Positions 1 through 64,000 of a stretch of 64,000 bases of DNA are shown piece by piece. The translations under genes and the position numbers were made by a program. The stretch comes from Lindgomyces ingoldianus (Eukaryota; Ascomycota; Dothideomycetes; Pleosporales; Lindgomycetaceae). The notes under the pieces were generated by a model. The model was not told where the DNA came from and searched no databases. It saw only the letters and a list, made by a program, of their open reading frames with translations. The stretch's first letter is position 1, and every line of letters begins with the position of its first letter. Location of the stretch: the NCBI RefSeq assembly GCF_010093535.1, contig NW_022985183.1:532956-596955 (forward strand), written 5' to 3'.

Positions 1-3000
1 CAGAGCCCAAGTGATATCGCAATATATCTGAGTTTGCGTGAATCTCTTGGGATTGCCTGTTGAGAAGTCGCGAGGTGTATGAATAATGAACGTTTATCGG
101 TGGAATCGGGAGTTATAGATGTGTGGAGAGGCTTCGTAGTCACCGACCGCAGGAAGGCAAATGAAGGCGTACATTTAGGGTATAAGGTGCGGATTTGTTG
201 GGGAATATTCGTCGCGTTGTTAGCAGTGCTGAGGGCACTGGTTTCTGTAAGACCAGGCTTGCCGGAGAGGAGGCAGAACGCTAGCGGAGATAGTTGAATA
301 AGTGGAGGTAGTGTTGGAGGAAGTTGCTTTGCGTCTGTCTGTCAGTTACTGTACAAGTTAGCTTTTAGGTTGGTGATGGTTGGCACACACAGGCGGCGGG
401 TTGCTGTTGTCGTGTTCTTTCTCCACGGCAAAAAATGGGATGTGTCTAGCCCCCTAAGGAAATGGTAGCAAGTGCTTAATGAGATGGAGCGCAAACTGAA
501 GGGTAAGCTAAGTGGGTGTGGCCGATATGTAGGTGTAGTGAGCTTATTTGAGAGGCGCAAGCAGGCTGGGATTGCTGCGGAGAGATTCGCCTAACTGTAT
601 AAGTCAACTGTATATTGCAACTGCTGGTGCAAAAACCCGTATTGCGTAAGGAAACATACATGTGTCAAATAAACATCAGTCCTCGTCGTTTTTATACCTC
701 CGTAGCATGCAAAAAACTCTACTCTCGCAACCTAGTACCTTCACAACAAAATTAATCTGGAGCGGCCAAAAGAAAAGAAAAATTCAACGCCACCACCAAG
801 TATCGAACCCAAGGCCTTGATATACCAAAAAAGAATAGATATACACACAATATCCTAGGTTCACTTGTCAGTAAGTTTGGTGTCAACACGAATTTGCGCC
901 ATAAAGCAAACGAGGCGTGGTCTGGCAGTGGTGTATGTCCAGTGGGAGCCCATCTCCACTGGACGAGAAAACTGGAAATTACAGCCCTTATATAAATAAT
1001 TTGAGTCAGAAATACTTAAGCAAGGGTGAAGTACCAGGGTGTTGTGGGATAGTGTTTTGGTCTTCAGACGTAATCAGGGAGTGAATGGCAACGCTTCTTT
1101 GGGAGACCGTGGGTTTATGCGCTAAGCTTTGCTGTCTTGCGAATGTTTTCATAAATCCCTTGTGGAGGAAAATCGGCCTAATCTACTGCATCTCCCGCCG
1201 CAGAACTCGTTCAACCCGTCTTGGCCTCTGACGTCTCACTCTATGAACCAAAACCCAATCTCATGAACTCCAAAGGCATGCCTCCCCTCCGTGCCATCTT
1301 CTGCTGACTTAATGCTCCTCTTGGTTCCCACCTACGACCCTGATCCTGCTACATATCCTCCCAGGAACTGGGGTAGAGGCACGTGCATTCATAAACGGTA
1401 AGCAGGGTTGCCACTCTCCAGGCATCTCAAAGGCCTATCGTACCTCCGTAGACATTTCTATTTCCTGCAAACATTTAGTCGTCGTCAAGACAGGATTGAA
1501 ATCACCAGAGATGGCCAAATTCAATAAATCCGACTGCAAGTTGTATGAAAACGCCAGAGGGTGTAGAGAGAAATGGAGAGCGCATTGACTATTAGAGGGT
1601 GCTAGTAAGTGTCTCTCTGTCTTCTTGATTTTCTGTGAATATTCCGGTTTTGATGACATCTTTAGGGAACTACGAACTAACTCCATGCTGCAGTTTAAAA
1701 GGTCTGCGTCATATTCAAATCTTGCCAGTATACAGCATCCCAGAGTCTTCCAATCCTGTTTGACAAGCGCCTGAGGGGCTTCCTCCTATTCTTCAAGTAC
1801 CAGAAGAAGACCCATTGGGGGTTACGAGACTTGCAAGAACAGGGAAGTGCTGAAAAACTCTCGCGGTGTATGTTTTTGGAAGCCTTACAGAGAGCAAAAC
1901 ACTTACTAGCGCCGATCCTACAAGGCTTTATGTTAGTGAGAGACACTATTCAACATGCGAGACAAAGCCCCAGCGACTCTATCGTAGCTCAAACACGAGC
2001 CCTTACGTCCCAGACACGAGATTCGATTTATCGCACATAGGCTCACAGATTGGAGTAACCCCCACCATGTCCACCCGATATGTCATACATCGAACCAGCT
2101 TATATTTCTCATACAGATCCTATGTCTATCCCGTGCGCTATCCTTCCGCTCTCAACGCCAAAAATATGCCCACGGGGAAATGCATCTACTTCCACCAAGT
2201 ACATGCATATGCTGCAGCGATTTCGGGCCGTTACAGCTACACCAAGCCACGATCGATACGGCCGCTTGCCGGCTGGGGGAGTGGAGTGGGACTAGAGCTA
2301 CATGTACGGGCAGCAGGCCAAGCACGGTCGGCTTGGGCTGGTTCTCGGGAGGTGCACAGGGCCTGATTTGGGCTGTTCTGTAGGCTGTGAAGTTGGATTG
2401 AGGCAGATGGGAGGGAGAAGTGGTTGCGCGGAAAGGGAAAAATATTCAAGATGGATTGAGAAATAACTGCGAGAAAATTGAGATGAGAAGCTAAAGATAA
2501 GTTTGAATATCTTAAAGGATCATACAAACTTAAGTGTGTGATAGTATGTTTGGAGTGAAGACGATAAAAACAATAATTAGGTGCGGATAACCTCTCGCTA
2601 ATTCTCTTCAGCCCTTCTATGATCCCAGCCATTAAAAGCAAAAACGTGAATGACATTTCCTCCTGACTGTCATTCGTATACATCTGCCGTCCAACATTTT
2701 TCGGACACGGGTCAAGCTACTACTGACACGCCAAGGATATACCTATCTATCTCAGATTTGATCTAGTACGTTCTAAGATTAATATAACGCATATCCGATT
2801 TAGGTCGAGGGCTGGTTGCCAATCAGTCCTGGGGCTATGAGTAACAAGAAACATTGATACCGGTATTGAGTCAACAAAGTCCAATCCAACTTTAGCTAGC
2901 TCTGAAATCTTCAAGAAGCAAAACTGAACTAAGCCTACCCGCGGTCCCGGTCATGCTTGCTCGCAGACCGGAAGTGCGGTGGCGCAACCGATGGTATAGT

Positions 3001-4725
3001 AATCCGGCGCACATTCCATGCCGAAGATGCCGAAACCTGGCTGGCGCAGCCTGTCAGACTGTGTCGGGCGGTAGGATAGGAACATGCCGTTGGATCCCGA
3101 CTCCAAAGTAAAACGTGACTACGGCGCACAAAGCCACCACGTTGGACAAGCGTGAAAGCGCCAGTGGAATGGTACTTCAAGCGGCTGCGGCGCGGGCGTA
3201 CGAAAGTACCAGCTCACCGGCGACCGACTAAGAAAAGGGCGTTTTGTAGCGAGTGAGGTACATAAAAGAAGTTGGTGCCTGTCTTTGCAGGAATAGGAAA
3301 TAGTAAGAAATTGATAGATGGGTGGAGATGAGATCAAAGGAAAACAAATTTTGCTAGGTCGTATCGTGCGGGCCCAATCGTTGACTGCATCTCAAAATAC
3401 GATTAGATCTGCAACCTTAGAAATGAAAGACTCAATTTATTTCGCTGTTAAAACCAGGCGGGAGGCGGACAGAACGATGACCGGATCCGGAAGTATTGCT
3501 TAAGGCTTGCTGTTAGATGGGTTGGTTTTAGAATCTAGAGCTATTTTCAGCCCGCCAAACTCTGAAGGCTGAATCTGAATCCCATGGCAATCTACCTGCT
3601 TTTGTGGACAAGATCTACGGAGAGCGGCCCTATCAGTTCACAGAACAATTTATTCCGAATGCGACGATCCAAGCCATTGATATTAGTGGCTGAATCCCCA
3701 AGCCTCAATCTCGAACTCTTAATTCTCTACTCCCAAATCCCTTCTTCTTTGGCTCCACCTTTCATCCACAAATTTCCAAGCCGCAAGGCTCCCTCTATTA
3801 CGCGCCACCCTTTAGCCATCACCCGTGTTAATACCCTGTAAATATAGCGCACAACCTCACCCTACTGTCGTGGAATGTCGTGCAATCTCACCGACAGTTG
3901 CTCTGATTGCTTTCGAGCAGAAAGGTCTAGACTCCTAGCAACCTCTGCCTACGAAACCACCAACCCACCAACGGAATTAGAACGCCTGTCACCCAGCGCC
4001 CCGGAACCGATAGGATTGGCGTGCATATGCTCCACAATTTTGGGGACTTGGAGCTCCAGCCAACTGACTGGAAAATCCAGAGGCTGGATAGAAGTGGGTT
4101 GCGTAAATGTGGTGCCGCACATGAAATTTTGCTACTTGTGAGGTAACAGGCAGACATGCGATATGAGCAACCTTTCAGGTTTCATTTACGTGACGGGAGG
4201 CGACGTGGAGGGTATGAGAGGCAGGCTGGATGGGGGATAGAGGTAACGATTTCTGTGATCATGCCATTGACAGAAGACTACGTGGACAGGCACACAAAAA
4301 AAACACAATCTTGTTTTTACGCACTTTCAATTAAGTAGTGCTTACTATGCGTAAGCGAGAGCGAAGAGAGGGGAAGAGAGACAGCAGAGTGCTATGAAAA
4401 GTACTCGAAATACAACCGTGAAAGCCGTGTCTCGCGAATATTTGGGGGGTATCCTCCATAATGCTATACCGTACCGTGCCATGCCAAATCCTCTAAATAT
4501 GCTACCCATTTGTTGACAACCCGGACTCGTACAGAAGAGAATGAAAGGAAACTGTATGTGCAGGATCCTGAGATATACACATGAAACTAAAACATGTATT
4601 TCCATATCCAGGTTGTGGCTTCTCGAGAGGAACCGTCTGGTACTCAACGGGAAGGTGAATCGAATCGAATCGGGGAGATGAAATGAGAAAATGACATATC
4701 CAGTACCGCTCCTTCTACTACTAAC
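1..4725. other. long stretch without a recognisable gene
   Basis: Nearly 4.7 kb on the left edge holds only short open frames on both strands. None shows a family motif, a convincing splice pattern or a long frame. The left part could be the untranslated flank of a gene outside the window. The frame at 3875-4141 (+) starts with ATG and has several cysteines near its start, but I could not match it to a zinc-finger pattern or build exons around it. The part next to 4725 must hold the 3' end of the minus-strand regulator that follows. Confidence 0.55.
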
Positions 4726-7700
4726 CTATCTCCTCCATCCGCTAGTGTCCATTTGATCTAGACCAGCTTGTGTGACAGCAGTTGTTGCCACGTTAGCCTT
4801 AGCTCTGCTACCGGTAGCTACCATGTGATAAGAAAACGGGAACGGATACGTTGGATTTGGGCTTTGTTGAATGTGCTGTGCAGGGATATCTTGCACTCGC
4901 GCCGGCGCAGGCACTTGTGCGAAGAATACTTCAGGCTCTGACAAGCGCGAAATTGGGGGCGCGGGACGGGCCGCCCAGGATGGGTGCACGCTAGCATTAT
5001 TGGCATTGGTCACATGGCATGGTTGTTGATGAGACAATGTTCCCGATCGTATTTGCGACGAGCGAAGTGCCGGCGAAGGAGAGCAGTGGGATAACGTAGA
5101 GACAGGGGATGGTTGGCTTTGTGAATACAGGGTCGGATTGTTCGACTGTGGAGAGGAGTGGGGAACCGGCCGTGGAGGGATGTGCTGGTGTAATGAGGGA
5201 TATGAGTGGTGTCGAGGATGAGGGGACAGCTGCTGATGCAACCCCACACCTATCCCCTGGAATTGATGTTGAGGTTGTTGCATCAGGGTCGTTGACGACA
5301 AAGGCGATATCGGAGATACCAGGCCCTGCGGCTGACTCTGTGCCTGTGACGGCGCTGGACAGGCGGTCGCGAATCGCAATGGTGCCGATCCCAGAGCCGA
5401 TCTTCGCAACCCTTGTACCTCTTCCGAGGATCGAACTTCTTGAAGCGTGCAAAACCCCTTGTCCAGATTGTTGAACTCCTCGTCGGATTCACTTCCGGGA
5501 TTCAGAGGCTCGCACAGTTTTCGCTGATCCTGCTCTTCTTGCTGCTTGCGCTCCAGTGGACTAACACCCTGTAAACGGTCCCCCGCCCAGTCCCATGAGA
5601 GTGGGGTGAACGCCTCCCGATGGAAACTTTGGAGCCCCGAGTTCTCGAGTAGGTTCATCCCAGTGTTGCCCATGACTGAATCCTGCAGCGTACCTGGGTC
5701 TGCAACCTCATTTCCAGCTGCTCCCTGCATTTGAACGTCACCTTCGTGCCCTGCTCTTACAAGGCCAGCCGATTCGCCCACCATCGAAACACCAACCTCG
5801 TCTCTCAATGGTAATAGCTGGTTCAGCCCCCAGCTCACTCTGCCGACTGCTATGCCTGCAAGCTTATGCACGCCGTTCGTGTGGAGTTCTTGGAATATTG
5901 CATGCGCCTGCTCCACCTTCTTAATGCGGCTCAGGTCATGTGTTTCCAGGGCATCGAGAACAAGTATCATGCATGAATTAAAGGCCTGTTGTCCCATTGT
6001 CCAGCAAATTAGTGCCGCGGAGACCCGTGCCTTAAAGAAAAGAAATGCAGTCAGCAGGTCTTCGGAAGAGGCGAGGACGAGCGCACGGCCGCGAAGCGTT
6101 GCTTTTGATGACAAGGTTGGCGATGGGTGTGACGAAGGAGGGTGATTGCCCGAATGAAACGAGGGTGGCGGAGTCTTGGTTATTGGAGATGGTGTTTGGT
6201 GAGCGGAAGTGCGGGATTCTTGTTTGTCTAGTCGTTGGCGGTTCAAGAGGATAAGGTAGTTATGAATCTTGCAGTAGAAAGCTAGGCTTGAGATCAGCAG
6301 ACTTGAACCGAGCAGTAGATGCGTTAGCTCACCAGCAGCCATAGGACCGTGAGGCCAGTCTGGTATTGGCTTGTCTTCGCAGAGCCAGCTCTCGTTGAAC
6401 TGTAAATTCTCCGGCATCGTATCCAGCAGCGCTCGAAGTCGGTCCGTGAATTCATCGATCTTTGTGTTGGTTAAGCGGTCGCTGCTGAGTATTTGCCTCG
6501 CGAGTATCGTGAAACGGTGCACAAATTCGCCAAACCTCAAGATCGTGGGGTCCGTGGTGAGTTCATGAGGCGGAGGGCAGTCTCCAATCCCACTGATGCC
6601 TAGAGGTCGGCCAAGAGTCATAGAATACTGCTGGTCCATATGAAGCATCCACCACCAGAGTGATTGACGTATTGAGCATTCCTTCTCCGTAGGTGGTGCT
6701 GGGTCGAGGTATTTCGGGTGGCGGTGAAGGCCGATGGACTGAGCAAGTCGAATCGTAGTTCCAAAGAGCGTCCAGGCGTCGAGGAAGCGTCCACTATTAG
6801 TAAGGTAGGGTCCGATCATAATGAGTGCTTGAATGCTAAGAAGGGTGGGTTTGCTCATAAAAGAGGCCATTCGCAAAGCCTGCATGGAAGCTGCCACTTC
6901 GTCTTTTATTAGTGTAACTGGTCAAATAGGGGTTGAGAGCATTTCTTACTATAAACGTCCCCATTCTTCAACTCTTTTTCCATAGCCCCAGCTACCCACT
7001 TTCCGCCGTACTTATCCCACACGCAGTGCTGAGCGCCGAGGGCGAGGGTCGCAAAGAGAAGAGCCAGCATATCCGGACAGATTTGGACATTCGTCCTGGC
7101 ATCTCCTAGAAACCGGTCGACTTCGCTCTTGGTGACCTCTACTGGGACGTGTGGAAATGCACAAATCTGAACGCGGTCCTGAAAAGAATCCAAATACGCT
7201 GAGAGCTCGACAGGTTCAGGGAGACACTGTAGAAGTCGAGTTATGCAGGCCTCCTGCTCCGCAGGAAACACGGTCGGAAACGGATATGCGGGAATATCTT
7301 GTGGTGCGTACATGTCCGCTCCGCGTGGCATGGCATGGGTGATGGACTTCCCAGACACTTGAGAGAGGCTAATGTTGGCGAACTATCTACCTGTCAGCGC
7401 AGAGTTGTTGTGCAACTAAAAAAGGCCTACTTCAGTAATGACGTTTGCGAGAGCTGGGCTGCCAAAGTATATGCTGTCAGACCATTCGGATCCTTGGAAA
7501 CGCCTCTGCCTTGCGGCGCGCCGTCTGTGAGATTTGCTCACCGGCACCTCGGCAAGGTGAGAGTCTGGCGAGACGTCGAAATCTTCTTCATCGGCCTCAA
7601 TGGGCAGGTTACTCTGCCGCAGTCGGTTTTTGAGCTGGATATTCTCGGTGCGGAGCTTCCGGAGCTCGTAAGACTGTTGGATAGGTGCGTAGTCGCCGCC

Positions 7701-8041
7701 TTCTGCAACTTTGAAGTGACAGTCCTTAGGTTGTCCACGGGCGCAGCAAGATGTGCACGGTTTGGTACGATCGCACTGTGTTTCCAGATCGTGTCAGGTC
7801 ATTCGACGATAAACGGTGGTGATGCGGGGATTGCCTTGCGGGTTATTCTTCTAACCATCCTTACCTTGACTTTTCGCTCACGGCACTTAGTGCACGAAAG
7901 CAGTTGGCGTGGCTGCTGAGAAAGAGGTTTCTTCTTGGTGCCTTCGGCTACAGCGGAAGGCTGGTCAACGGCCCCGTGGACATTCTCTGGCGAAGAATCT
8001 GCAGTCGCAGGTTGGTTGAACCCACTGGTTGAAACACTCAT
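4726..8041 (-). CDS. Zn2Cys6 transcription factor with fungal_trans middle domain
   Basis: Nuclear DNA-binding regulator of about 1026 residues. Proposed exons on the minus strand: 8041-7865, 7775-7431, 7382-6950, 6902-6333, 6281-4726. The first intron falls inside the zinc cluster: the spliced C-X2-C-X6-C-X5-C-X2-C-X8-C starts with CTKCRERKVK and continues CDRTKPCTSCC. A short heptad-like linker follows (about residues 80-105, ending in IQLKNRLRQ). A fungal_trans (PF04082) domain spans about residues 180-520 and contains LWWWMLHMDQQYSMTLGRP. The last third is rich in Gln, Pro and Ser and probably disordered, typical of activation regions. The fourth intron (51 nt, divisible by three) has good signals and joins MAA to AFYCKIHNYLILLNR. 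If retained it would add 17 residues. The ATG at 8041 gives a short Ser/Pro-rich lead before the zinc cluster. No target genes can be deduced. Confidence 0.9.
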
Positions 8042-9354
8042 TCTGGACTAGAGCTGGAACGAAGCGAGAATCAAAACAGAGCGTCAAAAGAATAACTGAA
8101 GAGTCGAGTCGCTAACGGCGCGTCGCGGTGTGCTGACCGTCGGAAACACGCGACCTAGATAAGAGAGAGTTTTATATCAGTTCTCCAAGTGCGCAAAGTA
8201 CGTTTGAAACCGTTGCACTTGACCTCTCCGAAGTGAGCTCTGGTTTTCGAAAGGTCCCACTTTATGAGATGGCCACCTACCCTAAAATTCTGTAATTAGT
8301 GAAAACTGCACTTAAGCCTCACTCTTCAGCTAGAAGGAAGGCTCAGTAAGACGTGGGATAGAGGCGCCGAGGAATGAACATCTATCAGGCATACTGGGTT
8401 CTCACCGGGCTTTGGACTTCCAGATCGGTCGCGGTGCATTGCAGCTAGGGTGTGGCCTTTGTCAGAAAACCGTGGTAAAGTTGCACGAGGGAATATCGCC
8501 AAGTTCAAGGCCTACAGAGTGGAAGCAGGTGAAGTGGCCCGGTAACCGGGTCGGAGCGATACATGATACAAAGATCTGGCACTTTACCAGCAAGGCGGGC
8601 CGATCCTTTGGCACTTCTTTCCAAGCTTTTCGGCCTCCAATGCCGCCGTGTCGAATGGCCTTGCTGGCATTCTATTGCTGCGCCTGGCAATGAATTGCTT
8701 TTCTCGCTTCATGAACAATCACGGCATCCCGTCTGAGTTGGCGGACGGGAGAGGTCTTAGCAGGTATATCTTGCTTGGATCGCCTTCATAGTTAGAGCCA
8801 CTGGTGGCTTGCAGTAGGCTGGAGGTTGCATTTGGCTCGTGTTGAGACTCCTCTGCCAATCCCCAACACCCATTAAAGGGCTGTGAACATTTTTAAAGCC
8901 TCATTCCCCTTTCCGCTTCGAACCTTCGTTGACCCTTTGCCTGCAAGGAAATGGTGGCCGGTACTCGTGCTTCTTGTGGTATAGAATTCATGGATCTGCT
9001 GATTAGGATCTGAGCGATGGCTTGTAGACCGCTCCTGTCGTGTCACACTGAACCCCTCGTTCTCACCGTGATGGAACGAATGACAATTCCAGATCGTTCC
9101 CCCTTAGTGTTAAACGTAATGCGGTATTGTCTTAGCACCACAACTAACGCCACCTCGACTGATGTCGCACGCAATACGCGACGTGGTGGAAGCCTTGGAG
9201 CTACTGAAGAACAGAAAGAAGGCCAAAGCCACACGAAGCTCTGCCCTACCATCTTCGAATGCAATGGCAATTGCTGGTAAGAGCTTTATAGTACAATAGC
9301 TTGTACCTGCCCAACGCCAGATACTAACAACTTTCTCGGACCTGCTCGAGCTCT
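8042..9354. other. intergenic, upstream region of the Zn2Cys6 gene
   Basis: About 1.3 kb lies between the start of the regulator at 8041 and the stop of the exoribonuclease at 9355, both on the minus strand. It should hold the promoter of the regulator and the 3' flank of the exoribonuclease gene. Frames at 8412-8693 and 9017-9280 (+) have no recognisable domain, and I see no reason to call them genes. Confidence 0.5.
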
Positions 9355-12300
9355 CTAGGATAGCGTCCAGGTCGGTCGTTCCACAAGCCGAATTGGCCGT
9401 GCAAAAATCTCTTTGAGGAAGGCACTAACAAAATAAATCTCAACTTCCCACTCGTCACCAACGCGCATATCTTCATTCAGCCTCTCCAAGTGAACCGTAA
9501 CCCCTAATTCGATTATAATAGTCTCTACCATGAGAAAATTCTCCTTCGTCTTCTTCACCCAGACTTTGAAGGTTTTGGGAAGCTCTGCTTCTTTGAAGTA
9601 GAACGCTCGCATGAATGCCTGTGTTGCCCAAAACAAGTTGGAGATTTTTTTGGTTTTCGTAATGAGGTTCTCTCTTGGCGAGAGAGTAATGATGGACTCT
9701 TGCACTTGTCGATGGGAAAATGGGAGGATTGGTCGGGCAGCGTTTTGAACTTCGTCGGCGCTGAATTTCTTCCCAGTTCGAGCTTCGTGTCGGAGAGCAG
9801 CTTCAATCTGCCAATGTGAGATCATATCACTGAATCGCCGTAGAGGACTCGTGATCTTGAGATAGCTCTCAACTCCAATCATTTTATGCACTATGGGCGA
9901 AGTATGCGTTATGGCCCGACCAACGGCTTGCAGGTATTGGAGTAATAGTAGGGGAGAAATTTCGGCATCTCTATCCAAATAAGGTTGCAGAATTTTTTCT
10001 TTGAATTCATCCAGAGACAAAACACCGGGTCGCCTGGGCATTTCAATTGTTCCCCTGAACATGACGGGAATACCTCGCACTGCACACCAAGAGGCAGCTG
10101 CATGACCGGCGAGTATCATCATTTCCTCCGTGATGTTGGTCGCGTCAAGGTCCTGGTTAAGAGTCCGTCGGCCTAACTGACTCCTCAACTCAATGATGGG
10201 GTCACCATGAATGTATCGAGCCCTATCAGTAGATGGTGGAGCCCAATCTAACCCTTTCCGCCCCGGTTTGGCGAAAACATGAGGCTCAGCGAGCATTGTT
10301 GCGCCACGGATTCCACCGGCTGCCTTACGCCTCTCCCATAGAGAACGGGCAACGGTGTAGAAGTCTCGTAGTTCCTGGACCTGGCTAGGGGGAAGTTGTT
10401 TGCGCGGCTGAGTCTTGTACGAATCTGGAATCTCTCCACCCACAACGAATGTCCGGACGGAGGCGAGTGGTTGCTCCCCGAGGATTTCGGCTACCTCCAC
10501 CGGCGAGACATGTATAACCTGCCTAATGATACCTGGTTGGATCTTAGTCTCTAAAATATTCCCGGCTAAGTCTACTCTCGTGCTGAATGTGAGTACTGGC
10601 CGATTGCGATCAAGACTGAAATAGTTTTGCGTGACCCATGTAGGCAGCATGGGAAACGACCGCTCGGGGACATACACACTCTCAGTCATGTGCGCCGCGA
10701 GGCCCGACAACACATGAGTTTTATCGAAAAAGGCCGTCGGATTCGCAATATGAACATGGATCCAGTAATCGGACTTCTTCCCCTGGACTTTCTCTATAGA
10801 AAGACCGTCGTCTATTTCTTTAGAACCAGGATTATCGATACAGTACACATTCATTGCACCCCAGTCCCGGCGCAGTTCTGCCATGGAGTCGCGGAAGTCC
10901 GGTTGTCGTCGGGTCAACTCTGCTTTGGTGGTGAGAAGTTCTAGGTTACGGGATAGACGGACAGTAGGCAGCATGAGTGACTCGTCGTGGAGTATCCTAT
11001 TTTCATACGGTGTGATGACTCCAATCTCTTGCAGGAACAAATGACCAGTGCTCATATTCATCTTGTCGAGTCTGTCTCTAAACTTATTGTATTTTTCGTA
11101 GCATCCAGTTGCCTGGAGGAGTGCTACACCGGCAGACTGCAAACTGGGAATATTGTGGAACTGCATCATCAACACCCAGGCCTGGAGAAAGGTGATGATT
11201 TGCTTATCTGTGGTGCTAAACTCCTCACCCCATGTGATGTGCATCGCGGGCGACTTCTCTTTGTGCGCAAGTCGGGCTTTGCAGGGGCCGACAAATCCTT
11301 CAAGAGGATCTCGCAGCTCACGGCTCCGGGCAATCAGACGACGGGCCTTTTCGATGAACTGAGCTATGTAAGTTACCGCCTCGGGCGGATTTTGTGCCTT
11401 GAATGAGGAATTAGGGATAGTCTGGGTCGTTCGTTGAGCCTCGTGCTCGAGATATTGCCGCACCCAGTCCCGAACGGCCTCGATGACTTCAACTTCACCT
11501 TTTGGTCTAATGGCGAAAACATTGGTCAAACGTTGGCTACGATAGTCGGATCTAAAGCGGAACTCGTTGTGCATTAATGCCTTGCGAACTGCAAGAAGTG
11601 CCGGCGGAGAGGGTTTCCAGGCCGGATCATTGCGTCCAAGTAGAGTCTTGGCAATCTGGGTCAAGGTCATCATCCGCGTACGTGTCTGATCGGCAAGAGT
11701 TGAGTAGGCGCTGTCTAGGACATGAGCGTTTCCTCGGTATATGTCTTCGGATTGGTTGGTCAGCCGTTCAAGGATACTCAACACAGGGGCGCCTAAAGCC
11801 AGCGGCACATGCATAGCCCGTTTGATGTCGAGGGTGTCCAACTTGGTAGGCAAGTATGGGATGATGGGTTTGACCAATGCCGGATCAATGCAGCCAGGAA
11901 TAGCGAATCGTATGTTTTGCAAATTGGTATGGCACCATTTCCCAGTGGCTGTATAAAATTGGGACACACTTTGAAGATCTTGAACGAAGGCGGCGAGAAC
12001 AGGCTCGCGTGATTGCATTCTTATAGCGTTTAGCAACTATGTTGGCAGAGGAGTGTGTAGCAAAGTACCTCAACTCGACAACATCACCAGGCTTAAGGAA
12101 GAGGCCGATGGTGATCATTTCATCCTCATCGTTGTCAAAAGGTTCATTGAAATCATCATCAGACTTGCCTGGGAAGTTCATCCTTGCCAGGTTGTTCGAT
12201 GTTTCTCCAGACGCCGGATGGTTCGGGAAGGCTCTGAGGTCGTCTTCATTCGGTCCGCCATATTCATCCTGCCACCTTTGCAACGCCTTCCGAGTTGGGC

Positions 12301-12646
12301 TTGTGCGGGCATGGAGGGGAAGGGAATCGGGAGTGGAGAGTGAAGAGGGGTCAGTCGTCGCAGCTACAACTGAAGCTCGAGGGCGCTGAGTGGGATCAGT
12401 ATAGGTTGGAAGGCACGATAAGATATGAAATCCGCTCACGAATTGGGATGCATGAAACGATTGTCGCGTCAATGCTTGCAAGCCCAACGCATTCAATCGA
12501 AACTTAGGGCGGGATCCTGGTATGAAGGGTGAGAGATGTCGAGCTGTCACAATTTCAGAAAGGCCGCGCTGCTGACCAGCAATTCGAATACGACAACTCC
12601 AACAGACGTCTGCAAAGGGCGTAGAAGCTGGTCGAGGATATAGCAT
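9355..12646 (-). CDS. cyt-4: mitochondrial RNB-family exoribonuclease (CYT-4/DSS1 homologue)
   Basis: A 3'-5' exoribonuclease of the RNase II/R superfamily. The Neurospora CYT-4 and yeast Dss1 relatives act in mitochondrial RNA turnover and processing. Proposed exons: 12646-12440, 12385-12069, 12019-9355, about 1062 residues. The N-terminus is basic and Ser-rich, as expected of a mitochondrial targeting peptide. The second intron has a clear branch site (TTGCTAAAC) and splices GDVVELR to MQSREPVLAAF, restoring the family frame that is lost without it. The first intron (54 nt) keeps the frame either way, so its removal is inferred. The RNB catalytic core is plain: CIDNPGSKEIDDGLSIE carries the metal-binding aspartates, and further on come ITSPLRRFSDMISHWQ and the TMLAEP region. 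A C-terminal beta-rich segment is compatible with an S1-like fold. The gene lies back to back with the MOCS2A-like gene, about 370 bp apart. Confidence 0.93.
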
Positions 12647-13017
12647 GCCTCTTCGTCGGTCTTTGGAGCTCCGAGGTGGATCTTGTAGAGTGCAGCTCAG
12701 GAATCAAAAAAAGTTCTGGACATCGGCAGCGAAGCCTCCGATGCTTGGCACGAGAAATCTCATCATCGCCCATCCTCCACTGCCTCCAGAATGGCTCGAC
12801 AACCTACAACAAAGTAACAGGGTAAGCCCGTATGCTCTCATGCTCTTTCAGCTTCTTTCTAGGTGATGATTTCTTAATTATAGCATGTATTATCTGAGCA
12901 GCGTTCCGGCGTTGGTTGCGGAGACATTTTTGATATCTGACTAGAATCCTTCTGTTTCGTAGTTTCAACACGTTGGAATCGCATCGGGCAGCTAATATTC
13001 CTCCCAGAACCGGCGAC

Positions 13018-13308
13018 ATGGCGTCTAGCAAGCTGCCACCTGGACACTTCTCAATCCTGTATTTTGCAGCCGCTTCGACGTTCACCGGGAAGTCGACCGA
13101 ACATATGCCCGCCCCAGTGAAGGCGCGTTACCTGTTCGGTAAACTCGAGCAGTCGTACCCTGGCATCGGCGAGAAGGTCTTGAGCAGCTGTGCTGTTACG
13201 GTGAACCTGGAGTATATTGATATCGACGGCGATGAGGCGCCGCATTTGAACCTGATGATTAAGGAAGGGGATGAGGTCGCCATCATTCCACCTGTTAGCT
13301 CTGGGTGA
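13018..13308 (+). CDS. cnxG: molybdopterin synthase sulfur carrier subunit (MOCS2A/CnxG-like)
   Basis: Small ubiquitin-fold protein (96 residues) of the MoaD/ThiS family. In the cytosol the thiocarboxylated C-terminus donates sulfur to make molybdopterin in molybdenum-cofactor synthesis. Visible family marks are FSILYFAAASTFTGKSTE near the N-terminus (beta-grasp strand one) and the C-terminal strand and tail GDEVAIIPPVSSG. The last two residues are Ser-Gly, whereas the textbook motif is Gly-Gly. No other ATG lies upstream in this frame before the stop, so 13018 is the start. A short upstream frame (12791-12817, 8 codons) precedes it, and the stretch ending in the TTTCGTAG before 12962 could be a 5' untranslated intron. 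The gene is divergent from the exoribonuclease gene and probably shares its promoter region. Its partner, the large subunit MOCS2B, is not in this window. Confidence 0.85.
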   Translation: MASSKLPPGHFSILYFAAASTFTGKSTEHMPAPVKARYLFGKLEQSYPGIGEKVLSSCAVTVNLEYIDIDGDEAPHLNLMIKEGDEVAIIPPVSSG

Positions 13309-13998
13309 GCATCGTAGCTGGAGCTCAATGTAGCACGTTATGTGTCTCCGAAAAGAGGTTCGTGTGTGCTAATTTCAGAGAGAAGAGATTGATTGATTGG
13401 GGTTCCATGGTACGACGTGGAGTACTTTAGCTAGATTTCGTCCAATGCTTATCTGCGTCGCGAGCAAGGAGTGTTGTTACGGATGAATGAATGGAGGGTG
13501 TTAATGGGGAAGTTATGATGGGAACCATTGGTATCGACACACAGCAAGTTAGCAGCCACCTTGGGGCTATGAGACAACGTGAACAGGCAGTGATGCTTGT
13601 CTAGGGATAGAATATGGGCGAGTGTGGAAAGGAAGTTCGCCCGAGGTAGTGGTCTCAACTTTGGAAACCTACAATCTGTTGTTTTCAGTGCAAGCCTGCA
13701 GTTCACTGTGTGAGAGAGGTTCGTCGAGAGCCAATGAGGAGTAAATAGAGGAGGAACACTTGAGTAACAGTAAGAAAGGGCCTTGTCTGGACCTTCCTGA
13801 CGGCGTAGAACTGATACTTGGTCACCACCTTACCAAACCCCTGAACTCACCGCCGTGCATCTGCCTTCGCACCTGGCACTGGGCGTTTCTCTTCATTGTC
13901 CTGTTCTCACGTCGGTGGCGGCGATATAAGGCCCGTCTGCCTTGATGCCTGCGCCAAGCCCCTGGTCTCTCCAGGACAAAACACCGCGCCTGACGGAC
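13309..13998. other. intergenic region upstream of the War1-like regulator
   Basis: About 690 bp with no recognisable gene. A TATA-like GATATAAGG lies near 13921-13929. This makes the ATG at 13999 (G at -3) a better start for the next gene than the in-frame ATG at 13945 (T at -3). Confidence 0.45.
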
Positions 13999-16900
13999 AT
14001 GACAGCCACCGACGCCGACGACAACTTCGACTCCGAGCACGCAGCAGCCATGGCCGACCCCATAGACCCTCGTCTACAATACGCCTCGTCGCTTCCACCG
14101 CGAACCCTTTCGCAATCGTACCCAGTAGGCCCCGCGTTACAGAACAATGCCGGCACCCATCAACCATACTATCTCCCCGCCACCACGCACTCGCAGCCCC
14201 CACATCTCGCCCAAGCTCCCCCGCCGAGCAACCTCGATCCCGCTCTCGAGCAGACCTCTCCAGCTGGTCTCGAGGGCCCCTCTGACGAGCATGACGACTC
14301 CGATGTCGACCACGAGGGGTACGTGTCTCCATCGCAGCGGCATTCACCACTAGCCGAGGTCCGCGTCATGCTCAGTTGACTGACCTTTCATAGTACCCAT
14401 GACACTCCCGGCTCAGCCAAGTCTCCAGGAGACCTCAAGCGTGCAAGAGCCTGCGATTCCTGTCGAGGTCTGAAGGCAAGTCGCCTTTGTAGTTGCATTC
14501 ACCACTCACTGACATCATACAAGGTCCGCTGCGATCAACAACGACCAGACCAGCCATGTAAACGCTGCGAAAAAGCGAAACGGCCATGGTGGGTACTTCT
14601 AGAATCATCTCTCTATGCTCGCCTACTGAAAGTTGATCAGTGTAACTACCCCACCCACGAGGAAGAGGCAGAAGAAGGCCGATAGTCGTGTCGCAGAACT
14701 CGAGCGCAAGATTGATGCCTTGACTGCGACACTGCACGCACAGAAGGGGGGCCCCGCCACTGAGGGGTCCTCTTCTCTGGCTGGTATACAACAGTACGAT
14801 CCCGCTCCTGGCGGCTTTCCCCCGCACCCTCGCGACGAAGGCACTTATGGAGTGGGCATGATCAGACATGAGTGGTCACACCTCCCCAGCCGCTCCCAAG
14901 ACGCACCACCAGGCTATGGGCCTGCACAGACACACCGAGGGCCAGATCCGAAGCGAAGGAGACTCGGTGATGGAGGTGGACACCCTGTGAGTACATTACA
15001 TGGCGAAGACTTCGAATCCTCACGTATTCAGACTATCCCGGAGGATATGGATGCCATCCATCGCGACCTAGCTGAACACCCTGAGATGAAGCGTACAAAC
15101 AAGAAAGGGATACAGGCAGATCATTCCTACATCAATGCTCTAATCGATAGTCTCATGACATCCAATACTGCCGAGCGCATCTTTAATCGCTACGTACAGG
15201 AGATTTGCCCTCACTTTCCCGCAGTTCCGCTCTCCCCTGGAATTACGGCCCGCGAAGTTCGCGATAAGAAACCACTGCTCTTCTTAGCTATCCTGGCAGG
15301 TTCATCTCATGGAAGTGCTGAGCAGCTGGTACCTCAGGATGTACAGAGGGAGCTCACGAAGCTGTTGAAAGATCAATTTGCTGATATCATCTGGCGAAAT
15401 GGTGAGAAGTCGCTGGAGATTGTGCAGGCGTTGCAATTGGGCGTCTTATGGTAAGTCTGCCTGGCATGAGCGCAACACCTAACTTGATCAAAACTGATAT
15501 TACTCAGGTACCGCCCACCAATGCACTACGAGCAGCACAATTTCTACATGATGGTTAATTGTGCCGCGGTTATGGCCCTTGATCTCGGACTTGGAAGACC
15601 GGCAACCCCAAATGTCATGAAGCTTGCCGTTGGCCCTTTTCGTCGATGCCATCCTAACGCTAGTAGCATTGAAGCGCGACGAACATTCCTGGTATGCTAT
15701 TACCTCTGCATGAGCATCACAATGGTCCTCCGGCGCCCCATTCTCCTTCGTTGGACAAAATACATGGAGGAGAGTGTAAATATCCTCGAAACCTCTACCG
15801 AAGCACTTCCTTCGGATAAAATTCTGCTCCAGCACATCAAGATGGCCCATATTGGCGAAAATATCTCTGTGCAGTTCTGCATGGATGATCCCTCGGTTGA
15901 GGTGTCTATCTCTGAGCCTAAGGTCATCTATGCCTTGAAGATCTTTGAGAACGAACTTCAGCAACTGAGGGACCAAGATGCACAGATGGACCAGGTCGAC
16001 CGTAAAGTGCTCTTCGTGCTGCCTCACGATGATTATCACTAACTATACGCAGCTGCATTGCGACTCGCCGAGCATGTCACAAACCTTTACGTTCATGAAA
16101 TCGCACTTCACCACAACCAAAGCGTCGCCGACTTCCAACCACCCTTTCCTTCCGAGTCTTTTGCCTCTGGTGTCACCAAGAAAGATGCTATCGGGCCAGC
16201 CCATATCAGTGCTCTAGGCGAGTGTTTGACTGCGACCCATGGGATTCTAGATACTATTCTAAGCGTCCCTTTTGATATCCTCCTGACTCTTCCAGTCATT
16301 TTCTGTGAGTTCATGACAGCTTCTGGTCGAATTTGCTTCTCACAATGAACTATAGGTGTGCGCGCAATATATGCTATTGTGTGTTTAATGAAGATGTGGG
16401 TGTCCGTCACTTCGGCCGGCGAAGTTGGTACTATCATAAAGAAGGAGCACTTGGGAATTGAATCCTATACTGAAAAGTTGGTTAATATGTTCAACGCAAT
16501 CGTCTCTCGCGACGCACAGAGCCCTCACGGCAAGTTCTACTTCGTAGCCAAGCGGCTGCAAGAGCGGTTCGCGCAAATTAAAGAGGGCACTCAGAAGATC
16601 GACACCACGGAAATTCGAGACGAACAGCGCCGTTCCGAGAGCAAGCCTAGTAACAAGCGCCCTAGGCAGAGCTCAGCGAACCAAACACCCCTCCACCTCC
16701 TCTCGGAAGTCGCAATGGGCAGCAGTGCCTCCACTCCTTCAACCCAGTCTCAACCCGCAGCGATTCAACCACCACAGCAGTCGATGCCGCAGGGCTGGTA
16801 CAGCAATCCAGCTATGGGCCCACAGCAACCAGAGATGATGGCGATTCCGCCTGCTGGCTTCGACCCCAACTTCGACTTCACCCAGTTTGACTTGAGCATG

Positions 16901-17241
16901 GGTAGCGATGCTGATCTGTCTGCGCTTTTCATTCCGGACTCTATGCTGTGGAACTTTGGGCCTGATCTTGGTACGAGTAATTACAACCATGGGACTGCGT
17001 TCTAATTATTGCTTGTTGTATATTAACTTGTGGAATACATACTAAAAATTCTTTCTCCCTAGGTCTGTTAGGTGTCCGTGGCTTCTGGCGTCGAGATTTT
17101 ACGCATATAATGAGCAATTTCGGGCCGGAACAGCCCAAACTCAGTGAGTCTCGAAATCTAGCTCGCCCAAAGCTAGATTTCGGGGGTGATTGGGTGATGT
17201 TTGAGGAGTGGGAGTCTCTTATTAAGGCCGACCAGGCCTAG
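13999..17241 (+). CDS. Zn2Cys6 transcription factor, War1/WarA-like
   Basis: Nuclear regulator. Proposed exons: 13999-14318, 14394-14475, 14524-14588, 14641-15450, 15508-16001, 16053-16304, 16356-16970, 17063-17241 (938 residues). The zinc cluster is assembled from three exons: RARACDSCRGLK, then VRCDQQRPDQPCKRCEKAKRPC, then a basic linker RKRQKKADSR and a short coiled coil VAELERKIDALTATL. The intron 14476-14523 has a GC donor (AAG|GCAAGT), needed to keep C-X2-C-X6-C. The middle region resembles the regulatory domain of War1-type factors, which in yeast and Aspergillus control weak-acid resistance; that identity is from memory of the motif and is tentative. Without the last intron translation stops at 17005 (890 residues). 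With it, the frame stays open to 17241 and ends in GGDWVMFEEWESLIKADQA, which looks like genuine coding sequence. A 45 nt in-frame segment at about 14989-15033 could be a further intron. Confidence 0.85.
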
Positions 17242-18439
17242 GGAGAGGTTCCCGGGTGAATTGAGGGTGGGGTATAGTTCGGAGGAGGAGGGGGGAATGT
17301 AAATGTAGACTTGTACTGTGATACTGCTGTCTCATCGCTTGATTTCAACTGCAATGTGCCAACTTCTTTTGGTCTGTGAGAGAAGTGGTGCGAGGCCGTG
17401 CTGGGCATGGTTTTAGTTTTATTCTGTCCCTACTAGACTCACGGAAGGGGCTTCGTTCTCTAACATGTCCTAGGATACGCAGGGTTTCACAGCAGGAATC
17501 TAGAGGCATCTGCTCATCCAGCGGAGACGATAGTAGTGTGGACAGGAGGGTTAAGATATGAGACAGAGCTTAGAACGGTCTAGGGAAGCTTTGAGTTGTT
17601 GTGTGTAGCCCCCTTCGTCTTGCTAACATTTCTTCTCAGCCTTTAGCTTTTAGATTTCTATAAAATAAAAAAAAGCACGGAATTTCCAGGTTTGGTCTAC
17701 AGAAATGCATTCTATTATCTTGTGTTGTTGTTGAGTAATTGTGCGTAGAAGCGCGTTGATATTGGTAGGGTGGTCAACTAACTGATAGGGCTAAGGAACA
17801 ACTACTAAAGCTTCAGCCCTATATTGAAAACGGTTTGGAAGAATGCTCATATTTTGCCGCCACGTATGATATGTACTTTCCATTCCTAACTAACGAAGTG
17901 AAATGCAGAGCATCCGCACTTGATATTGCTAATCGATAAAACATTCACAGTTAAACTGTCTTATCACGTGGTCTTTTCGAGCTCTTCCGCCTTGTAGACT
18001 GGAAGAGACAGCTTCACAAGATAACTAATGATTTTTTATTCTCGTATAGTGACGTGGATATGCGAATCTGGGCACACTTGATTGTCATGAATGGGAAGAT
18101 CCTGAGTTCTATCGAGAACTAATTGCTAAGTTTAATATTGAAAGACAGCACAGGCGGACAACAGATGGGTTGGGTGGACTGTTGCCATGAACATCCCTGC
18201 TTTATGGGTTACCGATCATTTTAAATTAATCTCATTACTAAATTCCTCAGTATCCGGAATATTCAGAAGTTCAATAAGTTCCTGTGCTTTTCACCGATTG
18301 GCAGTCCCTTAACTCCTTCATATCTTGTTCCAAGCATAAAGACCATATCTAGGGTTCAAATAACACGATCCATTGTTGCTATCTATACCAGATAGGACTC
18401 AGTAGAATTATATCCCACTAAGTATCCAATAAGAGCTCA
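17242..18439. other. gene-free region right of the War1-like gene
   Basis: About 1.2 kb, increasingly AT-rich to the right. It should hold the terminator of the War1-like gene. The only frame of note (17376-17561, +) has no recognisable features. Confidence 0.45.
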
Positions 18440-18844
18440 AGATTAAAGTTTGTCTCCGCGTTTAGCATGGATATAATAGACATAAGCCTTTGAGCCTATC
18501 TCCTTCTGGGTCTGTTACAAGTCTTTGTATTTGGTCAGGAGTTCTCGGTTCCGTGTAGCTTCAGAGGGAGCAGAACCCCTTTTTAGCTTCCTCAATCTCT
18601 CGGCTGTAGTGAAGCAGTCATAGATGTGGAAGAGATTATCCTTGATAACACTCAGTGTACCAAGAGCTTTATTCTTGGCAGTGTATTCGGCAAGCTCTCA
18701 TTCGAATAGCTGGTAGTCCATGGAGAATATCGATTGTTTGGATTCGTCAAGGTTGATAAGCCCTGTAAATCCGGCTTTGCAGCCGGAAGGGTTTGGTGCC
18801 TGTGGCTCTTGAAGCATTGAAGTTCGTCTGCTTCTACCTCTATG
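18440..18844 (-). pseudogene. Copia-type retrotransposon gag relic, RIP-damaged
   Basis: Read on the minus strand in one frame, this stretch gives gag-like protein: FTGLINLDESKQSIFSMDYQ, then AEYTAKNKALGTLSVIKDNL, FHIYDCFTTAERLRKLKRG, NRELLTKYKDL and KEIGSKAYVYYIHA. Three stops interrupt it (a TGA after YQLFE, a TAA after KYKDL, and a TAA after KRGDKL). Two of these sit where CGA or CAA would restore sense, which is what C-to-T RIP produces. The pattern of a residue block around DYQLFE and RELLTKYKDL matches the N-terminal gag part of fungal Ty1/Copia polyproteins. No protease, integrase or reverse transcriptase follows, and no LTRs were found, so it is a fragment. Confidence 0.65.
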
Positions 18845-19992
18845 TCACAGTACTACGTCTTAGGACAAGTTATGCTTCCCATTGTGCAGGTCGTTTGAGG
18901 ATGATTGTTACCTTAGTGATGAGGGTATCGGCGTCCATGACGCTGATGTGGGATGCCAAGACTGAACACAAGCAGAGATTGGTGAATGAACGCAGTATAT
19001 TGATAGCATAAGTGAAGGCCGGGCTCATAACTGTAAGGGTTTGGTGTGGAGGGATGAGGACTTCGTTGATTCTAGAGAACGGAGATGAGCATTCTCTATA
19101 TAAAAAAGAGAAAGAGACATGCTGAAGCAGGTCTCAGGACATGTCTAAGGACAGGTATCGAGACAGATACTAGACAAATACAAGATAAATGCATCCTCAA
19201 TTGTGTGAGAAGGACAGACATTAGAAAACCGTTACAAACGTACCTACTACCATCCGAAAAGAAAGAAATTTTGATGAGCATTTAATCATCAAGAGGTATA
19301 GCTCCAATGTCACTCCTAATGGTGCTGTTATAAATTTGCACCGTGGTAACTGTCCCGATACACAGAACGTTTCAACATGAAAACTTACAATGCCAGACCC
19401 TTCGGATGTTTTTTCAGTCTGCACCCATCCAAAAGTGTGGGTCTTCTTCCCCGTTAATAAGCATAACACTGGGTGCTACCAGAAAAGAGGTAAGTCTTCT
19501 AGTAAGCTTCCTCGGTTGCTGCACAAACTCGAAGGCGGATATCGTGTGGAGGGTTTCCAGAGTAAGCCCCGGAGAAAGGTAGTGACACTCTGTACATTTA
19601 GTATGTCCTCAGACGTTCTATCTGCTGGACGGATAATTACATGAGAAGTCTATAGAATGGATTTAATAGATCTCAAACTCGAAGATACCACTGAGGCAAT
19701 GGCTGCATGGTGGGTTAGATTTCTCTTCAGCGTCCCAGCAGATGAAACATGCACAAGCTATCTAGTCATTTCAATATCGTAAAATGGGAAGAAACGAGCT
19801 CCAGTCACCATATTGAAAAGAGTTTCTCATTTTTGTGGGAAGGATGGTGTACGAAAGGAAGTCAAAAAGGGGGCGGGGCAAGAGAGCTTTATTACCTCCC
19901 TTTATCAAGAGCAGTTGTTATATATAATTTTATCGCAAATAAATTTCAAAGTCCCCCAAATTCTTCATTATTTCCCCAATGTGGCGGTTCCC
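18845..19992. other. gene-free region beside the RiPP locus
   Basis: About 1.15 kb with short frames only. The part near 18845-19000 may be the continuation of the gag relic. The stretch 19900-19990 is AT-rich and should hold the 3' untranslated part and poly(A) signal of the precursor gene, which is transcribed leftward. Confidence 0.4.
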
Positions 19993-20362
19993 TCAGCAGT
20001 TCTCATCATCGTTCTCAAGGCAAGGCGGCAAAACGATACCCACGCCGTCAGTACGCTTGCCCTTTGCTCCTCCTTCTTGGCTCCAGCATTCCTCGCCGTC
20101 CAAACAAGGAGGCAAGACAATTCCAGTACTATCAGTACGCTTTTCTTTAAACCCGCACGCTTCATCGTCTTCCAAGCAGAGAGAATGAAAGATGTCTACG
20201 CCATCATTCCGTTTTCCAAGGGCGACGACATCCGAGTTACCTTCATATCAGTGTTAGACTTTTGATGTAGAAGAGTGATTGAGAATTGAATGTAGGCATA
20301 CCCGGGAGGGGCGCTGCGAGAGCGATAGATGTCAAGAGAAGCATGATGAGTTTCTTGTACAT
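19993..20362 (-). CDS. secreted Kex2-processed repeat precursor peptide (candidate RiPP precursor)
   Basis: A 102-residue protein from two exons, 20362-20302 and 20240-19993. The intron 20301-20241 has GTATGC, a CTAAC branch and AAG. Residues 1-17 form a signal peptide (MYKKLIMLLLTSIALAA) with ALA|APLP as the likely cut. Three dibasic KR sites (30-31, 54-55, 82-83) delimit three repeats: NDGVDIFHSLCLEDDEAC, TDSTGIVLPPCLDGEECW and TDGVGIVLPPCLENDDENC. Each starts N/T-D, has a hydrophobic core, then Cys-Leu, an acidic run and a second Cys; the last repeat ends at the C-terminus. This design fits Kex2-processed precursors such as the ustiloxin, asperipin, phomopsin and victorin precursors, where a peptide is cut out and cyclised by UstY proteins. 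An UstY-family gene lies head to head with it. A TATA box (CTATATA, 20477-20471) sits about 110 bp upstream. It could instead be a small cysteine-rich effector or pheromone-like peptide. Confidence 0.85.
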
Positions 20363-21332
20363 GGTTCCGGAAGTGTTTGCGATGTCGTTGTAGTTCAAGC
20401 GAGGGAGTTTGAATGATTTGGTGACTTGAAGTAAATTGCAATGAACCGCAATCCGGGAAGAGGAGACCTTATATAGCCCAAGAGAAGGAGTTGGGGAGGC
20501 TTTACTTTGGGGTCTCAAGAATAGCTGACCCCTAAGCCTCGGTGGAAGTTCAGAATCTTGCCGCCTAGTTGGGATATCAGGCATTCATCCCCCTCAGTAG
20601 GAGACATTCGGTGATGGTTTCTTTGTACCATCAAGCAATATGTTTCGGAGTCCGTAGGAATGTGCACCAATGGAACATTTCCCAACAGGCAGCAATCTCC
20701 AGGAACAAGTGTTCCCCAAACACTTGGAATCAAATCGCAGGGTCGGACGTGCCGTTGAGATCGTCCTTCCTCTGTAGCGGCCGAAAGGTGAACGCCGTGT
20801 CCTTAACCGCGCCTCGCGTGATCCAGCTGAGAGCAGGGTATCCGTTCCACTAACTAATCACTGGATTGTGATCGACTCAAACACCTTTTTATAGAATATT
20901 CCATTTGCTCCCACGCAAACTCCCAGAGCCTGGGTTGTCGCAAATCTTGATAATTGGACAGATTGATTGCGACTAGATACACCGATATTCCCTCATATTA
21001 TCGAAGCGCGATTTCTCGGGAAGGTGCTGCAACATGCAATACACTGCATTCCGACCCCAAACACGCCAACAGTCCGAACGATATTGGTTTCTCAGTACTC
21101 CCTGTCTAGTTACAGCCAATGGGGATGTTTCAGTGTGGAGTTTGCGTTGCGGATGTGTCTTAGGAGGTGTGCAGGAAAGCTGAGTGGCACTCGGTGCCTA
21201 GAGAATCTTAGGAAATTCTAAGTTGGAGAAGGTGTCAAAGAAGATCCCACTTCTTCTACCTTCTAGCGAGCATATGAGCGAGCTCTTCGGCTCATTGCCA
21301 CTTTTCTTACCCACTCCCTCTCTATCCGTCCA
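20363..21332. promoter_or_regulatory. bidirectional promoter between precursor peptide and UstY gene
   Basis: A 970 bp region separates the two divergent starts. On the precursor side a TATA box (CTATATA, minus strand, 20477-20471) lies about 110 bp before the ATG. The perfect inverted repeat CGGAGTCCG at 20646-20654 has the CGG-N3-CCG form bound by many Zn2Cys6 dimers, so it is a candidate site for a pathway regulator. No cluster-specific regulator gene is present next to it. No coding frame in the region looks real. Confidence 0.5.
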
Positions 21333-22268
21333 ATGTTCTTCTCGAAAAACTATCGAGGGAGTGCACACACTCCTGCGCAATATTCCAATGTGGGTGATGA
21401 GCCACTTGACGACTGCGAAGATCAACGTTTGAGATGCTCAGTCTGTTCGAATCAAACTAATTGGGCAACGAGAGTTTGTTATCTACTTCTAATTTTCATC
21501 TTTGTGGGGGAGGCGGTGACTTTGTCTGCCTCACTGCTCGCCTCAAAATTTGGCCAAGGTGTACAGTCAATGAGTCGAGGAACATTTCCTTCGCTAGTCC
21601 CCTCGACTCTCCTCAAATATGAGTACCGCCCGGAGTGGTCAGATTTGGCTGATCCTTGGGCGCTTCCCCCCGGTCACTCTCTCGATGCATTATGGGATGA
21701 CTTGCTATATGGTTAGATTTCTCTGATCTCATTCAAACTTATGCTGATTACGACTGCATAGCGCAAAACATCCACATTCCGGAGCATGAGTTTGAAGCAC
21801 TTGAAGAGAACGTGACATATCCAGTCCAAACTCTTAATGGCGATTATGTGGGAGTGATTGGAATTTACCACCATTTACATTGCCTCGATGCCCTACGACG
21901 AGTTGTGCATTGGGACTATTACGGACCCAGGGCATCAGAAAAGGCTCTCGAAGAGGGGATATATTCCAAAGCTCACTCCGGCAAGTCCAATTTTCTATCT
22001 CTGTTGTGGACACCAGTGCTAATTACTGATTTCGCTCCTAGACCACTGCATCGAAGCATTGCGTCAAGCTCTCATGTGCAATCCAAATACTGGGTTCTAC
22101 TCTGCGACGTGGGTCTGGAGCGAAAGTGGCCCCAAAGTGGACTTGGGTCCGACTACCGGCATAATGCACAAATGTGTTGATTGGAAGAGTTTAGATGGAT
22201 GGGCAAGGGGGAGGGCTGTGAGGAGAGGCCAGGCGAGATACCGTCTTACCACTTTGCATGAGTCGTAG
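21333..22268 (+). CDS. UstYa-family (DUF3328) oxidase, candidate RiPP-cyclising enzyme
   Basis: A 274-residue membrane-anchored protein from exons 21333-21711, 21762-21980 and 22042-22268. Residues about 47-70 form one transmembrane helix after a short polar N-terminus. The two HXXHC motifs that define the UstY family are both present: HHLHC at about 163-167 and HSDHC at about 198-202, the second followed by IEALRQALMC. The second motif is only formed if the intron 21981-22041, which has a GC donor (TCCG|GCAAGT), is removed. Family members (UstYa/UstYb, AprY, PhomYa and others) take part in oxidative macrocyclisation of fungal ribosomal peptides, and some act on other metabolites. The length is normal for the family. 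Its divergent neighbour is a Kex2-type repeat precursor, which is the classic pairing. No tyrosinase or S41 peptidase gene is seen. Confidence 0.92.
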
Positions 22269-22662
22269 AGATATTACTTTGAGACGTAGAGAGGTCACAC
22301 CCGGTGATCTGTTGACTGTTTCCATACTTGTCCTTGTATGACGGCTCCAGCTGCATACATCCGTCTTGGGGGCCGGAATGAACGACGTTACTCCAACGGC
22401 TGTACTTAAAATTCTTATTGCAACACGACCTTTGTCCTTCACAGCGCTCGTGCTACCCGAAGTCGCGGAATCGTTGAATGCCCCGCCGTGATTGGTCACC
22501 TTCACCGCGTACTTTCCCTCTTCGTCTTCTGGCTCCATCGTGACGTCGACCCTGCATTTCCCTTTTGTGCACTTCATATTCCTCACAATCAACCTTTTTC
22601 TCTACACCTCCCGTAAAACCCCTCCATCTTCTCAAGGAAAACTAAAACTATCGATAGCCGCA
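22269..22662. other. intergenic, promoter of the peptidase gene
   Basis: About 390 bp between the UstY stop and the start of the hydrolase. It contains a pyrimidine-rich stretch (about 22495-22625) that fits the 5' untranslated leader of the hydrolase gene. No other gene is seen. Confidence 0.45.
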
Positions 22663-23660
22663 ATGGCCACACTTTCCATCTCTGAGGGCGAGATCCCGTT
22701 CGCTGCGCCGGGTACTGACAAGCTCACCAATACTTGGTACAAGACCATCGGAGACGTCACCAAGTCTCCACCTCTCATCCTCTGCCACGGCGGTCCAGGC
22801 GCCGGCCACGAGTGCCTTCTCTCTTTGACCGACCTCTACGAACAATATGGCATCCCACTCATTTTCTACGACCAAGTCGGCTGTGGCAAGTCCACCCACT
22901 TCAAGGAGAAGATGGGCGATGAGCTGTTCTGGAGCATCGAGCTGTACTGGGCCGAGCTCGACAACTTGATCGACAACTTCGGACTACGACAGTCAGGATA
23001 TCATCTCCTCGGCCAGAGCTGGGGCGGGATGCTGGTCGGGTCTTATGCTGCGAAGCGTCCTGTCGGTCTGAAGAAGCTGATCATCTCGAGTGGACCTGCT
23101 TCTGGAGCGCTGTACCAGGAGTCTGCGAATCTCTTGCTGAAAGAACTGCCTGAAGATGTCAGGAAGACGCTGGAGGATTGCGAGAGTCGCGGAGATCACG
23201 AGAGCGACAAGTACAAGGCGGCGAGCATGGAGTTCTTAAAGCGTCACGTATGCCGCTTGGACCCATTCCCAGACGATATTCTTAAGGCGTTTGGGCACTT
23301 GGAGCATGATAATACGAGTTATATGACTGTGTAAGTCTGCGCCTACCTCTCAAACTTCCCTCTACCTGGCGATTGTAGACAAAAACTACGGCTTACGCAT
23401 TTCCTAGCCAAGGACCTTCTGAATTCCAGATCACCGGCTGGCTCAAGCATTGGGATTCCTCGACTGATGCCTACCATATCGAATCCCCAACTCTGCTCAT
23501 CAATGGCAAGTATGATGAGATGCAGGACATCACCATTGAGCCCTGGTTCCGTCGCATCCCGAAAGTCAAGTGGATTACCCTTGACAATTCGAGCCACTTG
23601 AGCCACTATGAGGAGAGGGATAGATACATGAAGATCTGTGGAGATTTCCTGAAGTACTGA
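22663..23660 (+). CDS. proline iminopeptidase-like alpha/beta hydrolase (S33 family)
   Basis: A 306-residue enzyme from exons 22663-23330 and 23408-23660. It has the oxyanion-hole motif HGGPGAGHE (about 42-50), the nucleophile elbow GQSWGG (Ser at about 119), Asp at about 259 in NGKYDEM and the catalytic His at about 286 or 289 in SSHLSHYE. The segment GPSEFQITG after the intron is typical of proline iminopeptidases, which release N-terminal proline from peptides. It lacks a signal peptide and should be cytosolic. The ATG at 22663 has a purine at -3; the frame open upstream lacks family similarity. The gene is 400 bp downstream of and co-oriented with the UstY gene, so it may trim or degrade the peptide product, or be a housekeeping neighbour. 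Related hydrolases also occur in non-peptide clusters, so the substrate is open. Confidence 0.9.
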
Positions 23661-24002
23661 GGCAGACGACGAGTAGTTTATCGTGACGGAGCCGTGCACG
23701 AGCCTGGGATAGTCCCTTCCTTCGTTCATCGAATTTTCATATCGTGGATATTCTGGATCTTAATGGCGTTGAGTTAGTAGCCACCTCATTTCGTTTCTAA
23801 TGAGCGGCTGGAGCCAATACTATCCAATTATCAGACGAAATGCGTGATCGAAACGACGAATGTATTCAATTTATTTCAGAATACGTCAGATAATGCATCG
23901 ACACATGCCTCCGTATCAACTCCCTCAATATGCTTATCACAATATAAATAATATTCACAAATGTCACGACCACAAATTAGACTCTTCCGCACCGACCCTT
24001 CC
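23661..24002. other. short intergenic region between convergent genes
   Basis: About 340 bp separate the stop of the hydrolase (+) from the stop of the rhodopsin-like gene (-). It should contain both terminators. It is AT-rich and holds nothing else that I recognise. Confidence 0.45.
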
Positions 24003-25190
24003 CTACGCAGTAATCGCCCTCCCTCTAGACCCCTGCCCTCCGTTTACATTACTTACATTTGACAAGGCATACTGCGTGGAAAAAGTTGTCGTATCCGACC
24101 ACATAAGTCCCGATCTCAAACTTTTCATAAACGGCCAAAAGTACGCGACACACACGGTTGAGATACTAAGGAGTTGGAGAATCTGCGTGCAGAGCAGGTA
24201 TGTCACCGATGCGTGGGTCCAGTTGTGGGTGAAGAGACGGCGGGTGTAGATCATTTGGAAAATTGTTGCTACGATGACCCTAGAAAGGCATTAGCGGATA
24301 TCGCGATTGGGGTATGGACCGGTATTGGAACGGGTGGGAAAGAAACGTACAAGATTCTCGATATGAAGAAAGATATCACAGTTAAGCGCGTTTTGATGGG
24401 CATTTGGAGAGGGTAGATTATCCAGACTGGGAGGCAGACTAGGAGGAGATCTGTCAGTGCGTTTGTGGCGCCCGAATATTCGAGAAATGCTTTCTATAGA
24501 TTCGTTAATGTACGGTGCTATTTGTCCACCCCCAGGTTGAAGAAAGAGCGCTCACCTCATTGATGCACTTGCTATGATCAGTATTCCATGGGAGTTTTGG
24601 CCCACATTGGAACACTGCTGTGAAAATTGATGATATTGCCCAGAGTATTATTAGACCACCGAGACTGTACGTCACTTTACGATGTCGCTCGTCCGGGGAA
24701 AGCGCAAGGAAGCTGGCGCAGAGAGAGGTCTTCGCAAATGCGAGAGAGGCCAAGAAGAGAATACTGCCCGCATATCTCACCTGCGCGAAAGTCAATTCCC
24801 ATCGATTACATTCAGCAATCATATTTCTTGCCTTTAATCCGTTGCGGAGCTCAGACCCAGAAACCAGATCTATGTCTTTACCAAAAGCGCCACTTCCGGG
24901 GACGAGAAAAGTCAGTGACTCCCCAAGTGCCAACAACTGCTCGGAATTAGTCTGCACGAATCCATTCACAGACTCAGCTAATAAAAAGCTCATACATAGG
25001 CCGAGATAACCAGAATATCATCCGCGCCAAACTCTCTACTCGCCTTCAGAAATAATCGCGTCAAGAAACGGAAACCGAGCATGAGCGTCATGATCGCTAA
25101 GCACAGCCATGTGGTAACTTGAACAAGAGGATTAAGATCTGAATCCGTAATTCTGATTCCTTCGGAAGCATCCGAAGTAGAAGCAGACAT
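24003..25190 (-). CDS. fungal-rhodopsin-domain (PTH11-like/SAT4 family) integral membrane protein
   Basis: Predicted protein of 319 residues. Exons: 25190-24996, 24951-24832, 24780-24556, 24493-24351, 24279-24003. It has the layout of the fungal rhodopsin domain (PF20684): TTWLCLAIMTLMLGFRFLTR with GADDILVISAY, then YAGSILFLASLAFAKTSL, LIILWAISSIFTAVFQCG, the KCIN...NALTDLLLVCLPVWI segment, RLTVISFFISRIL, and a last helix before QILQLLSI. These seven-helix proteins are abundant in filamentous fungi, and members occur in secondary-metabolite clusters; their function is mostly unknown, apart from PTH11-type surface sensing. The second intron (24831-24781, 51 nt) has a GC donor; it is divisible by three, so its retention would add 17 residues. 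The C-terminal tail is short. It is divergent from the permease gene and may belong to the same locus as the peptide genes or not. Confidence 0.85.
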
Positions 25191-26268
25191 AATGTTTTAA
25201 AGTTCTCGTCGGGTGGAGAATGAGCGATGCGAAAACGGCGCTGTCAATCGAAAGAAACGGCGATCAAGCCTTCAAGGTAGACCTGCACCAAAAAAAGTAC
25301 ATGGTGGATTGCGAGCCCTAACAACCTCATCGCATATATTAGGCCGCGACCTATTGGACACCATCTTCTCGTGCGATTAGAGTGCTGGTTCCATCTGGTG
25401 CAAGGCTGCGGTACACACAGGGCGAGCACATCACGATGTACCGAGGTGAGAATTATTATGCATCAACGGAGATCAAGCCACATCCTTGCTCCCTGCAGAT
25501 GGAGTATGATTCAAAGAGGAAGATATGGGAGTTAATTGTAGAGTGCACAATAATGTCTGGTAAAATAAATGGTTATATAGGGAGTTGTGAAGGTTACTAA
25601 GTCTTAATTGCGCACTGCATGTCTCTGATAGGTCCGAAATATGGTATGATACCATTGTAACACAGAAGATAGAGATCAATATCAATCGGAGCACGCTCTC
25701 CGAGGCTAGCGTGGTGTCTCGTTGCACAACTGATTAAGCTTTCCGGTGAGCAGCTGGAGAAGTTTACGCTTTGGAACTATCCAAACTCATCAATTCCTCC
25801 CTTCGACATCCGTATTGTCGGAAATGTGAAAACAGTTCTTGCATTTTGACTATGTACTACCTTCCGATTTCAGCTTCCCACTCCTTTTAGCACGACCTCA
25901 GAGCAAGCGTTTATAATGCTGTGTTGTAACTTGAACAAGGTAGAGTCGTGCATCCCCGTTATCCCATAACGTGGTTTAGCTTTTCTAAAATCGTCTTCCA
26001 GACTCGTCCCATCCTGTCGGATCTTGACCCCGAAGGTCCTGGTGATCGGTTCAACGAATCCTAACGTAGTGTGAGAGGATCTTCGGAGCTCACGCTGCTG
26101 GCCGTCGCTTGCCGTCAATCCGACGCTACTGGTGTGAAACTACATTTTGCTGGCCTCAGAGCGGCAATCACTCCTTCAATTTCTGATGTGGACGTTCTTC
26201 GGTCGAAGCGGTTGTAAATATTCAACACCAGAATACACACCTACCACAAGTTCAACATCTCCATCGCA
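25191..26268. other. divergent intergenic region between membrane-protein genes
   Basis: About 1.08 kb between the starts of the rhodopsin-like gene (-) and the permease (+). It should hold both promoters. The frame at 25870-26118 (-) opens with TTG and shows no family features, so I do not call it. Confidence 0.45.
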
Positions 26269-28080
26269 ATGGCTGACAAAGGCTTCGAACTGCACACCAC
26301 CTCCATGACCTCTGGCCTCGACCGAAACAACACTTCTAATCTCTCATCTCAAGAACACCCCATTACCTCAAGCGACGATGCCTATCTCGCTCGCCTCGGA
26401 AAACGAGCGCTCTTGCCACGCTCATTCGGCTTCATGTCCATATTAGGCTTCTCCTGCTCGTCTCTGATATCCTGGGAAGGCATCCTCGTGACCTCCGTCG
26501 GCGGCCTTCTTAACGGCGGTCCCGCTGGCGTCATATGGGGTTTTCTCGTCAATTGGCTCGGGATGCTCAGCACGTTCGCTGCGATCGCAGAATTGGCTAG
26601 TATGGCGCCGACGGCAGGTGGGCAGTACCATTGGGTCGCGATGATGGCGCCGAAATCGTGCAATGTGTTTCTGGCGTATTTGACAGGTGGGTTTCCCAAC
26701 CTTTTCTACTGATATATGAAGAGTTGCTAATCGTGATGGGTGTGTCTAGCATGGCTCACTGTCCTCGCCTGGCAGGTCTTCGCGACGTCCACTAGCTTTC
26801 TTCTTGGGACTCTCACACAAGGAATCGTTATCTTGGCGAATCCAACATATGTCCCGAAGACGTGGCACACAGTTCTGTTGATCTGGTGTATTATGCTGGT
26901 GGCTGTGGCTCTGAATTCCACGACTTCCCGTGTGCTAGTCAATTTCGAAGGCATCATTTTAATCGTGCACCTGGTAGGATTCTTCTGTGTGTTGATTCCG
27001 CTTGTGTATTTCGCGCCGCATAGCGATCCGTCGTTCGTGTTCACAACATTTTTGAACGAGGGGGGGTGGAATAGCCAAGCGATATCGTTCTTTGTGGGAT
27101 TGCCGACGACGGCTATGAGTCTTTTGGGTGCTGATAGCGCGGTACATGTTCGTCTTTCTGACTTATCAATCTTTAAAATCGATGACTATTCAAGCTGACG
27201 GCTTCAGATGTCCGAAGAGATTCAATGTGCGGCAACGGTAGTGCCTCAGGCGCTCACGTACACGATGCTCATCAACGGAACGCTTGCACTTGCAATGGCT
27301 ATCGCGATGATCTTCTGCATCGGCGACTTAGAAAAAGCTCTAGCTGCGCAGGAAACTTTATTCTACCCTTTCATTGAGATTTTTCGGTCCGCGGTAAAAT
27401 CCACAGCTGGAGCTTGTATAATGGCGTCCATTATCCTATTCATGGGCATTGCGAGCGGCGTCGGCGCATATGCATCTGCTTCTAGAATATTGTGGTCTTT
27501 CTCGCGGGATCGAGGGCTACCTGGCCACAAGTTCCTATTCCGGGTATGTCTCAACCTGCCTTCGTGATCTGTATGGGGGTCTTTGCTTACGCCCTATCAG
27601 CTCTCCAAGAACTCTCTCCCTGTTCCAGCTATTTGCGTAACTCTCCTCACAACTTGTCTCTTCTCTCTCATCGTCCTCGGCTCCTCAGTTGCATTCAACG
27701 CCCTTCTATCTCTCACTGTTGTCGCCCTCTTCAGCACCTACCTCCTAGTCTGCATTCTCCTTCTCTGGCGCCGCATCGACGGCTCGCTTCAGCCCGGCGA
27801 CTGCTCCATTTCCGACGCGGATCGCATGGTGTGGGGACCTTGGAGATTGCCGGAGCCGCTCGGCACTATCAATAATGTCTTCGCGTGCGGCTATCTGATT
27901 TTCATGCTTTTCTGGAGCTTTTGGCCTCCGCAAACGCCTACAACGGCTAAGAATGCGAATTTCAGTATTCTAATTTTTGGTGTGGTGGTGCTGTTTAGTG
28001 TGGTGTGGTATATGCTAAGGGCGAGGCGGTACTTTAAGGGGCCGCTGAGGGAGGTGGATCCTGCGCAGATTCCAAATTGA
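26269..28080 (+). CDS. amino acid/GABA/choline permease, APC superfamily
   Basis: A 543-residue plasma-membrane transporter. Exons: 26269-26686, 26750-27147, 27208-27543, 27601-28080. After a hydrophilic N-terminus of about 50 residues come about twelve hydrophobic helices. Family marks include RSFGFMSILGFSCSSLISWEG, the helix-3 segment ELASMAPTAGGQYHWVAMMAP, GADSAVHMSEEI after helix 6, FSRDRGLPGH, and the C-terminal GPWRLPEPLGTINN. These are typical of the fungal GABA/choline (Uga4/Hnm1-type) branch of the amino acid-polyamine-organocation family, which imports amines with protons. The substrate cannot be told from sequence. It is the right-most gene of the 20-28 kb block and could supply precursors or export product, but fungal RiPP exporters are usually MFS proteins, so membership in the pathway is uncertain. 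Confidence 0.93.
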
Positions 28081-28772
28081 TGTAATTCCAGCAGCTGAAG
28101 TAAGAACAAAAGCAAAATTCTTACGATTGCTGAAAGATTTCCTAGTCCGGACGAGGAATTGAGGTTAAATATCGTTGAAATGATATGATTAGGAGAGACA
28201 ATTTCAGGCGGTTGAGGAATAGCCACTATTAGAGCACGACAGTAGCAAGCGCCATTAGCAGAAAATACTTTCTAGATAAAGAATCGAGTCAATAATTGCC
28301 CGGCCAGTGAATGAGGTCGTCTCAAACGGCAAGAACTTCATCCTTCTCTAAGTCAATTCCAGAACCTTCATTTCTCATGTGGGCAACAGCTTCTCCGCCA
28401 CCCTCGAATTTTTTATCATGAAGGAGCCCTACCGACTACTAGATTCTTCTATTGCATCGGGTAAGCAGTGGTGGGGTGAAAATGCGTGTTGTATTATGTG
28501 TGTCCATCAGCGTTTCTAACAGGAAGTAGTACAATTAATACTTTTGCTCTACCTACAATCACGTGAGGCAAACAAACGTAACTACATTTTTAACTGTTAC
28601 AATTTAATTAATAAGGCTTAAAAGTAAGCAGTATATAATTAAGGTAGACTATTTTAAAGTTGCAGTCTCTAACGCGCGTAAGGGCTAGAGGAACGTGTTT
28701 GTGCTACTATTTACGTGTTAGTGTAGCCTTAGAGCTTGCCCTATACTACAACAACCTTTTAGATAACCTTAT
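28081..28772. other. AT-rich region right of the permease
   Basis: About 690 bp. The left part holds the 3' flank of the permease. From about 28540 the sequence becomes TA-rich and poor in CpG (for example 28590-28660), as in RIP-treated repeats, and leads into the repeat beside the assembly gap. No coding sequence is seen. Confidence 0.45.
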
Positions 28773-28823
28773 TGTCGCAACCGCTGATCAGGGAGCAATG
28801 AGGAGCAAGTCTATTGACTATGA
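28773..28823. repeat. 51 bp direct repeat, left copy, abutting the assembly gap
   Basis: The 51 bases ending at the first N are identical to 29742-29792. They begin TGTCGCAACCGCTGATCAGG and end CTATTGACTATGA. The left copy is cut off exactly by the gap, so the true repeat is longer on this side. Confidence 0.9.
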
Positions 28824-29578
28824 NNNNNNNNNNNNNNNNNNNNNNNNNNNNNNNNNNNNNNNNNNNNNNNNNNNNNNNNNNNNNNNNNNNNNNNNNNNNN
28901 NNNNNNNNNNNNNNNNNNNNNNNNNNNNNNNNNNNNNNNNNNNNNNNNNNNNNNNNNNNNNNNNNNNNNNNNNNNNNNNNNNNNNNNNNNNNNNNNNNNN
29001 NNNNNNNNNNNNNNNNNNNNNNNNNNNNNNNNNNNNNNNNNNNNNNNNNNNNNNNNNNNNNNNNNNNNNNNNNNNNNNNNNNNNNNNNNNNNNNNNNNNN
29101 NNNNNNNNNNNNNNNNNNNNNNNNNNNNNNNNNNNNNNNNNNNNNNNNNNNNNNNNNNNNNNNNNNNNNNNNNNNNNNNNNNNNNNNNNNNNNNNNNNNN
29201 NNNNNNNNNNNNNNNNNNNNNNNNNNNNNNNNNNNNNNNNNNNNNNNNNNNNNNNNNNNNNNNNNNNNNNNNNNNNNNNNNNNNNNNNNNNNNNNNNNNN
29301 NNNNNNNNNNNNNNNNNNNNNNNNNNNNNNNNNNNNNNNNNNNNNNNNNNNNNNNNNNNNNNNNNNNNNNNNNNNNNNNNNNNNNNNNNNNNNNNNNNNN
29401 NNNNNNNNNNNNNNNNNNNNNNNNNNNNNNNNNNNNNNNNNNNNNNNNNNNNNNNNNNNNNNNNNNNNNNNNNNNNNNNNNNNNNNNNNNNNNNNNNNNN
29501 NNNNNNNNNNNNNNNNNNNNNNNNNNNNNNNNNNNNNNNNNNNNNNNNNNNNNNNNNNNNNNNNNNNNNNNNNNNNNN
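28824..29578. other. assembly gap (755 N)
   Basis: Unknown bases. The gap lies inside or beside a repeat, as shown by the identical 51 bp on both sides, so its real length may differ from 755. Frames that appear to run through it are artefacts. Confidence 0.99.
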
Positions 29579-29741
29579 GGGATCGCGGGTGGATGGTGGG
29601 AACGTGTGGCATCAGTCGCTGGTTGATCCATAGCTTCGGTGGAGAGAGAGAGACAATAGGAGCAGATGATGAGGAGCAGGGAATAGACAAGTGCTTTGAT
29701 CAACGCAACGCAGAGGAATTTGCACAAACCGGGCCCATAAC

Positions 29742-29792
29742 TGTCGCAACCGCTGATCAGGGAGCAATGAGGAGCAAGTCTATTGACTATGA
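29742..29792. repeat. 51 bp direct repeat, right copy
   Basis: Exact second copy of 28773-28823 in the same orientation. It is followed by AGGCTCATAGGGAGCCTGCC. The flanking DNA at 29579-29900 is GC-balanced, unlike the TA-rich DNA to the left and right, and may be part of a young repeat or LTR. Confidence 0.9.
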
Positions 29793-30319
29793 GAGGCTCA
29801 TAGGGAGCCTGCCTATGTAGTGGGAGCTCCGGCGCCAAGTGTCTCAGGCTGCTCGTCCGAAACACAGGTGCGACACCAGGACCATGTGCTCTCTTACGCG
29901 ACACTTATTATAGCAAAAGATAACAGTTCCTTGTATAGGGAACCTCTAAATTAGTAGCTCTAGGTTAGTTAGCGCAACTATCCTGTACTCTTTAAGATAG
30001 CACTTAATTTCCTATGTATACCCTTTATAAGCTGCGACTGCAAGAGCGACTGCAAGAGAGCCTTTAGCAGGGGGAAAAGAACAGTTACTTGTAACTATAA
30101 TTATCTCTTAGGCTTTATAATTAAAGCTTTACAACTCTAGAAGAACTAGCTATGTTATAAAGTTGTTTTTAGCAAATTAAATAACCTTATGTGCTATATT
30201 AAGAGTAAGGGGGACCCTGCTACTCTAAAAGCTTTAATAGTTATGTTGTAACTTTTAGTAAAAAGTTAAGAAGTATAAGCAGCTTTAATTAAACTGTAAC
30301 TTAATTATATTAACCCCTG
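29793..30319. other. repeat flank and TA-rich island
   Basis: To about 29900 the sequence is mixed, then from about 29920 it is very TA-rich (TAACTATAATTATC-like words) with few CpG. This fits RIP-mutated repeat DNA. No gene is visible. Confidence 0.5.
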
Positions 30320-31010
30320 CTGTTAGGTGAAGCAAACAGAAGTATATGATAAGTGAGACGTAACTTGTCTAGAAAGCCTGAGTCGAATCGTACTACTTCC
30401 TGATGGAAACGCTGGTGTCCATCTCGAGTATCTAAGCCCTATGTATAACGTATCTGACAAGCGATACAAGCAAGTTGACAATACAGGCGAGCTGAGAGGT
30501 CTCACCATACATTATATCTTTGATCAAAGTTTTTGAACTACAAAGTATAATATATTCAGCAACTTCCTTCTTAAAACCTGATTCTTGACCAACTTTGCTG
30601 ATTCTCTCCAGAAATGGTAGTGGTCCGGGCCAGGCAATAGTCTAATGTACAGGGAATATAGCGTTCGGCTCGAGAAATCGGATCTATTATATACTACTTA
30701 TTATATATTCAAGGTCTGATAGCGTTTTTTTAATCCTGTTTTCAAATTTATAGGCCATGTGCAAGGCCGTAATACCTACATGTTGCAATTTATCAACATC
30801 GATTCGGCGACAAGAGAGGTAACGATTTATTATATTATTGGTTAGTAATATCATCAGGGTTCTATACTGATGGAAATACTGATCATGAACCTCAATAAGC
30901 CAGCGAAGAAATACTTCGCGTATACATTCGCGAAGATTAATTTGTAACTCTATGTATTTTGGGACAGAGGATAGTTTTATCCAGATTTTGTTAGTACTAA
31001 TAACCAAAAA
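30320..31010 (-). pseudogene. B-type cyclin relic with in-frame stops
   Basis: One minus-strand frame keeps a long stretch of cyclin N-terminal domain: PKYIELQINLRECIREVF, LRWLIEVHDQYFHQYRTL, NNIINRYLSCRRIDVDKLQH and VGITALHMAYKFENRIKKTL. After two stops (TAA TAG) the same frame continues IRFLEPN, then after a TAG comes WPGPLPFLERISKVGQE, which is the WPGP(L/M)xFLRRxSK motif between the two cyclin folds. Position by position this matches mitotic cyclins (DWLVEVH, DRFLS, KLQLVGVTA). The C-terminal fold is only vaguely traceable below 30540, with frame changes. The stops and TA-rich bases suggest RIP after duplication. Mitotic cyclins drive the cell-cycle kinase Cdk1; this copy cannot make a normal one. 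Confidence 0.8.
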
Positions 31011-32730
31011 ATTTTGTTCAGGTAACAGACCTCAAGCTCTCTTTCGTGTTCGAATGTTTCGTCTACATATGTAATGGGCTGAGACCTAGAACTATTGGAA
31101 AGCCTCGATGAGACCTCGTTGAGCTGGTAGCCTCCAAGGGGAGATCATTTTGTTGGGAATTCGGTTGGTTTAGTACATTCTCAGAACCAGCTTAGAGAAG
31201 CCACGTAAACTTTAGTCAGGTCCGGAGACGCAGATGAAAGCTCTGCCCACAACCTCTACGAATCCATCGAATACAATTCACGTTCAACCTGCACCTGCGC
31301 CTAGTGCGAGCCCCTTATAAAATATTAGTCTTCTTCGGAAGGCATATTTGGATAAATCAGTGAAACCATAACTTAATTTTAATAGGCGGTCTTTTCCTTT
31401 CATGTTTCCTTTCGGCCTAGATCTAGACCATTATTTCCTCGATTGTCTTTCTTTGTCGCGAGATGCAACAAGAAGGCCACAAGCAGTTCAGAAGGGGAGC
31501 GATGATAGTTACTCGTTGAATATCAGGTGGAATTCAAGACGCTGAGTGCTGATAGAGCACGCAAGATCAGATTATATGCATGCTGTGGCCTCATGTTACT
31601 AGGCCCGAAGGGAATGAGGGTGTGATTCGAGATCGCTTACGTGTCGCATCGACACGTGCTTTATTGACATGTAGGGCTCATGCTTCAGGGGCAGATTGTT
31701 GAAGCAACCCAATATCTCAAGTGTATTGCGGCAAATCTCGGCCTGAAGATAAGAGCTAAGAGAACCGAGGATGGTTTTTGAACGCCCAGGATCAGTTCTG
31801 TTGCCCCTGTAAGTCTCAGGAATTTTTATCCACTGGAACATGTTGAAATGTAGCGGTGAAGAGTGGGTGTAGTGTGAGAATAGGTGTAATGGTGGTTACC
31901 GTGATAAATAATTAGCGTATACAGACTATCCCACTACTAAAACATGTGCTACTTAATCCTATTTGTCTAGCTTCCGTTAATATAGTCTAAGTGTCTTACC
32001 TTCTAGTTTTTAACAATTCGCTCTCTATTAACAGAGTAATGTAGTTTAGTGTCTTGTTTTTCCATTACTTGTTGGATAAACCTTTCTTTAAATTTTAGTA
32101 TTAGAAACAAAGAAGGGTAGAGAAAGAATGGACATAGAAAACAGAGTGAAGGCAGGAGATACGATATAGATGAGAGAGATAGCAAGGCGGCGTTGCCTTA
32201 CAGTGGTCGACATTCAGTTAACACCACAGAACTGTATTGATTTAGAAAGTTCGAACTAGTTTCTAGGGCTATCTTGCATGATTGGGCTTAGTTTTAGGAT
32301 CTCTTATACGATGGTTCGCTTCTGAGCCACCACCGCCACCTTCACAATGTGGCCCATGTCTGGGCTTCATTGCCAGCTCACCCCTGGAATTGTCTTTTGT
32401 GTAGAGTTGACGGAAAATCATGACAAGCACTTTTTAGTTGGGCTAGCTAACGGAGTTGGGATAGACAGGTGAGTTGAAAGTGAGCACCCTGAGCCGTGGC
32501 AGGTGCTAACTGAACAGCGGGTGAGCTAAAGTTGGGCCGTGCATTATTTTGCTTACATACCGGGGATACGGAGCTAATCAAAAGAGAGAAGTGGGAGGAG
32601 GTCAGGTAGTCGATAATATACGCGGAGTTTAAAAGCGGAGAAGAGTTAGGGTCCGGAGAAGGAAGATTTACATCTCCGGTCCGGGGCTATTGTGCTGTAG
32701 CGCACCAGAAGATTGATAGAGAAGTGAAGG
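31011..32730. other. TA-rich intergenic DNA upstream of the SDR gene
   Basis: About 1.7 kb with mixed composition. The part 31900-32200 is TA-rich. The minus-strand frame at 31599-31841 has no recognisable domain. The last 400 bp are GC-balanced and should carry the promoter of the dehydrogenase at 32901. Confidence 0.4.
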
Positions 32731-32738
32731 TATAAAAG
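32731..32738 (+). promoter_or_regulatory. TATA box of the SDR gene
   Basis: TATAAAAG stands 170 bp before the ATG at 32901, in GC-balanced DNA, at a usual distance for a fungal promoter with a leader of about 140 nt. Confidence 0.6.
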
Positions 32739-32900
32739 GGTGCGTATGGCGCTCCTGAGGGTTTGTTTACAAGTCAGAACCTAGTTCCTTGTGAGAGTTA
32801 GAGAAGTCGGTCTGTAAAGCTCTCGAGCATCATTTATCAATCCACAAGCTTTCTACAAACATCATTGGCATCATTTTCCCAACTTCAAGGGCCCTTCAAA

Positions 32901-33768
32901 ATGTCCTCTCCTGCCCCCCTCACTGGCAAAATCGCCCTCATAACTGGCGCTAGCAAAGGCATTGGTGCAGCGGTAACCACACAACTCGCCTCCCTAGGTG
33001 CCAAAGTCGTAATCAACTACTCCTCTGACGCCGCACCCGCCGAAGCCCTTGTCAAGAAAATTGGCAGCGACAATGCCATCGCCATCAAAGCCGACGCTGC
33101 AGATGTGAAAGAGATTGAACGCCTAGTCAAAGAGACGGTGGAGAAGTGGGGTAGGATTGATATCTTGATGCCGAACGCTGGGATAAGTCCTATGAAAGAT
33201 TTGGAGAACACAACGGAGGAGGGTTTTGAGAGGGTGATGGGATTGAATGTTAAGGGGCCGTATTTTTTGTGCCAGGTACGAATATTTTTCTCATGCGCGG
33301 GCCATGCTTGACCTGCAAGATGAGATATTGGATTGGATTGGATCAAGTCCAGTCAGCGAGGCGAACTTTGTTAACTGGAAAATACAGAAAGCACTCCCCC
33401 ACATGCCCTCTGGCTCCCACGTCATTCTCGTCTCCACCTCTCTCTGCACCCTCTCCACTGTAACCCCTGGCTATCTCCTCTACAACACATCCAAAGGCGC
33501 CATCGAGCAAATGACACGCGTTCTCGCCAAAGACCTCGGCCGCAAAGGCATCAACGTCAATGCAGTAGCCCCAGGTCCCACGGCCACGGACCTCTTCATG
33601 CGCGGCAAGAGTGAGGAACTGGTGAAGACGATAGCCGGGTGGAATCCGTTTAATCGGCTTGGTGCGCCTGAGGATATTGCAAACGTGGTAACTTTTTTGG
33701 CGGGCGAGGGGGGCATGTGGGTGAATGGACAGATTTTGTATACAAATGGTGGAATGACAGTTGGGTAG
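32901..33768 (+). CDS. short-chain dehydrogenase/reductase, classical (3-ketoacyl reductase-like)
   Basis: A 251-residue NAD(P)H-dependent oxidoreductase from exons 32901-33275 and 33388-33768, with a 112 nt intron. The Rossmann fold has TGASKGIG (about 14-21), the NAG motif in MPNAGIS, and the catalytic Tyr and Lys in YNTSKGA with the Ser in VSTSL. NYSSD after the second strand suggests NADPH. The C-terminal part contains LGRKGINVNAVAPGPTATD and the family end VNGQILYTNGGM. The closest general type is the fungal 3-oxoacyl-ACP/tropinone-reductase-like group; the substrate cannot be deduced. The codon before the ATG context (CAAAATGTC) has A at -3, and a TATA box lies 170 bp upstream. A further dehydrogenase gene lies convergent 320 bp away but belongs to another SDR branch, so they are not simple duplicates. 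Confidence 0.93.
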
Positions 33769-34088
33769 GGGATGGTTGAGCAGAAATAGGACGTTTTGCT
33801 AGCCTCGGAAGTATTAGTGATAGGGCTTAGATTGGGAGATTTAGGGTTGTTGGGAAGGGGGTGATGGTATGAGAGATGTTTAAATAAATAAGCTTGGTAG
33901 TGGTGAGCCAATTATGACCGTCTCAAAAGAAGCAGAAGCGGTGAGCCTTGAATCATGCTATTGTTACAAATCAACTGCAAAACCTGCAGTTATTCATACC
34001 GCGAAAGGTTAAGAGAATGCAGATTATTGTCCTGTATGCTTGCTAGAATAAGGTAAATGGTTAATAGCATACTCTGGCCTGCCTTCTA
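33769..34088. other. intergenic between convergent SDR genes
   Basis: About 320 bp between two convergent stop codons. It should hold both terminators and shows no coding sequence. Confidence 0.5.
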
Positions 34089-35081
34089 TCAACGAAAATC
34101 CTTGACCTGTTCTTCACACCATGCTGCGAACTCCTCCGCTCTTCCTGTCCCACCATTTTCTTTACTCTTCAGACTCTTCAACAGGTCTTCCCGGAGTCCA
34201 GGATGTTTCCTCCCCCAAGGCACGACATAACCCCCCGCATCCAGCATCCCGAGTTCGGAACTCAAGCCTGCCCAAAGCTCTGTATATGCGCCCATCTTTC
34301 CTGGATATAACAGCGGGAAGGCAAGATAGTACATCCATTTCGCTCCGTGGCGCATCAGATTTGTTTTCATGTTTCCAGGGTTCTGTGTTATGCTTAAAAT
34401 AGAGGAATTGCGTACTTGCGGCAGAGTACTGAAGTATGAAGCAAGATACCAGTTCCCGAGTTTGGAGTTGGTGTAGTTTACTATGGGTTTAGCGGGTGGT
34501 GTTACGATTACAGACATGGGGAAGCCGCCAGTAGGAGCGCCGTCAACGACTTGTGACGACGTCCAAATTATGCGGGTGGTGCCCGGCACCTCTTGACGTT
34601 CTTTTGATTTATCTGCTGCGGTGACGAGAGCGGGGAGAAGGATATGCGCAAGCAGGAAGTGGCCGAGACAGTTTACACCAAGCTGAAGTTCGTAGCCTTG
34701 TGCTGTGGTGATACCTGGCGGAGGTTGTGATACCCCTGCGTTTAAGAAGAGGACGTCGATATGCCTTGTTTTAGCTAGCAGTGCTTCCGCAGCTTGCTTG
34801 ATAGTCGAAAGGTCCGCAAGGTCCAAAACCACCCCATCAATATCTCCTTCGCTCTCGCTCAGTGCCTCAGATTTTATTTGCTTGATGGTCGCTGCAAGGG
34901 ATGGTGTCGAACGAGAGGTGATGAAAACGGTACCTCCGGCATAGTATAGGATTTTAGCGAGCTCGAAGCCGACACCTGAGGTTCCCCCAGTAATGGCGAA
35001 GACTTTGCCTTTTTGTGATGGGAGGTTTGTTTCCGTCAAGCCGGGTGCGGGGGGGAAGAGCTGGGAGAGGGTTGCGCCCAT
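34089..35081 (-). CDS. short-chain dehydrogenase, retinol dehydrogenase/WWOX-like
   Basis: A 330-residue intronless SDR. The cofactor motif is TGGTSGVGFELAKIL (about 31-45); DLADL follows at the adenine-binding region, then LFLNAGVSQPP (NAG) and the catalytic IWTSSQV (Ser) with YTNSKLGN (Tyr-X3-Lys). The N-terminus MGATLSQLFPPAPGLTE is typical of fungal members annotated as retinol dehydrogenase 12-like, and the C-terminal part (YVVPWGRKHPG) also matches. It is probably NADP-linked and cytosolic or membrane-attached, and reduces lipophilic carbonyls; the real substrate is unknown. Start at 35081 gives the full family length. Confidence 0.93.
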   Translation of the reverse strand: MGATLSQLFPPAPGLTETNLPSQKGKVFAITGGTSGVGFELAKILYYAGGTVFITSRSTPSLAATIKQIKSEALSESEGDIDGVVLDLADLSTIKQAAEALLAKTRHIDVLFLNAGVSQPPPGITTAQGYELQLGVNCLGHFLLAHILLPALVTAADKSKERQEVPGTTRIIWTSSQVVDGAPTGGFPMSVIVTPPAKPIVNYTNSKLGNWYLASYFSTLPQVRNSSILSITQNPGNMKTNLMRHGAKWMYYLAFPLLYPGKMGAYTELWAGLSSELGMLDAGGYVVPWGRKHPGLREDLLKSLKSKENGGTGRAEEFAAWCEEQVKDFR

Positions 35082-37035
35082 GGTGGAAATGTTGCCTAAG
35101 CTTAGGGGAGATCACGGGTATAGGTGTAACACCCAAGCTTAGACGCTCCTGCTATTAAGACGTCTAGCTTACTGGAGGCGAAATTGAAGAGAGGCCTCAA
35201 TGTTATATATGCACCGTACACGAAGGGAACAACTAGGTTGAAAGAAAGCTGAAATTCGAATGGGACGCAAGAAGTTGACTCTCACGCAAATCTTGGACAC
35301 TTAAGAAAGAAAATGACACATGTAGAAATTTATTGAGTTTACTACCTAGAAAGTTTGCCATAACTCCTGTTCCGCAGCAATAGGTGGATCTCCGCGAATA
35401 GAGGTGGGAACTCCGCATTATTAGTGTCTGAAGAACCGCGCCTCTTTGCAAAGGGGTTCAGAGGGTCTGTCTGCGGATCTCCGAGTCCATTTAACCGACG
35501 GGGTTCCGGATGGCGAAGTTACAGCACTCCTCGGTAGTTCTATTGAGTCGGAGATGGATTGGCATGTCCAGGTGGAGTTGATAAATCGCGCCAAGAGCCT
35601 AGCCCGATCCGGTGAGCTGACACATGATGAGAGGGAAATCTTCAGCAGAGCTCTGAGTGCGATACAGACAAGGCCAGGAAGGTAAAAAATCGAACACTTG
35701 TGATCTGTTTCGAGGGTAAGTGAAGCTATTCAGAAATTCAAGTTTTGCTCTACTTCCTCAAGTGGATCCTCAATGCGTCACAGCCACAAGGATAGGGGAA
35801 CCTCAGAAGTTGCATTAGCGTGGCCGGGCACACCTCAGGCCACACCCATCCAGTTGCACATGAAACACGGCATACAAAAGAAAGCGAAGGCGGCCGTCCA
35901 TTGAGAGTTCTTTGCGTGGGATTTTCGTATTGCTGGATACAGGATGACCCAACACTGATGATGGGCAGATGATTGACTTGAAGGTTACAACGTCAAAAAT
36001 AGCCTGCGATGTGCTGCGCCCCAAACACGTTAACGCCTTTCCCAATGCGTGAAGCTCCCTCTCAATGCGGAGGTTTCATCGTGCTTTGCTCTCCATACCA
36101 GGTCACTGGAAGTGGACCCATTATGCGAAAATGTTTCTTGCACTGTTACAGTGCTTGTTGGTCTTCTTAGACTTCATCGGGCCGGGAAGATTGATGGTAT
36201 TCCCACACCTTTGCCTTGACTACGACTGAAGTCAAAAGGCGCCAATCCCGAGACCCTAAGACCGTATCCGTTTCTATGAATAAAGATTTGTTGGCCAACT
36301 GAGCCGGTCCATTGCAGTGCACTAGGCCATCGTACGCGAGAAAGGCCGGGAAAGATCTCGATGCCTTGAGGTGTATAGAGGGCCATGATGCCTGAACAGA
36401 GCAGCTATGACGATGCTATCAAGCCGAGTAAATATTAAGTGAATTATCGCGTATTCACAGGGATCTCGCCTTGATGCTTGAGCCACCTCCACATCATCGC
36501 AGTTTCGCGCTGCCGCTGAAAACCATTCCCAACCCACCATCTCTGCGACACTCGCTCGAAACCGTTCTCCATCCCTCTTGCAGTAGCCTCAGGTCTATTC
36601 CCTAGCGGACCGCCTGGCTCGCTTGCTTTGCTTGTGCAAATACTACGCTGCAGCACCCTGCCGACGAGTGCTCAGGAGTTACTCCAAACAATTCGGTTGG
36701 ACCGGCGTCGCTCGCTCTGTCCACCTCACGCTCGCTCAACACCCGACAATTGACGGCCAACTCGGTAGAGGAATCATGATTGCAGCACGAGTCTAGGCGG
36801 GGCTCAATCGTCGCATCGTTCTTGCCCACCTATCGCTGCTGCAGCCCATCCGCCGCGTCGTTTCAGACAACGCAGGCCTTCCTCGCTGGCTGTGCTTCAT
36901 TTTCTCAGCTGTGTCTGGCAGGCAGCTCATTCTTACAACAGTCAACACTTCAGTGTGTAACCAGCCCAATTATCAGATCAACTCAACTGGGTTACCGCCC
37001 GCTACCATAGCTGCTGTTCGCATGGGCAACTATTG
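35082..37035. other. intergenic, with an open frame of unknown meaning at 35446-35685
   Basis: About 1.95 kb. The plus-strand frame 35446-35685 gives a protein-like sequence (SEMDWHVQVELINRAKSLAR, then SGELTHDEREIFSRALSAIQ) but has no ATG before it; an upstream TAG closes the frame. It may be the last exon or a broken remnant of a gene. The region 36600-37035 is pyrimidine-rich and should be the promoter and leader of the TRP-like gene. Confidence 0.4.
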
Positions 37036-40000
37036 ATGGACAGAAGCGGTTCCCTTGTTGCATCACCACTCGAGAAGACGTCATTCGCCAGTGGACATGA
37101 GGATTCGGAAAGGAGGATAATGGACATTTCTACAGCGCAAAGCAGCGCTCGCGAAGAATCACTGCTACAACTAGGGCAACGAGACGTCCCCTCACTCCAA
37201 CCCTCCCCACGACCTCCGCGACCGAGACGGAAACTTGGCGTCAACTCACGGCAGCGCCTCTTTTCAAGCTTCCTCTCGCTCATTCTCTCCCTCGCAACCC
37301 TCCTTCCGTTTTCTCATGCCGTCTTCATAAACTTTGATAACTGCCTACCCCATAACGTTACCGATTCGAACCCGAAGACCCTCCAGTTCGTACCCTTGTA
37401 TGTCTGGGCCTCCTTCAACACCTCCGCGGAGAGCCATCACCTCAACATTACGGTATATGGGAATGTAACTGGGCGGTTGCTGCAGCAGGAGTTGCCTCTA
37501 CCCAGTGACGAAAACTACTGGAACAACCCAAACCTTACAGATGGCAAGATTATCGATGTGAGCACGACAAATCCGAAGTACTCAACTCTCTTTTCCAACT
37601 ACAAGGTTCTCACATACAATGCCTATACAGCCCAGCCCAGCCAGTTCTGTTTGTCCACTGTTAACAAAGCGTGTCCACTGATTCCAGTCTTCAGTGACGC
37701 TGTAGGCCCCAAGCAGCTGCCTGGATTCGCCGTGGGCCATGATTTCTACAGCAGCTATTCCTTTGCGACCTTCGCTGCGACAATGCGGGTAGATTCCGGT
37801 GACTTAGGCGGTCCTCCTTTGGCATGTGTATCCGCAAACATTACCCCAGACATAGGGAGCAGGCTAGCTGATGCGCTCTGCTACCTACCCGCTGCTGTGC
37901 TTGCCCTCGTGGCCATAGCAACCGTCTTCGCCGCGACATGCAGTCCCTGGGGAACCTCCGATCCCTTCCGCTGGTCTAGCAATTACGGGAGAGATGAAGA
38001 CCTACTTCGCCTTGTCACCCCCGGCTTTGGTGACTGCCTTCAATACATCCAGTTCATTGTTCTGGCAGGCAGTTTAAACTTGAACTATCCAGGATATTTC
38101 CAACCAGTTGTCAGCCAGGCCAGTTGGTCACTCCTCATTTTTAATGAGAGTTTCGTCAGCCATGGGAACGGAGCCCAGTCTCTTATCGATGGAATCTACT
38201 TTGCGAACGGAACGTATGGTATATCACGCCTCGGCGAGTTGGTGGGCATGACGGAAGAGAAGGACATTTGGGCAGGGATGGCTGTGTGGCTTCTTGGACT
38301 CATCCTCGTTGTGACCTTGCTGGGCCAGCTCGGCTTCTTCATCCGCTGGATGTACCGATTGACAACTAACACCCAGGAATCTGACCTGCGGAGTAAAAAT
38401 TGGCCTTTCACTGCAGGTAATATTGTCCGGATCGTGTTTAACTTCTTTCTTCTCCCTATTATTGCGCTGTCCCTCTTCCAGCTTGTAGTTGCTGGCCGTT
38501 CACCTGCATCGGTCGTTGCCATGGCTGTTGTCCTTTTAATTAGCGTTATCACAATCGCTACTTGGATATTCTGGTTGATATTCACAACTCGCCCGCGCGC
38601 GCATCTCTTCGACGACCTCCCAACCGTTCTCACCTATGGACCCCTCTACAATACGTACTCAGACGATGCTGCCCCTTTCGCTTTCATTCCGGTGTTGTTA
38701 ACTGTCATCCGCGGCATTGCTATTGGAGCCATACAACCTTCTGGCATTGCGCAGATCATTATGCTTGCCATATGCGAAGTAATCTTAATACTCACCTTAC
38801 ACGCCTTCCGGCCGTTCCAGTCTAATACATCCATGAACGCTTATCACACATTCTTCTCCTCCATTCGACTTGTGTGCACGCTTCTCATGGTATCCTTTGT
38901 TCCCTCGCTGGGAGTGGATGAAGCATCCAGGGGATGGGTCGGCTATGCTGTTTTGTTATTACATGCCGTTGTCTTGGTCTTTGGGTTCTTTCTCAATTCC
39001 TTACAGACCCTTATTGAAGTGGCTGCGAGACTTGCTGGCGCCGGAGGGGAGCAGCGCGGCGGTCTCACGAAAGTTTTCGGCATGCGCCAACTATCCAAAC
39101 GAACTCATCGCCAGAATCAACGAAGCAGCCTCAATTCAGACGCGGCAATGCTTGCTCACGATGGCGATGCAAAATCCATCCAGCTCATGGGTGGCAGGTC
39201 TCGAAGCCTCTCGGGTAGCTCAGCGGTGCTTCTCAACCAGCATTATACAGGAGGTCAGCGCGCCAGCGCCGGATTCGAAGGATTTAGTCAAGGTGATAGC
39301 CTCGGTGGCACGAGCCCAGGAACTCCTGGAGCTGGAGCATCACCATGGAGTCACTTTGGCGGTGGATCTGGTCAGAGTTCCAGACGTCCTACGATGGGAA
39401 CGATGGAGGCCACGGATCCGTACTATCGCCCACCTCGCCCTCGGAAGCACACCATTGATACCCTAAATAATGTCCCAGCCGCCCGGGCTCGACACTCTGG
39501 TGGAAGTGCCGATCTTACGAACACGCCGTATGCCGATTCGCCAGATCAGGCTGAGGCCGGTGATGCTGGCGAAGGACCTTCGTCGTGGTCTCCAAATAAA
39601 TCAATTACCCCAGCATATCTCCGGATGCATCGCGATGATTCCGATCCCAATCTTGCTGAGCGACGCAAAAATACTGATTACTCAGTTCGAGAATCCGATT
39701 TCTACTATGGTCTTCGCGGCCCCGCCCTATCGTCCACGCCAACTCGTAAGCTAAAAACCGGGCCTGCCGACCCAATGGGACCTGTTTCAAATGCTACTGG
39801 TTGGTTCAAGAGTCTATCCGTTTTCGGCGGAAAGAAGAAGGAGAAGGGCAAAGGATTCGAGGTTGTGAGAAGTACCCGTATGCCGCCGCAGATGATGCCG
39901 CTAGAGGAAGGTGACGAATCTCCTCCGATCCCACACGAGCCATATAGAGATAATCCCGGCACACCTCCTGACACGAAAATGTCTTCCGAGCAGCCGAATC

Positions 40001-40755
40001 CCGTTGGGGTTTTCGCAGTTGATGGTACAAGGAAATCAGAAGAGACTGATTCGGATCATAGCAGCGATTCGGACCCTTTTGATTCTCGAATGAATCGAGT
40101 GTCGAGTATCGCTCCCACACTAGGCCCAATAGAGACTGGAGGGGGCATCGAGTTGCCCAGTAGGATCGGCTCGCGGGCGTCGAAGATCTCACGTTCTCAA
40201 GCCCCCAGCCGTGCACCCACGTTGCCTAGGAAGAGTTCAAAACGGCCGAAGTCTACGGATAGGGCAGTTTTGGAAAGTACATCCAGGTTATCAACAGTTG
40301 TTGCTTCACCACCGGGCACCCCTGGGCGAATGTCAGCGCACATGGGCCTTGATCCTAGGCATCATCTTCAAGCCCATCCAAACACCGATCCTCGCCAGCA
40401 TCTCCAGCCCCACCCGAATACCCTCCCTCTCCATCTTCCCTTCGGATCTTCAGAGCCATCACCTTCTCCAGAGCGCTCCGCGGGCAACTCAGCTGCCTCA
40501 AGCATCTATCCCAACGATGGTAACAGTGATTACCACCAACTTGGCAATCCGGATGACCTTGTACCCCCACATATTATTCAAGCTGGCGAACGGCCGGTGA
40601 GCACTGGGTATGTACATCAACATATGGCACGCGACAGCATCCGAAATGATGGATTCGATGCTGGCACTCACCTCGAAGCGTCGGCCGAGTTTGTCGACGG
40701 AAGGAGTCGAAGCATTAGCACTCAGCGCAGCGGCGCATCGCACCAATCCCGCTAA
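37036..40755 (+). CDS. TRP-like membrane protein with N-terminal ML-like domain (Flc/Pkd2 family)
   Basis: A 1239-residue single-exon gene. Residues about 1-70 are hydrophilic, followed by a signal-anchor helix (FSSFLSLILSLATLLPFSHA). The lumenal or extracellular ML-like domain (PF14558) spans about 95-270 and has several Asn-X-Ser/Thr sites and paired cysteines (NFDNCLPH, FCLSTVNKAC, LACVSAN). The TRP domain (PF06011) follows with about nine helices between 280 and 670, including LPAAVLALVAIATVFAATCS and PFAFIPVLLTVIRGIAIGAI. The last 550 residues are Ser/Pro-rich and likely disordered. The fission yeast Pkd2 and yeast/Aspergillus Flc proteins act in calcium and FAD-linked processes and cell-wall integrity at the plasma membrane or ER. 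ATG 37036 is the first in frame; MDISTAQ at about 37120 is an alternative. Confidence 0.9.
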   Translation: MDRSGSLVASPLEKTSFASGHEDSERRIMDISTAQSSAREESLLQLGQRDVPSLQPSPRPPRPRRKLGVNSRQRLFSSFLSLILSLATLLPFSHAVFINFDNCLPHNVTDSNPKTLQFVPLYVWASFNTSAESHHLNITVYGNVTGRLLQQELPLPSDENYWNNPNLTDGKIIDVSTTNPKYSTLFSNYKVLTYNAYTAQPSQFCLSTVNKACPLIPVFSDAVGPKQLPGFAVGHDFYSSYSFATFAATMRVDSGDLGGPPLACVSANITPDIGSRLADALCYLPAAVLALVAIATVFAATCSPWGTSDPFRWSSNYGRDEDLLRLVTPGFGDCLQYIQFIVLAGSLNLNYPGYFQPVVSQASWSLLIFNESFVSHGNGAQSLIDGIYFANGTYGISRLGELVGMTEEKDIWAGMAVWLLGLILVVTLLGQLGFFIRWMYRLTTNTQESDLRSKNWPFTAGNIVRIVFNFFLLPIIALSLFQLVVAGRSPASVVAMAVVLLISVITIATWIFWLIFTTRPRAHLFDDLPTVLTYGPLYNTYSDDAAPFAFIPVLLTVIRGIAIGAIQPSGIAQIIMLAICEVILILTLHAFRPFQSNTSMNAYHTFFSSIRLVCTLLMVSFVPSLGVDEASRGWVGYAVLLLHAVVLVFGFFLNSLQTLIEVAARLAGAGGEQRGGLTKVFGMRQLSKRTHRQNQRSSLNSDAAMLAHDGDAKSIQLMGGRSRSLSGSSAVLLNQHYTGGQRASAGFEGFSQGDSLGGTSPGTPGAGASPWSHFGGGSGQSSRRPTMGTMEATDPYYRPPRPRKHTIDTLNNVPAARARHSGGSADLTNTPYADSPDQAEAGDAGEGPSSWSPNKSITPAYLRMHRDDSDPNLAERRKNTDYSVRESDFYYGLRGPALSSTPTRKLKTGPADPMGPVSNATGWFKSLSVFGGKKKEKGKGFEVVRSTRMPPQMMPLEEGDESPPIPHEPYRDNPGTPPDTKMSSEQPNPVGVFAVDGTRKSEETDSDHSSDSDPFDSRMNRVSSIAPTLGPIETGGGIELPSRIGSRASKISRSQAPSRAPTLPRKSSKRPKSTDRAVLESTSRLSTVVASPPGTPGRMSAHMGLDPRHHLQAHPNTDPRQHLQPHPNTLPLHLPFGSSEPSPSPERSAGNSAASSIYPNDGNSDYHQLGNPDDLVPPHIIQAGERPVSTGYVHQHMARDSIRNDGFDAGTHLEASAEFVDGRSRSISTQRSGASHQSR

Positions 40756-41805
40756 TTCATCACACACTTTCTCAATATGTTTAGTTGACGACTGTTAATA
40801 CATGGTTCCTTTACAGCGTTCCACCTTATTGTAATTGGAAATCTGTTTTCAGGACACAGACTTCACATTACGAATCTCTTTTCTCTGTATATCAAAAGCG
40901 GATTTTGGCGTTTTATTTCTTTTGGTAGAGTGCACTATGCATATTAGTACGAGGGTTTCTGGAACGGCGCAGGTGGCAAGCATGGGCTTAGAGTGTTTGG
41001 GCTTCAAACTGCGTCACTGCGGTCTTGGGAGAGACAAGCGAAGGGTTAGAGATGGGGAGCTTCTTGTCTGTATACATATGCATATTGGCAGCGGGATAGG
41101 TAGCATTGCAGCCCACGATAATAATTTGAGGCGAATCGAACATACAAAGTACTCGTAACATATTTTAGGGCTCATGTAGTTGCGAGGTGTGATCAGACTT
41201 CTCAAATTGACAGCTTCTGTATGGCTGAAACGAGGGCTCTGCTCGGAAAAACGTAAGGCCAGGTCTGTGAAGGCCAGAAGGCGGTCAGAAGGGTCGCGTG
41301 AGGGGTGTGGCCAAGGGTATGGATTCACGCTAGTCCAGCGATAAGCTCCAGTCCACCACGGCTCTGCTGCAGAGACACCTCAGGCCGTTCGACTTCTTTT
41401 CTATTCCCTCATCTTCCTCCACCCTCCTTTCTAAAGCGGCACTCTCGATCCGCAACATCCTGAGAGTGCACGCTATCTTTGCTTTGTCAGGAGTTTTGCT
41501 TTTCTCGCTTTGTTGACTCGCACTTCCACCGCCTGAGCATTATATTGACCCCTCCACGTCTGTTAGCCTGAGCAAACGCTCCTGACAAGCCCCCTTTCAA
41601 CCACGCTGCGGCTCGCGGACTGGAGTAGCTTGTCCTAGGGCCAATCACTCTCGCCTGAAACTGCTTCCGGTCTTTCCTCGCATCTTCAACGCTACCACCT
41701 CCCGCCTCCAAACGGCTTCCCAGCTTCCAAACTGCCTCCAGCGGCCACTTGATTCTGTCGGAACCCATAAGACTCCGCCTGCTCGAACGAGCATGTTGAG
41801 CCTTA
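40756..41805. other. intergenic region before the FYVE-RING gene
   Basis: About 1.05 kb. Frames at 40835-41158 and 41014-41328 have no family features. The part 41380-41800 is C/T-rich, typical of a fungal 5' leader, and precedes the ATG at 41806. Confidence 0.45.
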
Positions 41806-43381
41806 ATGGAACCCCCTTCGATGGTCACTTTGCGTGAGCAGGCTGTTGCTCGTCCACTGCCCCAGCCCCCCTCCACCCAGAACACACCAGCAGCCATGGA
41901 GAGTGCAGGCAGACGGGAGAGCGATGTGGCCTTGCCGCCGTGGCAGCCAGACTCAGACGTCACACACTGTCCTGTCTGTGGGAGTCAGTTCACACTATTC
42001 TATCGTAAACACCATTGCAGGTATGTCTTGTTTCCCTTCCTGCGTCAGAGATTATTGCCCAGGGTTGGCTTGGGGTAAACATGGCGAGCGCTTGACACCT
42101 TGCACTTTGTTACTAACTCATCTCTTCCGCAGGCGATGTGGTCGCGTCGTTTGTAGCGCCTGTTCTCCCCACCGCATCACAATCCCTCATCAGTTCATCG
42201 TTCGTCCGCCTTCCGAAGCTATGGGCACGATTCCAGGCCTTGTTCGCATCGAAACAGATTCCAGCGTGGTTTCTCGCAACCCTGCACTTGGAGGTGGACA
42301 TGAAGTGCGCGTCTGCAATCCCTGTGTACCTGATCCGAACTTCAGCCCACCTCCTCAGTATCGCGAGCGAGACGACTCCGACGGTCGATACACTCTTCCA
42401 CCAGAACAAGGCTTAGCCCCATATCGATACCAGTCCGCCCCCCACCCCCGGGATGAACCGTTCCACAGGCTGCCTTACATAGCTCCTGAACGATATCCTC
42501 TTCGTCGTCGCGAGACGCGCCCTCCAGATATCTACCACACTGAACATATGAGGTATCTCACCTCCAGATATGCCCCACTGAACCGGGAACCAACATCTCA
42601 GCTCCAAGCTCGACAGGCCACTCAGCAACCAGCCCAGCTCCAGCAAGAGCTCCGCCATCCATCCGTCCCTACCCCATCATCTCCTTTATTACCGCCACTA
42701 TCATCTACACCCGGCGTCCGACAATCAATGCAGCATGTTCCCCGCCAAACCAATCCCTGGTACGCCCACCCTCCGCCTGCTGGCACGCATCCCATTTACG
42801 GCTTCTACGACTCCTCCGAAAGCGTCTCCGACGCCATGCGGCTCATGGACAACCGCATGCGGCGTCAATCCCGAATGACGGGCGTCCCCCTTGCCGAAGA
42901 CGACACATGCCCCGCCTGTGGCAAAGAACTACCACCCAAAGCCCCCGACGGCGATACATCTGCCCGGGAACAGCACGTCCGCGACTGCATCGACGCTATC
43001 TTCACCCCTGCCCTTCCCCGTTCCAACTCTCTTAGTGGAGGCTCTGCTCCCGAACGCTCGCCGTCGCGTGAAGGCCCGACGGCCCTGTCGCACTCTCACC
43101 AGGACGCGGATAATGGTGAAGGCTCCGCGACGGCAACGGTGCTAAATCGGTTTTCATTGAGCAGGCCATCGATGTTTGAATATACGGCTAGCGAGAAGGA
43201 TTGCTTAGACGGTGATGAGAGCGGTAAGCCAGCAGAATGCATCATCTGCTTTGAGGAGTTTGCCGCGGGTGATGAGATGGGGAGGTTGGTGTGCTGGTGC
43301 CGGTTTCATAGGGGTTGCATTAAAGACTGGTGGGAAAGGAAGGGGCCGGGGGCTTGTCCAACGCATCAGTTAGGGTATTGA
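41806..43381 (+). CDS. FYVE and RING domain E3 ubiquitin ligase (Pib1-like)
   Basis: A 487-residue protein from exons 41806-42020 and 42133-43381. The intron splits the FYVE finger: CPVCGSQFTLFYRKHHCR joins RCGRVVCSACSPHR, giving the RKHHCR signature that binds phosphatidylinositol 3-phosphate on endosomes and vacuoles. The finger ends at VRVCNPC. A long Pro/Gln-rich linker (about 150-320) follows, then a short CxxC...H segment (TCPACGKELPP with REQHVRDC) and a C-terminal RING: ECIICFEEFAAGDEMGRLVC, WCRFHRGCIKDWW, ACPTH. In the RING the expected last cysteine is a histidine. The order FYVE-linker-RING matches yeast Pib1, a vacuolar/endosomal ligase. The stop follows 8 residues after the RING. 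Confidence 0.9.
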
Positions 43382-44604
43382 GAGATTTGGGGTTGAGAGG
43401 CGTTTAAATGGGGATACCCATGTCATTTTGTAGTTTGGGAATGGAGGTGTTTGGTTTTTTGTGCCTACGTAGTAATGCTATACTGTAACTGCAAATAATG
43501 CTTTTTTATGACTATGTACTGCGGGGATAGCACAGTGTTGGGGATATTGAACACTGGCTAGCATTTGGGGAGGGGACTTAGGGTAAAGAGAGGTGTTGGT
43601 CTTGACTCTGCATTAACCTTGTCTGTGGCTGCGTTAGCTAATAAGTAGCATGTTACGATTGTTTGTGTATGGATATTAGAATACATGTAATGTTGTGAGA
43701 GGCTTTACTAGGCATAGAGAGGGGCAATTAGGAGTAGAAGAGGTACCACGCATTTACAATACGTAGAGTACCTAATCACGCGCTGTATAGTTAGGCAGGT
43801 ATACAAGAGCAACTTAAGATATTGCAGAGTGTTGCTATGCTCTGTTGAGTTGTTAAAGAGAAGAAAAATAAGTGTCCGTATTCACAGCTTGGCTCTTTTT
43901 AGTACTTCTATCTTAGAACTATAGAATTGCTAGCTGCGTAGATGTGCGCCTTAAGTGCATCTAGACTACTTGAGCAAACGTATTAGAAATAGTATATTAC
44001 TGCGCCTTGCTAGCCCAAGTTAAACAGCCTTCAACTTTGTTTTTCTGAGCTCTGATAACCTTGCTTTTCGTTTTCAAGCACGGCTATCTCGTACATGATG
44101 AAACACTAAGAGGAATTAGTAGTGTGAACAGCGCCGGAGAAGTCGCGTTACAGAGGCTTGTTAGAGTTGAAGGTTATAAGGAGGCGTGTAATCTGGCTTC
44201 GCATTCAACCATATCAAAATTGAGTGCAAGAATAGCATGGCATGTTCACGCGTATTCCCAGCGCAGAATGAACGGTATTTGGGCCTAGCATAACGGTGGA
44301 ATTGTAGACTTCAAAGACGCTCTTCATGATCGGGATCCGTTCTCTAGATCCTTCGGAACCTGGACCGTAGGCGTGTGACTGTAGGTTCTATGCTGTCTAG
44401 TTATGTTTTACGAACGGGCTCGGTATGAAAGGGAACAAGATTTAGAGAATTCAAGCGGTAGGGTAGGCATTAGTGTGGCTGCATAAGTATCCCCGTAATT
44501 TCTTTTGAAAGGTAGTGTAGATACCAGCTCTTCCAGCAACTGTGAACTCGGCTGTAAGAACATTAGCCCAATGACATGCTCAGTGTGCATCATCACAGCC
44601 ACCG
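43382..44604. other. gene-free region, partly AT-rich
   Basis: About 1.2 kb right of the FYVE-RING gene. The part 43640-44050 is AT-rich and repeat-like. The frame at 44061-44288 (+) has no recognisable domain. Nothing here supports a gene. Confidence 0.4.
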
Positions 44605-44851
44605 ATACGAATAAGTTTGTCCTCGTCTAACCTCTTCATCTACCACCAGCAAGCAGCGGCCATTGCCTCGACCGAAAACAAGGCCTCGATGCTCCGGAGA
44701 GCCTGCTACCCTAAGGTTCTCCTCACCCATGCTTGTCGACGCTACGACGAAATTGTACGTTCACTCTCTTAACCGCGAAATTGCCCTCGTCCTAGTCGCT
44801 TTGTCACTGACCGTTTCTCGCCCGTTGTAGGCCAAAATCAAGGCAACCTGA
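44605..44851 (+). pseudogene. orphan coding-like exon pair, gene not identified
   Basis: A plus-strand frame reads SNLFIYHQQAAAIASTENKA and then SMLRRACYPKVLLTHACRRY followed by DEI. Just after DEI there is a GTACGT donor at 44757 and a TTGTAG acceptor at about 44830, after which the frame continues AKIKAT and a stop. The sequence is strongly protein-like and the intron signals are good. I could not find an upstream exon with an ATG; the nearest candidate ATG (44572) would need a frame change. It could be the end of a small gene whose first exons I cannot see, or a truncated relic. I do not recognise the protein. Confidence 0.35.
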
Positions 44852-47199
44852 AGTTGTAGATGAGAGAGCTCGCAGTATGTAGCTTCGAGTAATATACATC
44901 CATGAGAATTGAAGCTAACTGTTTCGAGAAGGGAAATGTGTGAGGTATATGTAGGAGTTTGGCGAGATTAGAGGGTTTTGTGGTGAAGTAAGTCGCGCCT
45001 GCAAGTTCTGCAGAATGGGGATTGGGTCAATATGATGTCCTGTGATAGATATCGATGCGCAATGTTCAAGAGGCGTGGGGTGGAACTCTACGTCACCTGT
45101 TCATTTCGTGGTGTTAGGGTTGATCTTCATCTCCAAGTGTGACATGAGTGGGCATATATTGTTGCGGAGGTCGTTTAGCCGTTTGTGAAGCGTAAATTTT
45201 TTTTGGGTTGAAGTCGGACTCGATTTCATTTGGTCTTGGGTTGCGCATTATGTACTTGGGTGGGGAGGTTGAAATTTGGGGGTTTCTGAGTTTGAGAATT
45301 GCGTTTAACGTATTTTGCGGGGCTGTCGTGGTAGTAGTGGCTTTCGAGGGTATAAACCTGGAGGTATTTCTATCATTTATTATATTATCAACCGCTTCCC
45401 AAGCAATTTTAACAATAAAATGCTACAGCTTGACGTGATGGCGGGCTAAAATAGGACAGAGGTCAAGTCATGTTGATGGCCTCCCCGATGTTAGCCGCAG
45501 ATTCCAGAGAATTCTTGCATCTGATTAATACTCCCGATTTTGTTCAGAATATTGTTTAAGAACACCCACTAGATAGAGGCTAGTGAAATATAGCGTAGCG
45601 GCGACTAAATCTATTACAACCCTTTTTTTCTCTCTGAAGACTATCACTGCTAAATGAACGCCGAACATCCCATCACCTTCAACGTCCGGTTTTCCGTCCC
45701 GAGGGCAAGTATCAAGCGTACCTTTTCCGAAACTTTGAAGCATTGAGAAGCGTTTACTTCCCAACTAATGCCGCCAGTCGAGCTGGCACCATGAGCGAAT
45801 AAGGTGTCCATGATCTTGAGAACAGAGTCATTAGAAGGTGACCAGCGCCCGTTGACGAGAGGTTCGGGCGCCCAGTGTCTGGATCTCGAGACCATAATTG
45901 CTCAAAGCCAAGTATTACAATGCTTGCGAGACGGCATACCCAGAGAAGTCGCAGTGCAAGAGCAAGAGCTTAACCATTGAGAGGGAGTGATTCAAAGCGG
46001 CCAGAGTCAGCCAGCAGCACGGTCCCGCTGGGTTGATATCCGACACAGAGTAGATCTTCTGAAATCTAGTGGTTGTTTGCTTCATAGGCGAAGGGCTGGT
46101 GTGTGGCGTTGAGGCGCAAGTGGTCGAACTTAGCGTCAACCGCACTGGCGTGCCTTCCCGCACTCAGGGGCTTCGTGAACCACGGCAGGGCGAAACCAGC
46201 GCCGAGGTCGACCAACGCAGGACCATCAGGGCCACCAGGACCACCAGGACCATGCCCCAACGGCCGTGAACAGCCAAAGCATCGACATTCTAGAAAGACT
46301 GGCATCTCGTGAGTGCATTCCCAACCAAAACTGTGTGCATCGAATTCTGGGGCTGCATGACCCTCTCTAAAAATAATTGGCCGAGAGGCGGTCCACCTTC
46401 CAATTTTGCGAAGCGGATGACATTGCAGACACCGTGAGAGGGAGCGGTGGAGGACCGCAAAGTCCGCAGAAGGTTTCAGTTCATAAGAGCGGCACGGCGA
46501 AGGGTGCAATTGATGACGAGCACTGAGCAAGCGCCGCTCTTCAGGAGAACTCGAGCTGGAGTTGCTAATGGCTTTAGCCTCGTATTTCACGATCCTGCGC
46601 GGGCGGCTTCGTTTCTTAGGTTCGTCGCCGGCTCGTGACCCGCATGACAGGAGCGAAAGCGGATAGCCGCATGCCGCTTCCGGCATTAGCGCCAACGCAC
46701 TCCGTCCAGCACTCCACCGTTTTGCCAGGCGGCTGACACCTCATCGGCTTCGTCGTTCTCCGCCCGTCCTCCCCTACTTTCGTCGTCGCTCGTTGTGCGC
46801 ATCTCTTCTCCGATTCTCTTTCTCGTCCATCGCGCCTTTTTCCTTCGATGTACCCCCTTTCACTACTCTATACGTAAATTGTTAATACCTCCCCGACGCT
46901 CGCTACTCCATACTGCCTCTGCACTAACCCAGGGGGAGCCCAGCAATTGCACCTCATTCGCTGAATACTGACATCAACTGCCCTCAACCCCTCGCGCCTG
47001 CCGTTTCAGCACCAGAACTGGGAAGGAGCTCGATATAGACACTAATTCGTTCATCTATCACCTACCGAGGGAGACGTCTTGAAAGCTGCCGACCTAGTGA
47101 CGGGTGACAGCTGCACTCTGCCCTTAGCATCCTTACACGACATCCAACTGTCCGACACGGTCACGACTTTGGCCCACGACTTCGGCCGCCACTATCACC
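44852..47199. other. intergenic region and promoter of the Crh gene
   Basis: About 2.3 kb. The 209-codon frame at 46066-46695 (-) has no domain and an odd composition, so I do not call it. From about 46740 to 47060 the plus strand is rich in C and T (CTTCGTCGTTCTCC-like), as in long fungal promoters and leaders of cell-wall genes, and leads to the ATG at 47200. Confidence 0.45.
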
Positions 47200-48669
47200 A
47201 TGGTTCGACGCGCTCTCTCCGCTGCCCTCGCGGTAGCAGCCTTCTCTGCGACTGCCCTAGCTAGCATTAAATGCGGGCCTGGGAATAACTGTCCGGCAGA
47301 CACGCCGTGCTGCTCCCGTGCGTCGCCCTTGCTCCTGCCCTCGCTCCTGCCTTCGCTCCTGCCCCCGCTCCTGCCCGTTCCCCTGCTCTTTCCGCGTACA
47401 GCCAGCTAACAATCTCACAGAGTATGGCGATTGCGGTGTAGGCGCATTCTGCTTGGGCGGCTGCGACCCGCTGTTCTCTCACAAAATGGACTCGTGTGTG
47501 CCTAACCCCACGTGCAAATCCGCAGACTACAAGCTGAAGACCCTCGACGATGTCATGTCCATCGACAAGTATCTCGGAGACGCGTCTACTATCAACTGGC
47601 AGTCGCAGGGCAAGCCCGTTATCTACAATGACGCCCTTCTATTGACCATGGCCGAGGGCACCGTGGGAACGTTGCTGGCCTCCACGCACTATGTCTGGTA
47701 CGGCAAGATTTGCGCCAAGATGACGACGAGTCAAGGCAGGGGCGTCGTCACGGCCTTTATAATGATGTCTGACGTCAAGGACGAAATCGACTTCGAGTTC
47801 ATCGGTGTGGATATCGTGAACGCCCAGTCCAACTACTACTCGCAAGGCGTGACAGTGTGTGAGTAATACGCAAATTTCCGCTTGGCTCAAACTTACATGC
47901 GACAGATACCAACGAGAAGAACCTGACGGTCGGCAACACAGTCGAGAAGGTGCACGAATACTGCATCGACTGGAAACCTGATGAGCTCCACTGGATTATC
48001 GATAACAAAGACATGCGCACCGTCAAACGCTCCGATACGTGGAACAAGACCTCGAACCGCTTCGACTACCCGCAAACCCCTGCTCGCATCATGCTTTCGC
48101 TCTGGCCCGCTGGTCTGCCAAGCAACGAGAAGGGAACCATCGACTGGGCCGGTGGTGTAATCGACTGGAACTCGCAGTACATGCAGAACGGGTACTATTA
48201 TGCCATGGTCTCAGAAGTCACCGTGGAGTGCTACGATCCGCCCTCCGGTGCCCAGGTCAACGGAAAGAAGTCATACAAGTACACCGATAAGGCCGGCACG
48301 AATAACACCATCAAAATCACCGACGATGAGGTCATCCTCAGCTCCTTCTACGCCACGGGCGAGAACCCCAAAGAGGGCGCCTCATCCGTCAGCTCTGGCG
48401 CCAAGCCCACCAAATCCGTCGAAACCGTTCCTGGAGGTCTCTCGGGTGGTGGTAACCGTGGTGAAGACGCATCGTCGGCTGTCAGCGGTGCGGCCGCAAC
48501 AGCAACAGCCTCTGGAGCTGCAGCGTCAGCGTCAGCCGGCGGCGGCCAAAACTTTGAACAAGGAGGCGGCAACAAGGGCGCCGGAACATCTCTCGAACCG
48601 GGACTCGGAAAGATGAGCGGGTCTGCGCTCGCCGTGGTCGTTGCCGTCCTCGGTCTGCTTGTCCTATGA
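47200..48669 (+). CDS. Crh-type GH16 cell-wall transglycosylase, GPI-anchored
   Basis: A 439-residue protein from exons 47200-47317, 47421-47858 and 47906-48669. Residues 1-21 are a signal peptide ending at ALAS. A chitin-binding (CBM18-like) module follows with paired cysteines (CGPGNNC, DTPCCSQYGDC, AFCLGGCDP). The GH16 domain has the catalytic DEIDFEFIG at about 200, with HEYCIDWKPDELHWIID and FDYPQTPARIMLSLWPAG. A Ser/Thr/Ala/Gly-rich region (about 340-415) and a hydrophobic C-terminus (SALAVVVAVLGLLVL) indicate a GPI anchor. Crh enzymes link chitin to beta-1,3/1,6-glucan in the cell wall; the CBM18-bearing group corresponds to Crh1/Utr2-like proteins. Intron one restores the cysteine pattern of the chitin-binding module. 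Confidence 0.94.
47320..47395 (+). repeat. imperfect short tandem repeat inside intron 1 of the Crh gene
   Basis: The intron contains about five head-to-tail copies of a GCTCCTGCCCTC-type unit (12 bp), with small changes, forming a C/T-rich tract near the 3' splice site. It is non-coding in the spliced gene, although the unspliced frame stays open through it. Confidence 0.7.
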
Positions 48670-51498
48670 CCTGGTCCTTCCGTGAAATAGAGTCTGTCTG
48701 CGTCTCCTCACTCCCATGTCGCTGATTTATGAGCACATCATCGCCGTGTCTGGTTTCATGTCATTCCTTTTTCTTATATTGGTGTTTTTGGCTAGTTTTT
48801 AAAAGAGGAGGATCCTCCGTTGTATCTCCGTTCTTGTATGCACGTTGTATTGTGATGTGTTGTGTTAAGTGTAGCGTTCGAGCGAGCGGGCGAGCGGGTT
48901 GAGTTGAGTCCAGTCGAGTCGACTTGTCGTGGTTGGGTGGGAGGATGTGTTTAAGTGGAAGTTTGGCATTTTATTGCATGGGGGCAAGTCGTAGACAGGT
49001 TGGCCATGTGTTGTGTCGACGAGAAAGAACCATAAGGTTTCTATTCTTGCGGATTTAGGCATGGGGCTTTTCTGTCGATATTTGATTTTTACGATGGGGT
49101 AATTCTTGCGGGAATGTCAGGACCTCTGGATATGTGAGGGGAGGGGAGGGGGATAGAGGTGGGCATCTTGCTGTTCGCTCCTTGGACAACTGTTGCAGTT
49201 GTGGGTATGTATTCTTTTGATTGTTGGCTGTGTGGTCGTTGAAGAGGAGGTTGAATGGTTGTGGCTGTGGATAGGAATGGGGATTGTAATTGTGAGATGC
49301 GAATGAAAATTATACTTATCACTTACCCTTGACCCTATCGTCGTTTCTCTTTTGGTTATTCTCGGGTTTCAACGAGACGAAGTTAAAAGAAGTGAAGGTA
49401 AAGAACGGGAGTGGGGTGCCGCCGCGAGGCGAAGAGAGGGTTAAAAGCTGGCGGCGAAGGCGTCGTTGACAGCTGGCCAGTCAGCTGAAAAAGCAACCGT
49501 CCAAACATTGTACCTCATTCCCGATCTCCATCCTTTTTAATGTAATTCAAGGTTGTGAGGTCCAGCTGTCGCGTACTGAGACTCAATCATCGAACAGCTT
49601 CTTCACACGCAGTCTGCCCACGTTACGCCACTTGCTCTTCGCCACTAGAACCCGCACACAATTTCTGCGTATTAAGGGCAATGAGTGGAGGAGCGAATGC
49701 TGTGCCACTGTCTTCCTGTCACAAAAGCATCGGAGGAATGAGATCCGCTCGTTGTCACTGCTACCAACATGATATGCGTCATGAAGTTCTTCATCGCCCT
49801 CACGGGCAGTAAGGTAGCAAGGGGTTTACAGATCCAGATTATCCCTTGTCTAGTCCTTGGACCTTTCTTCTTGATGTATTTCGATATCTCATTCACACAG
49901 ATTCCCTTCGTCTTAGGTAGGGTCTAAATTACAGTGAGCAGGAATTCCAATTCTGATTGCACACATGTTTTCTTTTTATTTGGAGCATGGGTCTCCGTAT
50001 CGTGTCCTCATCCTTCAGTCCTTCTAAGGTGGCTGGTTGGTTGAAAGAGTGATTGGGAGAATGATTGAGGATGGTTGGATCCTGAGTTCTGGAGATTGAG
50101 TTCTGGAGATCTACGATTGCGACTGCGACTGACAGGCGTTTGTATGTAGCCAAGCCCGCACACACACACACAGATCTCTAGGTCTAGGCCTATTTCATCT
50201 TTCTGATTATCTTAATGCGGTCCTCTTTTGCTCACATAACAGGCTCTTGTAGGTCATGCCCCACATCATTCTGCTCACGGCAGCCATACGTAGAGATGTT
50301 GGCACATTGAGACAGCAGGAACAACAATAACAAGTACTATTACGTCCCAATCCGCACAAAATCACTTTCCCTTCCCGTTTGGAAGACTGAGCTGCTCCAG
50401 CCTGAGCTGTGGCTGTGTTGGGGTGAGCAGACTGAATTGAGGCTGAGCGGCCAGAGCAGAGGCCTGAGTAACAACATGACGCCCCGGAAGCGGGACTTGT
50501 TTCGGGCCCCTTGCAGCCGGCCATTCTTGCCCAGACACATGCCTGCTGCCCCACACTAACCACTCACCGTTAAAAGTTCTTAAACCGGCTATCTGGTCTT
50601 GTGATTAGCCCAACTTCTCATCCATCTAGACGAAGATTGACGAACTATAGAGTACAGAAATCACACGTTCACAGTATCTACTCTCATCGTTGACTTAGTT
50701 CTTCTACTTACGATCTGACACCACTACTCATTCCTTATTCCCAGAGCCACGGACTCTTCACAACTGCGGGTAAAAAAGCTTCGATGCCGGAGGGAACCAT
50801 ATAACACTGTTAGCCACCGCTGGCGAACGCCTCGGTCCTTACAATTGATTTAGTGGCAAGCCCCTTAAAAAAGAGTGCCATACGCCTGCTCCGGCGCTAA
50901 CCCAAATTGAGCGACAGCTTCCGATCGTGTTGAATCATGTCTGTGCACAGCTCGAATCGCGTTCGCCGCCGTTACCTATGCGGAGGTGGCACGACTTTCA
51001 ATTCCGTAACCAACTCAACCATAACGTCCTACACTCTCCTTTAAGTGCCAAAGATCGCTACTCGGTCTCCAGGGCTACTCAAGATTTCATGAAGGCCTGG
51101 AAAATGGCAACACTAACTGAAGAAAGTGCGAGCACAACGGCAGATTGCTAGTAATGTATCCTACGCAACCCAGATTCTCAACAGTTGCCCAAGTACGATT
51201 CTTGTGTGCTCACCCTCAAGACACTAGATATTCCAATCAGCAATCTATCCCACCTATCCTGATCATGCGATGCGAACGGTCTATCAATCCACGTCGTCGT
51301 CTGGTCCTACTCTTCTATGCGTACGCCTTCCAGCGGCCCTCCTCTCCCAACATTTCCCCCATTCTTGGGTCTATCACACTTCCTCGGTCGCGGATATCCG
51401 AGAACTGGAAACCTCAACACATGTCTTACCCGTGATCCGAGCACGTCCGTGGTCGCGCCTTGGACGTCTTGTAGCGGGACTGCGTCTTCATCATCCCG
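48670..51498. other. long gene-free region
   Basis: About 2.8 kb of mostly GC-balanced DNA. I see the 3' flank of the Crh gene, a short (CA)n microsatellite at about 50159-50172, and many short frames without features. Two 230-370 bp frames near 51270-51690 (+) are shadows of the minus-strand rhodopsin-like gene. Confidence 0.45.
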
Positions 51499-52642
51499 CT
51501 ACTGGGAGTTGTTGGCAGTCGTGATCGAATACGGGTCTTTGCGTTTCGTCTTGGAATCTGCAGACTCTGCAGACTCGGTGAAGCCAAACATCCTGGGCCT
51601 CGAATCTACGCTGGAAGATCTACCTGACTTGTTTTTAATGAACAAAGGTCTAAGCACTGGTAGGCAAGCGCTAACGATAGCAACATGAACTTCAATCACG
51701 GACCCTGTACCCCCCGGCGCGTTATTCCCTGTCATTTGTCAGCAAGGGGTCCTCTCAGCTCGGTGGAATATTGACATCACATACTACTAGGATCCTCAAA
51801 AAAGGCTTGACCAACTATGGTAGTGCAAAATATACTGACACACACTACCGAGCAAGCTGTTATTGTATAAGCAGGGCGTGGGAGGAACTTAGCACATACC
51901 AGCCATTGAGAAGGAATGTGCCTATAAGACCGTCTCTGACCGCCAGTGGAACTCTCAGATGGGGCAACGAGCACACAGATAAGACCAAAATCATTACATC
52001 GGTGATGATGCTGATGATGCTGATGATTCAGACGTCAGTACAGCTCGCTTGCACCTGGTCTTGATCCTCACCACGTGGATACCGCTAAAGGGCTTAATTA
52101 TATGCAGTGGTCCCCTTTCCCATTAGCATTGATCCACACACTGGATAGGGGCCGACATTGGAGGCCAAATGCAAGAGCTGATGCCACTGCTGCCCCGCTC
52201 ACGATAGGTCCGATGGTGAGTGCAGCATACTTAATTGATTGGTTCGGGAATATGCCTGTGTTAAAGAAATAAGATAGAAAACTTGATTAGAGTTAGACAT
52301 AGAGTAAAAGGACCATGCAGGTGATGGCGGACTGCACGAAGGGCTTTGAATCGGTAACATGGATGATGTAGAGACCTAGACTAGCGCGCACCGACCAAAA
52401 GTTGAAAGCATCCCACAGAGTGGCTGGAATCTAGCATAGAGATTAGCGTTTCCATCTCTATCTACAAATGCTGGGGGCGGTACTACCAAGGCTGCGATGA
52501 TCCACCAATCGTCGGCCCGCAAAGGCTGCTTGACTTTCCCGCGGGCCAGAAGTCTCAAGGCGACTGCTAAGAAGGCGAAGAGTAGGCAAGTGCACACTGC
52601 AACAATGAGGCTCGGCTGGCGTGTGTCGTTTTGGTGTCCCAT
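51499..52642 (-). pseudogene. fungal-rhodopsin-domain membrane protein, probably decayed
   Basis: Minus-strand exons spell a fungal rhodopsin domain in order: RQPSLIVAVCTCLLFAFLAV with LRADDWWIIAAL (52642-52487); IPATLWDAFNFWSVRASLGL and VQSAITCMVLLLY (from 52430); YAALTIGPIVSGAAVASALA with FGLQCRPLSSVW and GDHCI; ITDVMILVLSVCSLPHLRVP with RDGLIGTFLLNG; VCVSIFCTTIVGQAFFED; and IEVHVAIVSACLPVLRPLF near the end. Introns of about 50-60 nt with branch sites can be drawn between most. Right after GDHCI the frame has a TAA (about 52098), and the next exon starts beside a TGATGATGC microsatellite (about 52003-52027), which makes the exon border unclear. So either one splice form escapes the stop, or the gene is dead. 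It is a distant paralogue of the gene at 24003-25190. The far C-terminus carries a Ser/Lys-rich tail. Confidence 0.6.
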
Positions 52643-53429
52643 CTGGTACTAGAGGATGGCGATCTTCTCGGGCATTGGTAACGGCGCACCGTTTAGTGAT
52701 GACATGGATATTTTGAAGTTCCCCCTGGACTCAAAGATGTGGCAAAGTATGTAGACCTGGGAAACAATCAATCCTAGTAGCAAGTCTAACGATGATGCAA
52801 GTCTGGAGCCCATTATACGGTACGCCAACAACGGTGCCGCCACAGTCACTTCATCAATAACTAGAGGATGAATGCTGCTGTCTAGGCAGATGCTGAAATT
52901 AATATATCGCTGGTTTCTGAATAGCCTATGGTACTGATTGGTTGGGGCTCCTAGCATGAGACTACCCAGGGGCATATTGGCCGACTACATCATTCGGTCA
53001 GTATTTACCATTCTGGGCTGTTTGAATGCAGGCACGCTTCCGCAAGATAATTAAAGGTGGTCCCAAATGCCGCATACACATGCAGCCGCCATGGATCGAG
53101 CTACCGGACCGTAGCGCTGGCTTGTTATGTCCTTAGGCCAATGTGAACGAAATGGGCGTAGGAAGAATGAGGCAACGCTGCGGCGTAGCAAGTGGGACTG
53201 CGCTCGCCCCTCTGAAGGCCTAGATTGTCCTATGCGGCTACCAGTCAATTATAAGTTAGGATTCTGTAGGAGCATAAACCGAGCTAACTTGATATCGCTG
53301 TTCGTTGCTAACGGGTACTATACCCTATGGCGTGTTTGCACCTTTGCGAAACTCTCGAGACGCTTTGCTTGTCGAGCAGGTAAGTTCTTCTATACGTTTC
53401 TCAGCATACAATTACTGCTGGTGGAAAAG
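52643..53429. other. upstream flank of the rhodopsin-like gene
   Basis: About 790 bp. The frame at 52649-52975 (-) is open but shows no domain; it could be leader sequence of the rhodopsin-like gene. To the right the DNA becomes AT-rich. Confidence 0.4.
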
Positions 53430-54600
53430 TAAGTAATCCCTAGTTATATATAAATGTAAATAACGTACAGGCGAGTGACTTACACACGTAAGTTACTTAC
53501 TTTTACTAAGACTACACTAAACTACTCTTTCTACACTAATGCATTTCTAATAACACTACTTAAATATGTTAAAAGACTGTTAGATATAGCTTATATTTTA
53601 AGCTTTTAAATAAAATGTAACACTTTTTAAGTAATATGCTATAGCTATATATAAAGTTTATTAAAAAAAAATAACTAACATACTAGATAACTTTTATAAG
53701 CTAATTTTATAGCTAACTAATAAAAGCTAAAAAATAACAAAAAGTAAGTAATTATTAAGTATATACTTAAACTAAATGCATAAGGATTTTCCTCTTAGCT
53801 AGTAGCTTAAGGATAGAGCTCTGTACCACTGCGCTAATACAACTAAAAAGGTGTAAATAATCAACCAACAGTTAATCTTGCGTACAGAATAGTATATATA
53901 CCTGTTGCACGTAAGCGCTATCTTATTCTTACAGTAGCTATAGCTAATATAGCTAATTATCTTAGACACTATACTTAGCTTTAATACTCTTTATAAGGCT
54001 AAACTAGCTTTAAATTACTTTAAAAAATTTATAAAAAGCTTTTTTATAGTTATAATTATACTTAAACTTTACTTTAAGCTTTAAATAACACTTAATAAAC
54101 ATACTAGGCTAGTTTATGCTAACATAGCCTAGATTACACTTACTATATAAAAAAAATTAGCTATATTAGCTATCGTCTATGCTTCTCTGCATTTGTCTAT
54201 GCCTTGCTGCATCTGGCTAATCATTCTTTGTCCATTCTAGTCTAATATGGCCGCAATCGGCTAAGGTTAAGCCTGATCGCGACGTTGAGAAAATATACAG
54301 CTTAAAAAAAGCTTTAAAAGAAGGTATTAATTATCTAATTTAGATTAGAATTACTAGAGATAATTAAAGTTAAAGTTTTACTACTAATGTATGCCCCTTA
54401 CTATTCCAAGCTCCGCTTTTCCAAGACATTTATGAATTGGTGGAGAATGTTATAACTAGGCCGTGTTTAGCTTTAAGCCTTAGATTATTCTTCTCTAATA
54501 TCTAATTCTCTTAATATTACATTTATAATTCTATTTTCTTTTCTAAGATCTTACTGTTAATGTAGCGTAACCTCTATTATTTTAAGCTTAATAGAATTTG
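53430..54600. repeat. strongly AT-rich, CpG-poor island (RIP-type)
   Basis: About 1.2 kb made largely of TA, TTA and AGCTA words, with almost no CpG and no open frame of note. This is the usual look of transposon DNA after repeat-induced point mutation. At about 53770-53880, read on the minus strand, TTAGCGCAGTGGTACAG resembles a tRNA A box. The original element cannot be identified. It lies directly left of the damaged Zn2Cys6 relic. Confidence 0.7.
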
Positions 54601-54639
54601 TTGAGTGCGCCACCCCTGGGGCGAATTCTACGACGAACA

Positions 54640-55564
54640 ATCAGCGAACCACGCGGCACCACGATGCTAGAGGTCTACTAAAACGTTCGCCCCAACCGCC
54701 GCCGAAAGGGCATCAAGGTGAGCCCAATATTTTCGATTCCTCGCCCTGAAACTATACTAATAACTTCTACCCTAGTGCAACATGACGCCAGAGGAATACA
54801 AAAATACCTGCACTAACTGTCTCCGGAAGCAGATAAAGCTAGTGAGCTCACTGTTCTTGATTTATTGTTCTGCATCTGCTAATAGCTTCTTCCCCAGTGC
54901 ATTCATCGGGGCTGGTCCCATCTCCAGCTGGTGCGATAAATACGGCAACTCAAAAGCCCATCGATGATCCCAACCAGCTCACCAAGCCCGAGAAGGGTGT
55001 GCTCCACGGACAGCGCATCCCATTACTCAGTATCGCTTGTCCAGCGTACTGTTCAACACACTCCCATCTGCTACAGCACCCAAGTCGACTCTAACTGTAC
55101 TCCAGTGATCCCAAACAGCTAACGAAGACCACGAATGATACGCCCGTCAATTAGTATTAGCAAATTTCGCCGTTATTGCCACCGCCACTGCTACCTCAAC
55201 TCAATCTCTCAGGATTCCCATGGTAGAAGGCCCGATCATGACACTTGCATCCCGCATCGTTGACTAGCTAGCTTCCTAGGTACCACTCAATGCGTTCCCG
55301 CAGCGAAAGGAGGTATTCCTGACCGACGTGCTGAACATCTTGTTGTGCGAGAGGGATACGTGATATGCCAGCGTCTGGATAATGCGACAGATTGCATGGA
55401 ACATTACATGCGAGTTGTTTGCGCAGATGAGGGTGCCTGATGTGTTCCCTGGGCTGGGGAAGGGCTATAATTTGATCGTTTGACTTTGTCACGTGGTTGA
55501 GCAATTTCTCTGGGGAAGCGTGAGCGAGGCCAGGAAGAAGGGAAGAATAGGAAGGCGACAGTAG
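54640..55564 (+). pseudogene. Zn2Cys6 regulator relic damaged by RIP-like stops
   Basis: Three exon remnants with intron signals can be read. The first ends in VRPNRRRKGIK before a GTGAGC intron; the second is CNMTPEEYKNTCTNCLRKQ followed by IKL; the third begins with CIHRG. Joined, this gives the second half of a C6 zinc cluster. The first two cysteines are lost: the codons just before read TAC TAA AAC GTT where a C-X2-C pair is expected. Further right, PLNAFPQRKEVFLTDVLNIL, WIMRQIAWNITCELFAQMRV, PDVFPGLGKGYNLIV and VVEQFLWGSVSEARKKG stay in one frame, with TGA in place of likely CGA at two points. The pattern says: a small Zn2Cys6-type gene hit by C-to-T changes and at least one frame shift. 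Confidence 0.65.
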
Positions 55565-56081
55565 AGGCGTAAAGAGGCTTGGATGATTTGATGTAGTGGT
55601 TTCAGTCTGATTCTCAATGGGCTAGGTGCCGTGCGGACTTTCTGCGATCATCCAAAGAAAGGGAGAAAGAGGTAAAAAATTCGAGTGTTTGGGAGCGCTG
55701 CCATGATTGCGCAGCTATTCCGTTTAGGTCCGTGATACCGGGTTAGAAAAAATTCTTATAATACTATTTATCCGCGCATTTCTTAGATTTATGACTCATA
55801 CCCAGAATCTCGCAAGACCCTCTTCTTTCAGCTCATATATTTTATGATCATACCTAGTTCGACTTGAATGTTCGATCTGAATTGTACGGTTCGGTCATTC
55901 CACATAGCAATACTGTGCAGTAAATCTGAGTTTCAACTTAGTCTTTCGTTGGGAAATTCAAGTCCATTCTAACCCTTAGGATTATCCACGATTACCCCAA
56001 TATTCGTCGGCTATTGGTACGATTCGTCCACCGCCTTTATTTTCTCAAGAATTTACTCGCAGAATGGCCAAACTATCTTTC
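55565..56081. other. intergenic region left of the TPR gene
   Basis: About 500 bp, AT-rich in the middle. It must hold the 3' flank of the TTC36-like gene. No coding sequence is visible. Confidence 0.45.
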
Positions 56082-56810
56082 TTATCCATCAAACACCATT
56101 ACCTTACTTATCTCCTCACGGATAGCCTCACGTACAATCCCCCCACAAAGCTTGCCGTAAGGATTCGTTAGTACTCCCATCTTCCTGGCATCATCGTTAC
56201 CATATTTTCCTGCCATCTCAAAATCCCGATTTGCCAGCTGTTCCAGTTCGTGCTTGTTTAAGCGGGCCACATCTTCCCACTGCAAGTCTTCGGCCTGGCT
56301 CGACCCGCTGAGTCCCAAAGAGGGCACACACGAATCTGGCTTTGACTGTGCAGTCTTCCAGAGCAGCTTTGCGCGCTGTGTGTGCGCTGCTGCCAGAATG
56401 GCGCCCTGCAGCTGCGAGACCTCGTTTTCGAGTAATGGCGGGCTGGCCAGTCGGATGGCTGTGCTAGTATCCGTCCAGATGGTGCACGTGGTGGCGCTTT
56501 CGCCAAGAAGCGCAAGTGCTTGGGCGCGATTGTTGTAGGCGGATGCGTACGTTGGATGCGCGGATATCAAATTTGTCAGTTCGGCAACTGCGGTCTCGAT
56601 TAGGGTTCGAGAGGGGTCTGGGCAGTCCAGGGGCCGGATAGCTGCGATTTCGGCTTGTCGAAGGGCTGTGAGGTCCAGGTGTGGGCCAGGTGAGATGTAT
56701 GATAGGTCAGGGTTTACTAAGACTTTTGGCTGGACAAGCGAGTTTTCCGGGTTGAAGACTGAGTTTAAAACCCACGCGTCATTGATTCCGAGGTTCGTAA
56801 CAGTAGTCAT
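56082..56810 (-). CDS. tetratricopeptide repeat protein, TTC36-like
   Basis: A 242-residue intronless protein. The central part has a TPR-type helix pair (AELTNLISAHPTYASAYNNR with AQALALLGES), followed by a helical stretch (LQGAILAAAHTQRAKLLW). The C-terminus (ANRDFEMAGKYGNDDARKMG then LTNPYGKLCGGIV) fits the TTC36 family signature, in which a final NPYAxLCN-type motif closes the repeat block. TTC36 is a small TPR protein; in mammals it is linked to tyrosine metabolism through stabilising 4-hydroxyphenylpyruvate dioxygenase, which is notable because that enzyme's gene lies 3.5 kb away. The ATG at 56810 was chosen because the sequence upstream of it in frame (MIHQRIAYRP...) is not family-like. 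It is divergent from the flavocytochrome b2-like gene, 400 bp apart. Confidence 0.85.
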   Translation of the reverse strand: MTTVTNLGINDAWVLNSVFNPENSLVQPKVLVNPDLSYISPGPHLDLTALRQAEIAAIRPLDCPDPSRTLIETAVAELTNLISAHPTYASAYNNRAQALALLGESATTCTIWTDTSTAIRLASPPLLENEVSQLQGAILAAAHTQRAKLLWKTAQSKPDSCVPSLGLSGSSQAEDLQWEDVARLNKHELEQLANRDFEMAGKYGNDDARKMGVLTNPYGKLCGGIVREAIREEISKVMVFDG

Positions 56811-57216
56811 TTTGTACGGATGTGAGGGCGAGTCTAAGAAGAGGGGTTGGTTAAATGAGCAGAGATTTGAAAAAGGCACAGGGCGATAAGCAATTCTCTG
56901 ATGGATCAATAACTCGTAGGTGATTATATATATACCTCCAGAAGACCCATCAGGCTTTTAACACTGTCCGTATATGGAAAATTTCTGCGAGAAAAAGGAA
57001 ATGGATTGAGTCCGATCTCAATGGTGCTTCCGGATGGCTGGTCGTCTACCATAATTGTCGTCATTATTTTTTTCTGCTAGCAACGAGCATGCATAGGAGC
57101 TATGACTATGGTCTGATTTTCAAGAGAACCTAGTAATGAATTTCAACTGCTCATCACTCCGTTCTTGTGAGCGTCACGATCGGATTACAGACTAGATTCA
57201 ACCTAGAACGAGAAAA
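56811..57216. promoter_or_regulatory. divergent promoter of the TTC36-like and FMN dehydrogenase genes
   Basis: About 400 bp between the two start codons. A TATATATATA tract at about 56925-56935 lies 120 bp upstream of the TPR start. The shared spacing permits co-regulation; no binding site was recognised. Confidence 0.5.
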
Positions 57217-58851
57217 ATGGCAGACCTACCCTGGATATCAGTTGAAGAGGTAGAGCGACACTCTAAACCCGAGAGCTGCTGGCTCGTCGTCAACACCCAG
57301 GTGTGGGATCTCACTGAATTTACACCAAACCATCCAGGTGGTGCTGAAGTGATCTACCGGTACGCGGGCTGTGATGCCACGACTGAGTACAACGCCATTC
57401 ACGCCCCTTCCCTGCTATTGGATACACTCACCTCCACAAAGCTGGTCGGAAAATTGGAGACTGGCATTAACATTCCGGAGCAATGGCGCATCACGTCAAC
57501 GAACAATTCCAAGGATTCCCGACCCAAGCCTCCGCTCGAAACGCTGATAAATGCCCACGACTTCGAGAGAGCAGCATCCCGAGATTTTTCCCAGAAAGCA
57601 TGGGCATACTACTCCTCTGCCGCCACCGACCTCATTACCCTTAATGCGAACAAATCCTTCCTCGATCGTATTTGGTTCAGACCGCGTGTCCTACGCAACG
57701 TTCGCAATGTTGATCTTCGAATACGTATTCTGGGTAGTACCGATCTATTCCTGCCATTCTTTGTAAGTCCTGCTGCAATGGCTAGGCTCGCTCATCCTGA
57801 GGGAGAGAGGGCTATTGCCGCCGCATGCAGTGCAAAGAATGTTGCGCAATGTGTGAGTTCTGAGGTATGCCATCTGTTATAGTGCTGACGAAGACACTCC
57901 AGGTGTCTACCAATGCCTCGTTTCCACTCAAGGAGATTGCCAAAGATACAAAGCATCCGATTTTTTTCCAGCTTTATGTTGACAACTCCCGTGAGAAGTC
58001 CGAGTCCCTTCTCCGCGTCTGCCACGAGGTCGGAGTTAAGGCTATATTCGTAACAATTGATACTCCAATGGCCGGGAAGAGGGAAGCCGACGAGCGAGTC
58101 CGTACCAACCAGTCAATTTCCACCCCCATGAGCGGAGTGACAGCCAAAAATGACGCCAAGGGGGGAGGGTTGGCTCGCACCATGGGCAATTTCATAGACA
58201 TGTCTCTTAATTGGGACGACTTGAAATGGCTGCGAAGTGTCACTCATCTCCCTATCATTCTCAAAGGGATTCAGAGCGCTGCAGATGCCCAGCTGGCCAT
58301 GCAACATGATGTTCAGGGCATCATGATTAGCAATCACGGAGCGCGGAACTTAGACACGTACGTTCAAGCTCCTATCTGTTTAATTTTCTAGGCAGGACTG
58401 TTGACGAACCCTTACCCAATTCTACAGTTCACCGCCGTCAATTCTTGTTCTCTTAGAATTGCACAAGTGCTGTCCTGAGATATTTGATACGCTTGAAGTG
58501 TATCTCGATAGCGGAATCCGGCGTGGAACAGACATTTTGAAGGCATTGTGTCTTGGCGCAACAGCTGTCGGGATTGGCCGACCATTCCTTTATTCGCTGA
58601 ACTACGGCCGTGAGGGTATCGAACACTTAATAGAAAGTAAGTTGCCTCCCCCAGATTTTCCTAAATGGATCGTAATTGCCCCAATAGTTCTTCGTGACGA
58701 GTTGGTTACGTCTATGCGTATGCTTGGTGTAACAGAGCTCTCACAGCTGCATCCGGGACTGGTCAATACTCTGCAGATAGATGACGCTGTCCCGGGCACC
58801 GTTGGTCATCCGTATGCTAGGTGGAGAAGGGTGCTTCAAGCAAAAGTGTGA
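57217..58851 (+). CDS. flavocytochrome b2-type FMN-dependent 2-hydroxyacid dehydrogenase
   Basis: A 504-residue enzyme from exons 57217-57852, 57903-58357 and 58428-58851. Residues about 5-80 form a cytochrome b5 domain with heme ligands His39 (NHPGG) and His62 (AIHAPS). The FMN-dehydrogenase domain follows: FFVSPAAMARLAHPEGERA, QCVSTNASFPLKEIAK, FFQLYVDN, TIDTPMAGKREADER, LKGIQSAADAQ (active-site Lys) and SNHGARNLDT (catalytic His and substrate-binding Arg), then DSGIRRGTDILKALCLGA and the FMN-phosphate site VGIGRPFLY. Two positions differ from the usual text: NHGAR for NHGGR, and DSGIRRG for DGGIRRG. No mitochondrial targeting peptide is seen, unlike yeast Cyb2. Members oxidise L-lactate, mandelate or other 2-hydroxy acids. 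Here the neighbours suggest an aromatic hydroxy acid such as 4-hydroxyphenyllactate. Confidence 0.92.
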
Positions 58852-59043
58852 GATGCTAAAGCTGGCCATTCTATGTATGTACTATCTGGTCGATCACTTG
58901 TCTATTTTTCCAGTACAAGGAGAAGTGTCCTGGGATTGATTAATTGCACATGGATGATATTAAAAAAGGTGAGTAAGAAAGGGGTGCGAAATCATAGAAT
59001 GAAGCAGTAGATCGACTTTCATGTTATTCCTTTCCACCCTAGA

Positions 59044-59640
59044 TTAGACTAACTCGTGTTGCCCTGCTTGTTTCAATGCTTTCCATTTGCAAAGAACTGT
59101 GCTAGCAATAGGTGCCCCTAGAGCAGTTAGATCACAATAGAGTTTCCTAGATATCCGCATCCCTTTGTTGATGTTAAAGATCTGGTTGATGGCCAGGTCG
59201 TTGATCAAGCCCTTCCAGCCAACAGTTGTCCGTGACTTCTCGAGGTAACCTCGAATGACCACAAGTAGGTCGTCTTGAAGTTTTTCGGAAAGAGTCTTCA
59301 GGTGCTGACAATACTTGAGTGCTAAGTTCGGGTCGTGGGGGGAGCAAGGGCCAACCATGACAAGCAAGCAATCGTCTTTGCCTGTGACAATGCGGATACA
59401 GGCTTTGCGGCCTCGTACCTCCATTTCCATGGACTGCCTTATTTCAGGGATCTCCGAGGTAAAAGATCAGGTTGGATGATAAGAACATTGCTGAGAACTA
59501 TGTACATACAGCATTATTATTTGGTTGAGTAATCCTGGCCAAGATCAAGGAATAAAAAAGGAAGGGTATGTCAATGAAGTTTGACTGGGAATAAGCATAC
59601 CACGAATATCGTCGTTCATTCCCTCAACAATCGGAGAGTC
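59044..59640 (-). pseudogene. truncated DAHP synthase (3-deoxy-7-phosphoheptulonate synthase) relic
   Basis: The minus-strand frame from 59430 to 59044 reads KDDCLLVMVGPCSPHDPN, LKTLSEKLQDDLLVVIRGYL, EKSRTTVGWKGLINDLAINQ and FNINKGMRISRKLYCDLTAL, which is the N-terminal third of a class I DAHP synthase (GPCS-HDP, RTTVGWKGLINDP, FxINKGLR). It then loses similarity and stops after about 130 codons; the family needs about 370. Upstream the conserved TSEIPEIRQSM is present but preceded by PDLL in another frame, as if one base were missing, and EGMNDDIR at about 59590-59610 looks like the first exon. So the gene has a frame shift and no C-terminal barrel. DAHP synthase catalyses the first step of the shikimate pathway. 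Its presence inside the tyrosine-linked block hints at a former dedicated supply gene. Confidence 0.8.
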
Positions 59641-60339
59641 TGGCTGAAATGGAATTAGGGTTGCAATGCACAATCGGAACAGCCGGCCCAGGATGAAGCG
59701 GTGAAGGACGAAGGAGAAGCGAGAAATTCGCATGTATTGGATCGCAACCGCACAATGTATATGGAGTACGTGGTTGAAATTTGCTTGTGGCATTCAAACG
59801 TGGGCACCACATGTTCTATAATTCGCTGATGCGATTTGTACTTTGTATTCCCCTGGACGGCTCTGAGTTCGCGTAGAATTTGTGATCGATAATTGATGTG
59901 ACAACACCGCCTGCCCCAGATACCTTGCTACAGCGGTTCACAAGGGTCTGCATTTTACACTGCAAGCTCAACCGACCCAATCAGCCGCTGCGCCTGGCCA
60001 CGAGATTAGCTTCGGAACGAGAGCGAGTTGATGGAAGACAATACCCTTTAATTGTCAGCTGTAGTCTAGCCGCATGCGGCCCGCTTCCTTCCGCAGCGCT
60101 GGAATGTTAGAATAAGTTAGACTTATTTACACCCACTGTGAAATCTCAATTTCTTTTTCGTGCTACCAAAAGTATTGCATCGAATTTTAGAGAAAAAAAC
60201 ACTAATCTATTCTTTGTCTATTTTCAACATTGCCACAGAGATCAATATCGTTCCTGACTCGTTATGCACCGTTTCCTTGCTCCCAGAACGGTCAATGAAA
60301 CCTGCCCATTCCACCTTAAGTGACATGAGAGGCGAGCCT
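59641..60339. other. intergenic between DAHP synthase relic and dioxygenase
   Basis: About 700 bp with short frames only. It includes the likely promoter side of the relic and the 3' flank of the dioxygenase gene. No other gene is seen. Confidence 0.45.
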
Positions 60340-61740
<1,401 letters not shown>

Positions 61741-62557
61741 GGCGAGCAAAGAATTTGAGAACGTATACGAGGGATTTACGGTGTGCAAGACCAATGCGAG
61801 GGTGTGAGAGGCGAGGACGCTGGAAGGATGAATATGAACGAGGCTGTCAACGTAGTTTGACATAAAAGCAGACAAGGCTGAAATACTAGAACTAGACGCG
61901 GGAACAACCGTAGGTCTCGGGAAGGCTAGCAGTAGATCTCGGGCCGCTGCTGCAGGTGTACTAAATGAATCTAGACCCCCACGGAAGGACGAACCAAACT
62001 GCCATGCAGCTTCACAAAACAGCCACTCCTCGCTCGTTCGTAGTACCTTCCTCCCTAGAGATGACGGATTAGACTGACCTATAACTCTGATTCCACGCAA
62101 CATGTGCGCCGGTGTACCTGTAGCATGCTTAGTATATTAAGATGGGATCCCAGCTCACAACATCATGATAATTGTATGTTGGCTAACAGCTACTGGCCAT
62201 CACAATGGACTGACACCACAGAATTCCGTTGACCCACATCCCCCTCACCGCCAGGTCTGCTAGCCCCGAATTGATCTGAAGACCCTGCGTTGTTTCGCCG
62301 AGCTTCCATCTAAATAAAGTCTCTGGGCCCTTGGGGTCCAATTTTGTGGCACCTGCAGGGCTCATGTGCCACCTGTAAATTTCGTGTCATATTCTTCAGC
62401 AATTGCGAAATCGGGAGAGAATTCGAGAGGCGCATCGATCCCAGCATTCCTCACTTGTGCCCAAATTTAAATCAAAGCTGAGTGCTTTCAGCGAGGAAGG
62501 CATCGTGTATTTGCGCCAATTTGCATCTATCACGCTTTATCTCGACGTGACACCAAT
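61741..62557. promoter_or_regulatory. shared upstream region of the dioxygenase and aminotransferase genes
   Basis: About 820 bp between the two divergent starts. Part of it is the open frame upstream of the HPPD start. A head-to-head arrangement of two enzymes that act on consecutive metabolites suggests co-regulation. I could not point to a binding site. Confidence 0.5.
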
Positions 62558-64000
62558 ATGCAGGACAAGGACAGTCCTCAGAATGGTTCCCTGAATGGGG
62601 ACCTCGACGTCACCTCCTGCGATGCCGGAAATGGAGTAAGTTTCTCCCTGAAACAAATATTTGGCCCGCATGGACCCAAAGACCCTGTGCTAACCCAATA
62701 TTACCTTCTACCAGTGCTTAAATGAGAAAAATTTCGCTAAAAGATGGGATCGTGAGAAGCTGAACTTAGCTTTTGTCATATATTAGACACTGATTTGATG
62801 AACAGATCTGTTAAGCCAGGAGGCTATAACGAGGCAGGTATGCAGGATGACCTTTCCGAAGTTCTTCAACCCTCGCTAACCATTCTACTAGGGGTCCATA
62901 TTTCAGGCAATGCATGGCACTTTGGTAAATCCTGGTTAGTCCGTCCATTGGTTGCCTCTCAGAGTAGTTGCCTGCCAAACTTTGCTTACCCCTAATCCAC
63001 GTACCAGCCATCTTGTCTCTCGGTCCTGGAGCTCCATCCCCTGAGTACTTCCCATTCGACCACACGTCTCTCCGGGTGCCGTCTGCCCGGGAAATTGCTG
63101 TAATAGGGCCAAACCATGCCGGGGTGACGCTTACTGCAAACAAAGATGATACAAGAGCCGGTAGGAGCGACTATGGTAACTTGTCTCTGCTATTTATCGT
63201 AGAGAAGTGAATGGCTAACTGGGTTCCTCTGCGAGATCTCTCTTCTGCATTGCAGTATGGCGTCGGTACTGGCGCTCGCCAGCTGCTAGACTTTATGACA
63301 CAACACACAAAGGTAATGGTAATATGAACATATTCGCTGTCTGTTTGTCTGATGTAAAACAATAGCAAGTCCACAACCCACCGTATCAGGACTGGAAATG
63401 TGTCATAACTGGTGGGAACACATCAGCTCTGGATCTTGCACTTCGTACCTTTACAGATCGGGGGAGCTATGTCTTGGCTGACGAGTATACATATGCCACC
63501 GCCTTTGAATGCGCCAGACCTCTTGGTGTCAAGATACTAGGTATCAAGCTGGATGAAGAAGGCCCTATTCCGAGCGAATTGGACAGAGTCCTTACCGGCT
63601 GGGATGAAGACCATATGGAAAGTAAGAAGCCGCACTTGATATACATGGTCCCCACAGGGCATAATCCGACGGGAGCAACCCAATCGCTCGAGAGACGTCA
63701 CGAGATCTATCGACTTGCCCAGAAGCACGATCTGTACATATTGGAGGACGATCCTTACTATTACATCCAGCTGCCGGCGAATGTTTCCGAGCATGTTGAA
63801 GACGTGACGCAAAGCATTCCCTTCTCAGTTATACCAAAGACTGCTCTCCTCCCAAGTCTGCTCAGCATCGACACAGACGGAAGAGTATTCCGAATGGACT
63901 CATTCTCCAAGATCCTCGCCCCTGGACTACGCACGGGTTGGGTCACAGCTTCGAGCCAGGTTGTCGAACGCATTGTTAGAGCGCACGAAACGTCACTGCA
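62558..64000 (+). CDS. aromatic aminotransferase, Aro8-type, 3' end outside the window
   Basis: Partial gene; 356 residues lie inside the window. Proposed exons: 62558-62635, 62715-62751, 62806-62837, 62892-62934, 63008-63175, 63236-63312, 63366-64000+. Joined they give WDHLLSQEAITRQGSIFQAM, HGTLVNPAILSLGPGAPSP, EYFPFDHTS, then YDLSSALQYGVGTGARQLLD, VHNPPYQDWKCVITGGNTSA, TGHNPTGATQS, LEDDPYYYI and DSFSKILAPGLRTGW, where the Lys of SFSK holds pyridoxal phosphate. This is the fungal Aro8/LysN fold type I group, which moves amino groups between tyrosine or phenylalanine and 2-oxo acids. Seven exons in 1.4 kb, two below 40 nt, is dense. About 140-150 C-terminal residues are missing only because of the window edge. 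It shares a divergent promoter with the HPPD gene. Confidence 0.9.

Follow-up and report, generated by a model that had tools for sequence, protein, structure and literature searches.

Lindgomyces ingoldianus is a freshwater, pleosporalean fungus. In the window analysed here, a stretch of 64,000 nucleotides at G000:C22:532956-596955 of its genome assembly, a short gene for a protein with KR-delimited repeats lies head to head with a gene of the UstYa/DUF3328 family, which we call UstY. The question that this locus raises is whether the two genes act together to make a modified ribosomal peptide, or whether the precursor and UstY are neighbours with separate functions. We consider it probable, at roughly 0.6, that they form a small UstYa-associated RiPP locus, and that the locus is a new example of a known fungal peptide class. 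The coordinates of the features discussed below are collected in Table 1.

Table 1. Features of the precursor/UstY locus, of two comparable loci in the same genome and of neighbouring genes in the window
Feature	Position	Strand	Basis or remark
Precursor exon 1, signal peptide region MYKKLIMLLLTSIALAAPLPG	20302..20362	-	Intron phase 1; equals public protein
Precursor intron, 61 nt, GT-AG, branch-like CTAAC	20241..20301	-	Same splice implied by public protein
Precursor exon 2, with the stop codon and three repeat units set off by KR	19993..20240	-	Translation, repeat analysis
Predicted peptide 1, NDGVDIFHSLCLEDDEACGFKE, then KR	20143..20208	-	Positions by hand from codon frame
Predicted peptide 2, TDSTGIVLPPCLDGEECWSQEGGAKG, then KR	20059..20136	-	Positions by hand from codon frame
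Predicted peptide 3, TDGVGIVLPPCLENDDENC, at C-terminus	19996..20052	-	Positions by hand from codon frame
Divergent intergenic region, 970 bp between the two start codons	20363..21332	.	Presumed shared promoter
UstYa/DUF3328 gene (UstY), 274 aa	21333..22268	+	PF11807 matches; aligned with 19 homologues
First HXXHC motif, HHLHC, residues 163-167	21869..21883	+	Position by hand; at most 1 of 20 sequences differs
Second HXXHC motif, HSDHC, residues 198-202, interrupted by intron 2	21974..22049	+	Position by hand; homologue alignment
Proline-iminopeptidase-family hydrolase (TIGR01250), one intron near 23330-23408, donor approximate	22663..23660	+	Profile match; pairing elsewhere
Possible Zn2Cys6/Fungal_trans regulator, locus membership uncertain	14380..17005	+	Both matches below curated cut-off
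Fungal-rhodopsin-domain membrane protein, locus membership uncertain	24003..25196	-	42.3 and 26.0 bits on two ORFs, cut-off 27
Amino-acid permease, locus membership uncertain	26218..28077	+	Three ORFs above cut-off
L012 two-gene locus, between WD40-repeat and NOB1 genes	L012:4514-7196 (G000:C40:584300-594200)		Modelled
L023 locus: O-methyltransferase, three UstYa matches, precursor	L023:267-7710 (G000:C47:387300-397200)		Modelled

The precursor gene has the same splicing in the public record

The precursor is encoded on the minus strand (20362-19993), and its 102 aa product is of the secreted type by inspection and contains three KR sites. Exon 1 (20362-20302) specifies MYKKLIMLLLTSIALAAPLPG, the final codon of which is finished by exon 2. 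The candidate signal peptide, likewise judged by inspection, consists of KK followed by LIMLLLTSIALA and then ALAAP. The intron follows the pattern GTATGC...CTAAC...AAG, and the product of exon 2 opens with NSDVVALGKR, continuing with NDGVDIFHSLCLEDDEACGFKE-KR, TDSTGIVLPPCLDGEECWSQEGGAKG-KR and finally TDGVGIVLPPCLENDDENC.

An earlier note on this DNA, made from the letters alone, had proposed a gene with this extent, this intron and three repeats, and a protein search bears out the proposal: the precursor is identical end to end to BDR25DRAFT_304637 of L. ingoldianus. Since the match covers the full length, the public annotation must have picked the same splice. The same result overturns the suggestion that automatic annotation could easily miss so short a split gene, as the precursor is already public as an annotated protein to which no function is assigned; it is UstY, not the precursor, whose public model is faulty.

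The search of the public protein collection examined three candidates and returned one match, the precursor itself, so that the pairing of this precursor with UstY is known from one species. No family in Pfam or NCBIfam matched the precursor at E values up to 0.1. Two matches to the precursor within its own genome (L010, E 0.135; L011, E 0.352) were weak and were taken as chance.

Three related units, each with a cysteine pair

The three units follow one pattern, [N/T]-D-x-x-[D/G]-I-[F/V]-x-x-x-C-L-(acidic stretch)-C, and each holds two Cys residues as a conserved pair. A residue count found no Tyr in units 1, 2 or 3; two Phe and one His occur in unit 1 and one Trp in unit 2, and unit 3 is without any aromatic residue.

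The repeats are far above chance. The segments that follow two of the KR sites share 10 of 14 residues, a score equalled by none of 200,000 shuffles of the exon 2 product (best 7) and reached by none of 200,000 shuffles in which the KR positions were fixed (best 8). Across 1.98 Mb of control sequence generated by a third-order Markov model, four matches scored at least 6, one at least 7 and none at least 8. When the units were compared in pairs, no shuffle among 2,000 was as good for unit 1 against unit 3 or for unit 2 against unit 3; the pair of units 1 and 2 was equalled by 145 of 2,000 shuffles and is not significant by itself. Units 2 and 3 are identical at 10 of their first 13 residues, seven of these ten being specified by different codons, which argues against a fresh duplication of DNA. 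Between these two units conservation has acted on the peptide and not on the DNA.

Under the criterion for Kex2-processed repeat proteins, or KEPs (a secreted protein with at least three repeats of at least 8 residues between Kex2 sites), the precursor offers three units, 22, 26 and 19 residues long, the third of which is bounded by the C-terminus and not by KR. It resembles published KEPs (Le Marquer 2019, PMC6339444; Umemura 2020, PMC7329392) in being of the secreted type with units set off by KR, but differs from them in that its units are only partly alike, the third stands at the C-terminus and a single search of the protein collection yielded no homologue. All three units also exceed the minimum of 10 residues in the dikaritin repeat criterion taken from the work on Venturia, which accepts perfect or imperfect repeats between kexin sites (PMC9632046).

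The UstY gene carries both HXXHC motifs

UstY is divided into three exons (21333-21711, 21762-21980 and 22042-22268), and two of its exon fragments match PF11807 (UstYa) with 35.3 and 60.2 bits against a cut-off of 25. The gene thus belongs to the family to which the earlier note had assigned it on the strength of both HXXHC motifs, at the distance of 970 bp from the precursor that was given there. Intron 2 (21981-22041) is a GC-AG intron that interrupts the second motif. The listed GT donors yielded no open model in combination with intron 1 at 21712-21761, whereas the GC-AG intron does. The second motif rests on this intron, which is backed by the alignment of the 274 aa model with 19 homologues: H163, H166, C167, H198, H201 and C202 are identical in at least 19 of the 20 aligned sequences. 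The public model, which was left out of the alignment, is 170 aa long, begins after a hydrophobic stretch at about residues 48-70, and has neither the membrane helix nor the part that carries the second HXXHC motif. Because that model is without the second copper motif, surveys that demand both motifs would discard UstY.

Among its homologues, UstY is closest to CC78DRAFT_611502 from Lojkania enalia, with 49% identity at 98% coverage; this homologue scores 124.3 bits on PF11807. No solved structure matched this homologue at E values up to 1, and its AlphaFold2 model (mean pLDDT 53.6) is too low in confidence for a fold search; used for helix placement only, the model sets each HXXHC motif in a helix. 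For function, UstY can be compared with CctR, a copper-dependent hydroxylase and membrane enzyme of the UstYa/DUF3328 family that binds two copper ions per monomer and loses activity when its motifs are mutated (PMC12435403). Like UstY, CctR has the arrangement HxxHC(x)nHxxHC and a single predicted membrane helix that precedes a helical domain, and by its motifs UstY would probably share the copper chemistry. The two differ in substrate, which for CctR is a cyclic peptide of nonribosomal origin (PMC12435403) and for UstY is presumed to be ribosomal.

Two more precursor/UstYa pairs elsewhere in the genome

Across the 68.4 Mb assembly, PF11807 gave 31 exon-level matches, which were grouped by eye into about 25 genes. 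Twenty UstYa-centred regions of roughly 10 kb each, taking in all 31 matches, were scanned for related segments after KR or RR. KR-repeat precursors were found in three of these regions (the window locus, L012 and L023) and in none of the five control regions, a small set of 39.4 kb. The other 17 UstYa regions were without a KR-repeat array in their roughly 10 kb span, and a UstYa gene by itself therefore does not imply a precursor. The remainder of the window contained no array that scored in the KR/RR scan.

L012 has a modelled precursor of 131 aa with five near-identical, Tyr-rich units, divergent from a single UstYa match. The modelled 123 aa precursor of L023 comprises three units of about 32 residues each, which are near-identical and contain Tyr; the opposite strand of the L023 array also scored in the repeat scan. 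All three precursors are modelled as a signal-peptide exon, a phase-1 intron (47-61 nt) and a repeat exon; the intron ends of L012 and L023 were set in our models, and these two have no public record for comparison. With L012 and L023 the window locus has in common this exon architecture, the KR repeats and the UstYa neighbours. However, the repeats of L012 and L023 are near-identical and have Tyr, whereas the window units are divergent, have Cys pairs and are without Tyr. Six comparisons were made between window units and L012 or L023 units, five of which were unremarkable (156 to 1,262 of 2,000 shuffles as good). The comparison of unit 1 with an L023 unit, for which 8 of 2,000 shuffles were as good, was not relied on among ten comparisons. 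The existence of the two further pairs, with their common gene architecture, makes the RiPP reading of the window locus stronger, and supports the view that precursor/UstYa pairing is a kind of locus in L. ingoldianus.

A hydrolase gene that accompanies UstY in some other fungi

Downstream of UstY, at a distance of 394 bp, starts a hydrolase gene whose product scores 220.5 bits on TIGR01250 (cut-off 167.65), and all 10 of the solved relatives found are named proline iminopeptidase. In its own genome, at E values up to 1e-10, the hydrolase has beyond its two exons only one match, covering 36 residues. Its pairing with UstY, like the motifs of UstY, can be read at the level of sequence. In Madurella fahalii the homologues of UstY and the hydrolase carry consecutive tags (MFIFM68171_09538 and 09539), and in Lojkania enalia, Podospora appendiculata and Annulohypoxylon maeteangense they lie on contigs of the same length; the Lojkania hydrolase is 78% identical to that of the window. 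The comparison set 19 UstY homologues against the best 120 of 491 hydrolase matches, and among the 11 UstY rows (10 species) whose species also stood in the hydrolase list, four had a same-length contig and seven did not. For each protein cluster the tables name a single contig, the longest, and of the four contigs that agree in length two measure about 5 Mb; such agreement is therefore indirect evidence, and the consecutive tags are stronger.

The hydrolase may be a third member of the locus. No signal peptide is visible in it by eye, and it would consequently not meet the peptides in the Golgi. In the literature searched, no paper was found on DUF3328 together with proline iminopeptidase. 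The UstY/hydrolase pairing provides a new handle for searches.

Relationship to the dikaritins

The earlier note had described the pairing as dikaritin-type, with ustiloxin, phomopsin, asperipin-2a and victorin as examples, and this description stands in part. What looks by inspection like a signal peptide, Kex2-delimited repeats and an adjacent UstYa with two HXXHC motifs are found at the window locus as in those four systems, and the two further pairs in the genome agree with the general type. The comparison with the named dikaritins, however, overreaches: at the window locus the core has no Tyr, a Cys pair is present and the three units are imperfect. Moreover, no tyrosinase, methyltransferase or S41 peptidase was found among the 34 window ORFs scanned, which are a subset of the ORFs of the window and include several that are exons of one gene. 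An older definition of dikaritins, quoted in PMC12048977, comprised five genes, including those for a tyrosinase and a methyltransferase; the same source treats DUF3328/UstYa as the class-defining enzyme.

The absence of Tyr has a direct chemical consequence: it excludes the ether rings that this residue forms in ustiloxin, phomopsin and asperipin-2a. Most characterised rings involve Tyr (PMC9233826, PMC7329392), which is nevertheless common and not defining for dikaritins, since victorin does not need one; in the account of ring chemistry for ustiloxin, phomopsin, asperipin and victorin in PMC9233826, the victorin ring lies between Phe and Leu. In the precursor, Phe is present in unit 1 only. 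According to PMC7329392, 65.6% of repeat sequences in DUF3328-linked precursors have Tyr; about one third are without it, and the lack of Tyr is thus not new in itself. The main text of that paper does not mention cysteine or Lindgomyces, and a literature search for DUF3328 or UstY with cysteine gave no report of a Cys-type UstYa peptide among the matches listed, which is weak evidence of absence. Five reported dikaritins were counted in 2022 (PMC10512285).

It is tempting to go further, and to regard the Tyr-free, Cys-pair cores and their matched UstYa as a RiPP subclass of its own, in which a three-gene unit makes a Cys-derived or aliphatic cross-link in IVLPPCL. We think this unlikely. There is a modest chance that the locus is a real chemical variant. 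With paired Cys and no Tyr in its cores and a single UstY, so compact a locus would allow a test of whether UstYa enzymes also act on other side chains.

A proposed pathway and its alternatives

The locus is likely to represent an uncharacterised UstYa-associated RiPP, of two genes or perhaps three. We infer that it is expressed, possibly from the 970 bp region acting as a presumed shared promoter for the precursor and UstY. The signal peptide would send the precursor into the secretory route, where Kex2 would cut after the three KR pairs and Kex1 would trim the basic ends, releasing peptides of the three unit lengths. The calculated monoisotopic masses of peptides 1 to 3 are 2455.0307, 2648.1734 and 2001.8659 in linear form and 2453.0151, 2646.1577 and 1999.8503 with a disulfide. 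The divergent UstY, predicted to be a lumenal, membrane-anchored enzyme with the double HXXHC motif, would then oxidise the core. Because the cores have no Tyr, the likely targets are aliphatic side chains and prolines around IVLPPCL, or Cys. The Cys pair of each unit could close a disulfide loop, and the proline-iminopeptidase-like hydrolase might trim or recycle the peptides.

The alternative that survives best is that the precursor gives rise to plain, unmodified Kex2-released peptides with a role in signalling or defence and one disulfide per unit, while UstY and the hydrolase form a separate unit with another substrate. Two Cys and no Tyr per unit would suit a disulfide peptide, the UstY/hydrolase pair is seen in distant fungi while the precursor search found only the precursor, and DUF3328 proteins also serve nonribosomal and polyketide pathways (PMC12048977, a lichen survey). 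Yet an exact-word protein search easily overlooks short, fast-changing precursors, and the position of the precursor is difficult to attribute to accident. Given about 25 UstYa genes and the 5.25 repeat precursors that an ascomycete strain has on average (PMC7329392), the probability that any repeat precursor at all falls within 1 kb of a UstYa gene is roughly 0.006, and the two further precursor/UstYa pairs agree with the window locus in their modelled exon architecture. A UstYa neighbour is common among repeat precursors: of 7,878 examined, 22% have DUF3328 genes nearby, usually immediately adjacent (PMC7329392). We regard separate functions for the two genes as possible, if rather improbable.

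A second alternative is that the locus is a decayed, non-functional relic of a dikaritin locus, as might be suggested by the presence of only three, imperfect units and by the lack of a relative in the precursor search. Against such decay, the reading frame is open, the intron retains GT, a branch-like site and AG, the HXXHC motifs are intact, and residues have been retained despite synonymous codon changes, and we consider a relic very unlikely. Least credible of all is an alpha-type mating pheromone precursor: a secreted precursor with Kex2 repeats and two Cys in each unit is reminiscent of the two-Cys alpha pheromones of 13 Dothideomycetes (PMC6339444), and the Pleosporales-type pheromone pattern has no exact match in the genome (one for the backwards control), but KR is followed by ND, TD and TD and not by the XA or XP dipeptides that STE13 removes (PMC6339444), and precursors annotated as mating factors or pheromones almost never have a DUF3328 neighbour, with three exceptions (PMC7329392).

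Other sequence beyond the locus

The RiPP reading places the precursor, UstY and perhaps the hydrolase in one locus; further out, a possible regulator, a rhodopsin-domain protein and a permease are encoded (Table 1). Positions 28001-31000 of the window, which adjoin the permease gene, are AT-rich (GC 0.278 at 28001-30000) and contain a masked N run.
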